Shown: piece by piece, positions 1-64,000 of the stretch | Numbering within the stretch: the stretch's first letter is position 1 | Layout: every line of letters begins with the position of its first letter | Source: Aphanizomenon flos-aquae FACHB-1287 | GTDB lineage: Bacteria; Cyanobacteriota; Cyanobacteriia; Cyanobacteriales; Nostocaceae | Reading direction: 5' to 3' | Length of the DNA: 64,000 bases | Assembly (NCBI RefSeq): GCF_014698755.1 | Contig: NZ_JACJTO010000008.1 | Location: 1 to 64,000 of the forward strand | Notes under the pieces: model-generated | Database searches by the model: none | What the model saw: only the letters and a program-made list of their open reading frames with translations | Told to the model about the DNA's origin: nothing | Made by a program: the position numbers and the translations under genes

Positions 1-1
1 C

Positions 2-646
2 TTGGGAAATGAGTTTATGATCATGGTTAATCAAAATATTTTAATCCTTCGCCCAAAATTTAACATATTTTTGGCTATTTTTATCAGGCTTTTCTTAACA
101 TTCAACACTTCTGGACTAGATCAAGATATTCAAATATTAGAAGATGATGGTAGCGATGAAACAGAAATATGTATTTTTGATTTAGGAGAAAATGGTTTTA
201 TTGTGGAATTTTTCAGAGGTAAAGGTAGTGAAACTAGATTATTTCCTCAAAATGATTATATAGAAAGTGTTTTATTTAGTTCTCAACTATTATCAGTAAA
301 AAAGATTAGAAAATTAGGTAGTGAAAAACATGATCACGCTTATTTTTGGCAATGGTCTTGTGAAAAATTATTAAGAGTCAAATATAATATTATCCCCAAT
401 GAAGGAACTAGAGAATTTATTGTTATTTCTATCAAGTATACTAGTCCATCATCAGCAACATCAAATAAACCTATTCTGATAAGAGATAAAACTAGACATT
501 ATGAACAAACGAAACTGCGATATAATTTTCAATATGGTTTACCAGAACCTTCTGAAAATCAACTAGAAAGGAGAAAACGAGATCAAAGAAGATGGTTAAA
601 TGAAATTGAAAGATTAGAATTAGAAGCCAAACAATCATCATTATAA
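2..646 (+). CDS. Hypothetical protein, possibly cut by the window edge
   Basis: The reading frame is open from the first bases of the window, so the true start may lie upstream. Candidate starts inside the window are TTG at 2 and ATG at 17 and 23. The N-terminal 35 residues contain a hydrophobic stretch that could be a membrane anchor or part of a longer domain. The middle is mixed alpha/beta, and the last 40 residues are strongly charged and helical (many Arg, Glu, Lys). I do not recognise the family. It ends 14 nt before the next gene on the same strand, so the two may be co-transcribed. Confidence 0.6.
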   Translation: MGNEFMIMVNQNILILRPKFNIFLAIFIRLFLTFNTSGLDQDIQILEDDGSDETEICIFDLGENGFIVEFFRGKGSETRLFPQNDYIESVLFSSQLLSVKKIRKLGSEKHDHAYFWQWSCEKLLRVKYNIIPNEGTREFIVISIKYTSPSSATSNKPILIRDKTRHYEQTKLRYNFQYGLPEPSENQLERRKRDQRRWLNEIERLELEAKQSSL

Positions 647-660
647 CCATATAAATCACC

Positions 661-1011
661 ATGAAAGATATTTTTAAAAACCCATCAATAGAAACATTAG
701 TTAATGAAATTGTTGCTTTAAATCATGCTTGGAAAGCGGCTGTAGAATTATTTGGAGATGATAGTCCTTTATCCCAAAGTGCAAGAGATTTAAAAGGATG
801 TTTACAGGTAAGATTATTACAGAGTTATCCAGATCAAGTTTATTTAATCATAGATAAAGAAACTTCAGAAACAGCAGGGGAAGAATTATATAGTTTGCGT
901 TTAGTAACTCCTATTAATAATCGTAATAATGCTGAACATCTACCTGTAAGAGTTGCGAAAAAATTACTTTCTCAGCAGGAAATTGCTAAACGTGAAAACG
1001 ATGTGATGTAA
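661..1011 (+). CDS. Hypothetical protein, 116 aa
   Basis: This small soluble protein has an ATG start 14 nt after the preceding gene, suggesting one transcript. It is predominantly helical at the N-terminus and has a beta-rich middle (a YLIIDKE-like strand followed by LRLVTPI). No signal peptide, membrane segment or catalytic motif is visible, and I do not recognise the family. AT-rich codon use is like that of its neighbour. It converges on the flavoprotein gene downstream. Confidence 0.6.
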   Translation: MKDIFKNPSIETLVNEIVALNHAWKAAVELFGDDSPLSQSARDLKGCLQVRLLQSYPDQVYLIIDKETSETAGEELYSLRLVTPINNRNNAEHLPVRVAKKLLSQQEIAKRENDVM

Positions 1012-1068
1012 AAATATCAAGTTCCTTAACGGTTGACTGTTTTCCCCTGCTCCCCTAACCCTACTACA

Positions 1069-2187
1069 TCAACCAAAGCCAGGAATTAACCGCTTTAATG
1101 CACGACCAGCAACATCACCATAGCGCAATTCACCACAAAGGATTTTACCCATAATCTGAGCGCCAGAGGGGCGTTTGACACCAACTTTGTAGCCAATTCC
1201 AGGGAAGCGGTAAAATGCTCCTGCTAGTTTTTGCGCCCAAGCCATATCAGTTCCCCATTCTTCATTAATCGCGTCAGTATAATTGCTTAGGGCATTGATA
1301 TCACCACTTAAAGCATCATGAATAAATCCTGCAGCTAGAACACCGCTAAAAATAGAGGGACGAATACCTTCAGCGGTAAAAGGGTCAACAACACAAGCTG
1401 CTTCTCCTGCTAAAACTGCATTTTGGGTGTGTAGCTTTTGATTACCATCCCAAATACACAAAGGATGACCGTATTGTTTACTATTTTTGATATCTACATT
1501 AAAAGATTGAGCGTATTCATCTAAAATTTTCTTAAAGTCTTGGGGTTCACCACCGATAAATGTACCAACACCGATAGAATAACCGTCATCTTTAGGGAAA
1601 TTCCAGATATAGCCGTTTTTGACCAAGCCAAACTCAAAGTGAATTGTGGTTTTCCTTTCAACCGTTGCGGGAATTTCAGCCTCTAATGCTCCAGCTAGAC
1701 GGCGTTTACGGTCTTTAAAACCGAGCCATTTAGCCATTGGACCCTTTGCACCGTCGGCGGCGATCAGATAACGACCCGTGACTATTCCTGTATCCGTGGT
1801 AACATACCAAGAATCATTTTTAAATTCAATTCCTTTAACTTCTGTGTTGTCTCGCAGTTCAGCCCCTTGGTTTTGAGCTTGTTGGACTAAAAAATGATCG
1901 AAAATATCACGCCGTACCATCCAAACCGGTTCTTTGGTGTCAATTTTTGATTCTACGGGATCGCCTAATTTCCAGGTAAAGCGCAAAGAATCCACTTTAG
2001 CGGAAATTGCAGGGCTAAAGTCAAAGTCGAACCATTGAGCGATCGCTGGAGAGACACCACCGCCACAGGGCTTATATCTGGGCAAGGATTCCTTTTCTAA
2101 AACTAAGACAGAGCGCCCCTTTTTGGCTAGATGATATGCTGCTGTTCCACCGGCCGGACCTGCGCCAACAATAATACAGTCGTACAT
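1069..2187 (-). CDS. Geranylgeranyl reductase family FAD-dependent oxidoreductase
   Basis: A 372-residue flavoprotein. The N-terminus carries a Rossmann dinucleotide-binding GxGPAGGTAA motif at about residues 8-17, followed by the E of the FAD ribose site and a CGGG motif near residue 42 typical of the geranylgeranyl reductase/ChlP group. A second FAD motif (AGEAACVVDPFTAEGI) lies at about residue 260. Family members reduce isoprenoid double bonds using NADPH, for chlorophyll phytol, tocopherol or lipids. This copy is shorter than typical ChlP (about 405 aa), so it is probably a paralogue of unknown substrate. It lies downstream of pyrH-frr on the same strand, separated by about 170 nt containing heptamer repeats. 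Confidence 0.85.
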   Translation of the reverse strand: MYDCIIVGAGPAGGTAAYHLAKKGRSVLVLEKESLPRYKPCGGGVSPAIAQWFDFDFSPAISAKVDSLRFTWKLGDPVESKIDTKEPVWMVRRDIFDHFLVQQAQNQGAELRDNTEVKGIEFKNDSWYVTTDTGIVTGRYLIAADGAKGPMAKWLGFKDRKRRLAGALEAEIPATVERKTTIHFEFGLVKNGYIWNFPKDDGYSIGVGTFIGGEPQDFKKILDEYAQSFNVDIKNSKQYGHPLCIWDGNQKLHTQNAVLAGEAACVVDPFTAEGIRPSIFSGVLAAGFIHDALSGDINALSNYTDAINEEWGTDMAWAQKLAGAFYRFPGIGYKVGVKRPSGAQIMGKILCGELRYGDVAGRALKRLIPGFG

Positions 2188-2294
2188 AATGGCTAAAATT
2201 TAATTTTGCTTTTGATTTTAACTGAGTAGATTTCCCAGTATATATAAGGGTTTATGATTTTTTATAAATTTTTGGTGAATAGAATTTGGTGATT

Positions 2295-2343
2295 GTTGAC
2301 TGTTAACTGTTAACTGTTAACTGTCAACCGTCACCTGTCACCG
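2295..2343. repeat. Short tandem heptamer repeat (STRR-like)
   Basis: Seven consecutive degenerate 7-mers of the form GTTAACT/GTCAACC/GTCACCT occupy the spacer between frr and the flavoprotein gene. Such heptameric short tandem repeats are known in filamentous cyanobacteria. The array is immediately downstream of frr on the minus strand. Confidence 0.7.
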
Positions 2344-2359
2344 CTTTCCAGTTCTGAAT

Positions 2360-2908
2360 TTAGACAGTAGTGATCTCTTTTTCCTTTTCTGCGAACAAGT
2401 GGTCAATTTTTTCTGTGTGCTTGTTTGTCAGTTTTTGGAGTTTGTCTTGTTGATCTCGTGCTTCATCTTCGGAGATTTCCGCACTTTTTTCCTGTTTGCG
2501 AATGGCATCGATAGCATCTCGGCGGATATTGCGAATTGCTACACGACCTTCTTCTGCATACTTAGCCGCAAGTTTGACAAATTCCTTCCGGCGATCGCTT
2601 GTTAGTGGGGGAATATTCAACCGAATCACCACACCGTCATTACTAGGAGTTAAGCCCACATCCGAAAGAGAGATAGCTTTTTCAATGATGTTTAAGCTGC
2701 CCTTATCGTAGGGCTGAATCAGGATGATTGAAGAATCTGGCGTGGTAATGTTTGCCAGGGATTTCAAAGATGTTGGTGTACCGTAATACTCGACTTGTAC
2801 CTTATCTAACAAACTCGCATTGGCGCGACCAGTGCGAATTGTATTAAAAGACCGTTGAGTTGCTTCAACAGTTTTCTGCATCGTCTCTTGAGCTTCAGCT
2901 AATTTCAC
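2360..2908 (-). CDS. frr: Ribosome recycling factor
   Basis: RRF splits post-termination ribosomes together with EF-G. The 182-residue product matches the normal family length and keeps hallmark segments: [23 protein letters not shown] near the N-terminus, a central [31 protein letters not shown]-type helix and the charged C-terminal helix. I chose the GTG at 2908 because a GGGAGG ribosome-binding site lies five to six bases upstream and this start gives the canonical length. An in-frame TTG further upstream would lie inside pyrH and add eight unusual residues. The gene overlaps the 3' end of pyrH by 14 nt, indicating translational coupling. Confidence 0.96.
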
Positions 2909-3623
2909 AAGAACCTCCCACAAGGGTGCCAATAGATTCTCCCATAACTGCCCGGCGGATATTACCTCGCACCGTTAAGTCAAATACTAAAATCGGGAGA
3001 TTATTTTCTTTACACAGGGCAATTGCGGTACTATCCATGACTCGCAAATCTTTAGCCAAAACGTGGGCGTAAGTAAGAGTAGTAAAACGCTTGGCATCGG
3101 GATAAAGTTTGGGGTCAGCATCGTAAATACCGTCTACCTTGGTAGCTTTAAAAATCACTTCTGCTTCAATTTCTGCCGCCCTTAAAGCCGCAGTGGTATC
3201 TGTAGTAAAGAAGGGATTACCTGAACCAGCCCCAAAAATTACCACCCGCCCTTTTTCTAAATGACGGATAGCACGTCGTCGAATATATGGTTCTGCTAGT
3301 TCTTGCATAGCGATGGCCGTTTGCACTCTTGTTTGAATTCCCATGCGTTCTAGGGAATCTTGAAGGGTCATGGCGTTCATAACCGTGGCAATCATGCCGA
3401 TATAGTCAGCGGTTGCCCGATCCATACCTGCTGATGCTGCTTTAATGCCGCGAAAAATATTGCCACCGCCAACAACAATGGCCACTTGTACACCAGTGGC
3501 TATCACCTCTCCTATTTCTTTTGCTATTTCCTCGACCACTTCTGGGTCAATGCCGTAGCCTAAGTCGCCCATTAAGGCTTCACCGCTCAGTTTCAGTAAA
3601 ACCCGTCGGTAATTCGTTCCCAT
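2895..3623 (-). CDS. pyrH: UMP kinase
   Basis: Phosphorylates UMP to UDP in pyrimidine nucleotide synthesis. The 242-residue amino-acid-kinase-fold protein has the LLKLSGEAL nucleotide-binding start, the GGGNIFRG loop, a [12 protein letters not shown] helix, the [15 protein letters not shown] motif and the [12 protein letters not shown] segment typical of bacterial PyrH. The ATG at 3623 gives the normal length; the frame is open 30 codons upstream, but that extension does not resemble the family. pyrH-frr is a conserved bacterial pair. The roughly 280 nt to the divergent hydrolase gene probably hold both promoters. Confidence 0.97.
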
Positions 3624-3908
3624 GAAGTTCCGCTTTATGAAAAAAGTTGCAATTGCCTCCAATTTAAGATAGCAGTACAGTGACCATCTATGTCCGGTTA
3701 GATTGTCCACCATTGCAAAACTTTAATATTAAATTTACAAAAAATTGATATGTATTTATACCTGAACTTAGGCAATTTTCCTAAAATAGCAGGTTAAGCA
3801 TTGCTTGGCCTAGATATATTTTAGGATATTTATACTTTTAATTACGCAATTTTCTTATTTGAGAAAATAGAATGTGAGTGGTAAACTATTTTTAGTATTG
3901 CATTAACC

Positions 3909-4784
3909 ATGATCAATTCTCCAAAAAGCTGGATTTGGCAAGATTTCCCCATTTGTTATCAAACTCAAGGTAATACCGGTCCGGCTGTGATCTTCATTCA
4001 TGGTTTTGGGGCATCATGGTTACATTGGCGCAAAAATATTCCCGCTTTAGCTGCAAATTGCCGGGTTTATGCCATTGATTTAATTGGCTTTGGGGGTTCA
4101 GCTAAACCCAAACCAGGAGAAAAAATTAATTACACTCTAGAAACTTGGGGACAACAAGTAGCAGATTTTTGTCGGGAGGTGGTGGGTGAACCTGCGTTTT
4201 TGGTAGGTAATTCTATTGGTTGTATTGTGGCAATGCAAGCTGCGGTAATTAACCCGGATATGACTTTGGGAACTGCTTTACTTAACTGTTCTTTGCGATT
4301 ATTACATGATCGTAAACGCGTTACGTTACCTTGGGTGAAACGGTTTGGTGCACCAATTCTCCAAAACTTTTTAGCGATTAAACCAGTAGGTGATTTCTTT
4401 TTTCATAGCCTAGCTCAACCGAAAACTGTTAAAAAGATTCTTTTACAAGCTTATGCTAACAGGGAAACGGTAACAGATGAATTAGTAGATATTTTGATGG
4501 CACCGGCAAAAGATGCTGGGGCCGCGGCGGTATTTTTGGCTTTTACTGCTTATTCCAGTGGTCCTTTACCGGAGGATTTATTATCTATAATATCTTGTCC
4601 AGTAATTATTTTATGGGGAACGGCTGACCCTTGGGAACCAATTAATTTAGGTAGAGAATTAGCCAATTTTCCCCAAGTACAAAAGTTTATTTCTTTAGAA
4701 GGTGTGGGACATTGCCCTCAAGATGAAGCTCCTGAGTTAGTAAATCCAATTTTACTTGATTGGATTGGTGAACAATTAAGTTGA
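3909..4784 (+). CDS. Alpha/beta fold hydrolase
   Basis: A 291-residue serine hydrolase-type protein. An oxyanion-hole HGFGASWLHW motif lies near residue 30, the nucleophile elbow GNSIG has Ser102, a likely acid residue lies in WGTADPWEP (about residue 240), and the catalytic His lies in GVGHCPQDEAP near the C-terminus. No signal peptide is seen, so it is probably cytoplasmic. Related cyanobacterial proteins are usually annotated only as alpha/beta hydrolases; substrate unknown. It is transcribed divergently from pyrH and converges on the small-peptide cluster. Confidence 0.88.
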   Translation: MINSPKSWIWQDFPICYQTQGNTGPAVIFIHGFGASWLHWRKNIPALAANCRVYAIDLIGFGGSAKPKPGEKINYTLETWGQQVADFCREVVGEPAFLVGNSIGCIVAMQAAVINPDMTLGTALLNCSLRLLHDRKRVTLPWVKRFGAPILQNFLAIKPVGDFFFHSLAQPKTVKKILLQAYANRETVTDELVDILMAPAKDAGAAAVFLAFTAYSSGPLPEDLLSIISCPVIILWGTADPWEPINLGRELANFPQVQKFISLEGVGHCPQDEAPELVNPILLDWIGEQLS

Positions 4785-4858
4785 AAGAGGGTTAAGAAAT
4801 ATCAGGAAAAATGAACTGTATCCAAGGGTTAATTTGGCTGAAATTTCATCTTTGATTA

Positions 4859-5041
4859 TTACCAGTACCAACCGTGATGTCTGCGTCTGCGTCTGCGTCT
4901 ACGGTCATGACGGTCATGACGGTCATCACGGTTGTTATGATCATTGTGATTTTGATTGTGACCGCCTGATAGAAGCTGCTGTTCTTCTATGGATAACTCT
5001 ACAACTAAATTAGATGTAGATGGGATATTTTGATTTGACAT
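4859..5041 (-). CDS. Double-glycine leader peptide with His/Asp/Arg-rich core
   Basis: A 60-residue precursor-like peptide. The first 27 residues contain a bacteriocin-type leader of the form VELSIEEQQLLSGG; cleavage after GG would release a core of about 33 residues. The core is nearly free of hydrophobic residues: it has Asn/His/Asp, then HDR repeats, eight consecutive Arg and a terminal HHGWYW. The DNA behind this is a simple repeat (tgcgtc hexamers and ggtcatgac nonamers at 4876-4930), suggesting growth by slippage. It is the last gene of the minus-strand peptide/exporter cluster. By family knowledge GG leaders are cut by C39 peptidase exporters. The role of the core is unknown; metal or polyanion binding is only a guess from composition. 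Confidence 0.75.
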   Translation of the reverse strand: MSNQNIPSTSNLVVELSIEEQQLLSGGHNQNHNDHNNRDDRHDRHDRRRRRRRRHHGWYW

Positions 5042-5382
5042 AATAATGTGAAACTCAATTATTTGTTTATTGGTGTTATGACACCTATGCTCATTTTATA
5101 AAGATATTTCTGATCAATTTCATGATTCTATGGTTATAAATTAATAATTATAATTTCTATCCTTTGACATAAGTAGATTGGCGTTAAAAATTATTCTTAT
5201 AGCAAGGTAAGAGTTGTGTTAACCTACTTACTACTGATATAAACTGTCATATTAAAAAATGAGAGAGGAAAAATTTAGACGTAAAATCTATGAAAATTTC
5301 TCCTCACTCTAGAAATAAAAAGCTGAAAACTAGGACTATTGAGAATAGCCAAGTTTATAGACTTTATTGAAAGAAAAAAGTA
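5042..5382. other. AT-rich spacer between two leader-peptide genes
   Basis: About 340 nt without a recognisable gene on either strand. It probably contains the leader region of the 60-residue peptide gene and possibly a promoter for it. I found no further GG-leader reading frame and no clear terminator. Confidence 0.4.
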
Positions 5383-5571
5383 TTAATCCCTATTCCCATT
5401 TTGACCATACATATGATCATTGTCATAGCGTGGATATCGATCATCTTTTTCATAGCAACGTTTTTTAGGTCTACAACAAGGTTGGTAATGGCAACATCCC
5501 CCGGCTAAAAGTTGTTGTTCATCTGAGGATAATTCAACAAGTAAATTGGATTTGATGTTTGGATTTGACAT
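5383..5571 (-). CDS. Double-glycine leader peptide with Cys-rich core
   Basis: A 62-residue peptide starting MSNPNIKSN, with the leader LLVELSSDEQQLLAGG, close to that of the peptide at 4859. After GG the core begins CCHYQPCC and has a fifth Cys a few residues on (KKRC), then an acidic/aromatic Asp-Arg-Tyr tail. Five Cys within the first 15 core residues suggests disulphides, metal binding or modification. No maturation enzyme is encoded next to it. The leader similarity and position just downstream of the C39 exporter make export by that transporter likely. Confidence 0.75.
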   Translation of the reverse strand: MSNPNIKSNLLVELSSDEQQLLAGGCCHYQPCCRPKKRCYEKDDRYPRYDNDHMYGQNGNRD

Positions 5572-5779
5572 AATTATTTACCTGAATAAATAGGTTAGGA
5601 TTTACACGCTCAAATAGAAACAAAAGCTGTGTTAAATCCTATGCTCTATTTATAAATGTATTTTGAGAAAATTAAATTCTCCTGAAGTTATAAATCAAAA
5701 AACTAAAAGTATGAATTATAATTTCATACTTTATGGTAAGATAAATTGTAGTTAATTAAATAATTCACCCATAACTATT

Positions 5780-6106
5780 TTATGAGAAAAAATTATTTAA
5801 ACAGTTAGGTAATGAATTAGTTAATTTATCACTACTGGCAGTAATAGTTAATAGGCTAAATGTGCAATAAAGTGCCATAGTGACTTGGGAAAATTTATAT
5901 TTACTGGTTTGTGAAGTAGAATCACCTGAAGCCAGAGTTAAATCATTTTTTCCTTCAGTTTCGATATCAGTTTTTTGGAAGAGTAACTTACCTTCAGTGA
6001 ATATATCTAACATAGGAGATATTTGCCCACCAACTAAAGATTCTTGTTCAACATCAGAAAGATAGCTCAATAATTGAGAATGATTGAGTTGAGTATTTTT
6101 CGACAT
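5780..6106 (-). CDS. Double-glycine leader protein, 108 aa
   Basis: The leader SQLLSYLSDVEQESLVGG (residues about 10-27) matches the GG-leader pattern of the neighbouring peptides. The putative 81-residue core is longer and includes a hydrophobic stretch (TMALYCTFSLLTI, about residues 76-88) that could span or insert into a membrane, plus two Cys. It lies 68 nt downstream of the ABC exporter gene on the same strand, with a GGAG-type ribosome-binding site before the ATG. Likely an exported substrate; activity unknown. Confidence 0.72.
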   Translation of the reverse strand: MSKNTQLNHSQLLSYLSDVEQESLVGGQISPMLDIFTEGKLLFQKTDIETEGKNDLTLASGDSTSQTSKYKFSQVTMALYCTFSLLTITASSDKLTNSLPNCLNNFFS

Positions 6107-6174
6107 TTTATTACTCCTTTTACAAACAAATAAACTTTGGTGATAGCAGAATAAAAGATTTAAAAAATATTGAT

Positions 6175-8343
6175 TTATGCAGTTAAAAACCGTAAATGCT
6201 CGCCAGGTTTTGATAAAAAAGTATCAGGAGTTCCTTGAACTTGTATTTTACCTTTTTCGATGAAGACAATCCAATTAGCGCGATGAATGACACTGGGACG
6301 ATGGGTAATTAAAATTGTGGTTTTACCTGCGCGATATTCTAAAAGACGATCTAGAACATGAGCTTCACTCATAGGGTCTAATCCGGCGGTAGCTTCATCT
6401 AAAATTAGTATAGGTGGATTTGTGAGAATGCCACGAGCAATGGCTAATCGTTGTCTTTGTCCACCGGAAAGATTCGCACCGAACTCCCCTAAAACAGTTT
6501 GATATTTATTAGGTAATTGACTGATAAAATCATCTGCATCAGCAATATCACAAGCTTGAACTACGGCTTCAAAAGAAATATTAGGTGTGCCTAAACGGAA
6601 GTTTTCCAAAATTGTCCGACTCCAAAAATGAGGTTCTTGGGGTACATAAACTACTTGTTGTCGGTAACAATCTAAAGCAATGTCTTGAATATTTAAAAAA
6701 CCGATGCGAATATTGCCAGAATCTGGTACATATAAACCAGCTAATAATTTAGCTAAAGTGCTTTTACCACAACCTGATTTACCAATTAAAGCAATTACTT
6801 TTCCTCCAGGAATTTGAATAGAAAAATCATCTAATAACTCAACTCTACCTGGGTGATGAAACTTGAGATGGGAACAACTAATATCTGCATGACTAGAAAT
6901 TTGTGCCACTGGTTTTTGACTTCCTCCTACTACTTCTGGTGTGGCATCAATAACTTCTAATAATCGAGAAACTGCGGTTTGAGAACGAAAATATTCATCA
7001 ACAAAGCCAACTAATGAGTTAATTAAAGCTAAAACATTAAGTTGTAAAGCATTAAAAGCTAACATTTGTCCAATACTCAAATTGCCTTTAATGACTAAAA
7101 GACTGCCAAATCCTAATAAAAATACCCCACCAATTGTAGATAAAAGCTTGGCAATAGTCCCGTTAACAATTGCGATTTGAACTGTGCTAAAAGCCAAATT
7201 TGCTAAACGACCAAAACGACTTTGAAATTCATCCCAAAATTGAGGAGCAGCATTGGTGGTTTTCATTACCTGTGCGCCCTTAAATGTTTCTACTAAAATA
7301 CCTTGATTTTCTGCTCCTAAAACTAAGAGACTGCGGGTTTTTTGTTGTAGAATTGGCAAAAAAGGTAAAGTAGATAAAGTCATTAAACCAGCGATTAAAA
7401 TTACTGCCGTTGTTAATTGCCAACTATAAAATAACATTAAGCAAAAAGAAATAACAGCGATAAAAAATTGGCTAGGTAAAACAATGACAATTTGTGATAC
7501 TAATTGATTAATTTCGCCAATATCTCGTAATCGACTAGTAATTTCACCACTGCGACGAGATTCATAATAATTTAAAGGTAATTGCAGAAGTTTTCTACCA
7601 AATTCTAAGACTAAACCTAATTGTAATCTTTGTCCAAAATGAGAAATCATTAAGGCTTGAAATACTTGTAAACCTCCACTAAATAAACTCATAACAACAA
7701 CGGCAGAAACCACAACTGTAAGTAATTGTAAATCTCCACGCACGAGGACATCATCTGTTAATAATTGAATTAAAACCGGACTTCCTAAAGCTAGTATACC
7801 CAGGACAATATTGATCATTAAAACCTGAGTTAGTAAGCCACGATAGGGTAAAATACGACGAAAAAAGCGTGTTATTCCGCCTTTTGATTTTTCTTCAGGT
7901 TGCTCAAAAAAGCGATCTGGATCTGGCTCTAATAGGAGCATTACACCATTCCAGGCCTCAGTTAATTCTTGTTTACTAAGATAACGAAGTCCAATAGCAG
8001 GATCAGCAATAACGTATTTTTTCCCTTTTTTACCATATAAAACAACCCAATGATAGCCCTTCCAATGGATGATTGCAGGTAATGTAATTTCTGTGATTCT
8101 ATCTATAACTTCTGGAGAAGCTTTGACTGCTCTAGCATTAAAACCGAGATTTTCTGAGCCGCGTTTTAAACCTAATAATGTTGTTCCTAATTGTCCAGTA
8201 CCAACAGATTCTCGACTTTTAATAATACTTAAAAATCTTCCGTAGTGCTTGGTAATAGAAACTAGACAAGCTGCTCCACAGTCTTCTTCACTTAATTGTA
8301 AAGTACACTGATAATTGTGACGATTTTTAAAAAAATTGAACAT
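6175..8343 (-). CDS. C39-peptidase ABC exporter for GG-leader peptides
   Basis: A 722-residue inner-membrane half-transporter that should remove GG leaders and export the cores. The N-terminal C39 peptidase has the QLSEEDCGAACL box with catalytic Cys22, a His in GYHWVVLYG near residue 97 and an Asp in VIADPAIGL. A six-helix ABC transmembrane domain follows from about residue 165 to 450. The C-terminal ATPase has Walker A GKSGCGKST, the signature LSGGQRQR, Walker B ILILDEAT and a switch His in ITHRPS. It lies between the HlyD gene (117 nt upstream) and three GG-leader genes downstream, all minus strand. Confidence 0.93.
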   Translation of the reverse strand: MFNFFKNRHNYQCTLQLSEEDCGAACLVSITKHYGRFLSIIKSRESVGTGQLGTTLLGLKRGSENLGFNARAVKASPEVIDRITEITLPAIIHWKGYHWVVLYGKKGKKYVIADPAIGLRYLSKQELTEAWNGVMLLLEPDPDRFFEQPEEKSKGGITRFFRRILPYRGLLTQVLMINIVLGILALGSPVLIQLLTDDVLVRGDLQLLTVVVSAVVVMSLFSGGLQVFQALMISHFGQRLQLGLVLEFGRKLLQLPLNYYESRRSGEITSRLRDIGEINQLVSQIVIVLPSQFFIAVISFCLMLFYSWQLTTAVILIAGLMTLSTLPFLPILQQKTRSLLVLGAENQGILVETFKGAQVMKTTNAAPQFWDEFQSRFGRLANLAFSTVQIAIVNGTIAKLLSTIGGVFLLGFGSLLVIKGNLSIGQMLAFNALQLNVLALINSLVGFVDEYFRSQTAVSRLLEVIDATPEVVGGSQKPVAQISSHADISCSHLKFHHPGRVELLDDFSIQIPGGKVIALIGKSGCGKSTLAKLLAGLYVPDSGNIRIGFLNIQDIALDCYRQQVVYVPQEPHFWSRTILENFRLGTPNISFEAVVQACDIADADDFISQLPNKYQTVLGEFGANLSGGQRQRLAIARGILTNPPILILDEATAGLDPMSEAHVLDRLLEYRAGKTTILITHRPSVIHRANWIVFIEKGKIQVQGTPDTFLSKPGEHLRFLTA

Positions 8344-8460
8344 ATTAAACGTAATTATTAAGAAAGATTAGTTGGTTTAACATAAATAAGCACAATTTTA
8401 TTAAAGCTTTTATTTGATGATTCTGTTGCTTAACTTAAGCTACAATTTTGAGAAATTTAT

Positions 8461-9972
8461 TCAATTATAGTTAGTAATTAATTTGCTTTTTCTGAGGATA
8501 AACTGCATTACAGTTTCCTGTTGGGAAATAATATCAGCACGTCCTTCCATACCAGATTTGAGATAACATAAACGATCTCCTTTTCCTAAAAATAGATTTT
8601 GTGGGTCAATATTGATTTCATAAGTAGCTAGTTGGGGAGTGCTGATAATATAATTATTTTGTGTAGTTGCGATAACATCTGGTGCAATTGTTTTCACAGT
8701 TCCTTTGAGAGTTCCATAGTCTGGATAGGGACAAGATGAAACCTGCATTTGTACTGCTTGACCGATTTTTATTTTATCAATATCTTTAGCAGAAACGTGA
8801 GCTTTAATGATTAAAGGAGCATCCACAGGAGCAATTTGAGCTAGAGCTTCACTGACTTGCACAACCTGTCCAGAATTGCGGAGTTTAAGCTGCATCAGTG
8901 TACCTTTAGTTGGAGAACGAATCACACTTTTATTCAATTCATTTTCTAGCTGTTGTAGTTCTTGACCAGTGCGAATCTGTTGTTTTTGTAGTTCTAGACG
9001 TTGCTGAATTAATAGTTCCCGTTCTTTTTTTAAAGCTGCTAAATTGCCATCACCTCTTGCTTTTTCTTGATTAATTCTTTCTAAAGCTACTGTGACATTG
9101 GCATTACTAGGATTAATACCAATTTTTGCTTTTTGTAAGTTAATTTGTGCTAATTTAACAGCTTGTTCTTTTTCTTCTTGGAGATTTCTAGCATTAGATT
9201 TAGCTTGTTCTAATTTGGCTTGAGCCGATGTAACAGCCTGTTCTTTTTCCTCCATTAAATTCTGAGATATTGCTCCTGATGTCACTATATTTTGCAAGCG
9301 ATCACGCTGTGAAATTGCTAATTTTAAAGCTGCTTCTGCTTCTTGTAATGAGGCTATTAATACTTTTTCTTTTTGTAATCTTTCTAATTGATTCTTGGCT
9401 AAATTTATAGTTATTTTAGCTTGTGTCATTTCCGTACCAGTTTTAATTTGCTGATCTTGATAGTTGCGTTTCGTTCCAGTTAATTCAGCCCGTGCAGCTA
9501 GAATTGTCCGCTCATTTAAGTTAGTCTGAGCAATTATTTGAGTATTAATTTCATTAATTTGAGCATCAATTTGAAGAAGTTGTAATTTACTTTGTTGAAT
9601 AGTATTTTGCAGTTGTTTTTTCTGAGATTGGAATTGAGAGTCATCAAGATAGGCAATTACTTCTCCCTTATTTACTATCTGATTTTCTTTAGCTGCAATT
9701 TTTTTGACAGTTCCTGTTATGGCAGATTCAACTAACCGTAATTCTCCTAATGGTCGGATAGTTGCGGGAACTTTGACTGTGACATTGTAATAGAGAACAG
9801 AGGAAAGACTTATAGCTACCACAAACATACCAATCATTACTCCCCCACCAATATGAATCCATTTACCAATATGGGGGAGAAACTCATTAGCCTCTAATAT
9901 ATGTAAATCCTCTGAATTAGGATTATCGAAGTTATACAAATAATTCTGATCTTCACTCTGTAACGAGTTCAC
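8461..9972 (-). CDS. HlyD-family membrane fusion protein
   Basis: A 503-residue adaptor for a peptide exporter. One membrane helix at about residues 43-65 follows a 40-residue cytoplasmic tail. A split biotinyl/lipoyl-like domain comes next (VPATIRPLGELRLVES near residue 70), then a long coiled coil at about residues 110-335 rich in Gln, Lys and Glu, then the returning lipoyl half (VIRSPTKGTLMQLKLRNSGQVV) and a beta-barrel region. By analogy with HlyD/MFP proteins it links the inner-membrane C39 exporter to an outer-membrane channel, probably a TolC homologue encoded elsewhere. Gene order is leader peptide, HlyD, exporter, leader peptides. Confidence 0.92.
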   Translation of the reverse strand: MNSLQSEDQNYLYNFDNPNSEDLHILEANEFLPHIGKWIHIGGGVMIGMFVVAISLSSVLYYNVTVKVPATIRPLGELRLVESAITGTVKKIAAKENQIVNKGEVIAYLDDSQFQSQKKQLQNTIQQSKLQLLQIDAQINEINTQIIAQTNLNERTILAARAELTGTKRNYQDQQIKTGTEMTQAKITINLAKNQLERLQKEKVLIASLQEAEAALKLAISQRDRLQNIVTSGAISQNLMEEKEQAVTSAQAKLEQAKSNARNLQEEKEQAVKLAQINLQKAKIGINPSNANVTVALERINQEKARGDGNLAALKKERELLIQQRLELQKQQIRTGQELQQLENELNKSVIRSPTKGTLMQLKLRNSGQVVQVSEALAQIAPVDAPLIIKAHVSAKDIDKIKIGQAVQMQVSSCPYPDYGTLKGTVKTIAPDVIATTQNNYIISTPQLATYEINIDPQNLFLGKGDRLCYLKSGMEGRADIISQQETVMQFILRKSKLITNYN

Positions 9973-10317
9973 TGTATTATACCTTTTGTTATGACTAAAA
10001 TAGTCTCACCCAAGATGGAAATTACCAATATTATGTAACCAAAAAATAACTATCTTAGGTAATAAATTGACAGAAATAAAAACAAGTAAATTTCTTTATT
10101 TACACTATGAAAATCAATTGGATTATAGGTTAAATTCATGTAAAAGAGGTATTGACTAGCATGGCAGAGCAGTGAAAATAAGCAACCATTAAACTTCCAT
10201 AAAAAGCTAGTGTAATTTACTTTTTTAGGTTTAAATTCCTGATTTTCAGTGTCACTCTGCAGAACTAGTACAATACCGCTTTACAATTGAGCAACTTATA
10301 GGCAGATTAGCCCCTGT
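9973..10317. other. Spacer upstream of the HlyD gene
   Basis: About 345 nt between the first leader-peptide gene and the HlyD gene. I see no convincing reading frame. It may hold a promoter for the HlyD/exporter genes or a partial terminator for the upstream peptide gene, but no clear hairpin plus T-run was found. Confidence 0.35.
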
Positions 10318-10674
10318 TTACGCAAGAATTGTCGCACTGCCGGCTCCCGTTGGTAAAGGTGTTCCAGCTACTAGAGGTATTGCCCGTGGACTTCCTTCAG
10401 TTGGTAAAGTTGCTTGACCCAAAGCCCCTACACCCGCAGGAGGTTCTGCACCTAAGCCTAAGAAATCCTGTCCCGCAGTCAGGATAGTATTAGCCTTACC
10501 TGCGGAGGTGGCGCTGCTACCTTGAGGACCAGAGACACTGGTTCCCATTAAAAGAGATCCTTTGTTAGCATAGTTACTAGCTGCTAGTTCAAAGTCAGCC
10601 CCACCAGTCACTATCTCTTGTTGTTGATCTGATAAAGCAACCAATAAATCTGATCCGTTGATTTGATTTAACAC
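10318..10674 (-). CDS. Double-glycine leader peptide with Gly/Ser/Ala-rich core
   Basis: The first gene of the peptide export cluster. I place the start at the GTG at 10674, nine bases after a GAGG ribosome-binding site. An upstream GTG would put that site inside the coding region. The 118-residue product has the leader DLLVALSDQQQEIVTGG, then a core of about 90 residues made mostly of Gly, Ala, Ser, Thr and Pro without Cys. The core is far from typical compact bacteriocins and could be a structural or surface peptide. The leader agrees with those of the three peptides 4-6 kb downstream, so the four probably share the C39 exporter. Confidence 0.75.
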   Translation of the reverse strand: MLNQINGSDLLVALSDQQQEIVTGGADFELAASNYANKGSLLMGTSVSGPQGSSATSAGKANTILTAGQDFLGLGAEPPAGVGALGQATLPTEGSPRAIPLVAGTPLPTGAGSATILA

Positions 10675-10966
10675 GATTATTAGCCTCACTTATTTAACTA
10701 GGTATTTAATCACCTAACAACTTAACTATAAGCATGGTTGGCTAATAATTCATAAACCTACAGGTAGAAAGTAAAGTTTCTAAATTTACCTCTAAGAGTA
10801 GAGATAAAATAGCTTTGAATTAATAAAATTATATTATTAAAGAATTAATTTCAGTGCAATAGAGTCTACACAATATTTATCTTTTTTCCGTTACAGTCAA
10901 GCCAAAAGATGCTACGGTAATAACCTAAAATTAAAGGTAAAGTAAAAAATCCATATTAGGAATTAT

Positions 10967-11680
10967 TCAATAACTAGAGAGAATTTGAGTTAATAAATAA
11001 GCACAGGTAGCACTACCTATAGGAACTGTTAAATTATCAATTCCCAAAAAAGAAAAAGCTTCTAAAATCGTAGCAATTAAAGCGACAATTAAGGAGATTA
11101 TCCAAGTTTGCCAAATATTTCCCTGGACAATAAATAAAAGAGTTACACAAATAAAATAACTACTTAAAGTTACCGTTAAAGAACCTTCCCAACTTTTTTG
11201 AGAACCAAAAACTATATATTTGTGTTTACCAAAACGTTTACCAATTAAAGCAGCTAATCCATCACCCCAAGCCATAATCATAATTCCTAAAACAGCATAT
11301 TGAGGTTGGTGTAAATACCAAAAAATACCCATTAAAACCCCTATACTCACAGCATAGAAAAATGTCCCCAGACTCTGACGACCCACACTATTAATACCAG
11401 GAAGAATGGGGAATTTATAGGATAATAAAGTGATAAGACTCGCAAAAACTGAAGCCGTAATTCCTACATAAGCAGGAATATCTAACCACCAAGCAATTAA
11501 AATCACATTACCCATGCCAATATGCACGATTTTACGGATGATTTCCGCCTCACTATCAGTAAAACGATATACCACCCAAGCAATAAAGATAATTAATCCT
11601 ACCCAAACCGCTGCAGGGGCAATTTGCAGGGATAATGGAGAAATGGTTTCCAAGCTGAGAAATGTGTTAAACAATGTCAA
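10967..11680 (-). CDS. Phytol kinase-like polyprenol/DAG kinase family membrane protein
   Basis: A 237-residue integral membrane protein with six to seven hydrophobic segments. It keeps the CTP-dependent kinase family (SEC59/DGK1/VTE5) motifs: [12 protein letters not shown] near residue 70, [18 protein letters not shown] at about residue 140 and QKSWEGSL shortly after. In plants and cyanobacteria this group includes the phytol kinase that recycles phytol to phytyl phosphate for tocopherol. Substrate assignment is by family only. The apparent start is a TTG at 11680, and the divergent yidD frame begins within a few bases of it; the true start could be slightly internal. Confidence 0.82.
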
Positions 11681-11970
11681 ATAGAGGTATTTTTCCCTTT
11701 AATCCTACTTTATTAGATTTGGGTATGAAAATATTATTGATTTGGTTAATTAAAGGTTATCGGTTATTTATTTCTCCTTTGTTTCCTCCTACTTGTCGCT
11801 TTCAACCTACCTGTTCTCTGTATGCGATTCAAGCAATTGAACGGTTTGGAGTATTTCGGGGAAGTTGGATAGCTATTATGCGGATTTTACGCTGTCATCC
11901 TTTTCATCCAGGAGGTTATGATCCTGTTCCCAATGTGCAGGAAAAATCTTGTTGTGAACATGAAGATTAA
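11674..11970 (+). CDS. yidD: Membrane protein insertion efficiency factor YidD
   Basis: This small protein assists YidC/Oxa1-dependent membrane insertion. It has the family core: [28 protein letters not shown] with its Cys pair, then the [14 protein letters not shown] motif. The frame has an ATG at 11674, giving 98 residues, but the normal family start ([13 protein letters not shown]) corresponds to the ATG at 11725, giving 81 residues. With the earlier start the gene overlaps the start of the divergent phytol kinase-like gene by a few bases. Confidence 0.92.
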
Positions 11971-12027
11971 ATACAAACTTTCCCCTATTTACTATTTGCT
12001 TCTCTAACAAATACCGAAGAGCCATAA

Positions 12028-13521
12028 TCAAAATAGTTCAAGTTGCTGACTTTTACTTTCAAGTTTTTGTCGGTTTAAATTATATTTGTCTACTATATGT
12101 TCTGGTATGGGAACTTTATCAAGGTTACGAGGCTCAACTTTAATTGCTCCAGAACCATAGCTTTTTCCTACCAATCTAAGATTTTCAATCGTCTCAGGCT
12201 CATTTAAAGCCTGACACAAATTAGTAATATATAATTCATCAGAATAAATAGGATAAATGCACAAAAAACTTGTTAATGGCACAACACCAGCCTCATTTTT
12301 AATAAATCTGGAATTTCGTCTCCCAAGATAAGCAAATAATATCGGTGGCACTTCTCTATATTCTATTCTATACCAATATTTACGTTGTTTCAACAAGGGA
12401 CGGTTAGGAAGACCTAATTTTTCACCTTTTTTAAGATAGTTAGCAACTGGTTCAGGAATATTATTCTCACTATTTATTGAAAGTAAAATTGTTGGTCGAT
12501 TATTTTCTTGTAATTTTTTGATATCTTCAATCGTTAGTTTATCTCCTATTACATCTTTTGTCCGGCCAATTGCAAGTTTAAGAAATTCTTGGGGAATTGC
12601 CAATTCTTTTACCTGTTGTCTTGTTAGAAAAAAGAAGTCATTCGCTCCTGTAGCAATACCACGCATAACTTTTGCAAAGTCATTGAGGTGATATTTAACA
12701 TCACAATTATTTTGTTCTGGTCTTGATAAACCCGTTGCTAATGCTTCTTGTAAATCTCGATTATTAATTTCTAGGCTGATATAATTTGTATCTTGAAAAT
12801 CAGATTTAACAAAATTAAAAAGTTCCTCATTAGCTTCATTTGTCTTGATCCATTTAATTGTCTGGACAGGTTCAGATTTCTTGATAAAAAAGATAATCGC
12901 ATTGGTATCAACCTTGGGAAAAGGTGTGGCATTTTGATCAAATGTAACAACGCATTCAAGACAATAATTTTTAGTAATCCATTGCCAAAGTTTTTGAGCA
13001 AAAATTCCTTCACAAGTATCCGCAGGCATAATAAAAGCTAGTTTTCCATTTTTATTAAGTAAATTTAACGCCTGGACAAAAAAGTAAATATGATAACCTG
13101 CTCTACCATCAATTGTAAAATCTGTAATACTTATAAAAAGCTCTTTGAGAAATTGTTTCATCTTTTCATCAATTCGGTGATGTCTGATGTAAGGTGGATT
13201 AGCTATAATTGCGTTAAACTTTTTTTGTGGAGGATTTTTGATGAAATCACGTAATTCTACAAAGCAACTATTTTTTTGATAAATTTCATCTTTTAAAATA
13301 TCTTCATCTATATCAATTCCATAATAATTAATAGAGGGATTTATCTGTAATAAGGCATTTAAAAAAGCTCCTTTACCAGCAGCAGGATCAAAAATCAAAT
13401 TTGTGTCTTGTGCTATATACGCAACCATTGCTTTTGTCACCCATTCTGGTGTCCAGAATTGACCTTTATCACGTAATTTCTCCCTTTCTTGCCAATTATT
13501 AGGTAGTTTTTGATTAATCAT
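12028..13521 (-). CDS. N6-adenine DNA methyltransferase (type II-like), orphan
   Basis: A 497-residue SAM-dependent methyltransferase. Motif I DPAAGKGAF lies at residues 45-53 and the N6-adenine motif IV NPPY at 108-111. The N-terminal KGQFWTPEWVTKAM segment is typical of the Eco57I/TaqI-like group. The C-terminal half, about residues 270-497, is probably the target-recognition domain. No restriction endonuclease gene is adjacent: the neighbours are yidD and a tRNA. It may be an orphan regulatory or protective methylase, or a fused type IIG remnant, although I see no PD-(D/E)XK domain in it. Confidence 0.85.
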   Translation of the reverse strand: MINQKLPNNWQEREKLRDKGQFWTPEWVTKAMVAYIAQDTNLIFDPAAGKGAFLNALLQINPSINYYGIDIDEDILKDEIYQKNSCFVELRDFIKNPPQKKFNAIIANPPYIRHHRIDEKMKQFLKELFISITDFTIDGRAGYHIYFFVQALNLLNKNGKLAFIMPADTCEGIFAQKLWQWITKNYCLECVVTFDQNATPFPKVDTNAIIFFIKKSEPVQTIKWIKTNEANEELFNFVKSDFQDTNYISLEINNRDLQEALATGLSRPEQNNCDVKYHLNDFAKVMRGIATGANDFFFLTRQQVKELAIPQEFLKLAIGRTKDVIGDKLTIEDIKKLQENNRPTILLSINSENNIPEPVANYLKKGEKLGLPNRPLLKQRKYWYRIEYREVPPILFAYLGRRNSRFIKNEAGVVPLTSFLCIYPIYSDELYITNLCQALNEPETIENLRLVGKSYGSGAIKVEPRNLDKVPIPEHIVDKYNLNRQKLESKSQQLELF

Positions 13522-13675
13522 AATTTAAAAGCTTTTATAGGTCAATACCTTGTTTATATCCTGCTTTGTTGGGTTGAATCATAAAACCTAACCTACAAAT
13601 CAAGGCTTTTTCCAATTTAGACAAGGTACTGATAGGTTAAAATAAATACTAAAGCCTATAAAACATCCAAACATA

Positions 13676-13730
13676 AAAATGTGCTAAAAACACAGTCAGG
13701 AAAAACCTAACCTAGTATCTAGCACATTTT
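13676..13730. terminator. Long inverted repeat downstream of tRNA-Leu
   Basis: Perfect 11-bp arms AAAATGTGCTA and TAGCACATTTT are separated by 33 nt, just past the 3' end of the minus-strand tRNA-Leu. Read on the minus strand the second arm ends in a T-rich run, so it may act as a terminator. It could also be a small repeated element. Confidence 0.5.
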
Positions 13731-13749
13731 CAATTAAATTTCAATTAGA

Positions 13750-14072
13750 TGGGAGTGGGGGGACTTGAACCCCCACGACCGTTTAAAGTCAACGGATTTT
13801 CATTCTCTTGCAGTTTTCACTACTACTCAGTTGCTAAAGCAATCATAAGTTTTGAGAATTGGACTCTCCCTTTACCCTCGTCTTCACGTTAGGGTAGCTC
13901 CCGTCGAGTCTCTGCACCTTCCCAGGGAAATTTTCTCTGGGCTTGGCTCAGGATTGCCGTATCTACGAATAGATTTAGGTTTCCCTGAGTTTGAGAGCTG
14001 CCACTTGAAAGATTTCTCAATCAAGGCTCAATTCCTTTAAGTCCGTAGCGTCTACCATTCCGCCACACTCCC
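13750..14072 (-). tRNA. trnL-UAA: tRNA-Leu(UAA) interrupted by a group I intron
   Basis: Acceptor arms GGGAGTG (14072-14066) and CACTCCC pair, with discriminator A at 13750; CCA is not encoded. The first exon is 34 nt (14072-14039) and ends in the anticodon loop after U34. The second exon is 51 nt (13800-13750). It starts AAAATCCG, rebuilding the loop C-U-U-A-A-A-A with anticodon UAA, and contains a long variable arm and GGTTCAA T-loop. The spliced length is 85 nt, normal for a class II leucine tRNA. Confidence 0.96.
13801..14038 (-). ncRNA. Group I intron in tRNA-Leu(UAA)
   Basis: A 238-nt self-splicing-type intron sits after U34 of the anticodon, the conserved cyanobacterial/plastid position. 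It contains core-like P, Q, R and S elements, for example AATTGAGCC near the 5' end, the ACTCAGGGAAACCTAAA segment, GGCAATCCTGAGCCAAGCC, and a GTGCAGAGACTCGACGGGAGCTACCCTAACG region. The last base is the expected terminal G at 13801. No homing endonuclease is encoded. Confidence 0.93.
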
Positions 14073-14381
14073 GAAAAGTTATTTAGTTTTTTGGTGCGGT
14101 TTTTAATCCCTTGTCCACTATACCACTAATTGCTTTTTTTTGGCAAGTAGATTTTAAAATTTTTTTGCTCAGGTGAATATTTGACCACCCAATCAAAATC
14201 CTTAACTACCTACTTTGTCCGCACTTAATGGATGAAAACTATCATATCATAGGTTTCGATTTTTGGGAAATTTATTTTTGGGGAGGGGAAAATAACACAG
14301 TTACGGATTTCCTCAAATCAGGCATTCAGCATATCATAGGAGGTGAATGCACCAAATATAGTTCACATTGCGGTAAGGAAT
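14073..14381. other. Spacer between tRNA-Leu and ndhL
   Basis: About 310 nt holding the upstream regions of the divergent tRNA-Leu and ndhL genes. An open frame beginning at 14228 runs through it into ndhL in another frame, but it lacks family features, so I do not call it a gene. No hairpin or named operator was recognised. Confidence 0.35.
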
Positions 14382-14591
14382 ATGGTTGTAGCACTACTGT
14401 ATCTAAGTTTGGCTGGCGCTTATTTGCTGGTAATACCCATTGCTGTCTTTTTCTACTTGAGTTTAAGATGGTATACCTGTGGGTCTGTGGAACGGGTGTT
14501 TATGTACTTTTTAGTGTTCTTTTTCTTTCCGGGGTTGCTGGTTCTTTCCCCGTTTGTGAATTTGAACCCCCGTCCTCGAAAAATTGCTTAA
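14382..14591 (+). CDS. ndhL: NAD(P)H-quinone oxidoreductase subunit L
   Basis: A small membrane subunit of the cyanobacterial NDH-1 complex in thylakoids, used in cyclic electron flow, respiration and CO2 uptake. The 69-residue protein has two membrane helices ([23 protein letters not shown] and [20 protein letters not shown]) and the typical C-terminal NPRPRK tail. I chose the ATG at 14382, preceded by TAAGGA; an in-frame GTG at 14343 would add 13 non-family residues. It is followed by a DUF3007 gene and trpA, an order I recall from other cyanobacteria. Confidence 0.92.
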
Positions 14592-14617
14592 ATTAAGATT
14601 GGTAGGTCATAATTCTC

Positions 14618-14929
14618 ATGCGACGTATTGACGCGATTGGTTTTGGTTTCGGCGTTTTTGTGGCTGGTGGTTTGGCTTATGTGGGTTTACAGTTAGTGGG
14701 TTTAGATAGTCAGAATGCTGGTATCTGGAGTCAAGTTTTCTTGATAGCTGGCTTAATTGGCTGGTTATGTACCTATCTTTTCCGAGCAATAGGGAATAAA
14801 ATGACCTACCATCAACAACGAGAAGCTTATGAAACGGCTTTTTTGCAAAAGCGTCTTGATGAACTCTCTCCTGAGGAGTTAGCCAAATTGCAAGAGAAGA
14901 TTGAACAAGACAAAGAATCTCAGGTTTAG
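14618..14929 (+). CDS. DUF3007 family membrane protein
   Basis: A 103-residue protein with two membrane helices (IGFGFGVFVAGGLAYVGLQLVG and GIWSQVFLIAGLIGWLCTYLF) and a soluble, charged C-terminal helix ending LSPEELAKLQEKIEQDKE. It matches the cyanobacteria-specific DUF3007 family of unknown function. It starts 26 nt after ndhL and is probably co-transcribed with it, which hints at a link to thylakoid membrane complexes; this is inference. Confidence 0.85.
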   Translation: MRRIDAIGFGFGVFVAGGLAYVGLQLVGLDSQNAGIWSQVFLIAGLIGWLCTYLFRAIGNKMTYHQQREAYETAFLQKRLDELSPEELAKLQEKIEQDKESQV

Positions 14930-14963
14930 AGTTATCATTGTTCAGTTGTCAGTTGTTGATTGT

Positions 14964-15012
14964 AACCACTGACTACTGACCATTGATCACTGACCATTGA
15001 CCACTGACTACT
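14964..15012. repeat. Degenerate heptamer tandem repeat upstream of trpA
   Basis: Seven near-identical 7-mers of the form GACTACT/GACCATT/GATCACT fill the spacer between the DUF3007 gene and trpA and end just before the trpA ribosome-binding site. It resembles the heptamer array at 2295-2343 and a shorter one near 32285-32318. Confidence 0.65.
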
Positions 15013-15023
15013 GATTAGGTGAA

Positions 15024-15827
15024 ATGACTGCTATTTCTCGTTGCTTTGAAAATTTGAGACGGAATCAGGAATGCGCGTTGATTCCTTTTATTACGGCTGG
15101 TGATCCAGATTTAGAAACTACTGCTAAAGCTTTACAGGTTCTAGATCGTTCCGGGGCGGATATTATTGAATTGGGTGTACCCTATTCTGATCCTTTGGCT
15201 GATGGTCCGGTAATTCAGGCTGCGGCTACTCGCGCTTTGCACAGGGGAACAACTTTAGAGCAGGTATTAGAGATGCTTAAAGGTGTTGGTCCGAGTTTGC
15301 GATCGCCTATTATTTTATTTACCTATTACAATCCGATTTTACATCGTGGTGTTGATAAATTTCTGCAACAAGTTAAAGATGCTGGAGTGTCAGGTTTAGT
15401 TGTGCCTGATTTGCCTTTGGAAGAGTCAGCAGGGCTAATCAAACCAGCGGCGGATAGGGGGATAGATTTGACCCTATTGGTAGCTCCTACGAGTTCTCCT
15501 GAAAGAATAGAGGCGATCGCTCGTGCATCCCAAGGATTTATCTATTTGGTGAGTGTTACTGGGGTCACGGGAATGCGAACCCAAGTGCAAGGACGGGTTT
15601 CTGAGCTATTGCAACAAATTCGTCATGTTACAGATAAACCCATCGGTGTCGGTTTTGGAATTTCTGATCCTGAACAAGCGCGACAAGTAAAAGTATGGGG
15701 CGCGGATGCGGCAATTGTCGGTAGTGCTGTGGTCAATAGACTAGCAGAAGGCACACCAGAACAGGGATTAGAAGCGATCGCTCAATTTTCTCAAAGTCTC
15801 AAGACAGCCATCAAAAATCCCTCCTAA
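15024..15827 (+). CDS. trpA: Tryptophan synthase alpha subunit
   Basis: Cleaves indole-3-glycerol phosphate to indole and glyceraldehyde 3-phosphate in the TrpAB complex. The 267-residue TIM barrel keeps both catalytic acids in their usual numbering: Glu49 in [16 protein letters not shown] and Asp60 at the end of that motif. The phosphate-binding [10 protein letters not shown] and GSAVV segments are near the C-terminus. trpB is not in the window. Upstream are ndhL and DUF3007. The reading frame contains several HIP1 GCGATCGC sites. Confidence 0.97.
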
Positions 15828-16061
15828 CCCCAAGAGCGAAATTAAAAAATAGTGTATGTTTTTGTTATTTTTTAGTGGACAATTTAACTGTAATCATCTT
15901 AAATAATAACAGCATATCTTAGGATAGATAGAAAACTAACTAACACACTAGTTGATCTCAAATCTTTATTATGAATATCAAAGTAGGTAAAAAATTATGC
16001 GTGTGATAGTGCATCAGTCAGAACTAAGTTACTGTTCAGTAATATTAGAGGAGTAACAGCA

Positions 16062-16703
16062 ATGAGCGAAAGTATGGCATTTATTGGCGGAGTCGCGGTG
16101 GCTGGGTTAGCGGCTTTAGTCTTACTCAAAGGGACAAATACCCCCATATCATCGAATTTTGCCCCTAGTCCACAAATACCAGGAACATTTGTGCAACCCC
16201 AAGTAATGCAGTATCCTACTAATTACGGGCAACCTGTTTATACTAATCAGCCTCCAACTGCTCCTAATTCTGATCAGCGTTTGGAGAAAATAAATACGCA
16301 AATAACAGATTTGAAGGCGGAAAATCAACAACTAAAGTTACAAAATCAACAATTCCAGGCACAATTTCAAGGCCTCACTACTCAACAACAATGGCAAGCT
16401 CAACTAGCTAGTCAACAACAAAAAGTAGCTGCGCCATTACCAGTATCTGAACCAGATTGGAAGTCTTCACCCATGCTTTGGGCTGTAGGTGGTGCTGTAT
16501 TAACGATTGGTGGAGGTGTTGTGGCCGCTGGTGTTCTGTCTTTATTTGCACCAAAACAACGAGCTACCCGTACCGTTCAGGTAATTCATCCCTATAGTAG
16601 AAATACACAATCTCTAAATTCCGTACGTCGGGCTGAGTTTTTACCTTCCTCGCGGACAGAACCCAGAAGGGTAGAAACGGCAGAATATGAGGAAATGCAC
16701 TAA
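16062..16703 (+). CDS. Hypothetical membrane protein with coiled coil
   Basis: A 213-residue protein preceded by an AGGAG ribosome-binding site. An N-terminal hydrophobic helix (AFIGGVAVAGLAALVLL) is followed by a Pro/Gln/Asn-rich stretch, a coiled-coil segment at about residues 75-125 rich in Gln and Leu, a second membrane helix at about 140-165 (Gly/Ala/Val rich) and a basic C-terminal tail. The topology suggests two membrane passes around a loop. I do not recognise the family. About 230 nt of upstream non-coding sequence probably carries its own promoter. Confidence 0.7.
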   Translation: MSESMAFIGGVAVAGLAALVLLKGTNTPISSNFAPSPQIPGTFVQPQVMQYPTNYGQPVYTNQPPTAPNSDQRLEKINTQITDLKAENQQLKLQNQQFQAQFQGLTTQQQWQAQLASQQQKVAAPLPVSEPDWKSSPMLWAVGGAVLTIGGGVVAAGVLSLFAPKQRATRTVQVIHPYSRNTQSLNSVRRAEFLPSSRTEPRRVETAEYEEMH

Positions 16704-16840
16704 TTTATTGTGCTAAATATAGACATTGAAACAGCGAAAAACCGGAAATCAAATACAATTCGGTGGGGTTAAATATTCAACTCCACTTTTTGATGTTGAT
16801 GATGGTTTTGTTTTTTATAAATTAATTATGAGCGTAATTT

Positions 16841-18292
16841 GTGGTTAAAGATAATGCTGAAAATAACGGGTTTCATAAATCTGTAACAAGTAAAAAATTA
16901 GATTTTAAAACTAAACTAGCTTATGGGGCTGGAGATTTAGGACCTGCTATTACTGGGAATATTGCCACCTTTTACATGATGTTTTTCTTCACTAACGTGG
17001 CAGGAATTCCGGCGGGTTTGGCAGGTAGTATTTTAATGATTGGTAAAATTTGGGATGGTATCAATGATCCTATGGTGGGAATGTTGACTGATAAAACCCA
17101 ATCCCGTCGTTGGGGTCGTCGTCTACCTTGGCTTTTATATGGTGCGATTCCTTTTGGTTTTTTCTTTTTCTTGCAATGGATTGTTCCCCAATTTACTGCG
17201 GATAAAAATATTAATATTTGGTGTTTATTTTGGTATTATGTAGCTATTGGGATTGTATCTCAGGCTTTTTTTACTGTTGTGAATTTGCCTTATACAGCTA
17301 TGACTCCTGAATTAAGTCAGGATTATGATGAACGCACTAGTTTGAATAGTTTTCGGTTTACATTTTCCATTGGTGGCAGTATTTTATCATTAATTTTAGC
17401 CAAAATTATTTTTTCACAAATTACCGATCAACAACAACATTATTTAGTTTTAGCCGCAGTTTGTAGTGTAATTGCAATTTTATCATTGTATTGGTGTGTT
17501 TATGGTGTGCGCGATCGCATTTTAGCTTTTGAAGCTAAACGAATGCAATTACCAAAAGAAGCAGAAATTCCCTTTTTTGAACAGCTAAAAATCGTCTTTA
17601 GTAATAAACCCTTTCTCTTTGTCATTGCTATCTATCTTTTTTCTTGGTTAGGTGTGCAAATCACAGCCAGTATTATTCCCTATTTTGTCATTAATTGTAT
17701 GGGTATGCAAGAAGGAGATATACCCACAGTTATGATTGCGGTCCAAGGAACGGCTTTATTTATGTTATTTATTTGGAGTTATTTAAGTCAAAAAATTGGT
17801 AAAAAACTGGTCTATTTTCTAGGAATGAGTTGCTGGATTATTGCTGCTATTGGATTATTTTTTTTACAGTCAAATCAAGTTGGGTTAATGTATGTTATGG
17901 CTGTAATGGCAGGTGTGGGAGTTTCTACAGCTTATCTAATTCCTTGGTCAATGATACCTGATGTGATTGAATTAGATGAATTGCAAACTGGACAACGACG
18001 GGAAGGTATTTTCTATGGTTTCATGGTTTTATTACAAAAATTTGGTTTAGCTTTTGGGCTATTTTTGGTCGGTAATACCTTACAAGCCTATGGTTTTAAA
18101 GAAACTGTTGCTGGACAAAGTTCCTTACCCATACAACCAGAATCTGCACTTTTAGCCATTCGTATCGTTGTTGGACCCATACCAACTGTTTGTTTAATTG
18201 TAGGTTTGGTTTTAGTCTATTTCTATCCCATTACCCGCGAAATGCACGCAGAAATTATGTTAAAACTGCAAGAAAAACGAGAGAGAATATAA
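16841..18292 (+). CDS. MFS transporter, GPH (MelB-like) sugar:cation symporter family
   Basis: A 483-residue 12-helix carrier. The N-terminus LAYGAGDLGPAITGN and the KIWDGINDPMVGMLTDKTQSRRWGRRLPW segment are hallmarks of the glycoside-pentoside-hexuronide:cation symporter family, including the Asp residues used for cation coupling in MelB. A second-half equivalent is IPWSMIPDVIELDELQTGQRREGIFYG. Substrate is probably a sugar or glycoside; it cannot be named from sequence. The start is a GTG at 16841, because the nearby ATG at 16828 is out of frame and soon stops. No sugar catabolic genes are adjacent. Confidence 0.88.
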   Translation: MVKDNAENNGFHKSVTSKKLDFKTKLAYGAGDLGPAITGNIATFYMMFFFTNVAGIPAGLAGSILMIGKIWDGINDPMVGMLTDKTQSRRWGRRLPWLLYGAIPFGFFFFLQWIVPQFTADKNINIWCLFWYYVAIGIVSQAFFTVVNLPYTAMTPELSQDYDERTSLNSFRFTFSIGGSILSLILAKIIFSQITDQQQHYLVLAAVCSVIAILSLYWCVYGVRDRILAFEAKRMQLPKEAEIPFFEQLKIVFSNKPFLFVIAIYLFSWLGVQITASIIPYFVINCMGMQEGDIPTVMIAVQGTALFMLFIWSYLSQKIGKKLVYFLGMSCWIIAAIGLFFLQSNQVGLMYVMAVMAGVGVSTAYLIPWSMIPDVIELDELQTGQRREGIFYGFMVLLQKFGLAFGLFLVGNTLQAYGFKETVAGQSSLPIQPESALLAIRIVVGPIPTVCLIVGLVLVYFYPITREMHAEIMLKLQEKRERI

Positions 18293-18488
18293 AGATTTAA
18301 AAGTTTTATATCAGCGGGTAAAGAATAGTGAACAGAGTTGAAAATTTTTTGGTGGGAAATACCCACCTTACATAATATTGCAAAAATCAAATATTATTTC
18401 CATCTCAATTATCTCTGTTCAATGTTATAATTAACCAAGTTAGATGATTAATAAGTAAATCTCCCAAAAAATACTAGAGAATAAAACT

Positions 18489-18932
18489 ATGACATCATCT
18501 CTTTATGACACCGATTACAACCAATGGACACAAGATACTATCCAACAAATCCAAAACCGTGATTTTGAAAGCATAGATTGGGATAGCTTAATCGAAGAAC
18601 TAGAAATTATGGGTAAAAACGACAAACGCGCCCTAATTAGTCTTTTAACCCGTGTTCTAGAACATCTCCTCAAATTGTCTTACTGGGAATCTGAAAACAC
18701 AAGATCCGGTAATCACTGGGCTGCGGAAATTGTTAACTTTCGCGCCCAAATTCAAGGACGTTTGGAAGATAGTCCTAGTCTTAATTCTCAATTACAAACG
18801 TTCTACGAAAAAGCTCATCCCGTCGCTATTAAATCCGTTTCTAAGTTATGTCCACTTCCCCCAGATGCTCAGATTAGCCTCTCGCAAGCCCTAGATGACA
18901 ACTGGTTTCCTAATGATATCTCAAATGATTAA
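18489..18932 (+). CDS. DUF29 family protein
   Basis: A 147-residue protein with the DUF29 pattern: LYDTDYNQWTQDTIQQI at the N-terminus, then DWDSLIEELEIMGKNDKRALISLLTRVLEHLLKLSYW and a Trp-containing helix. DUF29 is widespread and multicopy in cyanobacteria; function unknown. It lies 12 nt upstream of argS, so the two may share a transcript. A second, more divergent member occurs at 42815. Confidence 0.87.
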   Translation: MTSSLYDTDYNQWTQDTIQQIQNRDFESIDWDSLIEELEIMGKNDKRALISLLTRVLEHLLKLSYWESENTRSGNHWAAEIVNFRAQIQGRLEDSPSLNSQLQTFYEKAHPVAIKSVSKLCPLPPDAQISLSQALDDNWFPNDISND

Positions 18933-18944
18933 ACATCTTACATA

Positions 18945-20735
18945 ATGAACGCTACACAAGAACAACTAAAACTCAAATTAACACAGGCTTTAGTAGCTGC
19001 TTTTGGTGCTGATTATACCAATACAGATCCAATTTTGGTTTCCGCAAGTAATCCTAAATTTGGTGACTATCAAGCTAATGTGGCTTTATCCTTGAGTAAA
19101 AAGTTAGGAAAGCCACCCAGAATTATCGCTGGGGAAATTGTCAATAAACTAGATGTATCTGATATTTGTGAACCTCCAGAAATTGCTGGACCCGGTTTTA
19201 TTAACCTCAAATTACAAACATCTTATTTAGAAGCACAACTTAACGCCATTCAATTAGATTCTAGATTGGGAATACCTAAAGCGACAATTCCCCAAAAGCA
19301 AATTGTGGATTTTTCCAGTCCCAATATTGCTAAAGAAATGCACGTTGGACATTTACGTTCTACTATTATTGGTGATTCTATTGCCCGGATTTTAGAATTT
19401 TGTGGTCATGATGTTTTGCGGTTAAATCATGTTGGTGATTGGGGTACACAATTTGGGATGTTAATTACTCATCTTGTTGATTGTTATCCCGATCTACAGG
19501 GTATTATGTTTATGGAAACTCCTCTAGGCAACTATTTACTTGGTGATGTAAATATAGGAGACTTGGTTGAGTTCTATAGAGAGTCTAAGAAGAAATTTGA
19601 TAACGATGAAGAATTTCGAGAAAGATCCCGAAAAGCAGTAGTAAGCCTACAATCCGGGGATAAATTCACAAAAGACGCATGGGATCTTCTTTGTGAGGCT
19701 TCTCGAAAGGAATTTAAAATCATTTATGATTTACTGAATATCAAATTAATAGAAAGAGGTGAATCTTTTTATAATCCTTTATTACCAAAAGTTGTTAAAG
19801 ATTTAGCAGCAACAGGATTGTTAGAAGAAAGTCAAGGGGCAAAATGTGTTTTCTTAGATGGTTTTACAAATAGAGAAGGTAATCCTTTACCCTTAATTGT
19901 CCAAAAATCAGACGGTGGTTATAACTACGCAACCACAGATTTAGCAGCCTTACGTTATCGGATTCAAGAAGATAAAGCCAAGCGGATTGTTTATGTAACA
20001 GACGAAGGACAATCTAACCATTTTTCCCAATTTTTCCAAGTAGCAAAAAAAGCAAATTGGATTCCTAATGATGTGGAATTAGTTCATGTTCCTTTTGGGT
20101 TAGTATTAGGAGAAGATGGAAAAAAATTCAAAACTCGTTCTGGGGACACTGTGCGGTTACGAGATTTATTAGATGAAGCTATTAACCGCGCTCGTGCAGA
20201 CATAGAAAAGAGATTACAAGAAGACGGACGCACAGAAACAGAAGAATTTATTCAAAATGTCGCGGAAGTTGTGGGAATTAGTGCTGTTAAATATGCAGAT
20301 TTGAGCCAAAATCGCACCAGCAGTTATGTCTTTAGTTATGATAAAATGTTATCTCTAAAAGGCAATACAGCGCCTTATCTTCTCTATGCTTATGTGAGGA
20401 TTCAAGGTATTAGTCGTCAAGGTAATATTGATTTTGCAAACTTGGGAATAAATCGTCAAATCTTACTAAAAGAAGATGCAGAATTAACTTTAGGTAAACA
20501 TCTTCTGCAACTTGATGAAGTAATTAAAGAAGTTGAGCAGGATTTATTACCAAATCGTTTGTGTGATTATTTGTATCAACTCAGCGATAAGTTTAACAAA
20601 TTTTATGAAAATTGCCCTGTTCTCAAATCAGAAGAACCTGCAAGAACTTCACGGTTAATGTTATGTGATTTAACTGCAAAAACTCTCAAGTTGGGATTAT
20701 CTTTATTAGGAATTAAGGTATTAGAAAGAATGTAA
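18945..20735 (+). CDS. argS: Arginyl-tRNA synthetase
   Basis: Charges tRNA-Arg. The 596-residue class I synthetase has an N-terminal ArgRS additional domain ([24 protein letters not shown]), the HIGH-type motif [12 protein letters not shown] at about residue 130, the [15 protein letters not shown] segment, a degenerate KMSKS region at [20 protein letters not shown] (about 385) and a C-terminal helical anticodon domain ending in [18 protein letters not shown]. Length is normal. It starts shortly after a DUF29 gene, and a hairpin at 20751-20773 follows. Confidence 0.97.
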
Positions 20736-21129
20736 ATAGAAGCAGCGATAGGGGTTTAGCAGTGCTAAATCCTGACATAATATTAAACATATTCAATTAT
20801 TAAATATTCCGAAGTTCAAATTTGTCTAGGAGGAATTTTCAAACCCACAGGATAATTGAATATGTCAAGTTTTGTAACCACCCCGAAAAGGTCGAAAAAT
20901 CGAATTAGAGTTTTTATTAACCACCCCTAAATCAATTCTTGTTCTGTTTACAGAAGTTCCCCTTACAATAGAATAGGGTAAGTTTTGCAGAGGATATTAA
21001 AGCATTTGCAATCAAGAAATAGTGATCTAATTTGAAATTATAAATCACTATCAACTTTTGAAACACCCTCTTAATAGTAGATAAGTTTGTATCTCATAAC
21101 ACTTGGAAGTTCTGTACAATATAAAAGCT
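20736..21129. other. Spacer after argS with repeat-like hairpin
   Basis: About 390 nt without a gene. A hairpin GGTTTAGC/GCTAAATCC at 20751-20773 sits just after argS and could aid termination; it looks like a common cyanobacterial dispersed element. A segment near 20847-20885 (acccacaggataattgaata then tgtcaagttttgtaac) recurs in degenerate form near 22984 and 45768. Confidence 0.45.
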
Positions 21130-21690
21130 TCAAGAGTGAATAATTTTTTTGATTGAATTAATAAAATGATAAAAACTGCGGGAGCGATCATTTTCAATGT
21201 TCAAATAAGGTGCTATTATTGGTGAACCGTTGATTTTCTGGTATTCAGGTACAAGGGATTTTAATTCTTTAGATGGATTTTCAAGATGATCAGGATTTCG
21301 GAATTTATTTTTATTTTGTAGTGATGAAATATTGTTTTTATTATAAGCTTTTTCTACCGCTGCTAAATCAGCAAGATACCAGCTTTCCAATTCACGACAA
21401 GCAATACGCACAATAGATTGACATTTATTTGCTGTTTCGCATTTTTGTTGAAGATTTGTTTTAATAACTTGACAATCTCCAGAATCTTGATCACGCAAAA
21501 TTATAAATTTTGCATGAGGATTGTTATATCCTTGAAGTTTTCGTATTATCTGCTTTTCCATATCTTGTTTACCTTCAAAAACAATATAGCGAACAACTAT
21601 ATCTTTTATTTCTACAATAATCTTAGGTAAAATACCTTCAATCATTGCTTTTGCAGATGGTTCTTCTAGCAAGAAAACAAGCTCTATCAT
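21130..21690 (-). CDS. DUF4276-like protein (Toprim-like) paired with AAA ATPase
   Basis: A 186-residue protein. The N-terminal strand ends in acidic residues (LVFLLEEPSAKAM, Glu9/Glu10), and ILRDQDSGDC carries Asp67, Asp69 and Asp72. This fits the acidic pattern of DUF4276/Toprim-like nuclease domains. A conserved-looking CRELESWYLADL motif follows at about residue 98. The start codon overlaps the stop of the ATPase gene by four bases, so the two proteins are almost certainly made together. AAA plus Toprim-like pairs resemble split OLD-family or PARIS-like defence modules. Nuclease function is inferred, not shown. Confidence 0.72.
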   Translation of the reverse strand: MIELVFLLEEPSAKAMIEGILPKIIVEIKDIVVRYIVFEGKQDMEKQIIRKLQGYNNPHAKFIILRDQDSGDCQVIKTNLQQKCETANKCQSIVRIACRELESWYLADLAAVEKAYNKNNISSLQNKNKFRNPDHLENPSKELKSLVPEYQKINGSPIIAPYLNIENDRSRSFYHFINSIKKIIHS

Positions 21691-22874
21691 AGCGGGTCTG
21701 CTCCCTCAAAAAAACCCTGTCTCCATAAATAACCAAGTTTATCACCTTCATTCATGTAAGTTGTGATTTGTTCATCATCACTCGCTCGTTTAACTACTGT
21801 ATAACCTCTTTCTTTTTGTAGCCAAAATACCTCTTCTAGTTCGCAACCATTTAAAAAATCAGGGGAATGAGTGGAGACAAAAACTTGACCTCCCTTACGT
21901 GCATATTCTCGAAATTCTTCTGCAAGTTCGTAAAGAAGTTTGGGGTAAAGTTGATTTTCTGGTTCTTCCACACATAGCAAAGGATGAGGTTTTGGGTCAT
22001 ACAAAAGCACTAAATAAGCAAACATTTTGATAGTTCCATCAGAAACATATCGGGCTAAAAAAGGATCATGAAAATCACCATCTTTAAACCGCAGCAATAC
22101 CCGTCCTTCCTCGGTAATTTTAGAATCAACTTCGCTAATACCTGGAACTCTCTGTTTTAGTTTTTTAATAATTTTCTGGAAAATATCAGAATGTCTTTTA
22201 TAGAGAAATTCCGTCACCATTGCCAAGTTTTCACCCTCTTTGGAAAGATGTTCTGCATAACTAGATTCCCGTTCTGGTCGCGCTTGTTGAATATGAAAAT
22301 CGGAAATATGCCAATTTTCAAGTAAATCACCAATTGCTTTACTTGCAGGGAATTTTTCAAATTGTGCTAAACCTTTTAATGCTAAAATATCTGGTGATTT
22401 TAACTCGTGGTCTTCTCGTTTTAATTCTTTTTCATCTATAACCTGATCAGGTTCATTAATAACAGCTTGTCCTTTACCTTTGGAAAAATCAATAAACCTC
22501 CAGGGCTGACCTTTACTCCCTCTTCGGTATTGAAGAATCTCTCTTTCTATGATAGGACGACCATCTTCTTCATTGATTTTCAAAGAATAAGTAATTAAGG
22601 GTGATTTATCAGTTAGACGAAATTTTAATTCAATTTCTATGGGTCCGGTTGAATTGCGGCTTTTTACTTCCTGAAATCCTCGACCTCCTCCTAATCTCGT
22701 GAGAGCAACATGAACATTATCGGTTAAAGCATCTTTGAGAAAACTGAACACATTAAAAAGTGTGGTTTTACCAGTACCATTTGCACCGACAAAAACGCAC
22801 ATTTTAGGAATTTTTTTAATTTCCACATTTTTGAAAGCTTTAAAGTTTTTTAAGTGGATACTTTCGATTTTCAT
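21687..22874 (-). CDS. AAA family ATPase (OLD/RecF-like), putative defence module
   Basis: A 395-residue ATPase of the SMC/RecF/OLD type. It has Walker A GANGTGKT at residues 30-37 after the KIESIHLKNFKAF start. A signature-like RYVSDGTIKMFAYLVLL segment at about 285 is followed by Walker B LLCVEEPENQLYP near 310 and the switch motif FVSTHSPDFL near 345. The insert between them lacks a long coiled coil. Its stop overlaps the start of the DUF4276-like gene. Neighbouring genes are housekeeping (argS and a cobalamin-binding protein), so the pair looks like an inserted cassette. Confidence 0.85.
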   Translation of the reverse strand: MKIESIHLKNFKAFKNVEIKKIPKMCVFVGANGTGKTTLFNVFSFLKDALTDNVHVALTRLGGGRGFQEVKSRNSTGPIEIELKFRLTDKSPLITYSLKINEEDGRPIIEREILQYRRGSKGQPWRFIDFSKGKGQAVINEPDQVIDEKELKREDHELKSPDILALKGLAQFEKFPASKAIGDLLENWHISDFHIQQARPERESSYAEHLSKEGENLAMVTEFLYKRHSDIFQKIIKKLKQRVPGISEVDSKITEEGRVLLRFKDGDFHDPFLARYVSDGTIKMFAYLVLLYDPKPHPLLCVEEPENQLYPKLLYELAEEFREYARKGGQVFVSTHSPDFLNGCELEEVFWLQKERGYTVVKRASDDEQITTYMNEGDKLGYLWRQGFFEGADPL

Positions 22875-23020
22875 GACTCACCATTAAACGATTTTCTGAA
22901 TAGTAATATTTTCTTTGCCCATTTTATTTAATTATCACCAAATTACTACACCAAAATATTATTTGTTTCCACAGAGAACGCAAACCCACGGGATACTTAA
23001 ATATATAAGTCTATTTTAAC

Positions 23021-23049
23021 ATATCCCCTCCTCAACAAGTCGGGGATAT
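23021..23049. terminator. Hairpin of a dispersed repeat family
   Basis: Arms ATATCCCC and GGGGATAT enclose a 13-nt loop. Related hairpins are at 47836-47868 and 61730-61760. All three sit at gene ends or between genes and could serve as bidirectional terminators. Confidence 0.55.
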
Positions 23050-23053
23050 AAAA

Positions 23054-23152
23054 CTAATTATCTACTTTTATTGCTGTTTTCGGTACAGATACAAGAGTAA
23101 ATACGGTTAAGATAGGTAATACAGCTACTTTCAAAATTTGACCTGTCTTCAT
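23054..23152 (-). CDS. Possible 32-residue hydrophobic peptide
   Basis: ATG at 23152 is preceded by GGTGGG three bases upstream. The product begins MKTGQILKVAVLPILTVFTL and ends with a short basic and acidic tail. The stop lies five bases from a hairpin at 23021-23049, so start, frame and terminator line up as a small gene. The hydrophobic stretch could be a single membrane helix or signal sequence. Chance occurrence cannot be excluded for such a short frame. Confidence 0.3.
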   Translation of the reverse strand: MKTGQILKVAVLPILTVFTLVSVPKTAIKVDN

Positions 23153-23382
23153 AGACCCACCGATTATCGCTTATATTTTAATCATAATGTAACTGCGTAT
23201 TCGTGTCTAGAATAAAATTTTGTAGCCTTGCGTCTTAGCAGAAAACATAAATACTAACATCCTTAAGATAGATACCCACCCTCAGAAAATATGCAACAAT
23301 AAAAGTAGAAGCGTCTGTTAAAAAACTTAACACCATTTTCTATTTTTAACTCCTGAATTCCTACTACCAGGGGGGTGAGACT

Positions 23383-24315
23383 ATGATTGATACGAGTAAC
23401 GATATAAGAATTGTTTCTTTAATTCCAAGCGCTACGGAAATTGTTGCTAAACTGGGTTTATCTGATGCTATAGTGGGCAGGTCTCATGAATGTGACTATC
23501 CTCCAGAGGTAATTAACCTCCCAGTTTGTACCCAAGCGCGATTGAATGGCCACGCTAAAAGCGGTTCTATTGACAAGGAAATCAATGATATATTACAATC
23601 TGCCTTGAGTATCCACGAAATCAACGTTGATGTTTTAGAGAAACTCCATCCTACCCACATTATCACCCAAGATCAATGTAACATCTGTTCTGTAAGTTTA
23701 CTGGACGTAGAAAAAGCAGTTGCCCAACTTACCCACAGTTCACCGCAAATAATTTCCTTACAGCCTAACACATTAGAAGATCTTTGGAGCGATATTGAAC
23801 GAGTTAGTCACACATTTGGGGTAGATTCAGTAGAAATACTGGAAAATCTAGAAGCCCGTGTCAGAATTTGTAAGCGCAAACTGCAAGGGCTACCTGTGAC
23901 CGAAATGCCTAAAGTGGCTTGTATTGAATGGACTGAACCTTTGATGACTGCTGCAAATTGGGTTCCCGAATTAATCCACTTAGCAGGGGGACAACCATTA
24001 TTTAGTCTCATGGGTGGACCTGCTACTCTTGTCAAATGGGAAGCACTAATAGCCAGTAACCCAGATGTGATTATTTTCATGCCCTGTGGCTTTGATTTAA
24101 ATCGGACTCAGTTAGAGGCCGACATATTAACTCAACGTCCAGAATGGAAAAAACTTCATGCAGCTCAAACTGGGAGGGTTTTCATTACTGATGGTAATGC
24201 TTATTTTAACCGTCCTGGTCCGCGATTGGTGGATTCTTTGGAGATTTTAGCAGAAATATTGCATCCTGACATCTTCGACTATGGTTATAAAGGTACTGGT
24301 TGGCAACCTTTATAA
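23383..24315 (+). CDS. Cobalamin-binding periplasmic-binding-fold protein (BtuF-like)
   Basis: A 310-residue protein with a class III substrate-binding fold. It has RIVSLIPSATEIVAKLGL at the N-terminus, a GRSHECDYPPEV motif, THIITQDQCNICSVS near residue 105, and a second lobe with EWTEPLMTAANWVPELIHLAGG and NPDVIIFMPCGFD. No signal peptide is present, as in the soluble QDQC-type members, so it may be cytoplasmic. Binding of a corrinoid is by family annotation. A strong GGGGGG-type ribosome-binding site precedes the ATG. No BtuC or BtuD gene is adjacent. Confidence 0.8.
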   Translation: MIDTSNDIRIVSLIPSATEIVAKLGLSDAIVGRSHECDYPPEVINLPVCTQARLNGHAKSGSIDKEINDILQSALSIHEINVDVLEKLHPTHIITQDQCNICSVSLLDVEKAVAQLTHSSPQIISLQPNTLEDLWSDIERVSHTFGVDSVEILENLEARVRICKRKLQGLPVTEMPKVACIEWTEPLMTAANWVPELIHLAGGQPLFSLMGGPATLVKWEALIASNPDVIIFMPCGFDLNRTQLEADILTQRPEWKKLHAAQTGRVFITDGNAYFNRPGPRLVDSLEILAEILHPDIFDYGYKGTGWQPL

Positions 24316-24376
24316 CAAGTAAGCAAATAACATGATTTTAGATAGGTAAGAGGTTTCTGAAATTGGGAATTCTTGC

Positions 24377-25891
24377 CTATTTGCTAATGTTATTCCGCGT
24401 GTATCTGTGCTTGACACCCACAGGAAAATATTCAATATCACCAGCAGATTTTAATTCTACTACAGGGGTTTGATATTGTGGGGAAACATAATTAGCAAAT
24501 TCACTATTAAGACGCAATAATTGAGTGAGAATAGCAGCAGTTATAGATAATCTTTTCTCCTCTTTATCTTCTATTCCTGGGGCTAATTCTACCACCACAG
24601 ATAAAAAGCGGTTTTTGTCTAGGTCTTCCTTGACCTGTAATACAAATTTACCCGTTACCCATTCTCTAATGATTGGTTGTTCTAATCCTACTGTCACATT
24701 TTCTGGATAAATATTTGCACCAAAATAGGAAACTGTAAAGTTAGAACGTCCGAAAACATAGACAAAAGGTAATTGATGAATTCCGCGATAATTTTGTAAT
24801 TTGGTCAAAGGATTAAAATCCCAAGCTGCTAAAAATTCTAGCATTTCTGCATAGGTAATTAATCCCCCATGATCAAGAATACTATATCTAATTAAAGGAA
24901 CACCATTATTACCAGAAAATAATAAATTTCCATTTTCAACTTCAAAGAAACGACTGCTAGGATCATACTGAACTAAAGTAGGTAAACGCGACTCACCAAA
25001 TAATGCTTTAGCTGCTTCAGGAGTATCTGCTAAAAACCGCCGAATACAAATACTTAAAGGGGTTTCGTTACCTAAAACTCCCGCGTCTGCTGTTCCATAC
25101 AAAGAAGCAAAATCATCACAGGGATTTTCAGAACCGATTCTTTCTGCTACTAGATTTCGCCATTCTTCACTAAATACTTCTCCGGCCATTACCAATTTAA
25201 TATTATATTGTTTCCATGGCATTTTTTGAGCAAGACCAGTATCAATAACATCTTTTAAAAACGGTGGATATCCTAATAATACAACTTGCTGAAATTTACC
25301 TCCTAATTCCTGGACAATTCGCAAAATTTCCAGTTTATTATTACCGGGAGTAATGACAGTAATGGGATAACCTTTAGCAGCTAAATGACGACAACAATTA
25401 GCAGTAAACATTCCTCCTACCCAAGTTCCCAAGGCAAAACAAATTACTGCTAAAGTAGGTTGAGAATCTGCATGAAAACTATCATGAAAAATTTGCTCAA
25501 AGCGGGTAGCTATTTGTAATTCGTCAGTGAAGAAACGCGGCCAAAATGTGGATTTTCCAGTAGAACCAGAGGAAGCAGCTATAAAATCACAGTTTTCTAA
25601 TTTCCCATGATAACATAATTCAGATATAGGGTATTTTGATATATAATTCTCTTTATTAATTTTCGGTAATTTCTGGAAATCTGCTAAAGTTTGAATAGTA
25701 TCTGAATTGATTCCAGCAGTTGTTAAAAATTCTTGATATGCAGGTACATTAGCAGCAACATTTTGAAATAAATTTATAATCGTTGCTTCTATCTGATCAT
25801 GGTCGTAGTGTTGGAGTTTCTGCTCTAGAGGAACAGATATAAAATTGCTAAGTTCTTGAATTGTTTGTTGGGTTTGTAATTGCGGCTTCAT
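24377..25891 (-). CDS. Phenylacetate-CoA ligase-like adenylate-forming protein
   Basis: A 504-residue member of the ANL superfamily. The P-loop AASSGSTGKSTFWPRF lies near residue 110. Later come SLYGTADAGVLGNETP (about 270), LIRYSILDHGG and YVFGRSNFTVSYFGANIYPENV near residue 395, as in phenylacetate-CoA ligase or coenzyme F390 synthetase-like proteins. It should activate a carboxylate as an acyl-adenylate; the substrate is unknown. I prefer the ATG at 25891 (MKPQLQTQQ) over one six codons upstream. It stands alone, convergent with the cobalamin-binding gene. Confidence 0.8.
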   Translation of the reverse strand: MKPQLQTQQTIQELSNFISVPLEQKLQHYDHDQIEATIINLFQNVAANVPAYQEFLTTAGINSDTIQTLADFQKLPKINKENYISKYPISELCYHGKLENCDFIAASSGSTGKSTFWPRFFTDELQIATRFEQIFHDSFHADSQPTLAVICFALGTWVGGMFTANCCRHLAAKGYPITVITPGNNKLEILRIVQELGGKFQQVVLLGYPPFLKDVIDTGLAQKMPWKQYNIKLVMAGEVFSEEWRNLVAERIGSENPCDDFASLYGTADAGVLGNETPLSICIRRFLADTPEAAKALFGESRLPTLVQYDPSSRFFEVENGNLLFSGNNGVPLIRYSILDHGGLITYAEMLEFLAAWDFNPLTKLQNYRGIHQLPFVYVFGRSNFTVSYFGANIYPENVTVGLEQPIIREWVTGKFVLQVKEDLDKNRFLSVVVELAPGIEDKEEKRLSITAAILTQLLRLNSEFANYVSPQYQTPVVELKSAGDIEYFPVGVKHRYTRNNISK

Positions 25892-26079
25892 AATTTTATA
25901 TATAAACATATCTGAGTATATCAGAAAATAATACAGGAATCAGAAATTTAATTGAGGACTTACGCAAAATATTCGTCAAACCTTCATTTTTCTGTGTTCT
26001 CTGGGATTGATAAAAATTTGCGTAAATCGTTTTGGAACTATTGTATAACTTAATTAGCCCTAATTTATCTCCTAGCATT

Positions 26080-27789
26080 ATGCAAGTATATTGCAGTCAA
26101 CAGCACATCAATAATGATAATCATCACTTTTGTATTCATTGCGGTGAAGCATTACCTTTAACTGCGGGACAAGTTATTGATCATCGTTATGAAATTGCGC
26201 GTATACTGGGGCAAGGTGGTTTTGGACGCAGTTATTTAGCGATTGATAGGCAAAAGTCCCGTAAAACCTGCGTTTTAAAGGAATTTGCACCCCAAGTTGT
26301 CAAACCCCAGGATTTACAAAAGGCCAAGGAACTATTTCAACGAGAAGCAAGTGTTCTGGAAAAAATTCAACATCGGCAAATTCCGCATTTTCACTCTTCT
26401 TTTCAAGCTAAAATTGGTACTAAGGATTTTTTCTTTCTGGTACAAGATTATATTGAGGGTGATAATTATGACCAATTATTAACACAGCGTCAAAATCAGG
26501 GAAAGTCTTTTAGTGAGGAAGAAGTTATTAATTTACTGCACAATATTCTCCCTGTGCTGACTTATATTCACGGTTTAGATATAGTTCACCGTGATATTTC
26601 TCCAGATAATTTGATTTTAAGTCAAAGTGACAATTTACCCGTGTTGATTGATTTTGGGGGTGTTAAACAGTTACCAGCTGATCAGGGTTTTTGGCGGACG
26701 CAACTGGCAGGAAATGGAACATTATTAGGTAAAAAAGGCTACGCGCCAGAAGAACAGTTACTTCAGGGTAAAGTGTATAAAAGTAGTGATTTTTATTCTT
26801 TAGCGGTGACGGCTTTAGTTTTAATTACGGGGAAACAACCAAATTTACTTTATAATAGCTACAATGGCGTTTGGCTTTGGGGTCAGGAAATTAAGGTTAG
26901 TCCCAAGTTAGAGGCTGTGTTACGTAAAATGTTAGCGTATAAGCCCAGCGATCGCTATCAAAAAGCCGAACAAATTATTAAAGATTTACCTAGACCATCT
27001 ATTTCACCTAGTAGACCACAAACTATGCAAACCCCTAGCAATAATCCCAATCCCTATATTACTAAGTTGAGAACAGAGGTGGTAGCACCAGGTATAAAAC
27101 GCGCCCGTAATCTTGGGAATGGTGTCCACAACAAGACGACATTATTTGTACAGCAAATACCGATGCCAGTATGGTTGCGTCCTTTTACTGTTAGCTTTAT
27201 TATGACTACGGGAATGTTGTTAACAGGTGCAGGTATGTTCGCTTTAGGAAATTTTGCAGTGAAGGGGATAACATCAATCACAGTTCCTCAAATCGAAGTT
27301 CCCAAAATTCCATCTATTAATCATCCTGGGGGTAATAAAAATAACAACCGTAGTATTCAACAGGTTTTTAGTCGTGTACAACAGCTAGGAATTTCTTCGG
27401 TATTTTTTACGAATACAGTTAATGAAATTTTCTATGCCCAAAAACCAGAATTAAATAAACGTCAGTTAACTGATAAACCTGAAGATACAGCTTTACGGGA
27501 ACAATGGAATCATCTAGCTGATCAATTGTTAAATAGTTTAGAAAAGGTTAATTTAAGTACAATAGCTAAAAAGAAAATAGGTAGTTATAGTCAACAAGAT
27601 TCCCAACGCTGGGAACAATTGGCTAAAACTGGAAAATTGGGTAAATATAGATCTTTTCAGGATTTACGTGCAGATACATATCAAACATTTGAACCCTTGT
27701 TTCCTGGTCAAAAACGTGGGAAACTAAATCGACAAACTTTTCTACAGATTTGGTATGCGATCGCATCTGATAAAGTAGAGAACAAGTAA
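26080..27789 (+). CDS. Membrane Ser/Thr protein kinase with N-terminal zinc ribbon
   Basis: A 569-residue kinase. An N-terminal Cys/His zinc-ribbon (C5, C18, C21 and a nearby His) precedes the Hanks-type domain: ILGQGGFGRSYLA, the ATP-binding Lys67 in CVLKEF, catalytic loop HRDISPDN and DFGG. In the catalytic loop the usual Lys two residues after Asp is Ser. A single membrane helix lies at about residues 370-400. The extracytoplasmic C-terminal domain (NEIFYAQ, DKPEDTALREQWNHLADQLL, FLQIWYAIA) is shared with the next kinase. I start at the ATG at 26080, because upstream codons precede the CSQ-H zinc motif without family support. Confidence 0.88.
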   Translation: MQVYCSQQHINNDNHHFCIHCGEALPLTAGQVIDHRYEIARILGQGGFGRSYLAIDRQKSRKTCVLKEFAPQVVKPQDLQKAKELFQREASVLEKIQHRQIPHFHSSFQAKIGTKDFFFLVQDYIEGDNYDQLLTQRQNQGKSFSEEEVINLLHNILPVLTYIHGLDIVHRDISPDNLILSQSDNLPVLIDFGGVKQLPADQGFWRTQLAGNGTLLGKKGYAPEEQLLQGKVYKSSDFYSLAVTALVLITGKQPNLLYNSYNGVWLWGQEIKVSPKLEAVLRKMLAYKPSDRYQKAEQIIKDLPRPSISPSRPQTMQTPSNNPNPYITKLRTEVVAPGIKRARNLGNGVHNKTTLFVQQIPMPVWLRPFTVSFIMTTGMLLTGAGMFALGNFAVKGITSITVPQIEVPKIPSINHPGGNKNNNRSIQQVFSRVQQLGISSVFFTNTVNEIFYAQKPELNKRQLTDKPEDTALREQWNHLADQLLNSLEKVNLSTIAKKKIGSYSQQDSQRWEQLAKTGKLGKYRSFQDLRADTYQTFEPLFPGQKRGKLNRQTFLQIWYAIASDKVENK

Positions 27790-27834
27790 TTGGTAATAGG
27801 TAATTGGCAAAAAGTGACAACGAACAACTGACTA

Positions 27835-29925
27835 ATGAGTAATCTTTATTGTTCTCAAGGGCATCAAAATCCTTCTGGTAGTAGGTTTTGTCTCCAATGT
27901 GGAGAGAAAATTACTGATATATCGACAGCGGTAAATCAGGGTATTCAACCAGGACAAACTTTAGGTGATCGTTATGTTATTATTCGGCAAATTGGTCAAG
28001 GAGGATTTGGCCGGACTTATTTAGCAGAAGATATTAACCGCTTTCGAGAAGCTTGTGTTTTAAAAGAATTTTTTCCCCAAGTACAAACTCCCTATATAGT
28101 CCAAAAAGCAGAAGAACTATTTCAGCGAGAAGCAAGTGTTCTTTATAAATTACAACATCCTCAAATTCCGCGATTTCGGGAACTATTACGTATCAATTTC
28201 CAAAGTAAAGAAAGTCTGTTTTTAGTCCAAGATTATGTAAATGGTGAAACTTATAATTCCTTATTAAATAATCGTCAACAACGGGGTTTAAAATTTACAG
28301 AAACAGAAATTCGCCAATTATTACAGCAAATTTTACCAGTTTTGGCATATATTCATGCTCTTGGTGTAATTCATCGTGATATTTCCCCTGATAATTTAAT
28401 GTTGAGAAATAGTGATCAATTACCTGTGTTAATTGATTTTGGGGGTGTTAAACAGGTAGCTGCAACTGTCGCTTCTCAATATTATCAAACAGGGGCAATT
28501 GTCCCTCCTGCCAATGGCACCTTATTAGGAAAAATAGGATTTGCCCCTCCAGAACAAATGCAAACCGGTCTGGTGTCTACCCACAGCGACTTATATGCTT
28601 TAGCTTTAGCTGTGACAATGTTAGTTTTACTGACAGGTAAACAACCCCAAGAATTAATTGATACTTATAATCTGAGTTGGGAATGGCGGCGGGAAATTAG
28701 CCTAAGTCCTGCATTGGGACAAATCATAGATAAAATGTTATCACCTATTGCCAGCGATCGCTATCAAACAGTCCATCAACTTCTTCAAGCCCTCAACCCC
28801 CAATCTACCAGCTATCAGCCAACTCAACCCCCCACGTCTGCAACTGTCACTTTTTCTCCTCCTCAAACCCCAGCCCCCCCACCTGTAATTACTCCCACTC
28901 CTCCTCCAGGGATTTGGACGGGAACAAATATCTTTATTGTTACCTTAGCTATTGTTACCAGTGTGGGCTTACTTGTTTGGGGATTTAAACAGCGCGGTTA
29001 CGACCTAAATGGGATTAACCCAATTACATCTAGTGTCAATTCTACACCCGCAGTTAATTTTTCACCAGAGGAAAAACAACGCCAACAAAAATTGAGCGAT
29101 AAACGTGAAGAATTAAATATAAATTATCAATTTTATGTTACACTAATAAACCAAGTATTCTGGGAAAAATATCCCTATTTAAAGGAGCGTATTCTTAACG
29201 ATAGTCCAGAAGATGAAACTTGGCGGGAACAATGGGATCAAATCGCCGACCAAGTCCTAAAAAAGCTATCAGAAATGAGTTCTGAATCCCGTCGTCAACT
29301 GGGAAATTATACTTCCTTGACACTGGCAACCTCCATAGCTGAAATTAATAAAATTAACGTTGCTAGTCGTTCTTTATATGATTTGACAGATGTAGCTTTT
29401 TTCCGAGAATTTCCCGAACAAGAAGGTCAAAAGTTTATCAGAAAACCCATTGGACAAGTTTGGTATGGATTTGCAAATGATCAAGTAAAAGCCATTCTTT
29501 CTGAAGAAGCATCTGCAAAAATAGTTTTTTCTGAAGGTACTACTGGTAAAACAGTAAGTGAAAATCTTCAACCAGGAAAAGGTAAGGTTTTTATTGTTGG
29601 ACTAACTAAAGAACAAAATATGGAAGTTAAACTAGAAGCAAGCCCAAAAGTTTTACTATCAATTTATTCTCCTTCTGGGAAAATCGCATTTTTAGAAGAT
29701 TCTCAAAAACGGACTCTATCTAGAATATTACCAGAAACCGGATTTTATGAATTTGTCGTTGTTTCTAAAGCCTCAGAACCATTAGAATATCAATTCACTA
29801 TCATTGCCGAAAATCCCCCAGAAGTAGAACCAACACCCACAGAAACACCAATAACACCAACAGAGGAACCAACACCAATAGAAGAACCAATACCAACAGA
29901 AACACCCACAGATGAGATTGATTAA
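27835..29925 (+). CDS. Membrane Ser/Thr protein kinase, tandem paralogue
   Basis: A 696-residue paralogue of the preceding kinase, 45 nt downstream. It has the same zinc-ribbon (YCSQGHQNPSG then FCLQCG), IGQGGFGRTYLAED, Lys in CVLKEFF, HRDISPDN and DFGG. A Pro/Thr-rich linker at about residues 320-360 is followed by one membrane helix near 365-385. The outer part shares the NQVFWEKYP/DSPEDETWREQWDQIADQVL/IGQVWYGFAND domain and adds a beta-sandwich-like region and a Pro-Thr-Glu repeat tail. The tandem arrangement indicates local duplication. It probably senses an envelope signal. Confidence 0.88.
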   Translation: MSNLYCSQGHQNPSGSRFCLQCGEKITDISTAVNQGIQPGQTLGDRYVIIRQIGQGGFGRTYLAEDINRFREACVLKEFFPQVQTPYIVQKAEELFQREASVLYKLQHPQIPRFRELLRINFQSKESLFLVQDYVNGETYNSLLNNRQQRGLKFTETEIRQLLQQILPVLAYIHALGVIHRDISPDNLMLRNSDQLPVLIDFGGVKQVAATVASQYYQTGAIVPPANGTLLGKIGFAPPEQMQTGLVSTHSDLYALALAVTMLVLLTGKQPQELIDTYNLSWEWRREISLSPALGQIIDKMLSPIASDRYQTVHQLLQALNPQSTSYQPTQPPTSATVTFSPPQTPAPPPVITPTPPPGIWTGTNIFIVTLAIVTSVGLLVWGFKQRGYDLNGINPITSSVNSTPAVNFSPEEKQRQQKLSDKREELNINYQFYVTLINQVFWEKYPYLKERILNDSPEDETWREQWDQIADQVLKKLSEMSSESRRQLGNYTSLTLATSIAEINKINVASRSLYDLTDVAFFREFPEQEGQKFIRKPIGQVWYGFANDQVKAILSEEASAKIVFSEGTTGKTVSENLQPGKGKVFIVGLTKEQNMEVKLEASPKVLLSIYSPSGKIAFLEDSQKRTLSRILPETGFYEFVVVSKASEPLEYQFTIIAENPPEVEPTPTETPITPTEEPTPIEEPIPTETPTDEID

Positions 29926-29995
29926 AAAAGTTTGTTTAAATAAATATATTTGTCATAGTCAGGATTTTTTAGATTTAAGAATTGGAGGTGAAAAA

Positions 29996-30799
29996 ATGAT
30001 CAATAACCAATTAGAAACCATTGAACCATTAATTGAATTAAAAGGTATTTCTAAAACCTTTGGCAAGAACAGGGTTTTAGATAACGTAGATTTAAAAATA
30101 TATCGAGGAGAAGCATTAGGGATTATTGGACCTTCAGGAACTGGTAAATCAACAGTTTTACGAATTATAGCCGGGTTATTAAAACCTGACGAAGGAGAAA
30201 TTTATATTCAAGGAGTCAAAAGACAAGGTTTAATTGAAGATGGTGCTGATCCTGTGGGAATAGGTATGGTATTTCAACAAGCGGCATTATTCGACTCCTT
30301 GACAGTAGAAGAAAATATCGGATTTTTACTTTATCAAAATTCCCGATTAAAAAGATCCCATATTCGGGAATTAGTCAACGAAAAATTAGAAATGGTCGGG
30401 TTAGCAGATATCAGTCATCTTTACCCGTCAGAACTTTCCGGAGGAATGCGAAAAAGAGTAAGTTTTGCCCGTGCTATTATGTCTAATCCTCAACGTCCTA
30501 CAGACAATCCAGAAGTTTTATTATACGATGAACCTACAGCCGGATTAGACCCCATTGCCTCAACAGTAATTGAAGACCTAATCCGCAGTTTACAACATAC
30601 ACAAGGAGTCTGTAGCACTTACGCCATTGTCACGCACCAAGAAAGCACTATTCGACGCACATCTGATCAAATAGTATTTCTTTATCAAGGAAAAGTACAA
30701 TGGCAAGGTACAGCAGTTGCCTTAGATCACACAGAAGAACCTTTAATTAGACAATTTATGAGTGGAAGTGTAAATGGACCCATTCAAGTAGCGGGTTAA
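29996..30799 (+). CDS. ABC transporter ATPase, Mla/YrbF type
   Basis: A 267-residue ATPase of the retrograde or anterograde lipid transport (Mla) type. It has Walker A GPSGTGKST, the Q-loop region GMVFQQAALFDSLTVEENIGF, signature LSGGMRKRVSFARA, Walker B VLLYDEPTAGLDP and switch His in VTHQES. The ATG at 29996 has an ideal GGAGGTG ribosome-binding site; the frame extends upstream into the end of the kinase gene without support. It is followed 50 nt later by its MCE-domain partner. The MlaE-like permease is not in the window. Confidence 0.9.
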   Translation: MINNQLETIEPLIELKGISKTFGKNRVLDNVDLKIYRGEALGIIGPSGTGKSTVLRIIAGLLKPDEGEIYIQGVKRQGLIEDGADPVGIGMVFQQAALFDSLTVEENIGFLLYQNSRLKRSHIRELVNEKLEMVGLADISHLYPSELSGGMRKRVSFARAIMSNPQRPTDNPEVLLYDEPTAGLDPIASTVIEDLIRSLQHTQGVCSTYAIVTHQESTIRRTSDQIVFLYQGKVQWQGTAVALDHTEEPLIRQFMSGSVNGPIQVAG

Positions 30800-30849
30800 G
30801 TACCAAATCAAATAAAATTGCTGAGTTGACGCTATCGGTGGAGGAGCAA

Positions 30850-32292
30850 ATGCGAGGTTTAATGAGCAGTTTCACGTCTGCACGTACATGGAGAGAGGGT
30901 TCAGTAGGATTGTTACTTCTACTAGGGTTAAGTGCTTTTGGAGTAATTTTACTGTGGTTAAATAAAATCACCCCTGGACAACCTTCCTATAAAGCAATTA
31001 TTGAATTTACTAATGCTGGAGGAATGCAAAAGGGTTCAGCAGTGCGGTTTCGTGGTGTGAAAATAGGGAGTATCACCACTGTCAAACCTGGAACGAACAC
31101 AATTGAGGTAGAAATCCAAATTAACTCCTCCAATTTAATCATTCCTAGTAATTCCCTAATTGAAGCTAATCAAAGTGGATTAATTAGCGAAAATATTATT
31201 GACATTACGCCACAAAAAGAACTACTGGGAACTGTATCTGCTAAACCTCTAGATAAAGATTGTAACCCCAGCCTAATTATTTGTAATGGTTCTCGCTTAA
31301 AAGGTGTAATTGGTATCAGTGCGGATGAACTTATTCGTCAATCAAGTAATTTTGCGGCTCAATATAGTAGCGAAAAGTTCTATAAAAATGTTAATCGCAC
31401 CTTAGAAACTTCGGCTAATGCGGCTGCTAATATTGCCAATTTGTCCAAGGATTTGCAAGATTTGAGTAAAACCTTCAAAGGACAAATAAATGTATTCTCT
31501 GATACAGCAGCTACATTACAACGTTCTACAACCCAGCTAACTGCAACTACAACCAAGACAGCAGATCAATTAGGAACAACAGCTAAAGATTTTAGTGTTA
31601 CAGCTAAACAGGCCAGCCGCTTACTAACAAACCTAGATAATCTTGTCAGCACTAATCGTTCTTCTTTAGTTGGTACTTTGAATAGTATGACCCAAACCAG
31701 TAACCAACTTCGTCAGACAGTTACAAGTTTATCACCCGCGATTAATCGCTTAACCCAAGGGAAATTGTTAGACAACTTAGAAACCCTGTCTGCAAATGCA
31801 GCGGAAGCTTCTGCGAATTTAAAAGACGCTTCTAAAACTTTAAATGATCCTAAAAACATTGTTTTACTGCAACAAACTTTAGATGCAGCTAAATCAACCT
31901 TTGAAAATACCCAAAAAATTACCGCTGATTTGGATGAATTGACAGGCGATCCGAAGTTCCGCCAAAATATGTTAAGATTGGTAAATGGTCTGAGTAAATT
32001 AGTTTCTTCTAGTCAGGAAATACAAGAACAAACCAAGGTAGCTGTAACTTTAGATGCTCTCAAAGCTACTGCTAATTCTCCTCAGGTAGTAATTACCGCA
32101 CCAGTTCCCAAAAAGCAAGTATTGGTAGTCAAGCAAAGTCCGAACTTAGTTATAAATCCTGAACCGAAAACACTAGAGAAAATAGAGGAAATCCCCCAAA
32201 CAGTTATAGAAACACCGAATTTATCCCAAGAACAACTCCTGCAACAACTCCGAGATTATCGAGAGCAGGGAAAAATCACAACCGACAACTAA
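30850..32292 (+). CDS. MlaD/MCE-domain lipid transport protein
   Basis: A 480-residue membrane-anchored substrate-binding protein for the Mla-type transporter. One membrane helix (GSVGLLLLLGLSAFGVILLWL) is followed by the MCE domain, about residues 50-140 (FTNAGGMQKGSAVRFRGVKIGSITTVKP and LISENIIDITP). A long helical region with many Ala/Thr/Asn repeats follows, probably forming a periplasmic tunnel, then a Pro-rich tail. The ATG at 30850 has a GGAGG site. Related plastid and cyanobacterial proteins (TGD2-like) move lipid between envelopes and thylakoids. Confidence 0.9.
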   Translation: MRGLMSSFTSARTWREGSVGLLLLLGLSAFGVILLWLNKITPGQPSYKAIIEFTNAGGMQKGSAVRFRGVKIGSITTVKPGTNTIEVEIQINSSNLIIPSNSLIEANQSGLISENIIDITPQKELLGTVSAKPLDKDCNPSLIICNGSRLKGVIGISADELIRQSSNFAAQYSSEKFYKNVNRTLETSANAAANIANLSKDLQDLSKTFKGQINVFSDTAATLQRSTTQLTATTTKTADQLGTTAKDFSVTAKQASRLLTNLDNLVSTNRSSLVGTLNSMTQTSNQLRQTVTSLSPAINRLTQGKLLDNLETLSANAAEASANLKDASKTLNDPKNIVLLQQTLDAAKSTFENTQKITADLDELTGDPKFRQNMLRLVNGLSKLVSSSQEIQEQTKVAVTLDALKATANSPQVVITAPVPKKQVLVVKQSPNLVINPEPKTLEKIEEIPQTVIETPNLSQEQLLQQLRDYREQGKITTDN

Positions 32293-32313
32293 CCACTGAC
32301 CACTGACAACCGA

Positions 32314-32610
32314 CTAATTCCAGTCCTGCTCCTCTTTTTTGCCACGACTTTTGTAAATTCCGCCCTGATTATGGATTTGACGGGTTTTTGCAAATAGTTC
32401 GGCTTCTGTTAAACCCCAGCGTTGCAAAACTTGATCTAAGTTAGTTTGAATATCTCGTGCCCCCGGAAAACCTTGATAGCGGACTCTCATTCTAGCCAAT
32501 TCCGATAAATTATAATCGGTTGCGTCCTGAGCGAGTAAAATATCAATAAGGGGTCTATCTCGGTTGTAGAGTGGATGTTGTTGGTCTTTACCACCAGAAG
32601 ATTCTATCAT
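32314..32610 (-). CDS. DUF3288 family protein
   Basis: A 98-residue cyanobacteria-specific protein. The pattern KDQQHPLYNRDRPLIDILL, ATDYNLSELARMRVRYQGFPGARDIQ and LQRWGLTEAELF fits DUF3288 as I recall it. It is soluble, without signal or membrane segments. Function unknown. It converges on the MCE gene and is divergent from clpC. Confidence 0.8.
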   Translation of the reverse strand: MIESSGGKDQQHPLYNRDRPLIDILLAQDATDYNLSELARMRVRYQGFPGARDIQTNLDQVLQRWGLTEAELFAKTRQIHNQGGIYKSRGKKEEQDWN

Positions 32611-32852
32611 AGTTAATGCCAGTACGAAGTTAGCAATCCATCAACAACCCAAGAGCAAAAAATCTTGACCGTTGCTAATTATTTACCATGAACTAAAGAA
32701 TGACGGCAAGTACGCCCGATCTTACGGCTCTCACTACTGCCATTTAGCCTTAAATAAAGATACATTATCTTTAAGAAAATACAAGAAACTTTAGATGAGG
32801 GTGAACTTATATCTCACCCAAAGTCCAAGCAGCACGAGGGAAAGAACCCGCT

Positions 32853-35303
32853 ATGTTTGAACACTTCACTTCCGAAGCCATTAGGGTAATCATGTTAGCT
32901 CAGGAGGAAGCACGACGACTGGGACATAACTTTGTAGGAACAGAACAAATTCTCCTGGGTTTAATGGGAGAAGGGACGGGTGTTGCTGCTAAGGTGCTGG
33001 CTGAGTTGGGTGTCACCTTAAAAGAAGCACGTCGGGAAGTAGAAAAGATAATTGGCCGGGGTTCTGGGTTTGTCCCACCGGAAATTCCTTTTACTCCCAA
33101 GGTAAAAAGTCTGTTTGAGCAATCTTTCCGAGAAGCTCACGGTCTTGGACATAATTACATAAACACTGAACACTTATTATTAGGTTTAACCGAGGCCGGT
33201 GAAGGAGTCGCCGCCAAAGTATTGCAAAATCTAGGAGTGGATTTACCAGTTATCCGGGCCACCGTCATGAACCGATTGGGTGAGGATACAGCGGTTGTTA
33301 CGGGTGGTAGAAGTAATTCCCAGCGTAATCAAAATTTATCCATAGAGGAGTTTGGCAGAAATCTCACTAAGCTGGCTCAGGAGGGCAAATTAGACCCGGT
33401 AGTTGGTCGTCAGCGGGAAATAGAAAGAACGGTGCAAATTCTCGGTCGTAGAACCAAAAATAACCCGGTTTTGATTGGTGAACCAGGGGTAGGAAAAACA
33501 GCAATTGCTGAAGGTTTGGCGCAACGGATTATCAATCAAGATGTCCCCGAAATTTTATTAAACAAGCAAGTAATTAGCTTGGATATGGGGTCTGTGGTAG
33601 CGGGAACTCGTTTCCGGGGTGATTTTGAGGAACGTCTCAAGAAAATCATGGAGGAAGTTCGTACCGCAGGTAATATCATCTTAGTTATTGATGAAATTCA
33701 TACTTTAGTAGGTGCAGGTGGTACGGAAGGCGGTTTGGATGCAGCTAATATCCTTAAACCAGCTTTAGCACGGGGTGAACTCCAGTGTATTGGTGCTACT
33801 ACCTTAGATGAATATCGTCAATATATTGAGCGTGATGCAGCTTTAGAAAGACGTTTTCAGCCAATTTTGGTGGGTGAACCATCGGTAGCAGAAACTATTG
33901 ATATTCTCTATGGTTTACGAGGTGCTTATGAACAACACCATAGAGTCCATATTACTGATGAAGCGGTTATTGCGGCGGCCGAATTGGCAGATCGTTATAT
34001 CAGCGATCGCTTTCTACCCGACAAAGCAATTGATTTAATTGATGAAGCTGGTTCTCGTGTGCGTTTACGTCACTCCCGCATTAGCAGTAACAAGGAACTG
34101 AAACGGGAATTAACCACCGCAACTAAGTCCAAATCTGAAGCTATCAGAGTTCAAGATTTTACTAAAGCTGGTAAGTTACGGATACAAGAATTACAACTTC
34201 AAGCCAGACTTGATTTAGAAGAAAATCAGGAAAGTATTAACGCTCCTCTAGTCAATGAAGAAGATATTGCTCAAATTGTCGCTTCTTGGACAGGTGTTCC
34301 CGTTAATAAACTGACTGAATCTGAATCTGAGTTACTTTTACACCTTGAAGATACCTTACATACAAGACTGATTGGACAAGAACAAGCAGTTACATCTGTT
34401 TCTCGTGCTATTCGTCGCGCCCGTGTTGGTTTAAAAAGTCCTAATCGTCCTATTGCTAGTTTTATCTTTTCTGGTCCCACAGGTGTAGGTAAAACTGAAT
34501 TAGCTAAAGCTTTAGCTGCTTATTTCTTCGGTGCGGAAGATGCAATGGTACGTTTAGATATGTCCGAATACATGGAAAGCCACAACGTTTCTAAGTTGAT
34601 TGGTTCACCTCCAGGTTATGTAGGATACAATGAGGGTGGGCAATTAACGGAAGCTGTGCGACGCAAACCCTATACAGTGTTGCTATTTGACGAAATAGAG
34701 AAAGCACATCCCGATGTATTCAATATGCTACTGCAAATCTTAGATGACGGTCATCTTACGGATGCGAAAGGCCGGAAAGTTGATTTCAAGAATACATTAA
34801 TTATCTTGACTTCTAATATTGGTTCTAAGGTAATTGAAAAAGGTGGTAGTAGTTTGGGGTTTGAGTTTGATAACCGCGCAGATGCTAGTTATCATCGGAT
34901 TCGTAACTTAGTGAATGAGGAACTGAAAGCCTATTTCCGTCCAGAATTTCTTAACCGTGTTGATGATATTATTGTCTTCACTCAACTTAACAAAGATGAG
35001 GTTAAGCAAATTGCTGAGATTATGCTGCGTGATGTTGCTGGTCGTCTCAAAGACAAGGATATCGCTTTAGAAGTAACGGAAGCTTTCAAAGAGAAGGTTG
35101 TACAGGAAGGCTATGATCCTAGTTATGGTGCTAGACCATTACGCCGCGCCATTGTACGTTTACTAGAAGATTCTCTCGTAGAAGCGATTTTAGCCGGAGA
35201 AATAGCTGAGGGAGATAAGGCTATTGTAGATGTAGATGATGATGGTCAGGTAAAGGTCAGAAAGTTGGAAACTCGTGAGTTGTTATTAACTAATGTTGGA
35301 TAA
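32853..35303 (+). CDS. clpC: Clp protease ATP-binding subunit ClpC
   Basis: An AAA+ unfoldase delivering proteins to ClpP. The 816-residue product has the double Clp N-domain ([22 protein letters not shown] and the repeat around residue 80), first AAA domain with [16 protein letters not shown], a UVR-like middle motif near residue 425, and second AAA domain with [16 protein letters not shown] (about 545). The C-terminal arginine finger/sensor region [11 protein letters not shown] is intact. Length and motifs are normal. A terminator hairpin follows at 35336-35368. Confidence 0.97.
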
Positions 35304-35335
35304 TTCGGAATTTCTACAATATCGGTAATTTATTT

Positions 35336-35368
35336 GGTGGGTAACTTACTGTTAACCCACCTTTTTTT
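35336..35368 (+). terminator. Rho-independent terminator of clpC
   Basis: Stem GGTGGGT/ACCCACC with a 12-nt loop region and one bulge, followed by seven T. It begins 33 nt after the clpC stop. Confidence 0.85.
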
Positions 35369-35860
35369 ATGGGGGAACAGGGAACAGAGAATAAATTGAT
35401 TTGTGCTTCATTAGACTGAAAAACGATATAAATACCCACAAATTTGCGGTTTTCGTAATCAATTCCCAATCTCAAAAAATACACCCTCTATTGACCAGAG
35501 GGTTGGGGAGTCGTAATTTTAGGGAACACCAAAAAATTACCCAATTTTGTGAGATAGGCCTCCTACCCGTCCTTGATGATTTGCGGACAAGATGTCCGCA
35601 CCACAAGAAATTTTTGGGTATTTTTTTTAATTGGAAGTCCCCTATTATCCGCTATTTACGGAAGGGAGGAAAATTTGTTGACAGTTTCAGATTTGTGTGT
35701 TATCGTGAATGAAACCAAGGCTGTAAAAGTTTCTATTAAATTAAATAGCTCGAATTTTTCAAAAGTCACAAAATAAAAAAAGATCGCTCCACTCCGTTAC
35801 GCTTGGCAAGGGTAAAGAAGAAAAGAGCAGAGGGCAAAAGAGCAAGAGTGTAAAGGGCTA
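35369..35860. other. Intergenic region with dispersed hairpin
   Basis: About 490 nt between clpC and the FGE-like gene. A short frame at 35401 shows no family features and I leave it out. A palindromic hairpin TGCGGACA/TGTCCGCA (35582-35600) followed by ccacaag resembles a repeat I know as common in Nostocales spacers. Inverted AT-rich runs lie on both sides (around 35530 and 35610), so this could be a small non-autonomous element. Confidence 0.45.
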
Positions 35861-36838
<978 letters not shown>

Positions 36839-36841
36839 AAT

Positions 36842-37525
36842 TTACTTTCTCCCTAATTTTTTGATAATAAACTCCCAAGCAGACTTGATATTAAAACCAG
36901 TTCCCAATTCTAATTCACCTTCATAATTAATTAAAAAAGGAACAATTGGTAAAGTCACTGTAATTTTATGTCTAGCATCTAATTCAGGAGATTTGATAAT
37001 TTCGGCAAATTCTGCTTGACTGCTAGAAGGTAAAGAAGGTATGCGTGATTCTAGAACTGCCAACATTTGCAGCATTTCTGACTCAGATACTTGATTAGCT
37101 GCTACTGCATTTAACATATTTTCTGTAAAAGCTAATTGAGTCTGATTTAGCTGTTCAATAAAAACTCTCAAAATTGCTTGTTCAGAAACTTGATAACGAA
37201 GTAAAAGTGAATCTTGGTTAATAAGAACAATATTTAATTTTGCGTCTATTTGCTGTAATTGGTTTTCTATTATTTGCAGTTGATTTCCTACTACCTGGAT
37301 TTGGGGTGTAGATATACCAATTAACTGTTGTTCTAATTCTGTATATTCTTGTTTATAATTATCAATAGATTCCTTTTGTCGTTTGATTTCTTGTTGATAT
37401 CTTCTCAGTGTCCGAGGGTTGTCTTCAACAGTTAAGGCTTCCTCAAATTCTTTCAGTAATTTTTGGTCTTGGGTGATATTATCTAGTAAATCTGTCAATC
37501 TTTGTTGGAAAAGCTGGGAAAGCAT
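36842..37525 (-). CDS. Helical protein sharing the N-terminal module of the FGE-like neighbour
   Basis: A 227-residue protein. Residues about 14-65 (TQDQKLLKEFEEALTVEDNP then RRYQQEIKRQKESI) align with residues about 10-60 of the FGE-like protein (EKDFQLLKDYENHKRNENDP then RNKWETNIQLIKQEI). Long coiled-coil stretches rich in Gln follow, and a short beta segment (PIVPFLINYEGELELG) lies near the C-terminus. It is the first gene of a two-gene operon. A shared adaptor module suggests the products meet by homotypic contact, as in effector-associated domains of bacterial conflict systems. Function is not known. Confidence 0.7.
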   Translation of the reverse strand: MLSQLFQQRLTDLLDNITQDQKLLKEFEEALTVEDNPRTLRRYQQEIKRQKESIDNYKQEYTELEQQLIGISTPQIQVVGNQLQIIENQLQQIDAKLNIVLINQDSLLLRYQVSEQAILRVFIEQLNQTQLAFTENMLNAVAANQVSESEMLQMLAVLESRIPSLPSSSQAEFAEIIKSPELDARHKITVTLPIVPFLINYEGELELGTGFNIKSAWEFIIKKLGRK

Positions 37526-37736
37526 GAGTTAAATGCCTTAATTTGGGGATTGTTGAGGGTTTACGGAACTTTTCAACCTAGTGTATCATAAATATCCCCT
37601 AAATTAGCTATTAGTCATTTCAAACTTTTGCGCTATGCTATCAAATAGATAAATACAGATTATACTTAGGTGATGCACCCTGCCAATATGTAACTTGCGT
37701 AGGTTCTACCAGAAATTGTCCAGAGGATAAAATTAA

Positions 37737-37997
37737 ATGTCTAAAAGATTGATTGAGTTAATGACACTAGCGGATACACTTACACCAGATGAACAATTAA
37801 GTTTAATATCACACCTAACCCAAAGACTGCAACATTGCGAAATTAAACGTAAACCAAGCCGCAATTTGATGGAATTTGCCGGAATAGCACCCAATTTACT
37901 AGGTGGTATGGATGCTCAAGAATATGTTACACGCATGAGACGTGGTGAATTTCCAGATTTAGAACTTGCGAACCAGCAATTGGAAAAACAGAAGTGA
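37737..37997 (+). CDS. Putative antitoxin of a VapBC-like pair
   Basis: An 86-residue protein with a helical N-terminus (MTLADTLTPDEQLSLISHLTQRL) and a Gly/Met/Arg C-terminal tail. Its last four bases overlap the start of the PIN-domain gene, the standard arrangement for antitoxin then toxin. The length and the LTPDEQLSLI-type helix resemble cyanobacterial antitoxins accompanying PIN toxins. Assignment rests mainly on position. Confidence 0.65.
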   Translation: MSKRLIELMTLADTLTPDEQLSLISHLTQRLQHCEIKRKPSRNLMEFAGIAPNLLGGMDAQEYVTRMRRGEFPDLELANQQLEKQK

Positions 37998-38449
37998 GTA
38001 TTACCAATAATTTACAGGGTGTGAGACGCTTATTTTTGGATACTGCTCCAGTTATTTACTTCGTAGAACAACATCCAAAATACTTTCATCTGTCCCTAGA
38101 AGTATTTAAGCAGATTCAAAACACACCTTTAATTGGTGTTGTTTCACCTATTACTTTAGCTGAATGTTTAGTTCAACCCTATCGCTTAAAACAAACGGAA
38201 TTACAGCAAGAGTTTATAGAGTTAATGACTGAAAATGACAATATTGAATTTGTGGGATTTATTAATGAAACTATAGCAATAGAAGCTGCTCAAATACGCG
38301 CTAGATATAATCTACAATTACCTGATGCTTTGCAAATTGCTGTGGCTTTAAACGCAGAATGTGAGGCTTTTCTGACTAATGATCTCACTTTCAAGCGAAT
38401 TACAGAATTGCGTGTGTTGGTGCTAAATGATTTTAATAATGCTGTGTAA
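37994..38449 (+). CDS. PIN-domain toxin (VapC-like)
   Basis: A 151-residue PIN-fold ribonuclease-type protein. It has the first acidic residue in RRLFLDTAPVIYFVE (Asp16), a Glu in SPITLAECLV near residue 55, the central LQLPDALQIAVAL motif at about 115 and FLTNDLTFKRI near the end. All four acidic positions expected for Mg2+-dependent RNase activity seem present. The GTG start overlaps the upstream antitoxin-like gene by four bases. Confidence 0.85.
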   Translation: MSITNNLQGVRRLFLDTAPVIYFVEQHPKYFHLSLEVFKQIQNTPLIGVVSPITLAECLVQPYRLKQTELQQEFIELMTENDNIEFVGFINETIAIEAAQIRARYNLQLPDALQIAVALNAECEAFLTNDLTFKRITELRVLVLNDFNNAV

Positions 38450-38464
38450 GCAAGAACTTTAGGT

Positions 38465-38500
38465 GGTGCGCTACATTGTGTAAATCCACATTAACGCACC
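38465..38500. terminator. Hairpin between convergent genes
   Basis: GGTGCG/CGCACC outer arms with an inner TGTG/CACA pair, positioned between the PIN toxin gene and the convergent universal stress gene. Likely a shared bidirectional terminator or small repeat. Confidence 0.5.
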
Positions 38501-38510
38501 CGATAGTTAA

Positions 38511-38918
38511 TTAAGGAACAATCAAAACAGGACAGGGAGAAAGATTGATTACTCGCGTAGTAACGCTATCAGTCGAGCCTTCCTCCGTTAAACCTAGTCC
38601 TCGACAACCCATAATAATTAAACTGGCCTCAAATTCATCAGCAACATCACAGATAGTAAAAGCTGGTTTACCTTGTCTTTCTAGTAATTCCGCTGTAATT
38701 CCTTGTTCAGAAAATAGGTTGCGGGCATTTTCTAGAAGTTGGGCAACTATTTCTGGAGATACCATAGGACTAGTGGTAGGTGCTTCTGCGGTTGGTTCTT
38801 CAATAACAGAAAGCAGAATTAAGCGGCTATTATATTTTTGCACGATATTGGCAACTATATCAGCGGCCTCTCTGGCTTCTCGACTTTGATCAATGGGAAA
38901 TAAAACTGTTTTAAACAT
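38511..38918 (-). CDS. Universal stress protein, UspA family
   Basis: A 135-residue single-domain Usp. It starts with the KTVLFPIDQSREAREAADIV strand-loop-helix. The C-terminal ATP-binding pattern GCRGLGLTEEGSTDSVTTRVI followed by CPVLIVP matches G-2x-G-9x-G(S/T) of ATP-binding members, in a slightly altered form. Cytoplasmic; general stress role by family. It is convergent with the PIN toxin and divergent from pgk. Confidence 0.9.
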   Translation of the reverse strand: MFKTVLFPIDQSREAREAADIVANIVQKYNSRLILLSVIEEPTAEAPTTSPMVSPEIVAQLLENARNLFSEQGITAELLERQGKPAFTICDVADEFEASLIIMGCRGLGLTEEGSTDSVTTRVINLSPCPVLIVP

Positions 38919-39006
38919 ATCTCACCTCTGCGCCCCTCACTCCGGTAAAATTTTGATGGTCATATTTTCAAGACAATAACAAAAAAGTAATCAGGAGAGT
39001 TGTACT

Positions 39007-40209
39007 GTGTCTAAAAAAAGTTTAGCAAGTTTATCTGCGGCTGATATATCTGGAAAACGCGCTTTAGTACGGGTTGATTTTAATGTGCCTGTGGATGATC
39101 AAGGCAACATTACCGATGATACTCGGATTCGGGCGGCGCTACCAACTATCCAAGATTTGACCCAAAAGGGCGCTAAGGTCATTTTAACAAGCCATTTCGG
39201 TCGTCCCAAGGGTGTAGATGAAAAATTGCGTTTAACCCCGGTTGCTAAACGTCTTTCTACGTTGTTGGGACAGGAAGTTATCAAAACTGATGACTGTATT
39301 GGTGATGATGTTGCTGCTAAAGTTGCAGCTTTGGACAATGGCCAAGTGCTATTGTTAGAAAATGTCCGCTTTTACAAGGAAGAAGAAAAGAATGACCCGG
39401 AATTTGCTCAAAAATTGGCAGCAAACGCTGATTTTTATGTAAATGACGCTTTTGGAACTGCACACCGCGCCCACGCTTCTACTGAGGGTGTAACTAAGTT
39501 TTTAAGCCCTTCTGTAGCTGGTTATTTGGTTGAGAAAGAATTGCAATACTTACAAAGTGCCATTGAAGCTCCTCAACGTCCTTTAGCGGCTATTGTCGGC
39601 GGTTCTAAGGTTTCTAGCAAAATCGGTGTAATTGAAACTTTGTTAGAAAAATGCGATAAGTTGATCATTGGTGGAGGGATGATTTTCACCTTCTACAAAG
39701 CCCGTGGTTTGAGTGTTGGTAAGTCTTTGGTGGAAGAAGATAAACTGGAATTAGCGAAATCTTTGGAAGCAAAAGCTAAAGAACGGGGTGTGGCTTTGTT
39801 GCTACCTACAGATGTGGTGTTAGCAGATAAATTTGCTCCTGATGCGGATTCTCAAACCGTCAACATTGATGCAATCCCTGATGGTTGGATGGGTTTAGAT
39901 ATTGGTCCTGATTCTGTAAAGGTTTTCCAAGAGGCTTTGGCTGATTGTAAGACTGTAATTTGGAATGGTCCAATGGGTGTGTTTGAGTTTGATAAATTTG
40001 CTGTGGGTACAGAAGCGATCGCTCATACTCTAGCAGATATCAGCAAAACCGGCGCAATTACTATTATCGGTGGTGGTGATTCTGTAGCCGCTGTAGAAAA
40101 AGTAGGTTTGGCTGATCAAATGAGCCATATTTCTACTGGTGGTGGTGCTAGTTTGGAGTTGTTGGAAGGTAAGGTTTTACCTGGTATTGCAGCTTTGGAT
40201 GAAGCGTAA
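39007..40209 (+). CDS. pgk: Phosphoglycerate kinase
   Basis: Glycolysis and Calvin cycle kinase interconverting 1,3-bisphosphoglycerate and 3-phosphoglycerate. The 400-residue product has [13 protein letters not shown], the substrate-binding TSHFGRPKG loop, [28 protein letters not shown], a [12 protein letters not shown] segment, and the C-terminal [13 protein letters not shown] and [14 protein letters not shown] nucleotide-binding loops. GTG start at 39007 after an AGGAGA site. A relic copy of part of its 3' end lies 2.6 kb downstream at 42618-42750. Confidence 0.97.
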
Positions 40210-40240
40210 GCTGTTAAATTCCGCTAATTGATAACAAATT

Positions 40241-40277
40241 GAGTAGGGGTGTAGTTTTGCATTACCTTACTCTTTTT
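40241..40277 (+). terminator. Terminator of pgk
   Basis: Stem GAGTAGGG/CCTTACTC (one G-T pair) with a 16-nt loop followed by five T, 32 nt after the pgk stop. Confidence 0.75.
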
Positions 40278-40324
40278 GTTAGCATTTATCTACTAGCATT
40301 AGGAAGTTAGCCAAAGGTAAAATT

Positions 40325-40540
40325 ATGGAAACCCAAGAACTGAAAGCCTTGATTAAAGAGATAGTTCAAGAAGTATTACAACAAGAAAAACTAACGCTTT
40401 ATCATACCTTGTTACCATATATAAATAATACAGAAAATCAAGAATGGAATCAATTTTCTCTTGAACAGGCTATGAGAGGTTTAGAAAATGATCATCTCCC
40501 CGAATACACAGAAGCAGATATCATAGAAAAATGGCAATAG
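40325..40540 (+). CDS. Putative antitoxin of a PemK/MazF-type pair
   Basis: A 71-residue acidic helical protein (LKALIKEIVQEVLQQEKLT at the N-terminus, EYTEADIIEKWQ at the end). Its 3' end overlaps the PemK-like toxin gene by ten bases. No ribbon-helix-helix or AbrB pattern is obvious, so it belongs to an unassigned antitoxin type. The call rests on position and length. Confidence 0.65.
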   Translation: METQELKALIKEIVQEVLQQEKLTLYHTLLPYINNTENQEWNQFSLEQAMRGLENDHLPEYTEADIIEKWQ

Positions 40541-40878
40541 TTGGTCAAATTGTTTTATTCAAATTTCCCCAAACGAATCTGGCAATTGGAAAGTTACGCC
40601 CAGCACTTCTAATTAAGCCATTAAGTAACGGTTATGATGATTGGCTAGTTTGCATGATTTCCACTAAAATAGGGCAAGAAGTAGCTGGAATTGACGAAAT
40701 TATTACACCCAATGATCAGGATTTTAAACAAACAGGCTTAAAGTCAGAAAGCGTTTTTAGAGTCTCACGGTTAGCAGTTGTATCAGAAAAGATATTATTG
40801 GGAAAAATTGGTGAAATTTCCACAAAAAGATTAGAGCGAATTAAAATCAATCTGGCAACCTGGATTTTAAGTAATTGA
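40531..40878 (+). CDS. PemK/MazF-family mRNA interferase toxin
   Basis: A 115-residue SH3-like endoribonuclease-type protein. The opening strand IVGQIVLFKFPQTNLAIGKLRPALLI contains the family G-x-(K/R)-RPAL motif. ICMIS-type strand CMISTKI and the FRVSRLAVV segment before a C-terminal helix also fit MazF/PemK. These toxins cleave mRNA; partner is the upstream 71-residue protein. Confidence 0.85.
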   Translation: MAIVGQIVLFKFPQTNLAIGKLRPALLIKPLSNGYDDWLVCMISTKIGQEVAGIDEIITPNDQDFKQTGLKSESVFRVSRLAVVSEKILLGKIGEISTKRLERIKINLATWILSN

Positions 40879-41015
40879 TTTTAGTCGGTATTTATTGTAA
40901 TATAGAATAACTCATGTAGTTCGGGAAATATTTTTATTCCGCGCAATTGAAAGATAAAAGATGAGGTTTTAGCTTTGTCATTCATTCCATAAATGTTGAA
41001 TTTAAGGTACAAAAA

Positions 41016-42581
41016 ATGAGTTTTAATAATTTTGCTGAATTACAAGATTTGATTCGGAGTTACAATTCAAAGTCTATTTTAGAAATAGGAACTCGGATAT
41101 GTTGGGAAAATTTCTACATTCAACAAAAATCACAACAATTCGATTGGTTTTTCTATAATGCTGAACGCAATTCGGCAATTCGGCTAATGCTATTAGCAAG
41201 CATGAGTAATCCTCACCGTAAAAAAAATATTCTTGAAGCAGAATTTAATGAGTTTAAATATTTTTTTCTTAATGAAAAAAAGCTAAATCATACTATTGCA
41301 TATTCAAATGTTCTTCGTCAGGAAGCAGAAACCATATCTAGATGTATTAAAAGTTGGGAAAATAACCCTAAAAATATAAAGAAAGTTAGTAATTGGTTAT
41401 TAAAACCTAGTGATTTTTTTGATGTAAAGGTAATTGACGGCGAAACAAACTATCTATTTATGCAACGTCAAGTAGCTTTTCGGGGTGAGGGTTTTGGAAA
41501 CCTAAAGGCTCGCATTCTGAGAACAATCAAATTTATAGAATTTTTAGAAAGTTACTCTAATAGAGAGTTTGGAGAGAGTTATTTAAAATCTAATTTTTTA
41601 AAATCCACAGGATTAAGTATAGATATATACTTTAGACAATTTTGGGGTTGTTTAGCTTTATTTAAAAGAAGGGATGGTTACTTTGATTTTTCTCATTTTC
41701 CTGGTATTAATCAGGTAATTCAAGAGATGGGCATTACTATTGAAAATCTCAAGTTATTTATTAAGCAAAATAGCGCACCATTTCATTCAGAATCTGAAAA
41801 TTCATTCCGCAGTAAAGTAAGTAAAAAACTTCAAAATACATCTGAATTTTATAAACCTTTCTTTTACAATTTTTTTCTAGAAAAGCCATTTGTTGAATTT
41901 AGCAAAGATCAATTTTATTTACCAGATCCTTTTTCTTTGATTGAATCATGTTGGAATCAAATTGAAAGTTCAATTTTGGAAAACTGGCCTGAAAAAAAAC
42001 GAAGCAATATTTTAAGTAATTCATTTGAAGAATATCTTGAAAAAGTTCTACTTCCATTTATTGCTCAATCTTTCAACAAAATACCTGAAGTTGAAAATTC
42101 TAAAGATCCTTCTGATAAACGTGCTGATTTTCTCATTGAATTGTCTCAGTTCTACATAGTTTTAGAATGTAAAAATAGTCTCATGTCTCTTGATACAAGT
42201 AAATATTTCGATCCTGAAGGAATTGCAGAACTTTGGTGTCGTACACACTTAGCAGTTGAGCAAATAGCTGCCACAGTCAAGGCTATTGATATTAAGGATA
42301 AGCCAGTAATTCCTGTTATTCTAACTTTTTATGATAGCATGGCATCATCGCTGGTATTGAGAGAAATAATCATGAAGAACAGTAATTATTGTGATATCAT
42401 GGGTTTGAATATTCCACCAATTGTGTATTCTCTGCACGAATTTGAAGAATGGACATCTAATAGAAGTCTTGATAATTTGGCTAAGTTTATCCCAAAAACA
42501 CACAATAACCCAAATGTATATGTAGAACCTGATAATCAAGGACATAACTATCAACACTTGGCAGATATTCAACTTTTATAA
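41016..42581 (+). CDS. Unknown protein with PD-(D/E)XK-like nuclease motif
   Basis: A 521-residue protein, AT-rich like accessory genes. The N-terminal 340 residues are mostly helical with many aromatic and basic residues and match nothing I know. Near residue 371 the sequence RADFLIELSQFYIVLECKNS provides Asp371, Glu384 and Lys386, spaced as in the D-x(n)-ExK core of restriction-type nucleases, with an upstream FEEYLEKVLLPFIAQSF helix that often precedes this fold. It lies alone after a toxin-antitoxin pair, with no methylase next to it. It may be a defence nuclease; this is inference. Confidence 0.6.
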   Translation: MSFNNFAELQDLIRSYNSKSILEIGTRICWENFYIQQKSQQFDWFFYNAERNSAIRLMLLASMSNPHRKKNILEAEFNEFKYFFLNEKKLNHTIAYSNVLRQEAETISRCIKSWENNPKNIKKVSNWLLKPSDFFDVKVIDGETNYLFMQRQVAFRGEGFGNLKARILRTIKFIEFLESYSNREFGESYLKSNFLKSTGLSIDIYFRQFWGCLALFKRRDGYFDFSHFPGINQVIQEMGITIENLKLFIKQNSAPFHSESENSFRSKVSKKLQNTSEFYKPFFYNFFLEKPFVEFSKDQFYLPDPFSLIESCWNQIESSILENWPEKKRSNILSNSFEEYLEKVLLPFIAQSFNKIPEVENSKDPSDKRADFLIELSQFYIVLECKNSLMSLDTSKYFDPEGIAELWCRTHLAVEQIAATVKAIDIKDKPVIPVILTFYDSMASSLVLREIIMKNSNYCDIMGLNIPPIVYSLHEFEEWTSNRSLDNLAKFIPKTHNNPNVYVEPDNQGHNYQHLADIQLL

Positions 42582-42617
42582 TATTGAATTTGGGTAATAT
42601 TAAACTTACTATTTGTA

Positions 42618-42750
42618 GATAAATTTTCTGTGGGTACGGAAGCGAACTGACAAGTCAGCGTTTGCGCGATACCTTCTGTCGGCGCAGCGATCGCTCATAC
42701 TCTAGCAAAAATTGGTAAAACTTGCACAACAACTGTTATTTTTAGTGGTG
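42618..42750 (+). pseudogene. Relic of the 3' part of pgk, interrupted by a short insertion
   Basis: The left block 42618-42644 encodes DKFSVGTEA and the right block 42687-42750 encodes AIAHTLAKIGKTCTTTVIF, matching pgk [26 protein letters not shown] around 39991-40070. Between them lie about 45 nt (42645-42689) of HIP1-rich repeat-like DNA, bounded by gcg. There is no start, and the flanks do not match pgk. It is a decayed duplicate fragment. Confidence 0.7.
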
Positions 42751-42789
42751 TATTTCTAGCGTAGCGTTATCAGCGCTATGCTAGAAATA
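42751..42789. repeat. Strong 16-bp hairpin upstream of a DUF29-like gene
   Basis: Arms TATTTCTAGCGTAGCG and CGCTATGCTAGAAATA pair with one G-T position around a 7-nt loop. It sits 26 nt before the 42815 gene and directly after the pgk relic. No T-run follows, so a structural repeat or a leader hairpin is more likely than a terminator. Confidence 0.65.
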
Positions 42790-42814
42790 GCAAACTTCAA
42801 GGAGAGAGCAAATC

Positions 42815-43237
42815 ATGGAAGAATTACTAGAACTCAGAGAATTAGTGGTTTCTGGCAACCTAAAAGCGGCTCTATCTTTAATTGATGAATTAGAAGAAAT
42901 GAGCAAAGAAGATAAAATCAATAAAATTTATAGCTATTGTGTAGTGCTTTTAGTCCATTTAATTAAACAACAGGCAGAAAAAAGGACAACTCATTCTTGG
43001 GATGTTTCCATTCGGAATGCTATTGACGCAATTGATCGGATCAACAAACGTAGAAAAGCTGGAGGATATTACATGAACAAAAAAGAAATAGAAGAAATTT
43101 TACCAGAAGCTTATAATCGAGCTTTAGATAATGCTTCTTTAGAAGCTTTTGGCGGAATTTATGATGAATTAACCTTAAGAAACATGGTAGATCAAGAATT
43201 AATTATTAACCAGGCATTAAATTTTATTTCTAATTAA
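42815..43237 (+). CDS. DUF29-like protein
   Basis: A 140-residue helical protein. LIDELEEMSKEDKINKIYSYCVVLLVHLIKQQAEKRTTHSW resembles the central DUF29 pattern (ELExM, then HLLK and a later Trp), though the N-terminal W-containing part is replaced. An AAGGAGAG site precedes the ATG. Function unknown. It is followed by a Uma2 nuclease-family gene 57 nt downstream. Confidence 0.65.
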   Translation: MEELLELRELVVSGNLKAALSLIDELEEMSKEDKINKIYSYCVVLLVHLIKQQAEKRTTHSWDVSIRNAIDAIDRINKRRKAGGYYMNKKEIEEILPEAYNRALDNASLEAFGGIYDELTLRNMVDQELIINQALNFISN

Positions 43238-43294
43238 ATAAAGCGCGAACTTATTAACTATCTACAATTAATAAACAAAATCAAGGAGAATAAT

Positions 43295-43879
43295 ATGCAA
43301 ATACAAACTTGCAAACATATTTACACCCCTGAAGAATATTTAGAATTAGAAGAAAAAGCACTTTATAAAAGCGAATATCGGGATGGAGAAATTATTCCTA
43401 TGACTGGGGGAACTGGTAATCATAATAAAATTACACTAGCTATTGCGGCGATTTTACTATATGCCATGAGACGCAAAAAATATGAAGTTTTTATGGGAGA
43501 TATGCGTTTATGGATTCCACAATTTAAAGAATATACTTATTCTGATGTAATTGTAACTGATGGTCAAGCTAGTTATACAGGTAAAAATAATACTACTGTG
43601 ACTAATCCTTTATTAATTGTTGAGGTTCTATCTAAGTCTACAAAAAATTATGATCAGGGTGAGAAATTTACTTTTTATCGTTCTATTCCCCAATTTAAAG
43701 AATATGTTTTAGTGGAACAAAATCAATATCAAGTCATGCACTATAGCCAAACTAATGAAGGAGAATGGATTTTTAGAGAATATAAATGTGAAAATGATAT
43801 TGTTAAATTACAACATCTTGATTTTGAAATTAGTTTAGTTGACATTTATCAAGATGTGAATTTTGACGATAAAGAATAA
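43295..43879 (+). CDS. Uma2 family (DUF820) restriction-endonuclease-fold protein
   Basis: A 194-residue protein of the PD-(D/E)XK fold, highly amplified in cyanobacteria. It has YTPEEYLELEEKA, YRDGEIIPMTGGTGNHNKI, YSDVIVTDGQASY (catalytic Asp region), LLIVEVLSKSTKNYDQGEKFTFYRSIPQFKEYVLVEQ with the E-x-L...K core, and a C-terminal strand. Most have no known role; many lie in mobile or accessory regions, as here. An AAGGAG site precedes the ATG. Confidence 0.9.
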   Translation: MQIQTCKHIYTPEEYLELEEKALYKSEYRDGEIIPMTGGTGNHNKITLAIAAILLYAMRRKKYEVFMGDMRLWIPQFKEYTYSDVIVTDGQASYTGKNNTTVTNPLLIVEVLSKSTKNYDQGEKFTFYRSIPQFKEYVLVEQNQYQVMHYSQTNEGEWIFREYKCENDIVKLQHLDFEISLVDIYQDVNFDDKE

Positions 43880-43985
43880 TATTTATTAAGTTCGGATAAT
43901 TAATTTTACGATATAAAAGGTCAAATCAAAAATGAGACAGTTTATCCTTTGAATGGGCGTTTTTCTATTTCTTCAATGGGTAATA

Positions 43986-44695
43986 AGTACCCATGCAAAA
44001 TTAATTATACATTTTAATAATAAATTGATAAAATAAATTATTAATAGAAATAAAGAGAAAAAGATGCGATTTATTAGAGATTTAAACTTTGATACAGCCA
44101 AATTACTAGAAAGAATATATAAAGAAAGTGTACATTCTCAAGTTAGACAAAGAGCGCATTGTATTTTATTAAGCTATAAAGGAGTGACAATTCAATTCCT
44201 AAATTAATAGAAATTTTTAAAGTAACTAGAGTTACTATATATAACTGGATGAACGATTGGGAAGATAACAGGTTATTAGGATTATATAATCAAAAAGGAA
44301 GAGGAAGAAAACTAGCCTTTAATGAAGAACAAAAGCAAAAAATAAAGTCATGAGTAAAACTCTATCCCAAAGATTTAAAAAAAGTATTGGCACAAATTAA
44401 TCAAGAATGGGGAATAACAGTTAGTAAAGATACAATAAAAAGGATATTGAGAAGTTTAATAATGACATGGAGAAGATTTAAAAGGGGATTAGCAGGAGAA
44501 CCAGACCCCTTGGAATACAAGGAAAAACAGTTAGAGATTACCAAACTAAAAGAACAAGAAAAACGTGGAGAAATTGATTTAAGATATTTAGACGAAAGCG
44601 GGTTTTGTTTAATACCTTATGTACCTTATGGATGGCAAGAAAAAGGAGAAAATATTCCCATCAAAGGAATATAAAATTAATTTTGCTTAGGTACT
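43986..44695. mobile_element. Internally deleted IS630-family element
   Basis: Terminal inverted repeats agtacccatgcaaaattaat (left, from 43986) and its near reverse complement attaattttgcttaggtact (right, ending 44695) differ at three positions. Each end is flanked by a TA dinucleotide (43984-43985 and 44696-44697), as expected for IS630/mariner insertion. The element is about 710 bp and contains a transposase pseudogene lacking its C-terminal third or more. Confidence 0.75.
44064..44674 (+). pseudogene. Broken IS630-family transposase
   Basis: ATG at 44064 begins MRFIRDLNFDTAKLLERIY, a typical IS630 helix-turn-helix start. A frameshift occurs near 44190 (GVTI|QFPKLIEIFK) and an in-frame TGA near 44351. 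The downstream part continues as YPKDLKKVLAQINQEWGITVSKDTIKRILR and reaches the first catalytic Asp in LRYLDESGFCL. It stops at KGI, missing the remaining DDE residues. Not able to make an active transposase. Confidence 0.8.
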
Positions 44696-44769
44696 TATAG
44701 TCAATAACCATTGATAAATCCCTATAGATTATTGATATAATGTAATTACATCATGTACATACACAACAA

Positions 44770-45093
44770 ATGAGCAACCCCTACAATATTCGTAGCACCA
44801 AAATTGGTAACAGCGCAGGGTTTCGACTTCCTGCTGATTTCTATCGTGAACATCCCCAATTTGCGAATGCAGATGGTTGGATTGAGGTTTTATCACCCGA
44901 TACAGCAATTGTGCGAATTGTTCCTCAATTAGACGAAGACGATGAAGATGCAGAAGACTCGTTATTAATGCGGTTGTTTCTCGATTTTGCTACCACAGAA
45001 GCATTGAGAAATAATACATTACAACCTTATACAACAGAAATGTCTGAAGCTGCTCATAAACTAATTGAAGGTGTGCAATTAGAAGATGAGTAA
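44770..45093 (+). CDS. AbrB-like antitoxin upstream of YhaV-type toxin
   Basis: A 107-residue protein. The N-terminal IRSTKIGNSAGFRLPADFYREHPQFA is a swapped-hairpin AbrB/MazE-like DNA-binding start; the rest is acidic (EDDEDAEDSLLMRLFLDFA) with a helical tail. It overlaps the YhaV-like gene by eight bases, the standard antitoxin-toxin order (compare PrlF-YhaV). It may be intact although its toxin is not. Confidence 0.75.
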   Translation: MSNPYNIRSTKIGNSAGFRLPADFYREHPQFANADGWIEVLSPDTAIVRIVPQLDEDDEDAEDSLLMRLFLDFATTEALRNNTLQPYTTEMSEAAHKLIEGVQLEDE

Positions 45094-45412
45094 GTTTATT
45101 GGTAATAACTGGGAAATTTATTTTCATCCTCAACTATTTGGTAGTCAATATCAAGCGTTATCAAATCGCGTTACTAATTTGCGAGAACAATTACCAGAAG
45201 CAGAGTTTAAAACTCATGCAACAGTGAAACTTTTTGCAGCAATTACTATAGCAATTGAAACCAAAATTACTTCTGATCCTTTTACTAGTCATTTTGTCTT
45301 AACGGGTGCATTAAAACGCTATAGTCGAGTCAAAAAAATGGGTTTACCAGAACGGTATCGGCTATTTTTTCGCGCGTTTGATACTCCAGAATTAAAAGCA
45401 ATTGTGATTTAG
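45086..45412 (+). pseudogene. Truncated YhaV-type toxin
   Basis: The 108-residue frame has the YhaV pattern (WEIYFHPQLFGSQYQALSNRVTNLREQLPE and LPERYRLFFRAFDTPELKAIVI) but stops at TAG exactly where homologues as I recall them continue with a Trp-led stretch and about 40 more residues with conserved Asp/Tyr. TGG to TAG would explain the stop, and IS4-type transposase sequence begins within about 10 nt. Likely inactive. Confidence 0.7.
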
Positions 45413-45420
45413 AAACGAAA

Positions 45421-45753
45421 ACTGAATTTAGGTTAGTCACGAATTTACCTGCCGATGGAGAGGCAGCAGTTACAGATAATGAAATCAGAGATATTTATCG
45501 TTTACGGTGGGGAGTTGAACTGTTATGGAAATTTTTAAAGATGCACCTAAAACTGGATAGATTAATCACTAAAAATGTTAATGGTATTGCTATTCAAATT
45601 TATGCTAGTCTTATCGCTTATCTGATTTTACAACTTGTATCTGTTCCGAAAGAATGGGGTGAAAAGATGTTAGATAAATTCCGCTATCTTCAAGCTTGTA
45701 TGTGTCAACAAATCAGTTATGTTCATTGGATGGAAGATATTATGAAATGTTGA
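45421..45753 (+). pseudogene. C-terminal remnant of an IS4-type transposase
   Basis: The frame FRLVTNLPADGEAA, EIRDIYRLRWGVELLWKFLKMHLKLDRL and the rest to 45753 is the C-terminal region of IS4-like DDE transposases, including the Y-x-x-R-W-x-x-E motif with the final catalytic Glu. The N-terminal and central parts, including both Asp residues, are missing. It abuts the truncated toxin gene and marks a recombination or insertion scar. Confidence 0.8.
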
Positions 45754-46025
45754 CATTTTTACCCTTGATAATACTAGTATACTTAAATATGTAAAGTTTT
45801 GTAACGACATTCAACATTTCTGGATCAATTTACATCAATTCTTAATAGTTGCAATTACTTTTGCTGAATCTGGTGAATTTGAGTCTTTGTTTAGTTGGGA
45901 AGAAGATCAATCTTGAGTTATTGAATATTAAATACTCAATAAATCCTTATTGTTTTGTAAAAGGCTAAGATATCAATGTATAATTTTGAGATTGTAAAGT
46001 AATTGTAAAAAGGGTGTAAAACAAA
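45754..46025. other. Decayed spacer
   Basis: A 44-codon frame without a start (45782-45916, ending ESLFSWEEDQS) looks like the tail of a lost gene. The beginning (45768-45806) matches the dispersed motif seen near 20847 and 22984. No other gene is recognisable. Confidence 0.35.
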
Positions 46026-46607
46026 TTGACTACTATCGGAAGTTATCACGTAAAAGTTTTAATTGAATCCAACACTGAGGAAGTTGCTTTTCTTTCTCCA
46101 GCAACTATTGATGATATGCCCAAAAATTGGTCTTGTAACTGGTTAAATATCTGGAATGAAACAGCCTCTTACTGTCAAAATATAGTGAAACTTGTTTATA
46201 ATGATCAAATCTGGGGATTGGTAAAATATAGTCTTTATCCATATACTTATCCTGATCCAAGTCCCCCTATATTTCTGGAAATAAATAATTTAGAAGCACA
46301 CCCTACAAGTCGAGGAGATGTTGCTACAAGACTAATTGAACCTGTAGCTAAATGGTTGATTTGGTATGCAATAAAGGTTGCTTTCGAGTTTTGTCAAGTA
46401 ACACCTGATGAATCATTTGTGTGGCTGGAAGCTTTCGATAAAGTTGTGCCATACTATAGTGATAAGGTACAAATGGAGTATCTTGGTTTTTCACGTAGCA
46501 CTCCCAGTGGAGAAGATTTATATGTATTCAGATTTTCACGAACCGCAGCAGCAGAATTTTGTCGACGACATGAAACAAGATGGGGAAAACCCAAGTTATA
46601 TGAGTAG
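46026..46607 (+). CDS. GNAT-like acetyltransferase-fold protein
   Basis: A 193-residue protein with a TTG start, since the first internal Met is at residue 31. The middle (IFLEINNLEAHPTSRGDVATRLIEPVAKWLIWYAIKVA) looks like strand 4 plus the acetyl-CoA pyrophosphate loop and helix of GNAT enzymes, followed by VWLEAF and MEYLGFSR strands. The R/Q-x-x-G-x-G/A loop is degenerate (SRGDVATRL). Substrate unknown. Its stop overlaps the start of the next small gene. Confidence 0.5.
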   Translation: MTTIGSYHVKVLIESNTEEVAFLSPATIDDMPKNWSCNWLNIWNETASYCQNIVKLVYNDQIWGLVKYSLYPYTYPDPSPPIFLEINNLEAHPTSRGDVATRLIEPVAKWLIWYAIKVAFEFCQVTPDESFVWLEAFDKVVPYYSDKVQMEYLGFSRSTPSGEDLYVFRFSRTAAAEFCRRHETRWGKPKLYE

Positions 46608-46854
46608 TGAGGAAATAATGGTAGGATCAAAAGAGATAATGACTCATGCTCAAAGACAAGCTTTTCTGAAAACATCTTATCTAGGAAAGTTACTTGGTGT
46701 TGCACATTTACTCCCCGAAGTTATAGAGGTAACAGAAGAAAGATCAGAAAATTTACCACACCTAAAACGGGTACGCGGACTATTCAAGTCTGAAGAACAA
46801 AAAGATCAACAACATAATTCTAGTAATACCGAAGTTGCTAAACATGGAAGTTAG
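46600..46854 (+). CDS. Small hypothetical protein upstream of a PIN-domain gene
   Basis: An 84-residue charged helical protein from the ATG at 46600; an ATG at 46570 would add ten residues. It overlaps the end of the GNAT-like gene and ends 17 nt before the PIN gene, the slot of an antitoxin. Sequence LPEVIEVTEERSENLPHLKRVRGLF shows no known antitoxin motif. Confidence 0.5.
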   Translation: MSSEEIMVGSKEIMTHAQRQAFLKTSYLGKLLGVAHLLPEVIEVTEERSENLPHLKRVRGLFKSEEQKDQQHNSSNTEVAKHGS

Positions 46855-46871
46855 GATTTAGAGCAACACTA

Positions 46872-47831
46872 ATGATCAGAAAAGTTTTATTAGATGATGA
46901 TATTCTTCTAGATATTCTGCTCGAAAGAGAACCATTTGTAGAAGATTCATCAAAAATTTGGGAATTAATTGAAGCTAAACAAGTAGAGGGTTATGTAACA
47001 GTTACAACCCTCAATAAAATCTTTGATGTTGGTAGAGATAACGGAGGATTTGAGATTGCTTGGGAGGCTATATCTGAAATTCGCTCTGTAATGGAAGTTT
47101 GCATTATTGATGATAGAATTTTAGAAATAGCTCATTCATATCACCTTAAAGATTTTGAACAATCTATACAATTAGCTTGTGCAAAGTTTTTTAAATTAGA
47201 CTATATTCTTACTAGAAAAGTTGGATATATTAAATCTTCTCTTCCAACTTCTCTTCAAAACTTAGGGGATTCTTATAAAGAATTTTTTTCTGTAGTTAAA
47301 CCTACCTCATTTTTGTTCATTTACTTTCCTAGTCATTTGAGTTATGGTTTTTGCAACTCTCTTGAATTTTACAATATTCGGTTTCAATATTACAGAAAAC
47401 GTATAGAAATTGTTGAAAATATTACTAATAAAACAGATATTCTAGTTAATTATTGATTAAAATATCTCTTAGATTCTATTTCTACTCAATCAATTGAAAT
47501 ACAAAATCAGCAAGAATCTGAAAACAAAATTGCTGTTATCAAGCGAGATATTGCCACTATTGTACGCTATATAATATATGCAATTTTAGCTGAAAAGTTA
47601 ACTTTAGATGATAATTATATAAATAGTTGTTTTACAGAATGTAACTCTCTTAATATATCACGTCAATCTTTAATTATTGCTTTACAACATAAGAAAGAAT
47701 TAACTATTAAACTTACTACTCAACCAGCTAATCAAGATATTGATTTTTCTGACTTGAATTATAATAATATTTTGGTTAATGAGATAAGCAGATATTTTGA
47801 TCAATTTATAATTAAACTCACATCATATTAA
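46872..47831 (+). pseudogene. PIN-domain protein split by an in-frame TGA
   Basis: Residues 1-120 are a PIN fold: KVLLDDDILLDILLEREPF, VEGYVTVTTLNKIFDVG and LKDFEQSIQLACAKFFKLDYILTRK. The usual acidic FEDA motif reads FEQS, so catalysis is doubtful. The frame stops at TGA 47454-47456, but the same frame then stays open for 124 codons to TAA 47829-47831. Three-way periodicity and length suggest one 319-residue ancestral protein. Nonsense mutation is the simplest reading. Confidence 0.6.
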
Positions 47832-47835
47832 TTTT

Positions 47836-47868
47836 ATATCCCCAACCTCTTAAAGAAGTCGGGGATAT
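47836..47868. terminator. Hairpin of a dispersed repeat family
   Basis: Arms ATATCCCC and GGGGATAT extend inward to 11 pairs with one mismatch around the loop ctcttaaagaa. It lies between the convergent PIN pseudogene and putA. The same loop core occurs in the hairpin at 61730-61760. Confidence 0.6.
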
Positions 47869-47889
47869 TTATAAACCCCTACAAATTAA

Positions 47890-50874
47890 TTATTCATTAC
47901 CTTCAATTGGTGCAAAACCTTGACGTTGGATGTTTTCTGTGATATGGCGTGGTTCTAGGAATTGCAAAAGATAATCTGGTCCTCCTGCTTTTGAACCGAC
48001 TCCAGAAAGTTTAAATCCACCGAAAGGTTGACGAGATACCATTGCACCAGTTATATTCCGGTTAATGTATAAATTCCCTACTTCAAATTCCGCTCGCGCT
48101 TGTTCAATGTGGGAAGGTGTGCGAGAATAAAGACCACCAGTTAAAGCGTAATTTGTGCCATTGGCAACTTCTATTGCTTCTTGAAAATCTTTAACTCTAA
48201 TTACCGCTAAAACAGGTCCAAATATTTCCTGTTGTGCTATGACTCCATTTGCGGGTACTTCTGAAAAAATCACAGGTCCAATAAAATATCCTTGGGTGGG
48301 TGCGGGTAACTCTAAAGCTAATTTAGCTTCTTTTTTGCCCTCTTCAATATATTCTAAAATGCGAGCTTGAGCATTAGCGTCAATTACCGGACCAACTTGG
48401 GTACTGGGTAATTCCGTTTCCCCAATATTTAAAGATTTTGTTGCTTCTACCAACCTTTCTACAAAAGCATCATAAATAGGTTCAAGCACAATTACCCGTG
48501 AACAAGCAGAACATTTTTGTCCACTATAACCGAAAGCAGATTGGACAACGCCGACAACAGCTTGGTCTAAATCAGCACTTTCATCAACAATGATGGCATT
48601 TTTGCCTCCCATTTCTGCAATTACCTTTTTAAGGTGCTTTTGACCAGGTTTCAACATTGCTGCTTCTGCGTAAATTCTACAACCTACTTCCTGAGAACCA
48701 GTAAAAGCAATAACATGAGTATCAGGATGATTTACCAAATAAGCACCGACTTGAGAACCCTTACCAGGGACGTATTGAAAAACACCCTTTGGTATTCCAG
48801 CTTCTATTAATATTTCTGTAAATTTTGCAGTAATTACAGAAGAAGTTTCCGCAGGTTTGAGTAGAGTACAATTTCCTGAAACTAAAGCTGCAACAGTCAT
48901 ACCGCAAGCAATAGCCAAAGGAAAATTCCAGGGAGAAATGACAATAGCGATACCTTTCGGCTGATAAATATAACGATTGGTTTCACCAACAACATCATAA
49001 ATTATACCTTTATCCAGCCTTTCCATTTCCTCAGCGTAATAAAAACAAAAATCAATTGCTTCCGAAACTTCCGCGTCAGCTTCCTTAACGGGTTTTCCTA
49101 CTTCCAAAACTATCCAAGCGGAAAGTTCGGCGCGTCTTTGTTCCATTAACGTCCCAGCTTGACGCAAAATATCAGCACGTTGTTTGACTGGAGTTTTCTT
49201 CCAAGCTGGAAAAGCAGCTTTAGCAAATTTCATTGCTTCCTCAGCTTGTTCAATGCTAAGTAAACCCACCTTACCAACAACTTGATTAAAATTAGAAGGG
49301 TTAAGAGAGTCTACAAAAGTTGAAGTATTCACATATTCCCCATTCAGCAAAGGTAAATAAGTCTTACCCAACTGCTGACGGACATTTTCAAAAGCCAAAC
49401 TCGACCTATTCCTTCTCTCCTCCTCCGCAAAATCCGTATCCGCAACACCAACAAAACCTTCCTTCTCTTCTTTGCTCCTTTGCGCCTTTGCGCGAAACAT
49501 ATCTATAATTGGAGGTGCTAGTAATTCTTCAACCGGACGATTTTCCAGATTTTGCCGTAAAAAGGAACTATTTGCGGTATTTTCCAACAAACGACGAATT
49601 AAATAAGCCATTCCCGGTAATAAGTCACCGTAGGGACAATAGACGCGGACGCGATAACCCTTATCTACCAAGGCTTTGGCTATTTTATCACCCATGCCGT
49701 ACAGAACTTGCATTTCAAAACGACGACGGGGAACTTGAAGATTTTCCGCAATAGCTATGGCGCGAGATTGCGATCGCACATTATGACTACCTATGGCAGA
49801 ATAGACATACTGATGATTTTCTAGCAATAACTGGGTAATAACTTCAAAATTGGCATCTGTGGCGACTTTATCATTATAAACTGGTTGCGGCCAATGTTTT
49901 TGAGCGGCTTTGATGGTTTCCTGGTCCCAATACGCACCTTTAACCAAGCGAATAGTAAGAGGATAACCCCGTTGTTTTAACCAAGCAATGATATCTCTAG
50001 CGTCCTGTTCACTGTCACGCAGATATGCTTGAATGGTCATACCAATATCGGTACGTTGACGAAATTCCGCTTCTAGTAAAAGTTTTTTGAGAATGGTGAA
50101 AGTAATATCTTTATAGGCGTATTGTTCCATATCAAAATGGACTGCTGTACCTAATTCCTTGGCACGACGGAGTAAAGTCCGAATATGTTCGCTTACTTTC
50201 GCTTCACTACCTTCAGCATCTAAAGGGTCAAATTGGGAATAAAACGCCGTTAATTTGACGGAAACCTGGACTTTAGGGATATTTTCGCCGTCTGCTTCGT
50301 CAATAGCTGGAATTTTCGCCCAATTTTGTGACGCTTCGACCAATTGCTGCATCAATTCCAAGTATCTTTCTAAATAAGATTGTGCCTCTATTTCCGTAAT
50401 TACCGCTTCACCAAGTAAGTCAATAGTGAAAGCCATTTTCTCTTTTCGCAGTCTCTCAACGGTTTTGATGACTTGCTTGATATTTTCCCCAGAAATATAT
50501 TTATGTGCTAAAGTTTGCACAGCAGTTCCCACTGTTGTCGCTGCTACCTGTGCGGGCATAGAATCAGGGTTAGCAAAGTTTAAAATCGCTTTTAAAGCCG
50601 TCGGTAATTCTACTGATTCATCTCCCAAATATTCTTGTAAATGGGAGGCAATTTCTGATTTACTATGTAAAGCGGGTAAAGTATCTATGAACCGAAATAG
50701 TTGTACTCTTAAGCCGGGGTTACTCATAGCCCAGTCGAGTAATTTATCATCCCAGCGCATTTGGTCGCGTAAAGCACCTAAAAATGAGCGATTTTCTTGG
50801 GTAGCAGCGAGAACCTGTTTAGCAATTTCCTGGGTTTTCGCTTCATAAGTGCTGTTTTCTACTTGTAATATCAT
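47890..50874 (-). CDS. putA: Bifunctional proline dehydrogenase/P5C dehydrogenase
   Basis: Oxidises proline to glutamate. The 994-residue protein has a proline dehydrogenase barrel (about residues 80-440; LVKGAYWDQETIKAAQKHWPQPVY, YGMGDKIAKALVDKGYRVRVYCPYGDLLPGMAYLIRRLLEN). A P5C dehydrogenase domain follows (about 510-980) with SPWNFPLAIACG, the EMGGKN catalytic Glu motif, GQKCSACSR with the nucleophilic Cys, and EIFGPVLAV. No N-terminal DNA-binding domain is present. A linker near residues 459-472 (RAKAQRSKEEKEG) looks like a translated dispersed repeat. Confidence 0.95.
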   Translation of the reverse strand: MILQVENSTYEAKTQEIAKQVLAATQENRSFLGALRDQMRWDDKLLDWAMSNPGLRVQLFRFIDTLPALHSKSEIASHLQEYLGDESVELPTALKAILNFANPDSMPAQVAATTVGTAVQTLAHKYISGENIKQVIKTVERLRKEKMAFTIDLLGEAVITEIEAQSYLERYLELMQQLVEASQNWAKIPAIDEADGENIPKVQVSVKLTAFYSQFDPLDAEGSEAKVSEHIRTLLRRAKELGTAVHFDMEQYAYKDITFTILKKLLLEAEFRQRTDIGMTIQAYLRDSEQDARDIIAWLKQRGYPLTIRLVKGAYWDQETIKAAQKHWPQPVYNDKVATDANFEVITQLLLENHQYVYSAIGSHNVRSQSRAIAIAENLQVPRRRFEMQVLYGMGDKIAKALVDKGYRVRVYCPYGDLLPGMAYLIRRLLENTANSSFLRQNLENRPVEELLAPPIIDMFRAKAQRSKEEKEGFVGVADTDFAEEERRNRSSLAFENVRQQLGKTYLPLLNGEYVNTSTFVDSLNPSNFNQVVGKVGLLSIEQAEEAMKFAKAAFPAWKKTPVKQRADILRQAGTLMEQRRAELSAWIVLEVGKPVKEADAEVSEAIDFCFYYAEEMERLDKGIIYDVVGETNRYIYQPKGIAIVISPWNFPLAIACGMTVAALVSGNCTLLKPAETSSVITAKFTEILIEAGIPKGVFQYVPGKGSQVGAYLVNHPDTHVIAFTGSQEVGCRIYAEAAMLKPGQKHLKKVIAEMGGKNAIIVDESADLDQAVVGVVQSAFGYSGQKCSACSRVIVLEPIYDAFVERLVEATKSLNIGETELPSTQVGPVIDANAQARILEYIEEGKKEAKLALELPAPTQGYFIGPVIFSEVPANGVIAQQEIFGPVLAVIRVKDFQEAIEVANGTNYALTGGLYSRTPSHIEQARAEFEVGNLYINRNITGAMVSRQPFGGFKLSGVGSKAGGPDYLLQFLEPRHITENIQRQGFAPIEGNE

Positions 50875-51182
50875 AAAATTTGTTAGTTGTTAGTAGTTAT
50901 TTGTCAGTTCCCAAGCTGGATTTTTTTGAGTAATGTTGAATGATTGTGTAAAAATGAACTAGGGTGTTGTTTTTAACGTAGCAAGCACCATTTTATGAAC
51001 CTTCCTAGTGATTTTGAATGTGATTTCATTGAATACTTGGAAAATTGGACTTTAGTACCTTTGGAAATAGGTATAGTCTGCTTAGGAGGTTGTACAAAAA
51101 GACCGACAAATACACAATTACAAGTATGATGCACAAAAGCAAATAGTCGCAATGGGGAAATTCTAGCAGATAATTTATATTT
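50875..51182. other. Spacer between chrA and putA
   Basis: About 308 nt. A 44-codon plus-strand frame at 50995-51129 (MNLPSDFECDF start) has no recognised homologue in my memory and no clear ribosome-binding site, so I do not call it. Nothing else is visible. Confidence 0.35.
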
Positions 51183-52370
51183 TTAACCAAGATAACCCAA
51201 GATTAAGGCCACCCAACCAATAATACTACCACCTAAAATTAGGTACATGGCATTAATGCGGTAGAAAAGCACTAAAATTGCGGAAATCACAGAAATTCCT
51301 AAACCTAAAAAATCTAGATCATGGGTTTTTGGTAATATTAAAGTAGCCATTCCTAATTGCATTGTAGTTAACACCATTAATGCTAAAGCACTAACATTTA
51401 CAGCATCTAAAAAAGGTCTTGTCCAAGATGATTTGCGAATAGGATTCATGAGAGGATTTAAAGCAGCTACAAATAAAAATGAAGGGAGAAAAATTCCTAT
51501 AGTTGCTACAGTTGCTCCGGGAAATCCAGCAATTATATAACCAATAAATGTCGCGGTAGAAAGCACTGGACCCGGTGTAAATTGTCCGATAGCAATACTA
51601 TCTAATAATTGTTGTTGTGTTAACCAACCATATTCTTCTACGAGTCCTTTTTGTAAAAAGGCTATTAGTAAATAACCACCTCCAAAGAGAATACTACCAA
51701 CTTTTAAAAAGAATAAACCCAATTTCCACACAGGTACAGATATATGACTATTTATGGCTGTACTCATTGTGGTTGTTTGTAAAAATGTTTCTGTGGTTAA
51801 ACCCAGAATAATTAAGTTAGTTTGATTACTACTGCTCAACCAAATCATTCCTAATATTCCTCCTAGTAATAAAGCTACAACTTCGTTGACTTTAGCAAAC
51901 CAAGTTATTAACCCAACTACTATAGAAATTATCAATAATTTTCTAGTTTTTACCGCTTTTTTTCCCAAACCCCAAATCGCATTAATAATAATTGCTAAAA
52001 CAACAGGTTTAATCCCATAAAGTAAAGGTAAAACTTGAGGTAAAGTCCCATAATTGACATATAGCCAAGCAAATAAACCCGTAATTAAAACCGCAGGTAA
52101 AATAAAACAAACTCCAGCAATAATTAATCCTAACCACCCTGCATAAATGTATCCTATATGAATGGCCATTTCTGTGGAATTTGGACCAGGAATTAAGTTA
52201 GTTACACCCAATAAATCTAAAAAATGTTCTTGTGTCAACCATTGACGACGTTTAACTACTTCATCTTCTATCATAGCAATATGTGCAACTGGTCCACCAA
52301 AACCAATAATACCTAATTTGAGAAATAGTTTTGCAATTTCGGTTAAGCGATTTAATGATGATTTATTCAT
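51183..52370 (-). CDS. chrA: Chromate transporter, CHR family (long form)
   Basis: A 395-residue membrane protein with two homologous CHR halves. Each half has the G-F-G-G-P-x-A/GGG motif (LGIIGFGGPVAHIAMIEDEVV near the N-terminus; VGSILFGGGYLLIAFLQKGLVEEYGWL at about residue 225) and the PGP motif (NLIPGPNSTEMAIHIGY, FTPGPVLSTATFIGY). About ten membrane segments. Members export chromate, though ordinary roles in cyanobacteria are unclear. Confidence 0.92.
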   Translation of the reverse strand: MNKSSLNRLTEIAKLFLKLGIIGFGGPVAHIAMIEDEVVKRRQWLTQEHFLDLLGVTNLIPGPNSTEMAIHIGYIYAGWLGLIIAGVCFILPAVLITGLFAWLYVNYGTLPQVLPLLYGIKPVVLAIIINAIWGLGKKAVKTRKLLIISIVVGLITWFAKVNEVVALLLGGILGMIWLSSSNQTNLIILGLTTETFLQTTTMSTAINSHISVPVWKLGLFFLKVGSILFGGGYLLIAFLQKGLVEEYGWLTQQQLLDSIAIGQFTPGPVLSTATFIGYIIAGFPGATVATIGIFLPSFLFVAALNPLMNPIRKSSWTRPFLDAVNVSALALMVLTTMQLGMATLILPKTHDLDFLGLGISVISAILVLFYRINAMYLILGGSIIGWVALILGYLG

Positions 52371-52474
52371 GGTTTCTGACTAAGAATTAAGAATAATTAA
52401 ACACAGATGAACGCAGATTAACGCAGATAAAGATGGATGAATTTTAGGATTTTGATAAGGGATAGATTCATTAT

Positions 52475-55572
<3,098 letters not shown>

Positions 55573-55672
55573 TTATAAACTCACATAAATTATTAAATTA
55601 TGTTACATTTCCTATTGTGAAGATAAACTCACAAAGATGCTCAGGTCCTAAACACTTTTTTACTAAGAAACC

Positions 55673-56218
55673 ATGAATTACCTAATTAATAAAACAGTTG
55701 GTATTGCCATAGCCGCAACTACCCTTCTGGTCAGCGTTCCTACTTTTGCCCAAACCGCAAACGCGCCTAAACCTCATACAATCCCTACTGCAAAGACAGC
55801 CAGTACAATTGTCGAAATTGCCAGCGCCAACAGTTCTTTGAAAACCCTAGTCACAGCTATCAAAGCCGCCGGCTTAGTCGAAACCCTTTCTGGTCCAGGA
55901 CCATTCACTGTATTTGCACCTACAAACACAGCATTTAAAGCCTTACCAAAGGGAACTTTAGAAAAACTCCTCAAACCAGAAAATAAAGCCACCTTAGTCA
56001 AAATTTTGACTTATCATGTAGTTCCTGGGTCAGTTACTTCTAAGACCATCAAAGCTGGTGGTGTCAAAACAGTTGAAGGTGCTTCAGTGAATATTCAAGT
56101 TAAGAAAGGTCGAGTCACTATAGATAAAGCTAAAGTTACCAAAACAGATATTAAAGCCAGTAACGGCGTGATTCATTTAATTGATAAAGTGCTACTTCCT
56201 CCTGATGTCAAATTGTAG
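55673..56218 (+). CDS. Fasciclin-domain secreted protein
   Basis: A 181-residue protein with a signal peptide (first 26 residues, cleaved after an SVPTFAQ-like site) and one fasciclin/FAS1 domain: [56 protein letters not shown] and [13 protein letters not shown]. Expected in the periplasm or outside the cell; FAS1 domains mediate adhesion. A perfect-looking terminator follows. Confidence 0.93.
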
Positions 56219-56231
56219 AATTTTTAGCAAC

Positions 56232-56268
56232 TCAGATTCCTAAATTTTTTCAGAATTTGGGAATCTGA
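56232..56268. terminator. Bidirectional terminator hairpin
   Basis: Fifteen-base arms TCAGATTCCTAAATT and AATTTGGGAATCTGA (one mismatch) around a 7-nt loop, between the fasciclin gene and a convergent hypothetical gene. Confidence 0.75.
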
Positions 56269-56313
56269 TAGTTTTGAGTTTTGGGTTTTAATTCACCCCA
56301 GAACTCATTATTT

Positions 56314-56742
56314 TTACCGAGGTGGTAAATTTTTAAAGCGGTATTCAGTCCCAACTTTTAGCTGATTAGCATTATAGCGAGGAGTCATTAACAGAGAAGA
56401 ATTATAGGGATTGGGTAAGTCAGGTGTGCGAATATACGGATCATTTGTTGCTTGTTGAGAAAGCGCGTCATGATAAAGCTTATTTACTGATTCTCCATCT
56501 TTAGCGATTTCATTGTCAGGAAAAGCAGCACCAAATTTACGCCCAATGCCAATTAACGAGCCTACTTGACGCTCTAAACTGGTATTTCCGTAAAAAGTAG
56601 AATCATAGCTAAAATAAGCTCTTTCAAAAGCATCATCTGTTGTTTGATAGTCAGGTGTTTCAGCTTTAGCGACTGAAGAAAGGACAAAACTAGTAGTAAC
56701 AAGTACCAGTAAACAACTCAATGCTGGAAATTTTATACCCAT
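56314..56742 (-). CDS. Secreted hypothetical protein
   Basis: A 142-residue protein. The first 26 residues are a signal peptide (KFPALSCLLVLVTTSFVLSSVAKA). The mature part begins ETPDYQTTDDAFERAYFSYDSTFYGN, contains a GSLIGIGRKFGAAFPDNEIAKDGESVNKLYHDALSQQ stretch and ends in a basic tail. The ATG at 56742 is favoured over one ten codons upstream because the signal peptide then begins normally. Family not recognised; probably periplasmic. Confidence 0.75.
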   Translation of the reverse strand: MGIKFPALSCLLVLVTTSFVLSSVAKAETPDYQTTDDAFERAYFSYDSTFYGNTSLERQVGSLIGIGRKFGAAFPDNEIAKDGESVNKLYHDALSQQATNDPYIRTPDLPNPYNSSLLMTPRYNANQLKVGTEYRFKNLPPR

Positions 56743-56845
56743 TATGGTTAACTCCTCAATTTTTGGGTGCATCTTAATTTATGCTTAAGTGGTTGAACTT
56801 TGTTGAGTTTCAACTTTGGTGTAACACAACTTTTAATTGTTTGTA

Positions 56846-57466
56846 ATGTCTGATTCCACTCAAACCCCTAGCAACCAAGACATTTGGGCTGCTACCACTG
56901 ATTTAACTACTCTGCGTCAAAAGTTACTTGATTTATTTTGCCAGCTTGCGTATCAAGAAGGCGATTTTGTTCTTTCCTCTGGACAACGTAGTTCTTATTA
57001 TATTAATGGTAAACAAGTTACACTTCATCCCCAAGGTGCTTTAGCTATAGGTAGGCTGGTGCTGCCAATGCTACCCGATGATACTCAGGCGGTAGCGGGT
57101 TTAACCTTGGGTGCTGATCCGATTGTATCAGCCTTAAGTGTAGTTTCTGTGTATGAAAATAGACCGATACCAGCTTTGATTATTCGTAAAGAAACAAAGG
57201 GACATGGGACAATGGCTTATATTGAAGGTCCTAGTTTATCCCCAGGTGCAAAAGTTGTGGTTTTAGAAGATGTCGTGACAACTGGACAATCCGCACTCAA
57301 GGCTGTGGAACGCTTACAAGCGGCAGGTTATACGGTAGACCGGGTAATTTCCCTAATAGATAGATTACAAGGGGGTAGGGCGTTATATGAGTCCGCTGGG
57401 TTGCAATTTGAGGCTTTATTTACGATTCAGAATCTTCAGGAACGGTATCGAGAAATTAACTTATAA
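56846..57466 (+). CDS. pyrE: Orotate phosphoribosyltransferase
   Basis: Converts orotate and PRPP to OMP in pyrimidine synthesis. The 206-residue product has the type I PRTase fold: FVLSSGQRSSYYINGKQVTLHP, GLTLGADPIVSALS, LIIRKETKGHGT and the PRPP-binding motif VVVLEDVVTTGQSALKAVE. The ATG at 56846 is chosen; a TTG three codons upstream is less likely. Confidence 0.95.
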   Translation: MSDSTQTPSNQDIWAATTDLTTLRQKLLDLFCQLAYQEGDFVLSSGQRSSYYINGKQVTLHPQGALAIGRLVLPMLPDDTQAVAGLTLGADPIVSALSVVSVYENRPIPALIIRKETKGHGTMAYIEGPSLSPGAKVVVLEDVVTTGQSALKAVERLQAAGYTVDRVISLIDRLQGGRALYESAGLQFEALFTIQNLQERYREINL

Positions 57467-57519
57467 CAGAAGTCGGAAATAGGACGCAACTGGAATCATC
57501 TAAAACTGGAGAAAGTTAA

Positions 57520-57762
57520 TTAAACAGAAATACGGAAAGATTGACCAATAACTTGAAAATCTTCTGTTTGTTGATTTTTCAGTTTATCACGGATTTGAGT
57601 AAATTGGTGAAGAATGTCTGATTTATATAGCTTTCCGCCGCATTTTGCACAAACTTCTGCTTCTACCTGGATAATAGCCGTATGATTCCCTCCTTTTAAC
57701 ATTTTTTCAATTTGCTTAGTTTGTAACTTACCTTGACAAGTCGGACACGTTTGGTTTTTCAT
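57520..57762 (-). CDS. YgiT-type zinc finger protein
   Basis: An 80-residue protein with two Cys pairs (CPTCQG and CAKCGG) bracketing a beta hairpin, as in the N-terminal zinc domain of MqsA antitoxins. It has no HTH domain. In many genomes a DUF4258/RelE-like toxin gene precedes it; none is recognisable upstream here, only decayed sequence, so it may be an orphaned antitoxin. Confidence 0.85.
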   Translation of the reverse strand: MKNQTCPTCQGKLQTKQIEKMLKGGNHTAIIQVEAEVCAKCGGKLYKSDILHQFTQIRDKLKNQQTEDFQVIGQSFRISV

Positions 57763-58376
57763 ACTAATACATCTTAATGTGATAATTAATCCAGTGTTGA
57801 GGCTGGTAACTATAAACAGGGGCTAAAATTGGATTGCTGCTGTTTTGATCATAGCCTCAAATTTTATGAATGGGTTGAGGGGCATATTTTCTCAGTGTGT
57901 TAAATTGTGGTGGATAGGGTGTATTATTGGGGTATTATTCGATAATTTTGTTTTATATGTCAAATTGAAGAAAAATATCAAATAACTCAAATTCAGGTTT
58001 TACATCAAAAATATTAGGTGGTATTGATTCCATAGCTAAAATATCCTTAATTTTCTCAATGTTCTTGATATATTACTTAAATTATGAAAACAAAAACAAA
58101 CCGCAAATATACGTAATTAGATTCCCAATTGAAGAAGTCGGGGGTCTATTCTATCTACAGCACTTTCCGGTGTTATGAGGTACATATTTAGCGAGCAATA
58201 TGCCTCCACCACAATAGTTTGATAATTCAACTTTGTACCCCATAAGAGCGGAAACCACTGTCGTGCAGCTATAAATAGCGTCTGAATGTAAGTCCTGAGC
58301 AGCAATTTCTAGCTATTGATCAGGAGCAAGATTTTCACTCCCTATCTCAAAATATGCTGGAACTACTGAACTTTGT
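57763..58376. other. Decayed region upstream of the zinc finger gene
   Basis: About 610 nt without an intact gene. On the minus strand a frame ending near 57959 (MESIPPNIFDVKPEFELFDI) and a 62-codon frame at 58117-58305 look like fragments but match no family I know. A degenerate hairpin relative of the 47836 repeat lies near 58120. Probably gene debris, possibly a lost toxin. Confidence 0.35.
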
Positions 58377-60377
58377 TTAAACGTTAATCAACGCTCTAAT
58401 GTTACTAATTTCATAATCAAGATCAGCAAATTCTTTCTTATAACGCGCCAATGTCGTTCTTAATTCTTCAGGAATATCATCATCTTCATTCTTGAGAATA
58501 TAGCCGTATTTAATTGCAGTGAGAACATTGACCATATAGATCAGATTAGTAGATTCTAAGATATTAGGAGCGATCGCTGGATCATTTTCACTACCAAAAC
58601 TACCACCCCGTAATGCCAGTGAATTATAGAAAATTTCCCCACCTTCATCAGCTTGAGCATCATTTACCCAAGAATGCCAAAAAGTAATGTGGAAAATCAC
58701 ATAACGACACAACTCTTTCAAGTTCTGAATATCTGTAGCACTGGGTTGGTCAGAAGTAGTAATTGGGCGAGTTGCCTTGACTGTACCATTAATCGTTGTT
58801 CTGGGTATCTCAGGATGATCAAGCTCATTGTGATCATACAAATCGTAGTCACTATCATTGCTTACCACCAAAGGTTGATAAGCCACACTATGCTCCACTA
58901 TATCATCAGATAAACGGTGAATTTCTGCCCAATCCTTCACAATTTCCTCTTGATAATTTTGGAAGAAACTATCAATATATTCAGTTAAAACTTGCCAGTA
59001 AAGATTAGCAATTTTCGCAAAAGTATGACCATCAAAAATTGGCTGACGAGGTTTCCAACCTTTCCAATCATAACTGGCCATTCTTTCCTTACAGATTTGC
59101 ACCACAGAACCAGGAGTTAAGGGTCCATTAGTAGTAACTAAACCTACAGTTGGAGATACTAATACTTCATCAGCCCGTTGATTAATATTAACCAAACTTT
59201 TCACATGAGGCAATAACATCAAGCGCACAGGATTTTTGCGTAAATTGCGGAAAGCAGCAATTGTATATTGCTCCATTTGTAAATGAGCCTTAATATAATG
59301 CTCAATCATTTCTGCCGCAAAGAAACTATTAGTACGGAAAATTCGTTTCGCTTGTAACCATTTTTCCCCATCTTGAGGAGTATAGGTAACAGGATCTTTC
59401 AAAGGAGAATGGGGAGCTAAAGAATCAGGATAACGACTTTGTACAGTAATTGCAGTTACCACCAACTTATTATCTTTGAGTTCCAAAAAGGCTTCTACAT
59501 TATTGAGGTCGTGGTCATTATCCTTTTCATAATTGTCCCAATTGAATCCTGTTTTAAACAGATTTGGGTTCTGCTTATTCCGTTTCAGCAAACAGGGATT
59601 CATCCCATTGAGAATCCGTAACACAAAATATTCATCACTTCTGGTATAACCAGGATTTTTCTGATCTAATTTAATGGTTAAATTGGGAGGATAAGCCGCT
59701 TGAATTTCTGGTAAAGTTGGCTGATTAGGATTAAGAGTATTAGTAATAACGTGCTTGGCTTTAATAGGAACTAAACCACTAGCAGCATCATAACCTTGAA
59801 GAGTCCGACCAACTGAATAATCATCGGGTGTTCCTTCTAATTCACTGAAAAATAGACGGGCAAAATGGCTATCAGGTTTATACAACCAGTAAGGAACAGT
59901 GCAAGTACCAAAGTCAAATTCTTTGTCCTTTACATTATCTGAACCTTTGATAATATAGGCAATGCGATAAGTAGAAACTGGTTGCTCATCTTGATCAAAA
60001 TGAATCCGACTATCTAACAATCTTAATTCTAAATCTGGAACATCTAAAAATCCTGCTTTGGCTGGATCATAGTAGATAGTAAACTGACCATTGTAATCGG
60101 TAATTCCTGTGCCTAAATAAGCTCCAGGAGTACCAATATCTCTGTCCCACAATTCTAATTGAATATTGTGCAATGGCTTGTTGCTATCACTAAAAACTAA
60201 CTTACCTTTGACTTTGGATAATTGCTCAAGAGGTTTGTCAAACTTCTGTTCTTTGAGTTGAACAATACTTTTTTTAGCTGCTTTCTCGGCTTTCTTTTTA
60301 CCTAAAGCACTATCGGCTACTTTAATGCCTAAAACTTGTTTGACTTCACTGACAATTTTATTGATTTTATCTGACAT
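58377..60377 (-). CDS. Lipoxygenase family protein with N-terminal beta-sandwich domain
   Basis: Probably a non-heme iron dioxygenase of polyunsaturated fatty acids. Of 666 residues, about 50-140 form a transthyretin-like or CNA-B-like beta domain (LHNIQLELWDRDIGTPG then AYLGTGITDYNGQFTIYYD). The catalytic domain has the helix EHYIKAHLQMEQYTIAAFRN with His360 and His365 (H-x4-H), LMLLPHVKSLVNIN, a CRYVIFHITFWHSWVND segment with His568 and Asn572 (H-x3-N), and a C-terminal Val whose carboxylate would be the fifth ligand (Ile in most family members). Overall similarity is low, so it is divergent. It follows a broken DUF2235 lipase gene. Confidence 0.75.
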   Translation of the reverse strand: MSDKINKIVSEVKQVLGIKVADSALGKKKAEKAAKKSIVQLKEQKFDKPLEQLSKVKGKLVFSDSNKPLHNIQLELWDRDIGTPGAYLGTGITDYNGQFTIYYDPAKAGFLDVPDLELRLLDSRIHFDQDEQPVSTYRIAYIIKGSDNVKDKEFDFGTCTVPYWLYKPDSHFARLFFSELEGTPDDYSVGRTLQGYDAASGLVPIKAKHVITNTLNPNQPTLPEIQAAYPPNLTIKLDQKNPGYTRSDEYFVLRILNGMNPCLLKRNKQNPNLFKTGFNWDNYEKDNDHDLNNVEAFLELKDNKLVVTAITVQSRYPDSLAPHSPLKDPVTYTPQDGEKWLQAKRIFRTNSFFAAEMIEHYIKAHLQMEQYTIAAFRNLRKNPVRLMLLPHVKSLVNINQRADEVLVSPTVGLVTTNGPLTPGSVVQICKERMASYDWKGWKPRQPIFDGHTFAKIANLYWQVLTEYIDSFFQNYQEEIVKDWAEIHRLSDDIVEHSVAYQPLVVSNDSDYDLYDHNELDHPEIPRTTINGTVKATRPITTSDQPSATDIQNLKELCRYVIFHITFWHSWVNDAQADEGGEIFYNSLALRGGSFGSENDPAIAPNILESTNLIYMVNVLTAIKYGYILKNEDDDIPEELRTTLARYKKEFADLDYEISNIRALINV

Positions 60378-60502
60378 AATGATAACTCCTTGTGAATGGA
60401 TTTAGTGGGAAGATTTGTAGTTTAAACCTTTCAATTTAAGGACTGAAGGAGAAAACAAGCCCAATTTAATATTTCTGAAAAAGCTTTGATTTTATTGGTC
60501 AA

Positions 60503-61521
60503 TTAATCTAGTTCCAGTTCAGAAATAATTGGTACTAAATTTTTGGATCGGTAATCTCTACGCTTTTTCAATCGCTCAACTGTGCTTTCATGAAGATCAT
60601 CAACTCGATTTTCAACATCACGAAGTTTAGTTCCTACTAATTTATATATGCCTGGATCGTTCTTAAAATCAATGGTAGGATCTGGAGCAATGCTGATTGA
60701 TTTGAGATCGAATTCTAGTCCCAAGCCTAAGTCTTTGATGGAATCGATCATCCACTGTAAAGCACCATCTGATAAGGGGGTGTGTTCTTCTGTACCACCA
60801 CCAACGCAACCATGCTCACCTGGAAACCACTTTTCAATTAGCCTTTGGTTGGGAGCATCGGGGTTTTTGATCATACGAGTTACATCAAAAATTTCCCGAA
60901 CTTCGTCTATTGCCATAGCGTGCAGTGCATTTTGGACATACTTATTTAAAGTAGGGTCATAGAATTTGTAACGTCTATGAAGTAGTGGAGCAAATATTTT
61001 GAATATAGGTAGCAAAGGAATTCCTAATGCACCCACGGTATCGAAACAACCAAGTAATGTAATATCAACTGGTTTTCCTTGATTTTTTCCGTAGTCTTTA
61101 CGGTAATTAGCGGCTGTCTCACTACTGGGTTTTACATTTCTGTTGCGATAAAGCCCCTAGGCTTTAGGCACTTCAGTAATATATTGGCGGCTGAGAAGAC
61201 CTGAACAATAGATCATTCCTGCTAAACTTCTGACTGTGTATGCACCACGACTAAAGCCAAACAGGTAGATTTCATCACCATCAACGTAATTAAGGCTGAG
61301 GAATTGATAGGCATCTTGTATGCTTTGATCAATACCCAGTCCAATAGTACCACCCAGAATCTTTTTATTCTCAGAACCAATTCCTGCACCATAAAAACGA
61401 TTTGTGGGATTCCATTGTCGGCAGTTCGTTTTACAGATTGACTTAGTTTAACTATATTGGTAGGGCAAAGATTAGTTAAATTTTGCCAAGTTCCATCGCA
61501 GCAAACAACTAGGCGCTTCAT
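60503..61521 (-). pseudogene. Decayed DUF2235 lipase-like gene
   Basis: Conceptual translation gives MKRLVVCCDGTWQNLTNLCPTNIVKL, then GAGIGSENKKILGG, DEIYLFGFSRGAYTVRSLAG with the GxSxG nucleophile, and GCFDTVGALGIPLLP plus RLIEKWFPGEHGCVGGG, all typical of DUF2235 (Tle1-like phospholipase) proteins. Two lesions break it: loss of one base in an A-run at about 61393-61397 and an in-frame TAG at 61157-61159. The C-terminal frame is otherwise open. Sequencing error could explain the first lesion only. Confidence 0.8.
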
Positions 61522-61729
61522 GGTTTATATTCTCAACCTCCTTAACTAGAAATAAATACAATCTGATTAAGATGATACATAAACAAATAGCAACCTGTTC
61601 TAAAAAAAAGATTAAATTATGGGAATTTACCTAAATATAAACTTTGATGACAAAATATAGACAAAAACTACCACCCTATGATTTGGCTACCATCAAGAAA
61701 TAAATAATAGTCAGCAACCGTAATCAAAA

Positions 61730-61760
61730 GATACCCGACCTCTTAAAGAAATCGGGTATC
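61730..61760. terminator. Hairpin of a dispersed repeat family
   Basis: Arms GATACCCGA and TCGGGTATC around a loop containing cctcttaaagaa, the same loop core as the hairpin at 47836-47868. It lies just after ctaB on the minus strand. Confidence 0.6.
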
Positions 61761-61767
61761 TATACTG

Positions 61768-62718
61768 CTACAAATGGAATTGACGAAGGACTGTACTCAG
61801 CAAATGATGAGTCACAGGTAAGCTATCTACCACCATTCCTAAACACAGTAGCATCATGTAGGAAATAGAGTATAAAAATAACTCTCTGGCAATAGTTTTA
61901 TCTTCGGGATTTTGCAACAAGCGCCAAGACTTATGGACAAATACACCGCCTAAAGTTAAGGCAATAACAGCATAGACAATACCACTGGCGTGTAAGGGAT
62001 AAAACAACAAAATTGTTGCAGTGACAGTAATTACCGTATAAAACCAAATTTGCTTTACAGTTGCTTTATCACCAGCTACAACGGGTAACATTGGTATCCC
62101 AACCTTAGCGTAATCATCACGAATCATTAAAGCCAAAGCCCAAAAATGGGGGGGTGTCCACAAAAAGACAATGGCAAAAATTAACCAAGCTGCCCAACTT
62201 AAAGTGTCCGTAACTGCAGCCCAACCAACTAAAGCGGGAATTGCCCCGGCTGCACCACCAATGACAATATTTTGAGTGCTATGGCGTTTAAGCCAATGAG
62301 TATAGACTAAAATGTAGAAGATGATGCCAGAGAAGGCTAAAAATGCGGACAGGAGATTAGCAAAGACAGTAAGAAGAGTAAAAGAAAGTACAGCTAGAAC
62401 GATAGCAAAAATTAAAGCATCACGGGGTTGTACCTTACCAGAAGGCATAGGACGGTGGCGCGTGCGCTCCATATCATAATCTATATCTCGGTCATAGATG
62501 CAGTTAATAGTTTGGGCACTGGCTGCAGCTAAAGTCCCACCAATCATGGTAATAATTAACAACCAAGGATCTACCTCTCCCTGAGCAGCTATCCACATAC
62601 TTCCAGCAGTAGTGATTAATAGCAGGGGGATAATTCGGGGTTTGGTTAACTGGTAGTAACTGTGAACGACTTGGAGAAATGTGTCGTGCTGACGACGAGA
62701 GACATTAGTCTCAATCAT
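61768..62718 (-). CDS. ctaB: Heme O synthase (protoheme IX farnesyltransferase)
   Basis: Adds a farnesyl group to heme B for terminal oxidase assembly. The 316-residue UbiA-family membrane protein has about eight helices, the prenyl-binding [23 protein letters not shown] motif and the second [20 protein letters not shown] loop. It follows ctaA by about 70 nt on the same strand, so the two form an operon supplying heme A. Confidence 0.96.
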
Positions 62719-62790
62719 GTTGGGCTTTTTCCTTATTTTTCAAGAACTGGTCAGCAAAACGCTTTTTGGCAGGAATAGGAAGCTGAGGTT

Positions 62791-63720
62791 TTATAGATTT
62801 GGGCTGTGAGTAGGAGTGAATGAATCCCGCAGTGATAAAACTGTAAATACTACCAAAGTACCGAGTAAAGTTGCACCGATAGCTTGGTGAGAAACAGTAA
62901 GAGGTTCAACTTGTAAACGTAAGCGGAAGGTAGCTACACCCAATAGAAGTTGTAAAATCAACAAACCACCCGCCATATTAGCTAGTTTCCGCAAAGCCGG
63001 ATGTAATGCTGGTGTCCGCCAAGAAATCAAGACCACTGCCAAAGTAGCTATAGTTGGTGGTACTAAGCCAAAAATATGGCTGTACATAACACCACAAAGT
63101 TGTTCATCTGCCAAACACTGGTGTAAAGCCCAGCGAGAACCCACTAAAGCGCCCAGTAAACTTTGTAAATAGACGCAAATAGCAGCAGTTAGACCTACCC
63201 AAGGTAACTTACCTACTGTTCCTGTGCCTTGATAGGGGGTCAAACTCGTACCGATAATTAACAACGTAGTGAAAAATAGCAACGCTGTCCCCAAATGGGC
63301 GGTAACGATATCAAACCGCAACAATTCAGTTACAGTGAGTCCTCCCAAAATCCCTTGGAAGACAATTAAAAACAGGGCAAATGTAGAGGACCAAGGCAGC
63401 CACTTGGGTAAAGACAGACGATGCCACCAAGATAACCCGCAGAGAGCGATCGCACTAAAGCCAATTAAAGCCGCATCAAGGCGATGAAACCACTCCAAAA
63501 ACACTTGGAGATTCATTTGTTTGGCTGGAATTAATTCCCCATAGCACAAAGGCCAGTCAGGGCAAGCAAGTCCAGCATTCATGACCCGGGTAGCACTGCC
63601 TATAGCCATCAAAATTAAGGTGGCTACGCATATTTTCCACACCAAGCGACGAATCATCTCCTGAGGCTGTTGTGCTACTGTTGCCGCTTTATTTTGTTGT
63701 TCTAGGACAAATTCGTTCAT
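62791..63720 (-). CDS. ctaA: Heme A synthase
   Basis: Oxidises heme O to heme A. A 309-residue COX15/CtaA protein with eight helices and four heme-ligand His: EWFHRLDAALIG, DIVTAHLGTALLFF, one in the second half (LHQCLADEQ region) and VSHQAIGATLLG. The paired Cys (Cys-Leu-Ala-Asp-Glu-Gln-Leu-Cys) of the type found in CtaA is seen at about residue 200. The ATG at 63720 has an AAGGT site upstream; a frame 21 codons longer is less likely. Confidence 0.94.
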   Translation of the reverse strand: MNEFVLEQQNKAATVAQQPQEMIRRLVWKICVATLILMAIGSATRVMNAGLACPDWPLCYGELIPAKQMNLQVFLEWFHRLDAALIGFSAIALCGLSWWHRLSLPKWLPWSSTFALFLIVFQGILGGLTVTELLRFDIVTAHLGTALLFFTTLLIIGTSLTPYQGTGTVGKLPWVGLTAAICVYLQSLLGALVGSRWALHQCLADEQLCGVMYSHIFGLVPPTIATLAVVLISWRTPALHPALRKLANMAGGLLILQLLLGVATFRLRLQVEPLTVSHQAIGATLLGTLVVFTVLSLRDSFTPTHSPNL

Positions 63721-63783
63721 TAACAATACCTTCAGACCACTTGTGCTGGAAATTGAAAATTTTCTATTTTGATTTAGTGCCAA

Positions 63784-64000
63784 CTGATATTCACCCTAAC
63801 GTATAGGTCAGAATATAGAAATCAGCTTTCCCTTATACTTTGGATCACTTTAGCTAGTTTTCGCTGTAATATCTCGTGCTATTTTGCAGATAGGAATAAT
63901 TGCTAAATGAGAATTAATGGGAATTTTTGGACTAATTATCATCTAACCTGGGGAATACGACTCATCTCTCTTGTACTCAAAATTGTGATCTTGATCCAAA
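63784..64000. other. Upstream region of ctaA and window end
   Basis: A plus-strand ATG at 63907 opens a frame running off the window (31 codons, MRINGNFWTNYHLTWGIRL), weakly preceded by ATAGGAA. It may be the start of a gene or chance. I see no signal allowing a family call. The ctaA promoter should lie here. Confidence 0.3.

What the first reader, a model, noticed from the sequence alone, without database searches (positions are those of the whole stretch)
4859..10674. Double-glycine peptide export cluster with four unlike cores
Four small proteins share a leader ending L-S-x-x-(E/Q)-Q-x-x-(L/I/V)-x-GG and lie around a C39-peptidase ABC exporter and an HlyD adaptor, all minus strand. The cores are unrelated: Arg/His/Asp repeats, a Cys-rich peptide, an 81-residue partly hydrophobic protein and a Gly/Ala/Ser-rich chain. 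C39 exporters cut GG leaders by family knowledge. No maturation enzyme such as LanM or a radical SAM protein is encoded here, so the products may be unmodified or processed in trans. One exporter with four dissimilar cargoes is an unusual secretome.
Basis: partly seen in the sequence, partly recalled or inferred. Interest (0 to 1): 0.75.

Follow-up and report, generated by a model that had tools for sequence, protein, structure and literature searches.

The report
Cyanobacterial exporter locus with swappable cargo
A bloom-type cyanobacterium carries a known kind of protein-export locus whose small cargo genes share an export tag, and three of them a control region, but differ in the exported part; unlike cargoes are normal for this family, while for the shared control hairpin I found no description.

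Summary
Four minus-strand small proteins share a double-glycine leader around a C39-peptidase ABC exporter and an HlyD adaptor. It is not an unusual secretome: it fits the group III cyanobacterial GG-precursor clusters (Wang 2011: 3.89 precursors per cluster), and cargo 4 is a CTB-family member (NF038167, 73.4 bits). In 57 orthologous loci plus the window the cores show order. Upstream, 79 of 84 cargoes share one core family; directly after the exporter a second conserved core occurs in 20 of 58 loci; the other 137 cores fall into 78 BLAST clusters. DNA identity between variable genes with unlike cores falls from 0.66-0.75 in the leader to 0.29 right after GG. New here: cargo genes 1, 2 and 4, not the exporter, carry a -10-like box, a covarying hairpin and an SD-like site; in the 4.35-Mb genome the model finds only these three at E<1. 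Both conserved cores are predicted as long beta-hairpins. Closest functional precedent: PteB/EbfG1-4 of Synechococcus elongatus (exporter 55% identical; biofilm proteins, three amyloid-forming), but the cores are not detectably homologous. Most likely an export locus for surface or matrix proteins; bacteriocins are the main rival. Function is untested.

The parts
4859..5041 (-). Cargo 1, 60 aa: leader 4961-5041, core 4862-4960 (33 aa, net charge +6, 7 His, C-terminal GWYW); last cassette of the array
   Evidence: (singleton core)
5039..5103 (-). 5' element of cargo 1 (TATAAA, GGTGT-CATA-ACACC hairpin, weak SD, ATG)
   Evidence: 33 bits, E 0.05; z -1.07
5383..5571 (-). Cargo 2, 62 aa: leader 5497-5571, Cys-rich core 5386-5496; core cluster 5, with relatives in 6 other loci
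5569..5657 (-). 5' element of cargo 2, with a longer hairpin (UAGGAUUUA...UAAAUCCUA) and a weak SD
   Evidence: 38.5 bits, E 0.004; z -4.44
5780..6106 (-). Cargo 3 (class B), 108 aa: leader 6026-6106, core 5783-6025; conserved core right after the exporter, predicted long beta-hairpin; no 5' element found
6175..8343 (-). C39-peptidase ABC exporter (short type), 722 aa
8461..9972 (-). HlyD-family periplasmic adaptor, 503 aa, GTG start
10318..10674 (-). Cargo 4 (class A, CTB family): leader 10600-10674, core 10321-10599, predicted beta-hairpin plus low-confidence tail
   Evidence: (73.4 bits, cut-off 32)
10672..10733 (-). 5' element of cargo 4 (CTTATAGTT -10-like box, TTAGGT...ACCTAG hairpin, GTGAGG SD, GTG)
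   Evidence: 62.8 bits, E 5.1e-8; z 0.13

Best explanation
A type I (PCAT/HlyD) export locus for a set of small extracellular proteins. Inferred from family knowledge: the C39 domain cuts each precursor after GG while the ABC part, the HlyD adaptor and a TolC-type outer-membrane protein encoded elsewhere move the core out of the cell. Shown by comparison: the leader, and for class A and the variable genes the control region, are conserved, while the cores follow three regimes: conserved class A upstream, conserved class B just after the exporter, hypervariable cores further on. So the locus looks like an array of gene cassettes (promoter-like box, 5' hairpin, SD, leader, exchangeable core). 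Inferred, less certain: the products are surface, sheath or biofilm-matrix material rather than classical bacteriocins. Rough split: export and cleavage 0.85, cassette organisation 0.8, surface/matrix role 0.4.
For: C39, ABC membrane and ABC ATPase domains, catalytic residues, HlyD, OEP/TolC-type matches elsewhere in the genome. 237 leader-bearing precursors in 58 loci, 229 of the 233 outside the window on the exporter's strand; class A, class B and variable regimes. DNA identity 0.66-0.75 over the last 25 leader codons against 0.28-0.32 after GG, 496 pairs with unlike cores. 5' element: 34 compensatory cells against 14.0 in shuffles (0 of 500 reach it), 84.9% of cells paired against at most 43.8% when slid; in the own genome only the three cargo genes at E<1 (these three are in the training set); 27 of 32 held-out hits at E<=0.01 lie at a precursor start. 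Last variable core: aromatic residue within the last three in 36 of 42, against 21 of 74 other variable cores. Exporter 55% identical to a PteB-like protein; PteB and EbfG1-4 enable biofilm and EbfG1-3 form amyloid (PMC4997328, PMC9981879). Long beta-hairpins predicted for classes A and B.
Against: EbfG cores and the class A/B cores show no detectable homology (hhalign probability 0.1% in each of three comparisons), so the biofilm analogy rests on exporter and architecture only. Class A is named 'bacteriocin' by NCBIfam, and a CTB operon of Nodularia is induced by phosphate depletion, which says nothing about matrix. Of eight 5' regions folded, three have z<=-2; the window's are 0.13, -1.07 and -4.44. 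Only 20 of 41 related genomes show the element at E<=0.01. No expression or secretion data for this strain were found. AF2 pTM is only 0.43-0.45.
Confidence: 0.6

Rival explanations
1. The cores are bacteriocins or allelopathic peptides; hypervariable cores reflect an arms race and the conserved ones are helper or self-protection proteins.
For: NCBIfam name 'CTB family bacteriocin'; Wang 2011 interprets such clusters as bacteriocins; hypervariability beside a conserved leader fits an arms race.
Against: The only functional precedent that I read, with a 55%-identical exporter, is biofilm. Variable cores are rich in Gly, charged and aromatic residues. None of the eight proteins searched between 3909 and 11680 matched an immunity family, but immunity genes were not searched for specifically.
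Confidence: 0.3
2. The conserved class A and B cores are beta-hairpin subunits that assemble into membrane pores.
For: AF2 long hairpins; the best, non-significant Foldseek hits include hairpins of pore-forming toxins such as the lysenin pore, E 0.048.
Against: No hit at E<=0.001 in either search; TM-scores by query length stay below 0.5 in the rows shown, and any long hairpin would pick such targets. Read by eye, one face of the class B hairpin carries charges, which does not suit lipid.
Confidence: 0.07
3. A sub-question: the palindrome is a DNA operator at the transcription start bound by a repressor, not an RNA hairpin.
For: AGGTG/CACCT itself is highly conserved; five of eight regions fold with z above -2.
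Against: Loop length varies from 3 to 8 bases in the 56 of 72 sequences where a stem was found, awkward for a rigid dimer site; stems change by compensation.
Confidence: 0.35
4. The variable ORFs are chance or decaying ORFs with leader remnants.
For: Some cassettes are broken: five element hits before interrupted or leaderless frames; Cuspidothrix L022 locus.
Against: Leader-bearing ORFs with SD and promoter-like box recur in 58 loci; codon positions 1 and 2 are more conserved than position 3 over the 20 codons before GG. The precursors were chosen by their leader, so leader conservation alone proves little.
Confidence: 0.03

Closest known systems
Group III cyanobacterial bacteriocin (GG-precursor) gene clusters, Wang, Fewer and Sivonen 2011 (PMC3140520; parts 1-3 of 5 read)
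   Same: Short-type C39 ABC exporter, HlyD, several GG precursors with little core conservation, no LanM and no second ABC transporter seen beside it
   Different: The parts of the paper I read do not mention a shared 5' element, positional core classes or the DNA boundary at GG
CTB family bacteriocin, NCBIfam NF038167
   Same: Cargo 4 scores 73.4 bits (cut-off 32)
   Different: Cargoes 1-3 score 27, 23.6 and 13.2, below cut-off, mainly over the leader
PteB / EbfG1-4 biofilm system of Synechococcus elongatus PCC 7942 (PMC4997328 part 1 of 5; PMC9981879 part 1 of 6 and passages)
   Same: Exporter 55% identical over residues 10-720 of the query; four small GG or GA cargoes beside it
   Different: The leader HMM finds EbfG4 (E 0.002 and 0.013) but not EbfG1-3; no core homology; HlyD downstream of the exporter, not upstream; no 5' element
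Prochlorosins and other RiPPs with a conserved leader and variable core (recalled principle)
   Same: Conserved leader, hypervariable core
   Different: No LanC-like protein found in this genome

Membership tests
PCAT (C39-peptidase ABC exporters) | N-terminal C39 domain with Cys/His/Asp and oxyanion Gln (roles recalled), followed by ABC membrane and ATPase domains | tested here: met
Group III cyanobacterial GG-precursor cluster | Short-type C39 exporter plus HlyD, several GG precursors, no LanM and no peptidase-less second ABC transporter beside it | tested here: met
   (neighbours checked by Pfam from 3909 to 11680); definition. No placement in Wang's tree was made
CTB family bacteriocin NF038167 | Cargo 4 above the curated cut-off (32 bits) | tested here: met
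   73.4 bits
CTB family bacteriocin NF038167 | Cargoes 1, 2 and 3 above the curated cut-off | tested here: not met
   27, 23.6 and 13.2 bits
PteB/EbfG biofilm system | Exporter homologous to PteB | tested here: met
   55% identity, E 2.6e-265.
PteB/EbfG biofilm system | Mature cargo homologous to EbfG1-4 | tested here: not met
   class A against EbfG1-3 and EbfG4, class B against EbfG1-3; class B against EbfG4 and the variable cores were not compared; few EbfG sequences, so low power
PteB/EbfG biofilm system | Needed for biofilm | not testable with these tools
   needs mutants
Class II lanthipeptide (LanM) cluster | LanC-like cyclase | tested here: not met
   PF05147 not found in own genome at E<=0.01
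Known Rfam RNA family | 5' element matches a family | tested here: not met
   in 4800-10800 only one sub-threshold hit, elsewhere (6847-6914)

The most novel reading that the evidence does not exclude
The locus is a modular cassette array for making new extracellular proteins. Each variable cassette carries its own promoter, a hairpin at the mRNA 5' end, an SD and an export leader, so any open frame that lands after GG is at once expressed and exported. Cores at the last position keep a composition (basic, Gly/aromatic/Arg-rich, aromatic C-terminus) without alignable sequence, while two conserved beta-hairpin proteins act as the fixed scaffold of a cell-surface or matrix material.
Probability: 0.3. 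Interest if true: 0.75.

Novelty: new variant of a known kind. Interest (0 to 1): 0.45.

Why it matters
GG-precursor clusters occurred in 43 of 58 cyanobacterial genomes in the 2011 survey, and among the papers I read function has been shown for one set (EbfG). The comparison here says which parts look constrained (leader, 5' element, two core families) and which are free, gives a concrete element to mutate, and offers a natural case of core replacement behind a fixed export tag. If the matrix reading is right, it would name structural proteins of bloom-forming filaments.

Tried and rejected
Considered and dropped: (1) 'unusual secretome', because multi-cargo clusters are the norm. (2) Recent cassette copying within a locus: codon identity at shared leader residues is 0.60 within and 0.58 between loci for genes with unlike cores, against 0.49 expected from exporter codon usage (the 0.59 observed there also includes pairs with like cores), so no sign of recent homogenisation. 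(3) Charge pairing of acidic first and basic last cores as a general rule: only 13 of 42 loci have first<0<last. (4) Homology of class A or B to EbfG, or to each other (negative). (5) Pfam and NCBIfam for class B cores: no family matches more than 1 of 24 members. (6) PDB sequence search with the class B profile: none at E<=1. (7) The same 5' element in the C5 cluster, two S. elongatus-like loci and four distant loci: none at E<=10. (8) Not done: phage, plasmid, viral and metagenome collections; PHROGs and PADLOC libraries; radical SAM or other modifying enzymes; specific immunity genes. Papers: seven of ten searches were made; in the listings, which are capped, no title or abstract start pointed to the 5' element; only open-licence papers are held, and I opened no hit (apart from PMC3140520, opened earlier).
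Full report
What is there. The window lies on contig C78 of an unnamed 4.35-Mb, 85-contig genome. The nearest named loci (exporter 90-93% identical) are labelled Anabaena, Dolichospermum, Cuspidothrix, Trichormus or uncultured, so it belongs to that clade by inference. The four leaders are real: a motif scan of window ORFs finds exactly these four (a second, mis-registered looser pattern there found one other ORF and none of the four), Markov sequences give 0 or 1, and a leader HMM trained without the window finds the four at E<=5.7e-6 with the next at 0.56.

Machinery. The 722-aa exporter has C39, ABC membrane and ABC ATPase domains, Gln16, Cys22, His98 and Asp114 (their catalytic role is recalled family knowledge) and a full-length match to the solved PCAT1 (4RY2, residues 9-712, E 1.6e-111). 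The 503-aa neighbour is HlyD-like. OEP/TolC-type matches lie elsewhere in the genome: 5 matches on 3 contigs. No LanC-like protein was found in the genome, so lanthionine formation in trans is unlikely; other modifying enzymes were not searched.

Known kind. Wang, Fewer and Sivonen 2011 (parts 1-3 of 5 read) classified such clusters. Group III has the short-type exporter without the extra ABC transporter, with 74 precursors in 19 clusters (3.89 each); [quoted passage not shown] S. elongatus PCC 7942 has one group III cluster. NCBIfam calls cargo 4 a CTB family bacteriocin (73.4 bits, cut-off 32); the other three stay below cut-off. The genome has a second, paralogous cluster on C5 (exporter 62% identical; a CTB protein of 43.9 bits and a class B-like cargo).

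Order among the cores. From 80 named loci I kept the 57 with exporter identity of 71% or more, plus the window. They hold 237 leader-bearing precursors with cores of at least 8 residues; 53 of the 57 loci have at least two. Outside the window, 229 of 233 are on the exporter's strand. BLAST clustering of cores alone (E<1e-4, coverage 40%) gives 80 clusters, 61 of them singletons. Of the 84 upstream cargoes, 79 fall in one family (class A, 80 members in 41 loci with the window's cargo 4). Class B, with the window's cargo 3, has 20 members in 20 loci, all downstream; more distant relatives sit right after exporters in five other loci and in the C5 cluster (Gln17 and Gln47 invariant in the 24 sequences aligned). 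The other 137 cores form 78 clusters. The window's Cys-rich cargo 2 has relatives in 6 other loci. Cargo 1 is a singleton by BLAST but fits the last position: in the 42 loci with two or more variable cassettes, 36 last cores have an aromatic residue within the last three (21 of 74 for the other variable cores; Fisher p 1.9e-9, not corrected for relatedness), 35 of 42 are basic (40 of 74) and 30 of 42 have 20% Gly or more (17 of 74).

Boundary at GG. In 13 loci of the window's clade (33 variable genes, counting one cut-short class A gene), gapless DNA comparison of 496 pairs with cores in different clusters gives 0.66-0.75 identity across the last 25 leader codons and 0.28-0.32 from the first core codon on, in windows of five codons. 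Positions 1 and 2 exceed position 3 over the 20 codons nearest GG. Codon identity at shared residues is 0.60 within and 0.58 between loci against 0.49 expected from exporter codon usage, which points to long-standing constraint, not recent copying.

A shared 5' element (new in this analysis). Class A and many variable genes, but not class B, have upstream a -10-like box, a hairpin of the type TAGGTG-loop-CACCTA and a GTGAGG-like site before the start. On 72 sequences the seven-pair stem has 84.9% paired cells (slid controls at most 43.8%), 34 cells with compensatory change (shuffles 14.0, 0 of 500 reach it) and 6 pairs with a two-sided change (shuffles 3.7, 19 of 500 reach it). Relatedness can inflate the shuffle test. 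A simple stem search found the stem in 56 of the 72, with loops of 3 to 8 bases. A covariance model finds in the own genome only the three cargo genes of this cluster at E<1 (5.1e-8, 0.004, 0.05; next 7.48; 150 of 4568 first-look candidates scored); these three were in the training set. In 29 named loci and the window, 66 hits reach E<=0.01; 32 do not overlap training sequences, and 27 of these lie at a precursor start, the other five lying upstream of the exporter before interrupted or leaderless frames. In 41 genomes, 20 have hits at E<=0.01; comparing with the exporter places by eye, 33 of the 37 hits lie within a few kb of the exporter on the same contig, two are on another contig of a fragmented genome and two elsewhere. 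No hit was found before the window's exporter, HlyD or class B gene, nor in the C5 cluster or the S. elongatus-like loci. No Rfam family matches. Whether it acts as RNA or as operator is open: of eight regions folded, three have z<=-2; the window's are 0.13, -1.07 and -4.44; variable loop length favours RNA.

What the cargoes may be. AlphaFold2 predicts the class B core as a hairpin of two strands of 22 and 21 residues (block pLDDT 92-94 in residues 21-50) and the class A core as a hairpin of two 16-residue strands (block pLDDT 80-88 up to residue 60) with a low-confidence tail; pTM 0.43-0.45. Foldseek gives no match at E<=0.001; among the top ones are long hairpins of pore-forming toxins, expected for any long hairpin. 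PMC4997328 (part 1 of 5 read) shows that EbfG1-4 and the PteB cysteine matter for biofilm and secretion; PMC9981879 (part 1 of 6 and passages) reports EbfG4 at the surface and in the matrix and amyloid formation by EbfG1-3. The mature EbfG cores are not detectably homologous to class A, nor EbfG1-3 to class B. In Nodularia one CTB operon is induced under phosphate depletion and a second bacteriocin cluster is not (PMC9846622, passages). PMC9679502 (passages) only lists CTB genes in genome comparisons.

Verdict. The locus fits a known kind, with a feature that I did not see in the papers read or in the capped listings: a cargo-specific 5' element, not found before the exporter genes, that with the leader makes a variable gene look like a self-contained export cassette. 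The matrix/surface role is the likeliest function but is an inference by analogy.

Noticed in passing
L127:1250-9060 (G000:C5, minus strand): Second C39/HlyD cluster in the same genome with a CTB protein and a class B-like cargo, followed by what look by eye like a response regulator (2220-2897) and a histidine-kinase-like gene (1250-2143); no 5' element found there.
   Followed up: partly
L128:4932-7638 (G000:C15): A C39 exporter whose open frame ends after 439 aa, near small GG ORFs on the other strand, one resembling a class II bacteriocin by eye (IWPWVVAAAVYVINHW core, 6681-6857).
   Followed up: no
L017:12034-12222, L019:11983-12192, L025:11992-12159, L029:11349-11513 (minus strand): Single cassettes inverted relative to the rest of the array; the first three share a core family.
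   Followed up: no
L022 (Cuspidothrix issatschenkoi): Orthologous exporter kept, but class A is cut short after ADFELAARR and no downstream cassette was found: probably a decaying array.
   Followed up: no
L072, L080, L081, L082, L086, L127: Class B relatives with a Q-x-T ... Q pattern right after other exporters, so class B looks like an old partner of the exporter family; Pfam and NCBIfam scans gave no family shared by the members.
   Followed up: partly
L027:6084, L052:5517, L061:4779, L066:4707, L071:5177: Copies of the 5' element in front of interrupted or leaderless frames upstream of the exporter, as if the cargo gene had decayed or moved.
   Followed up: partly
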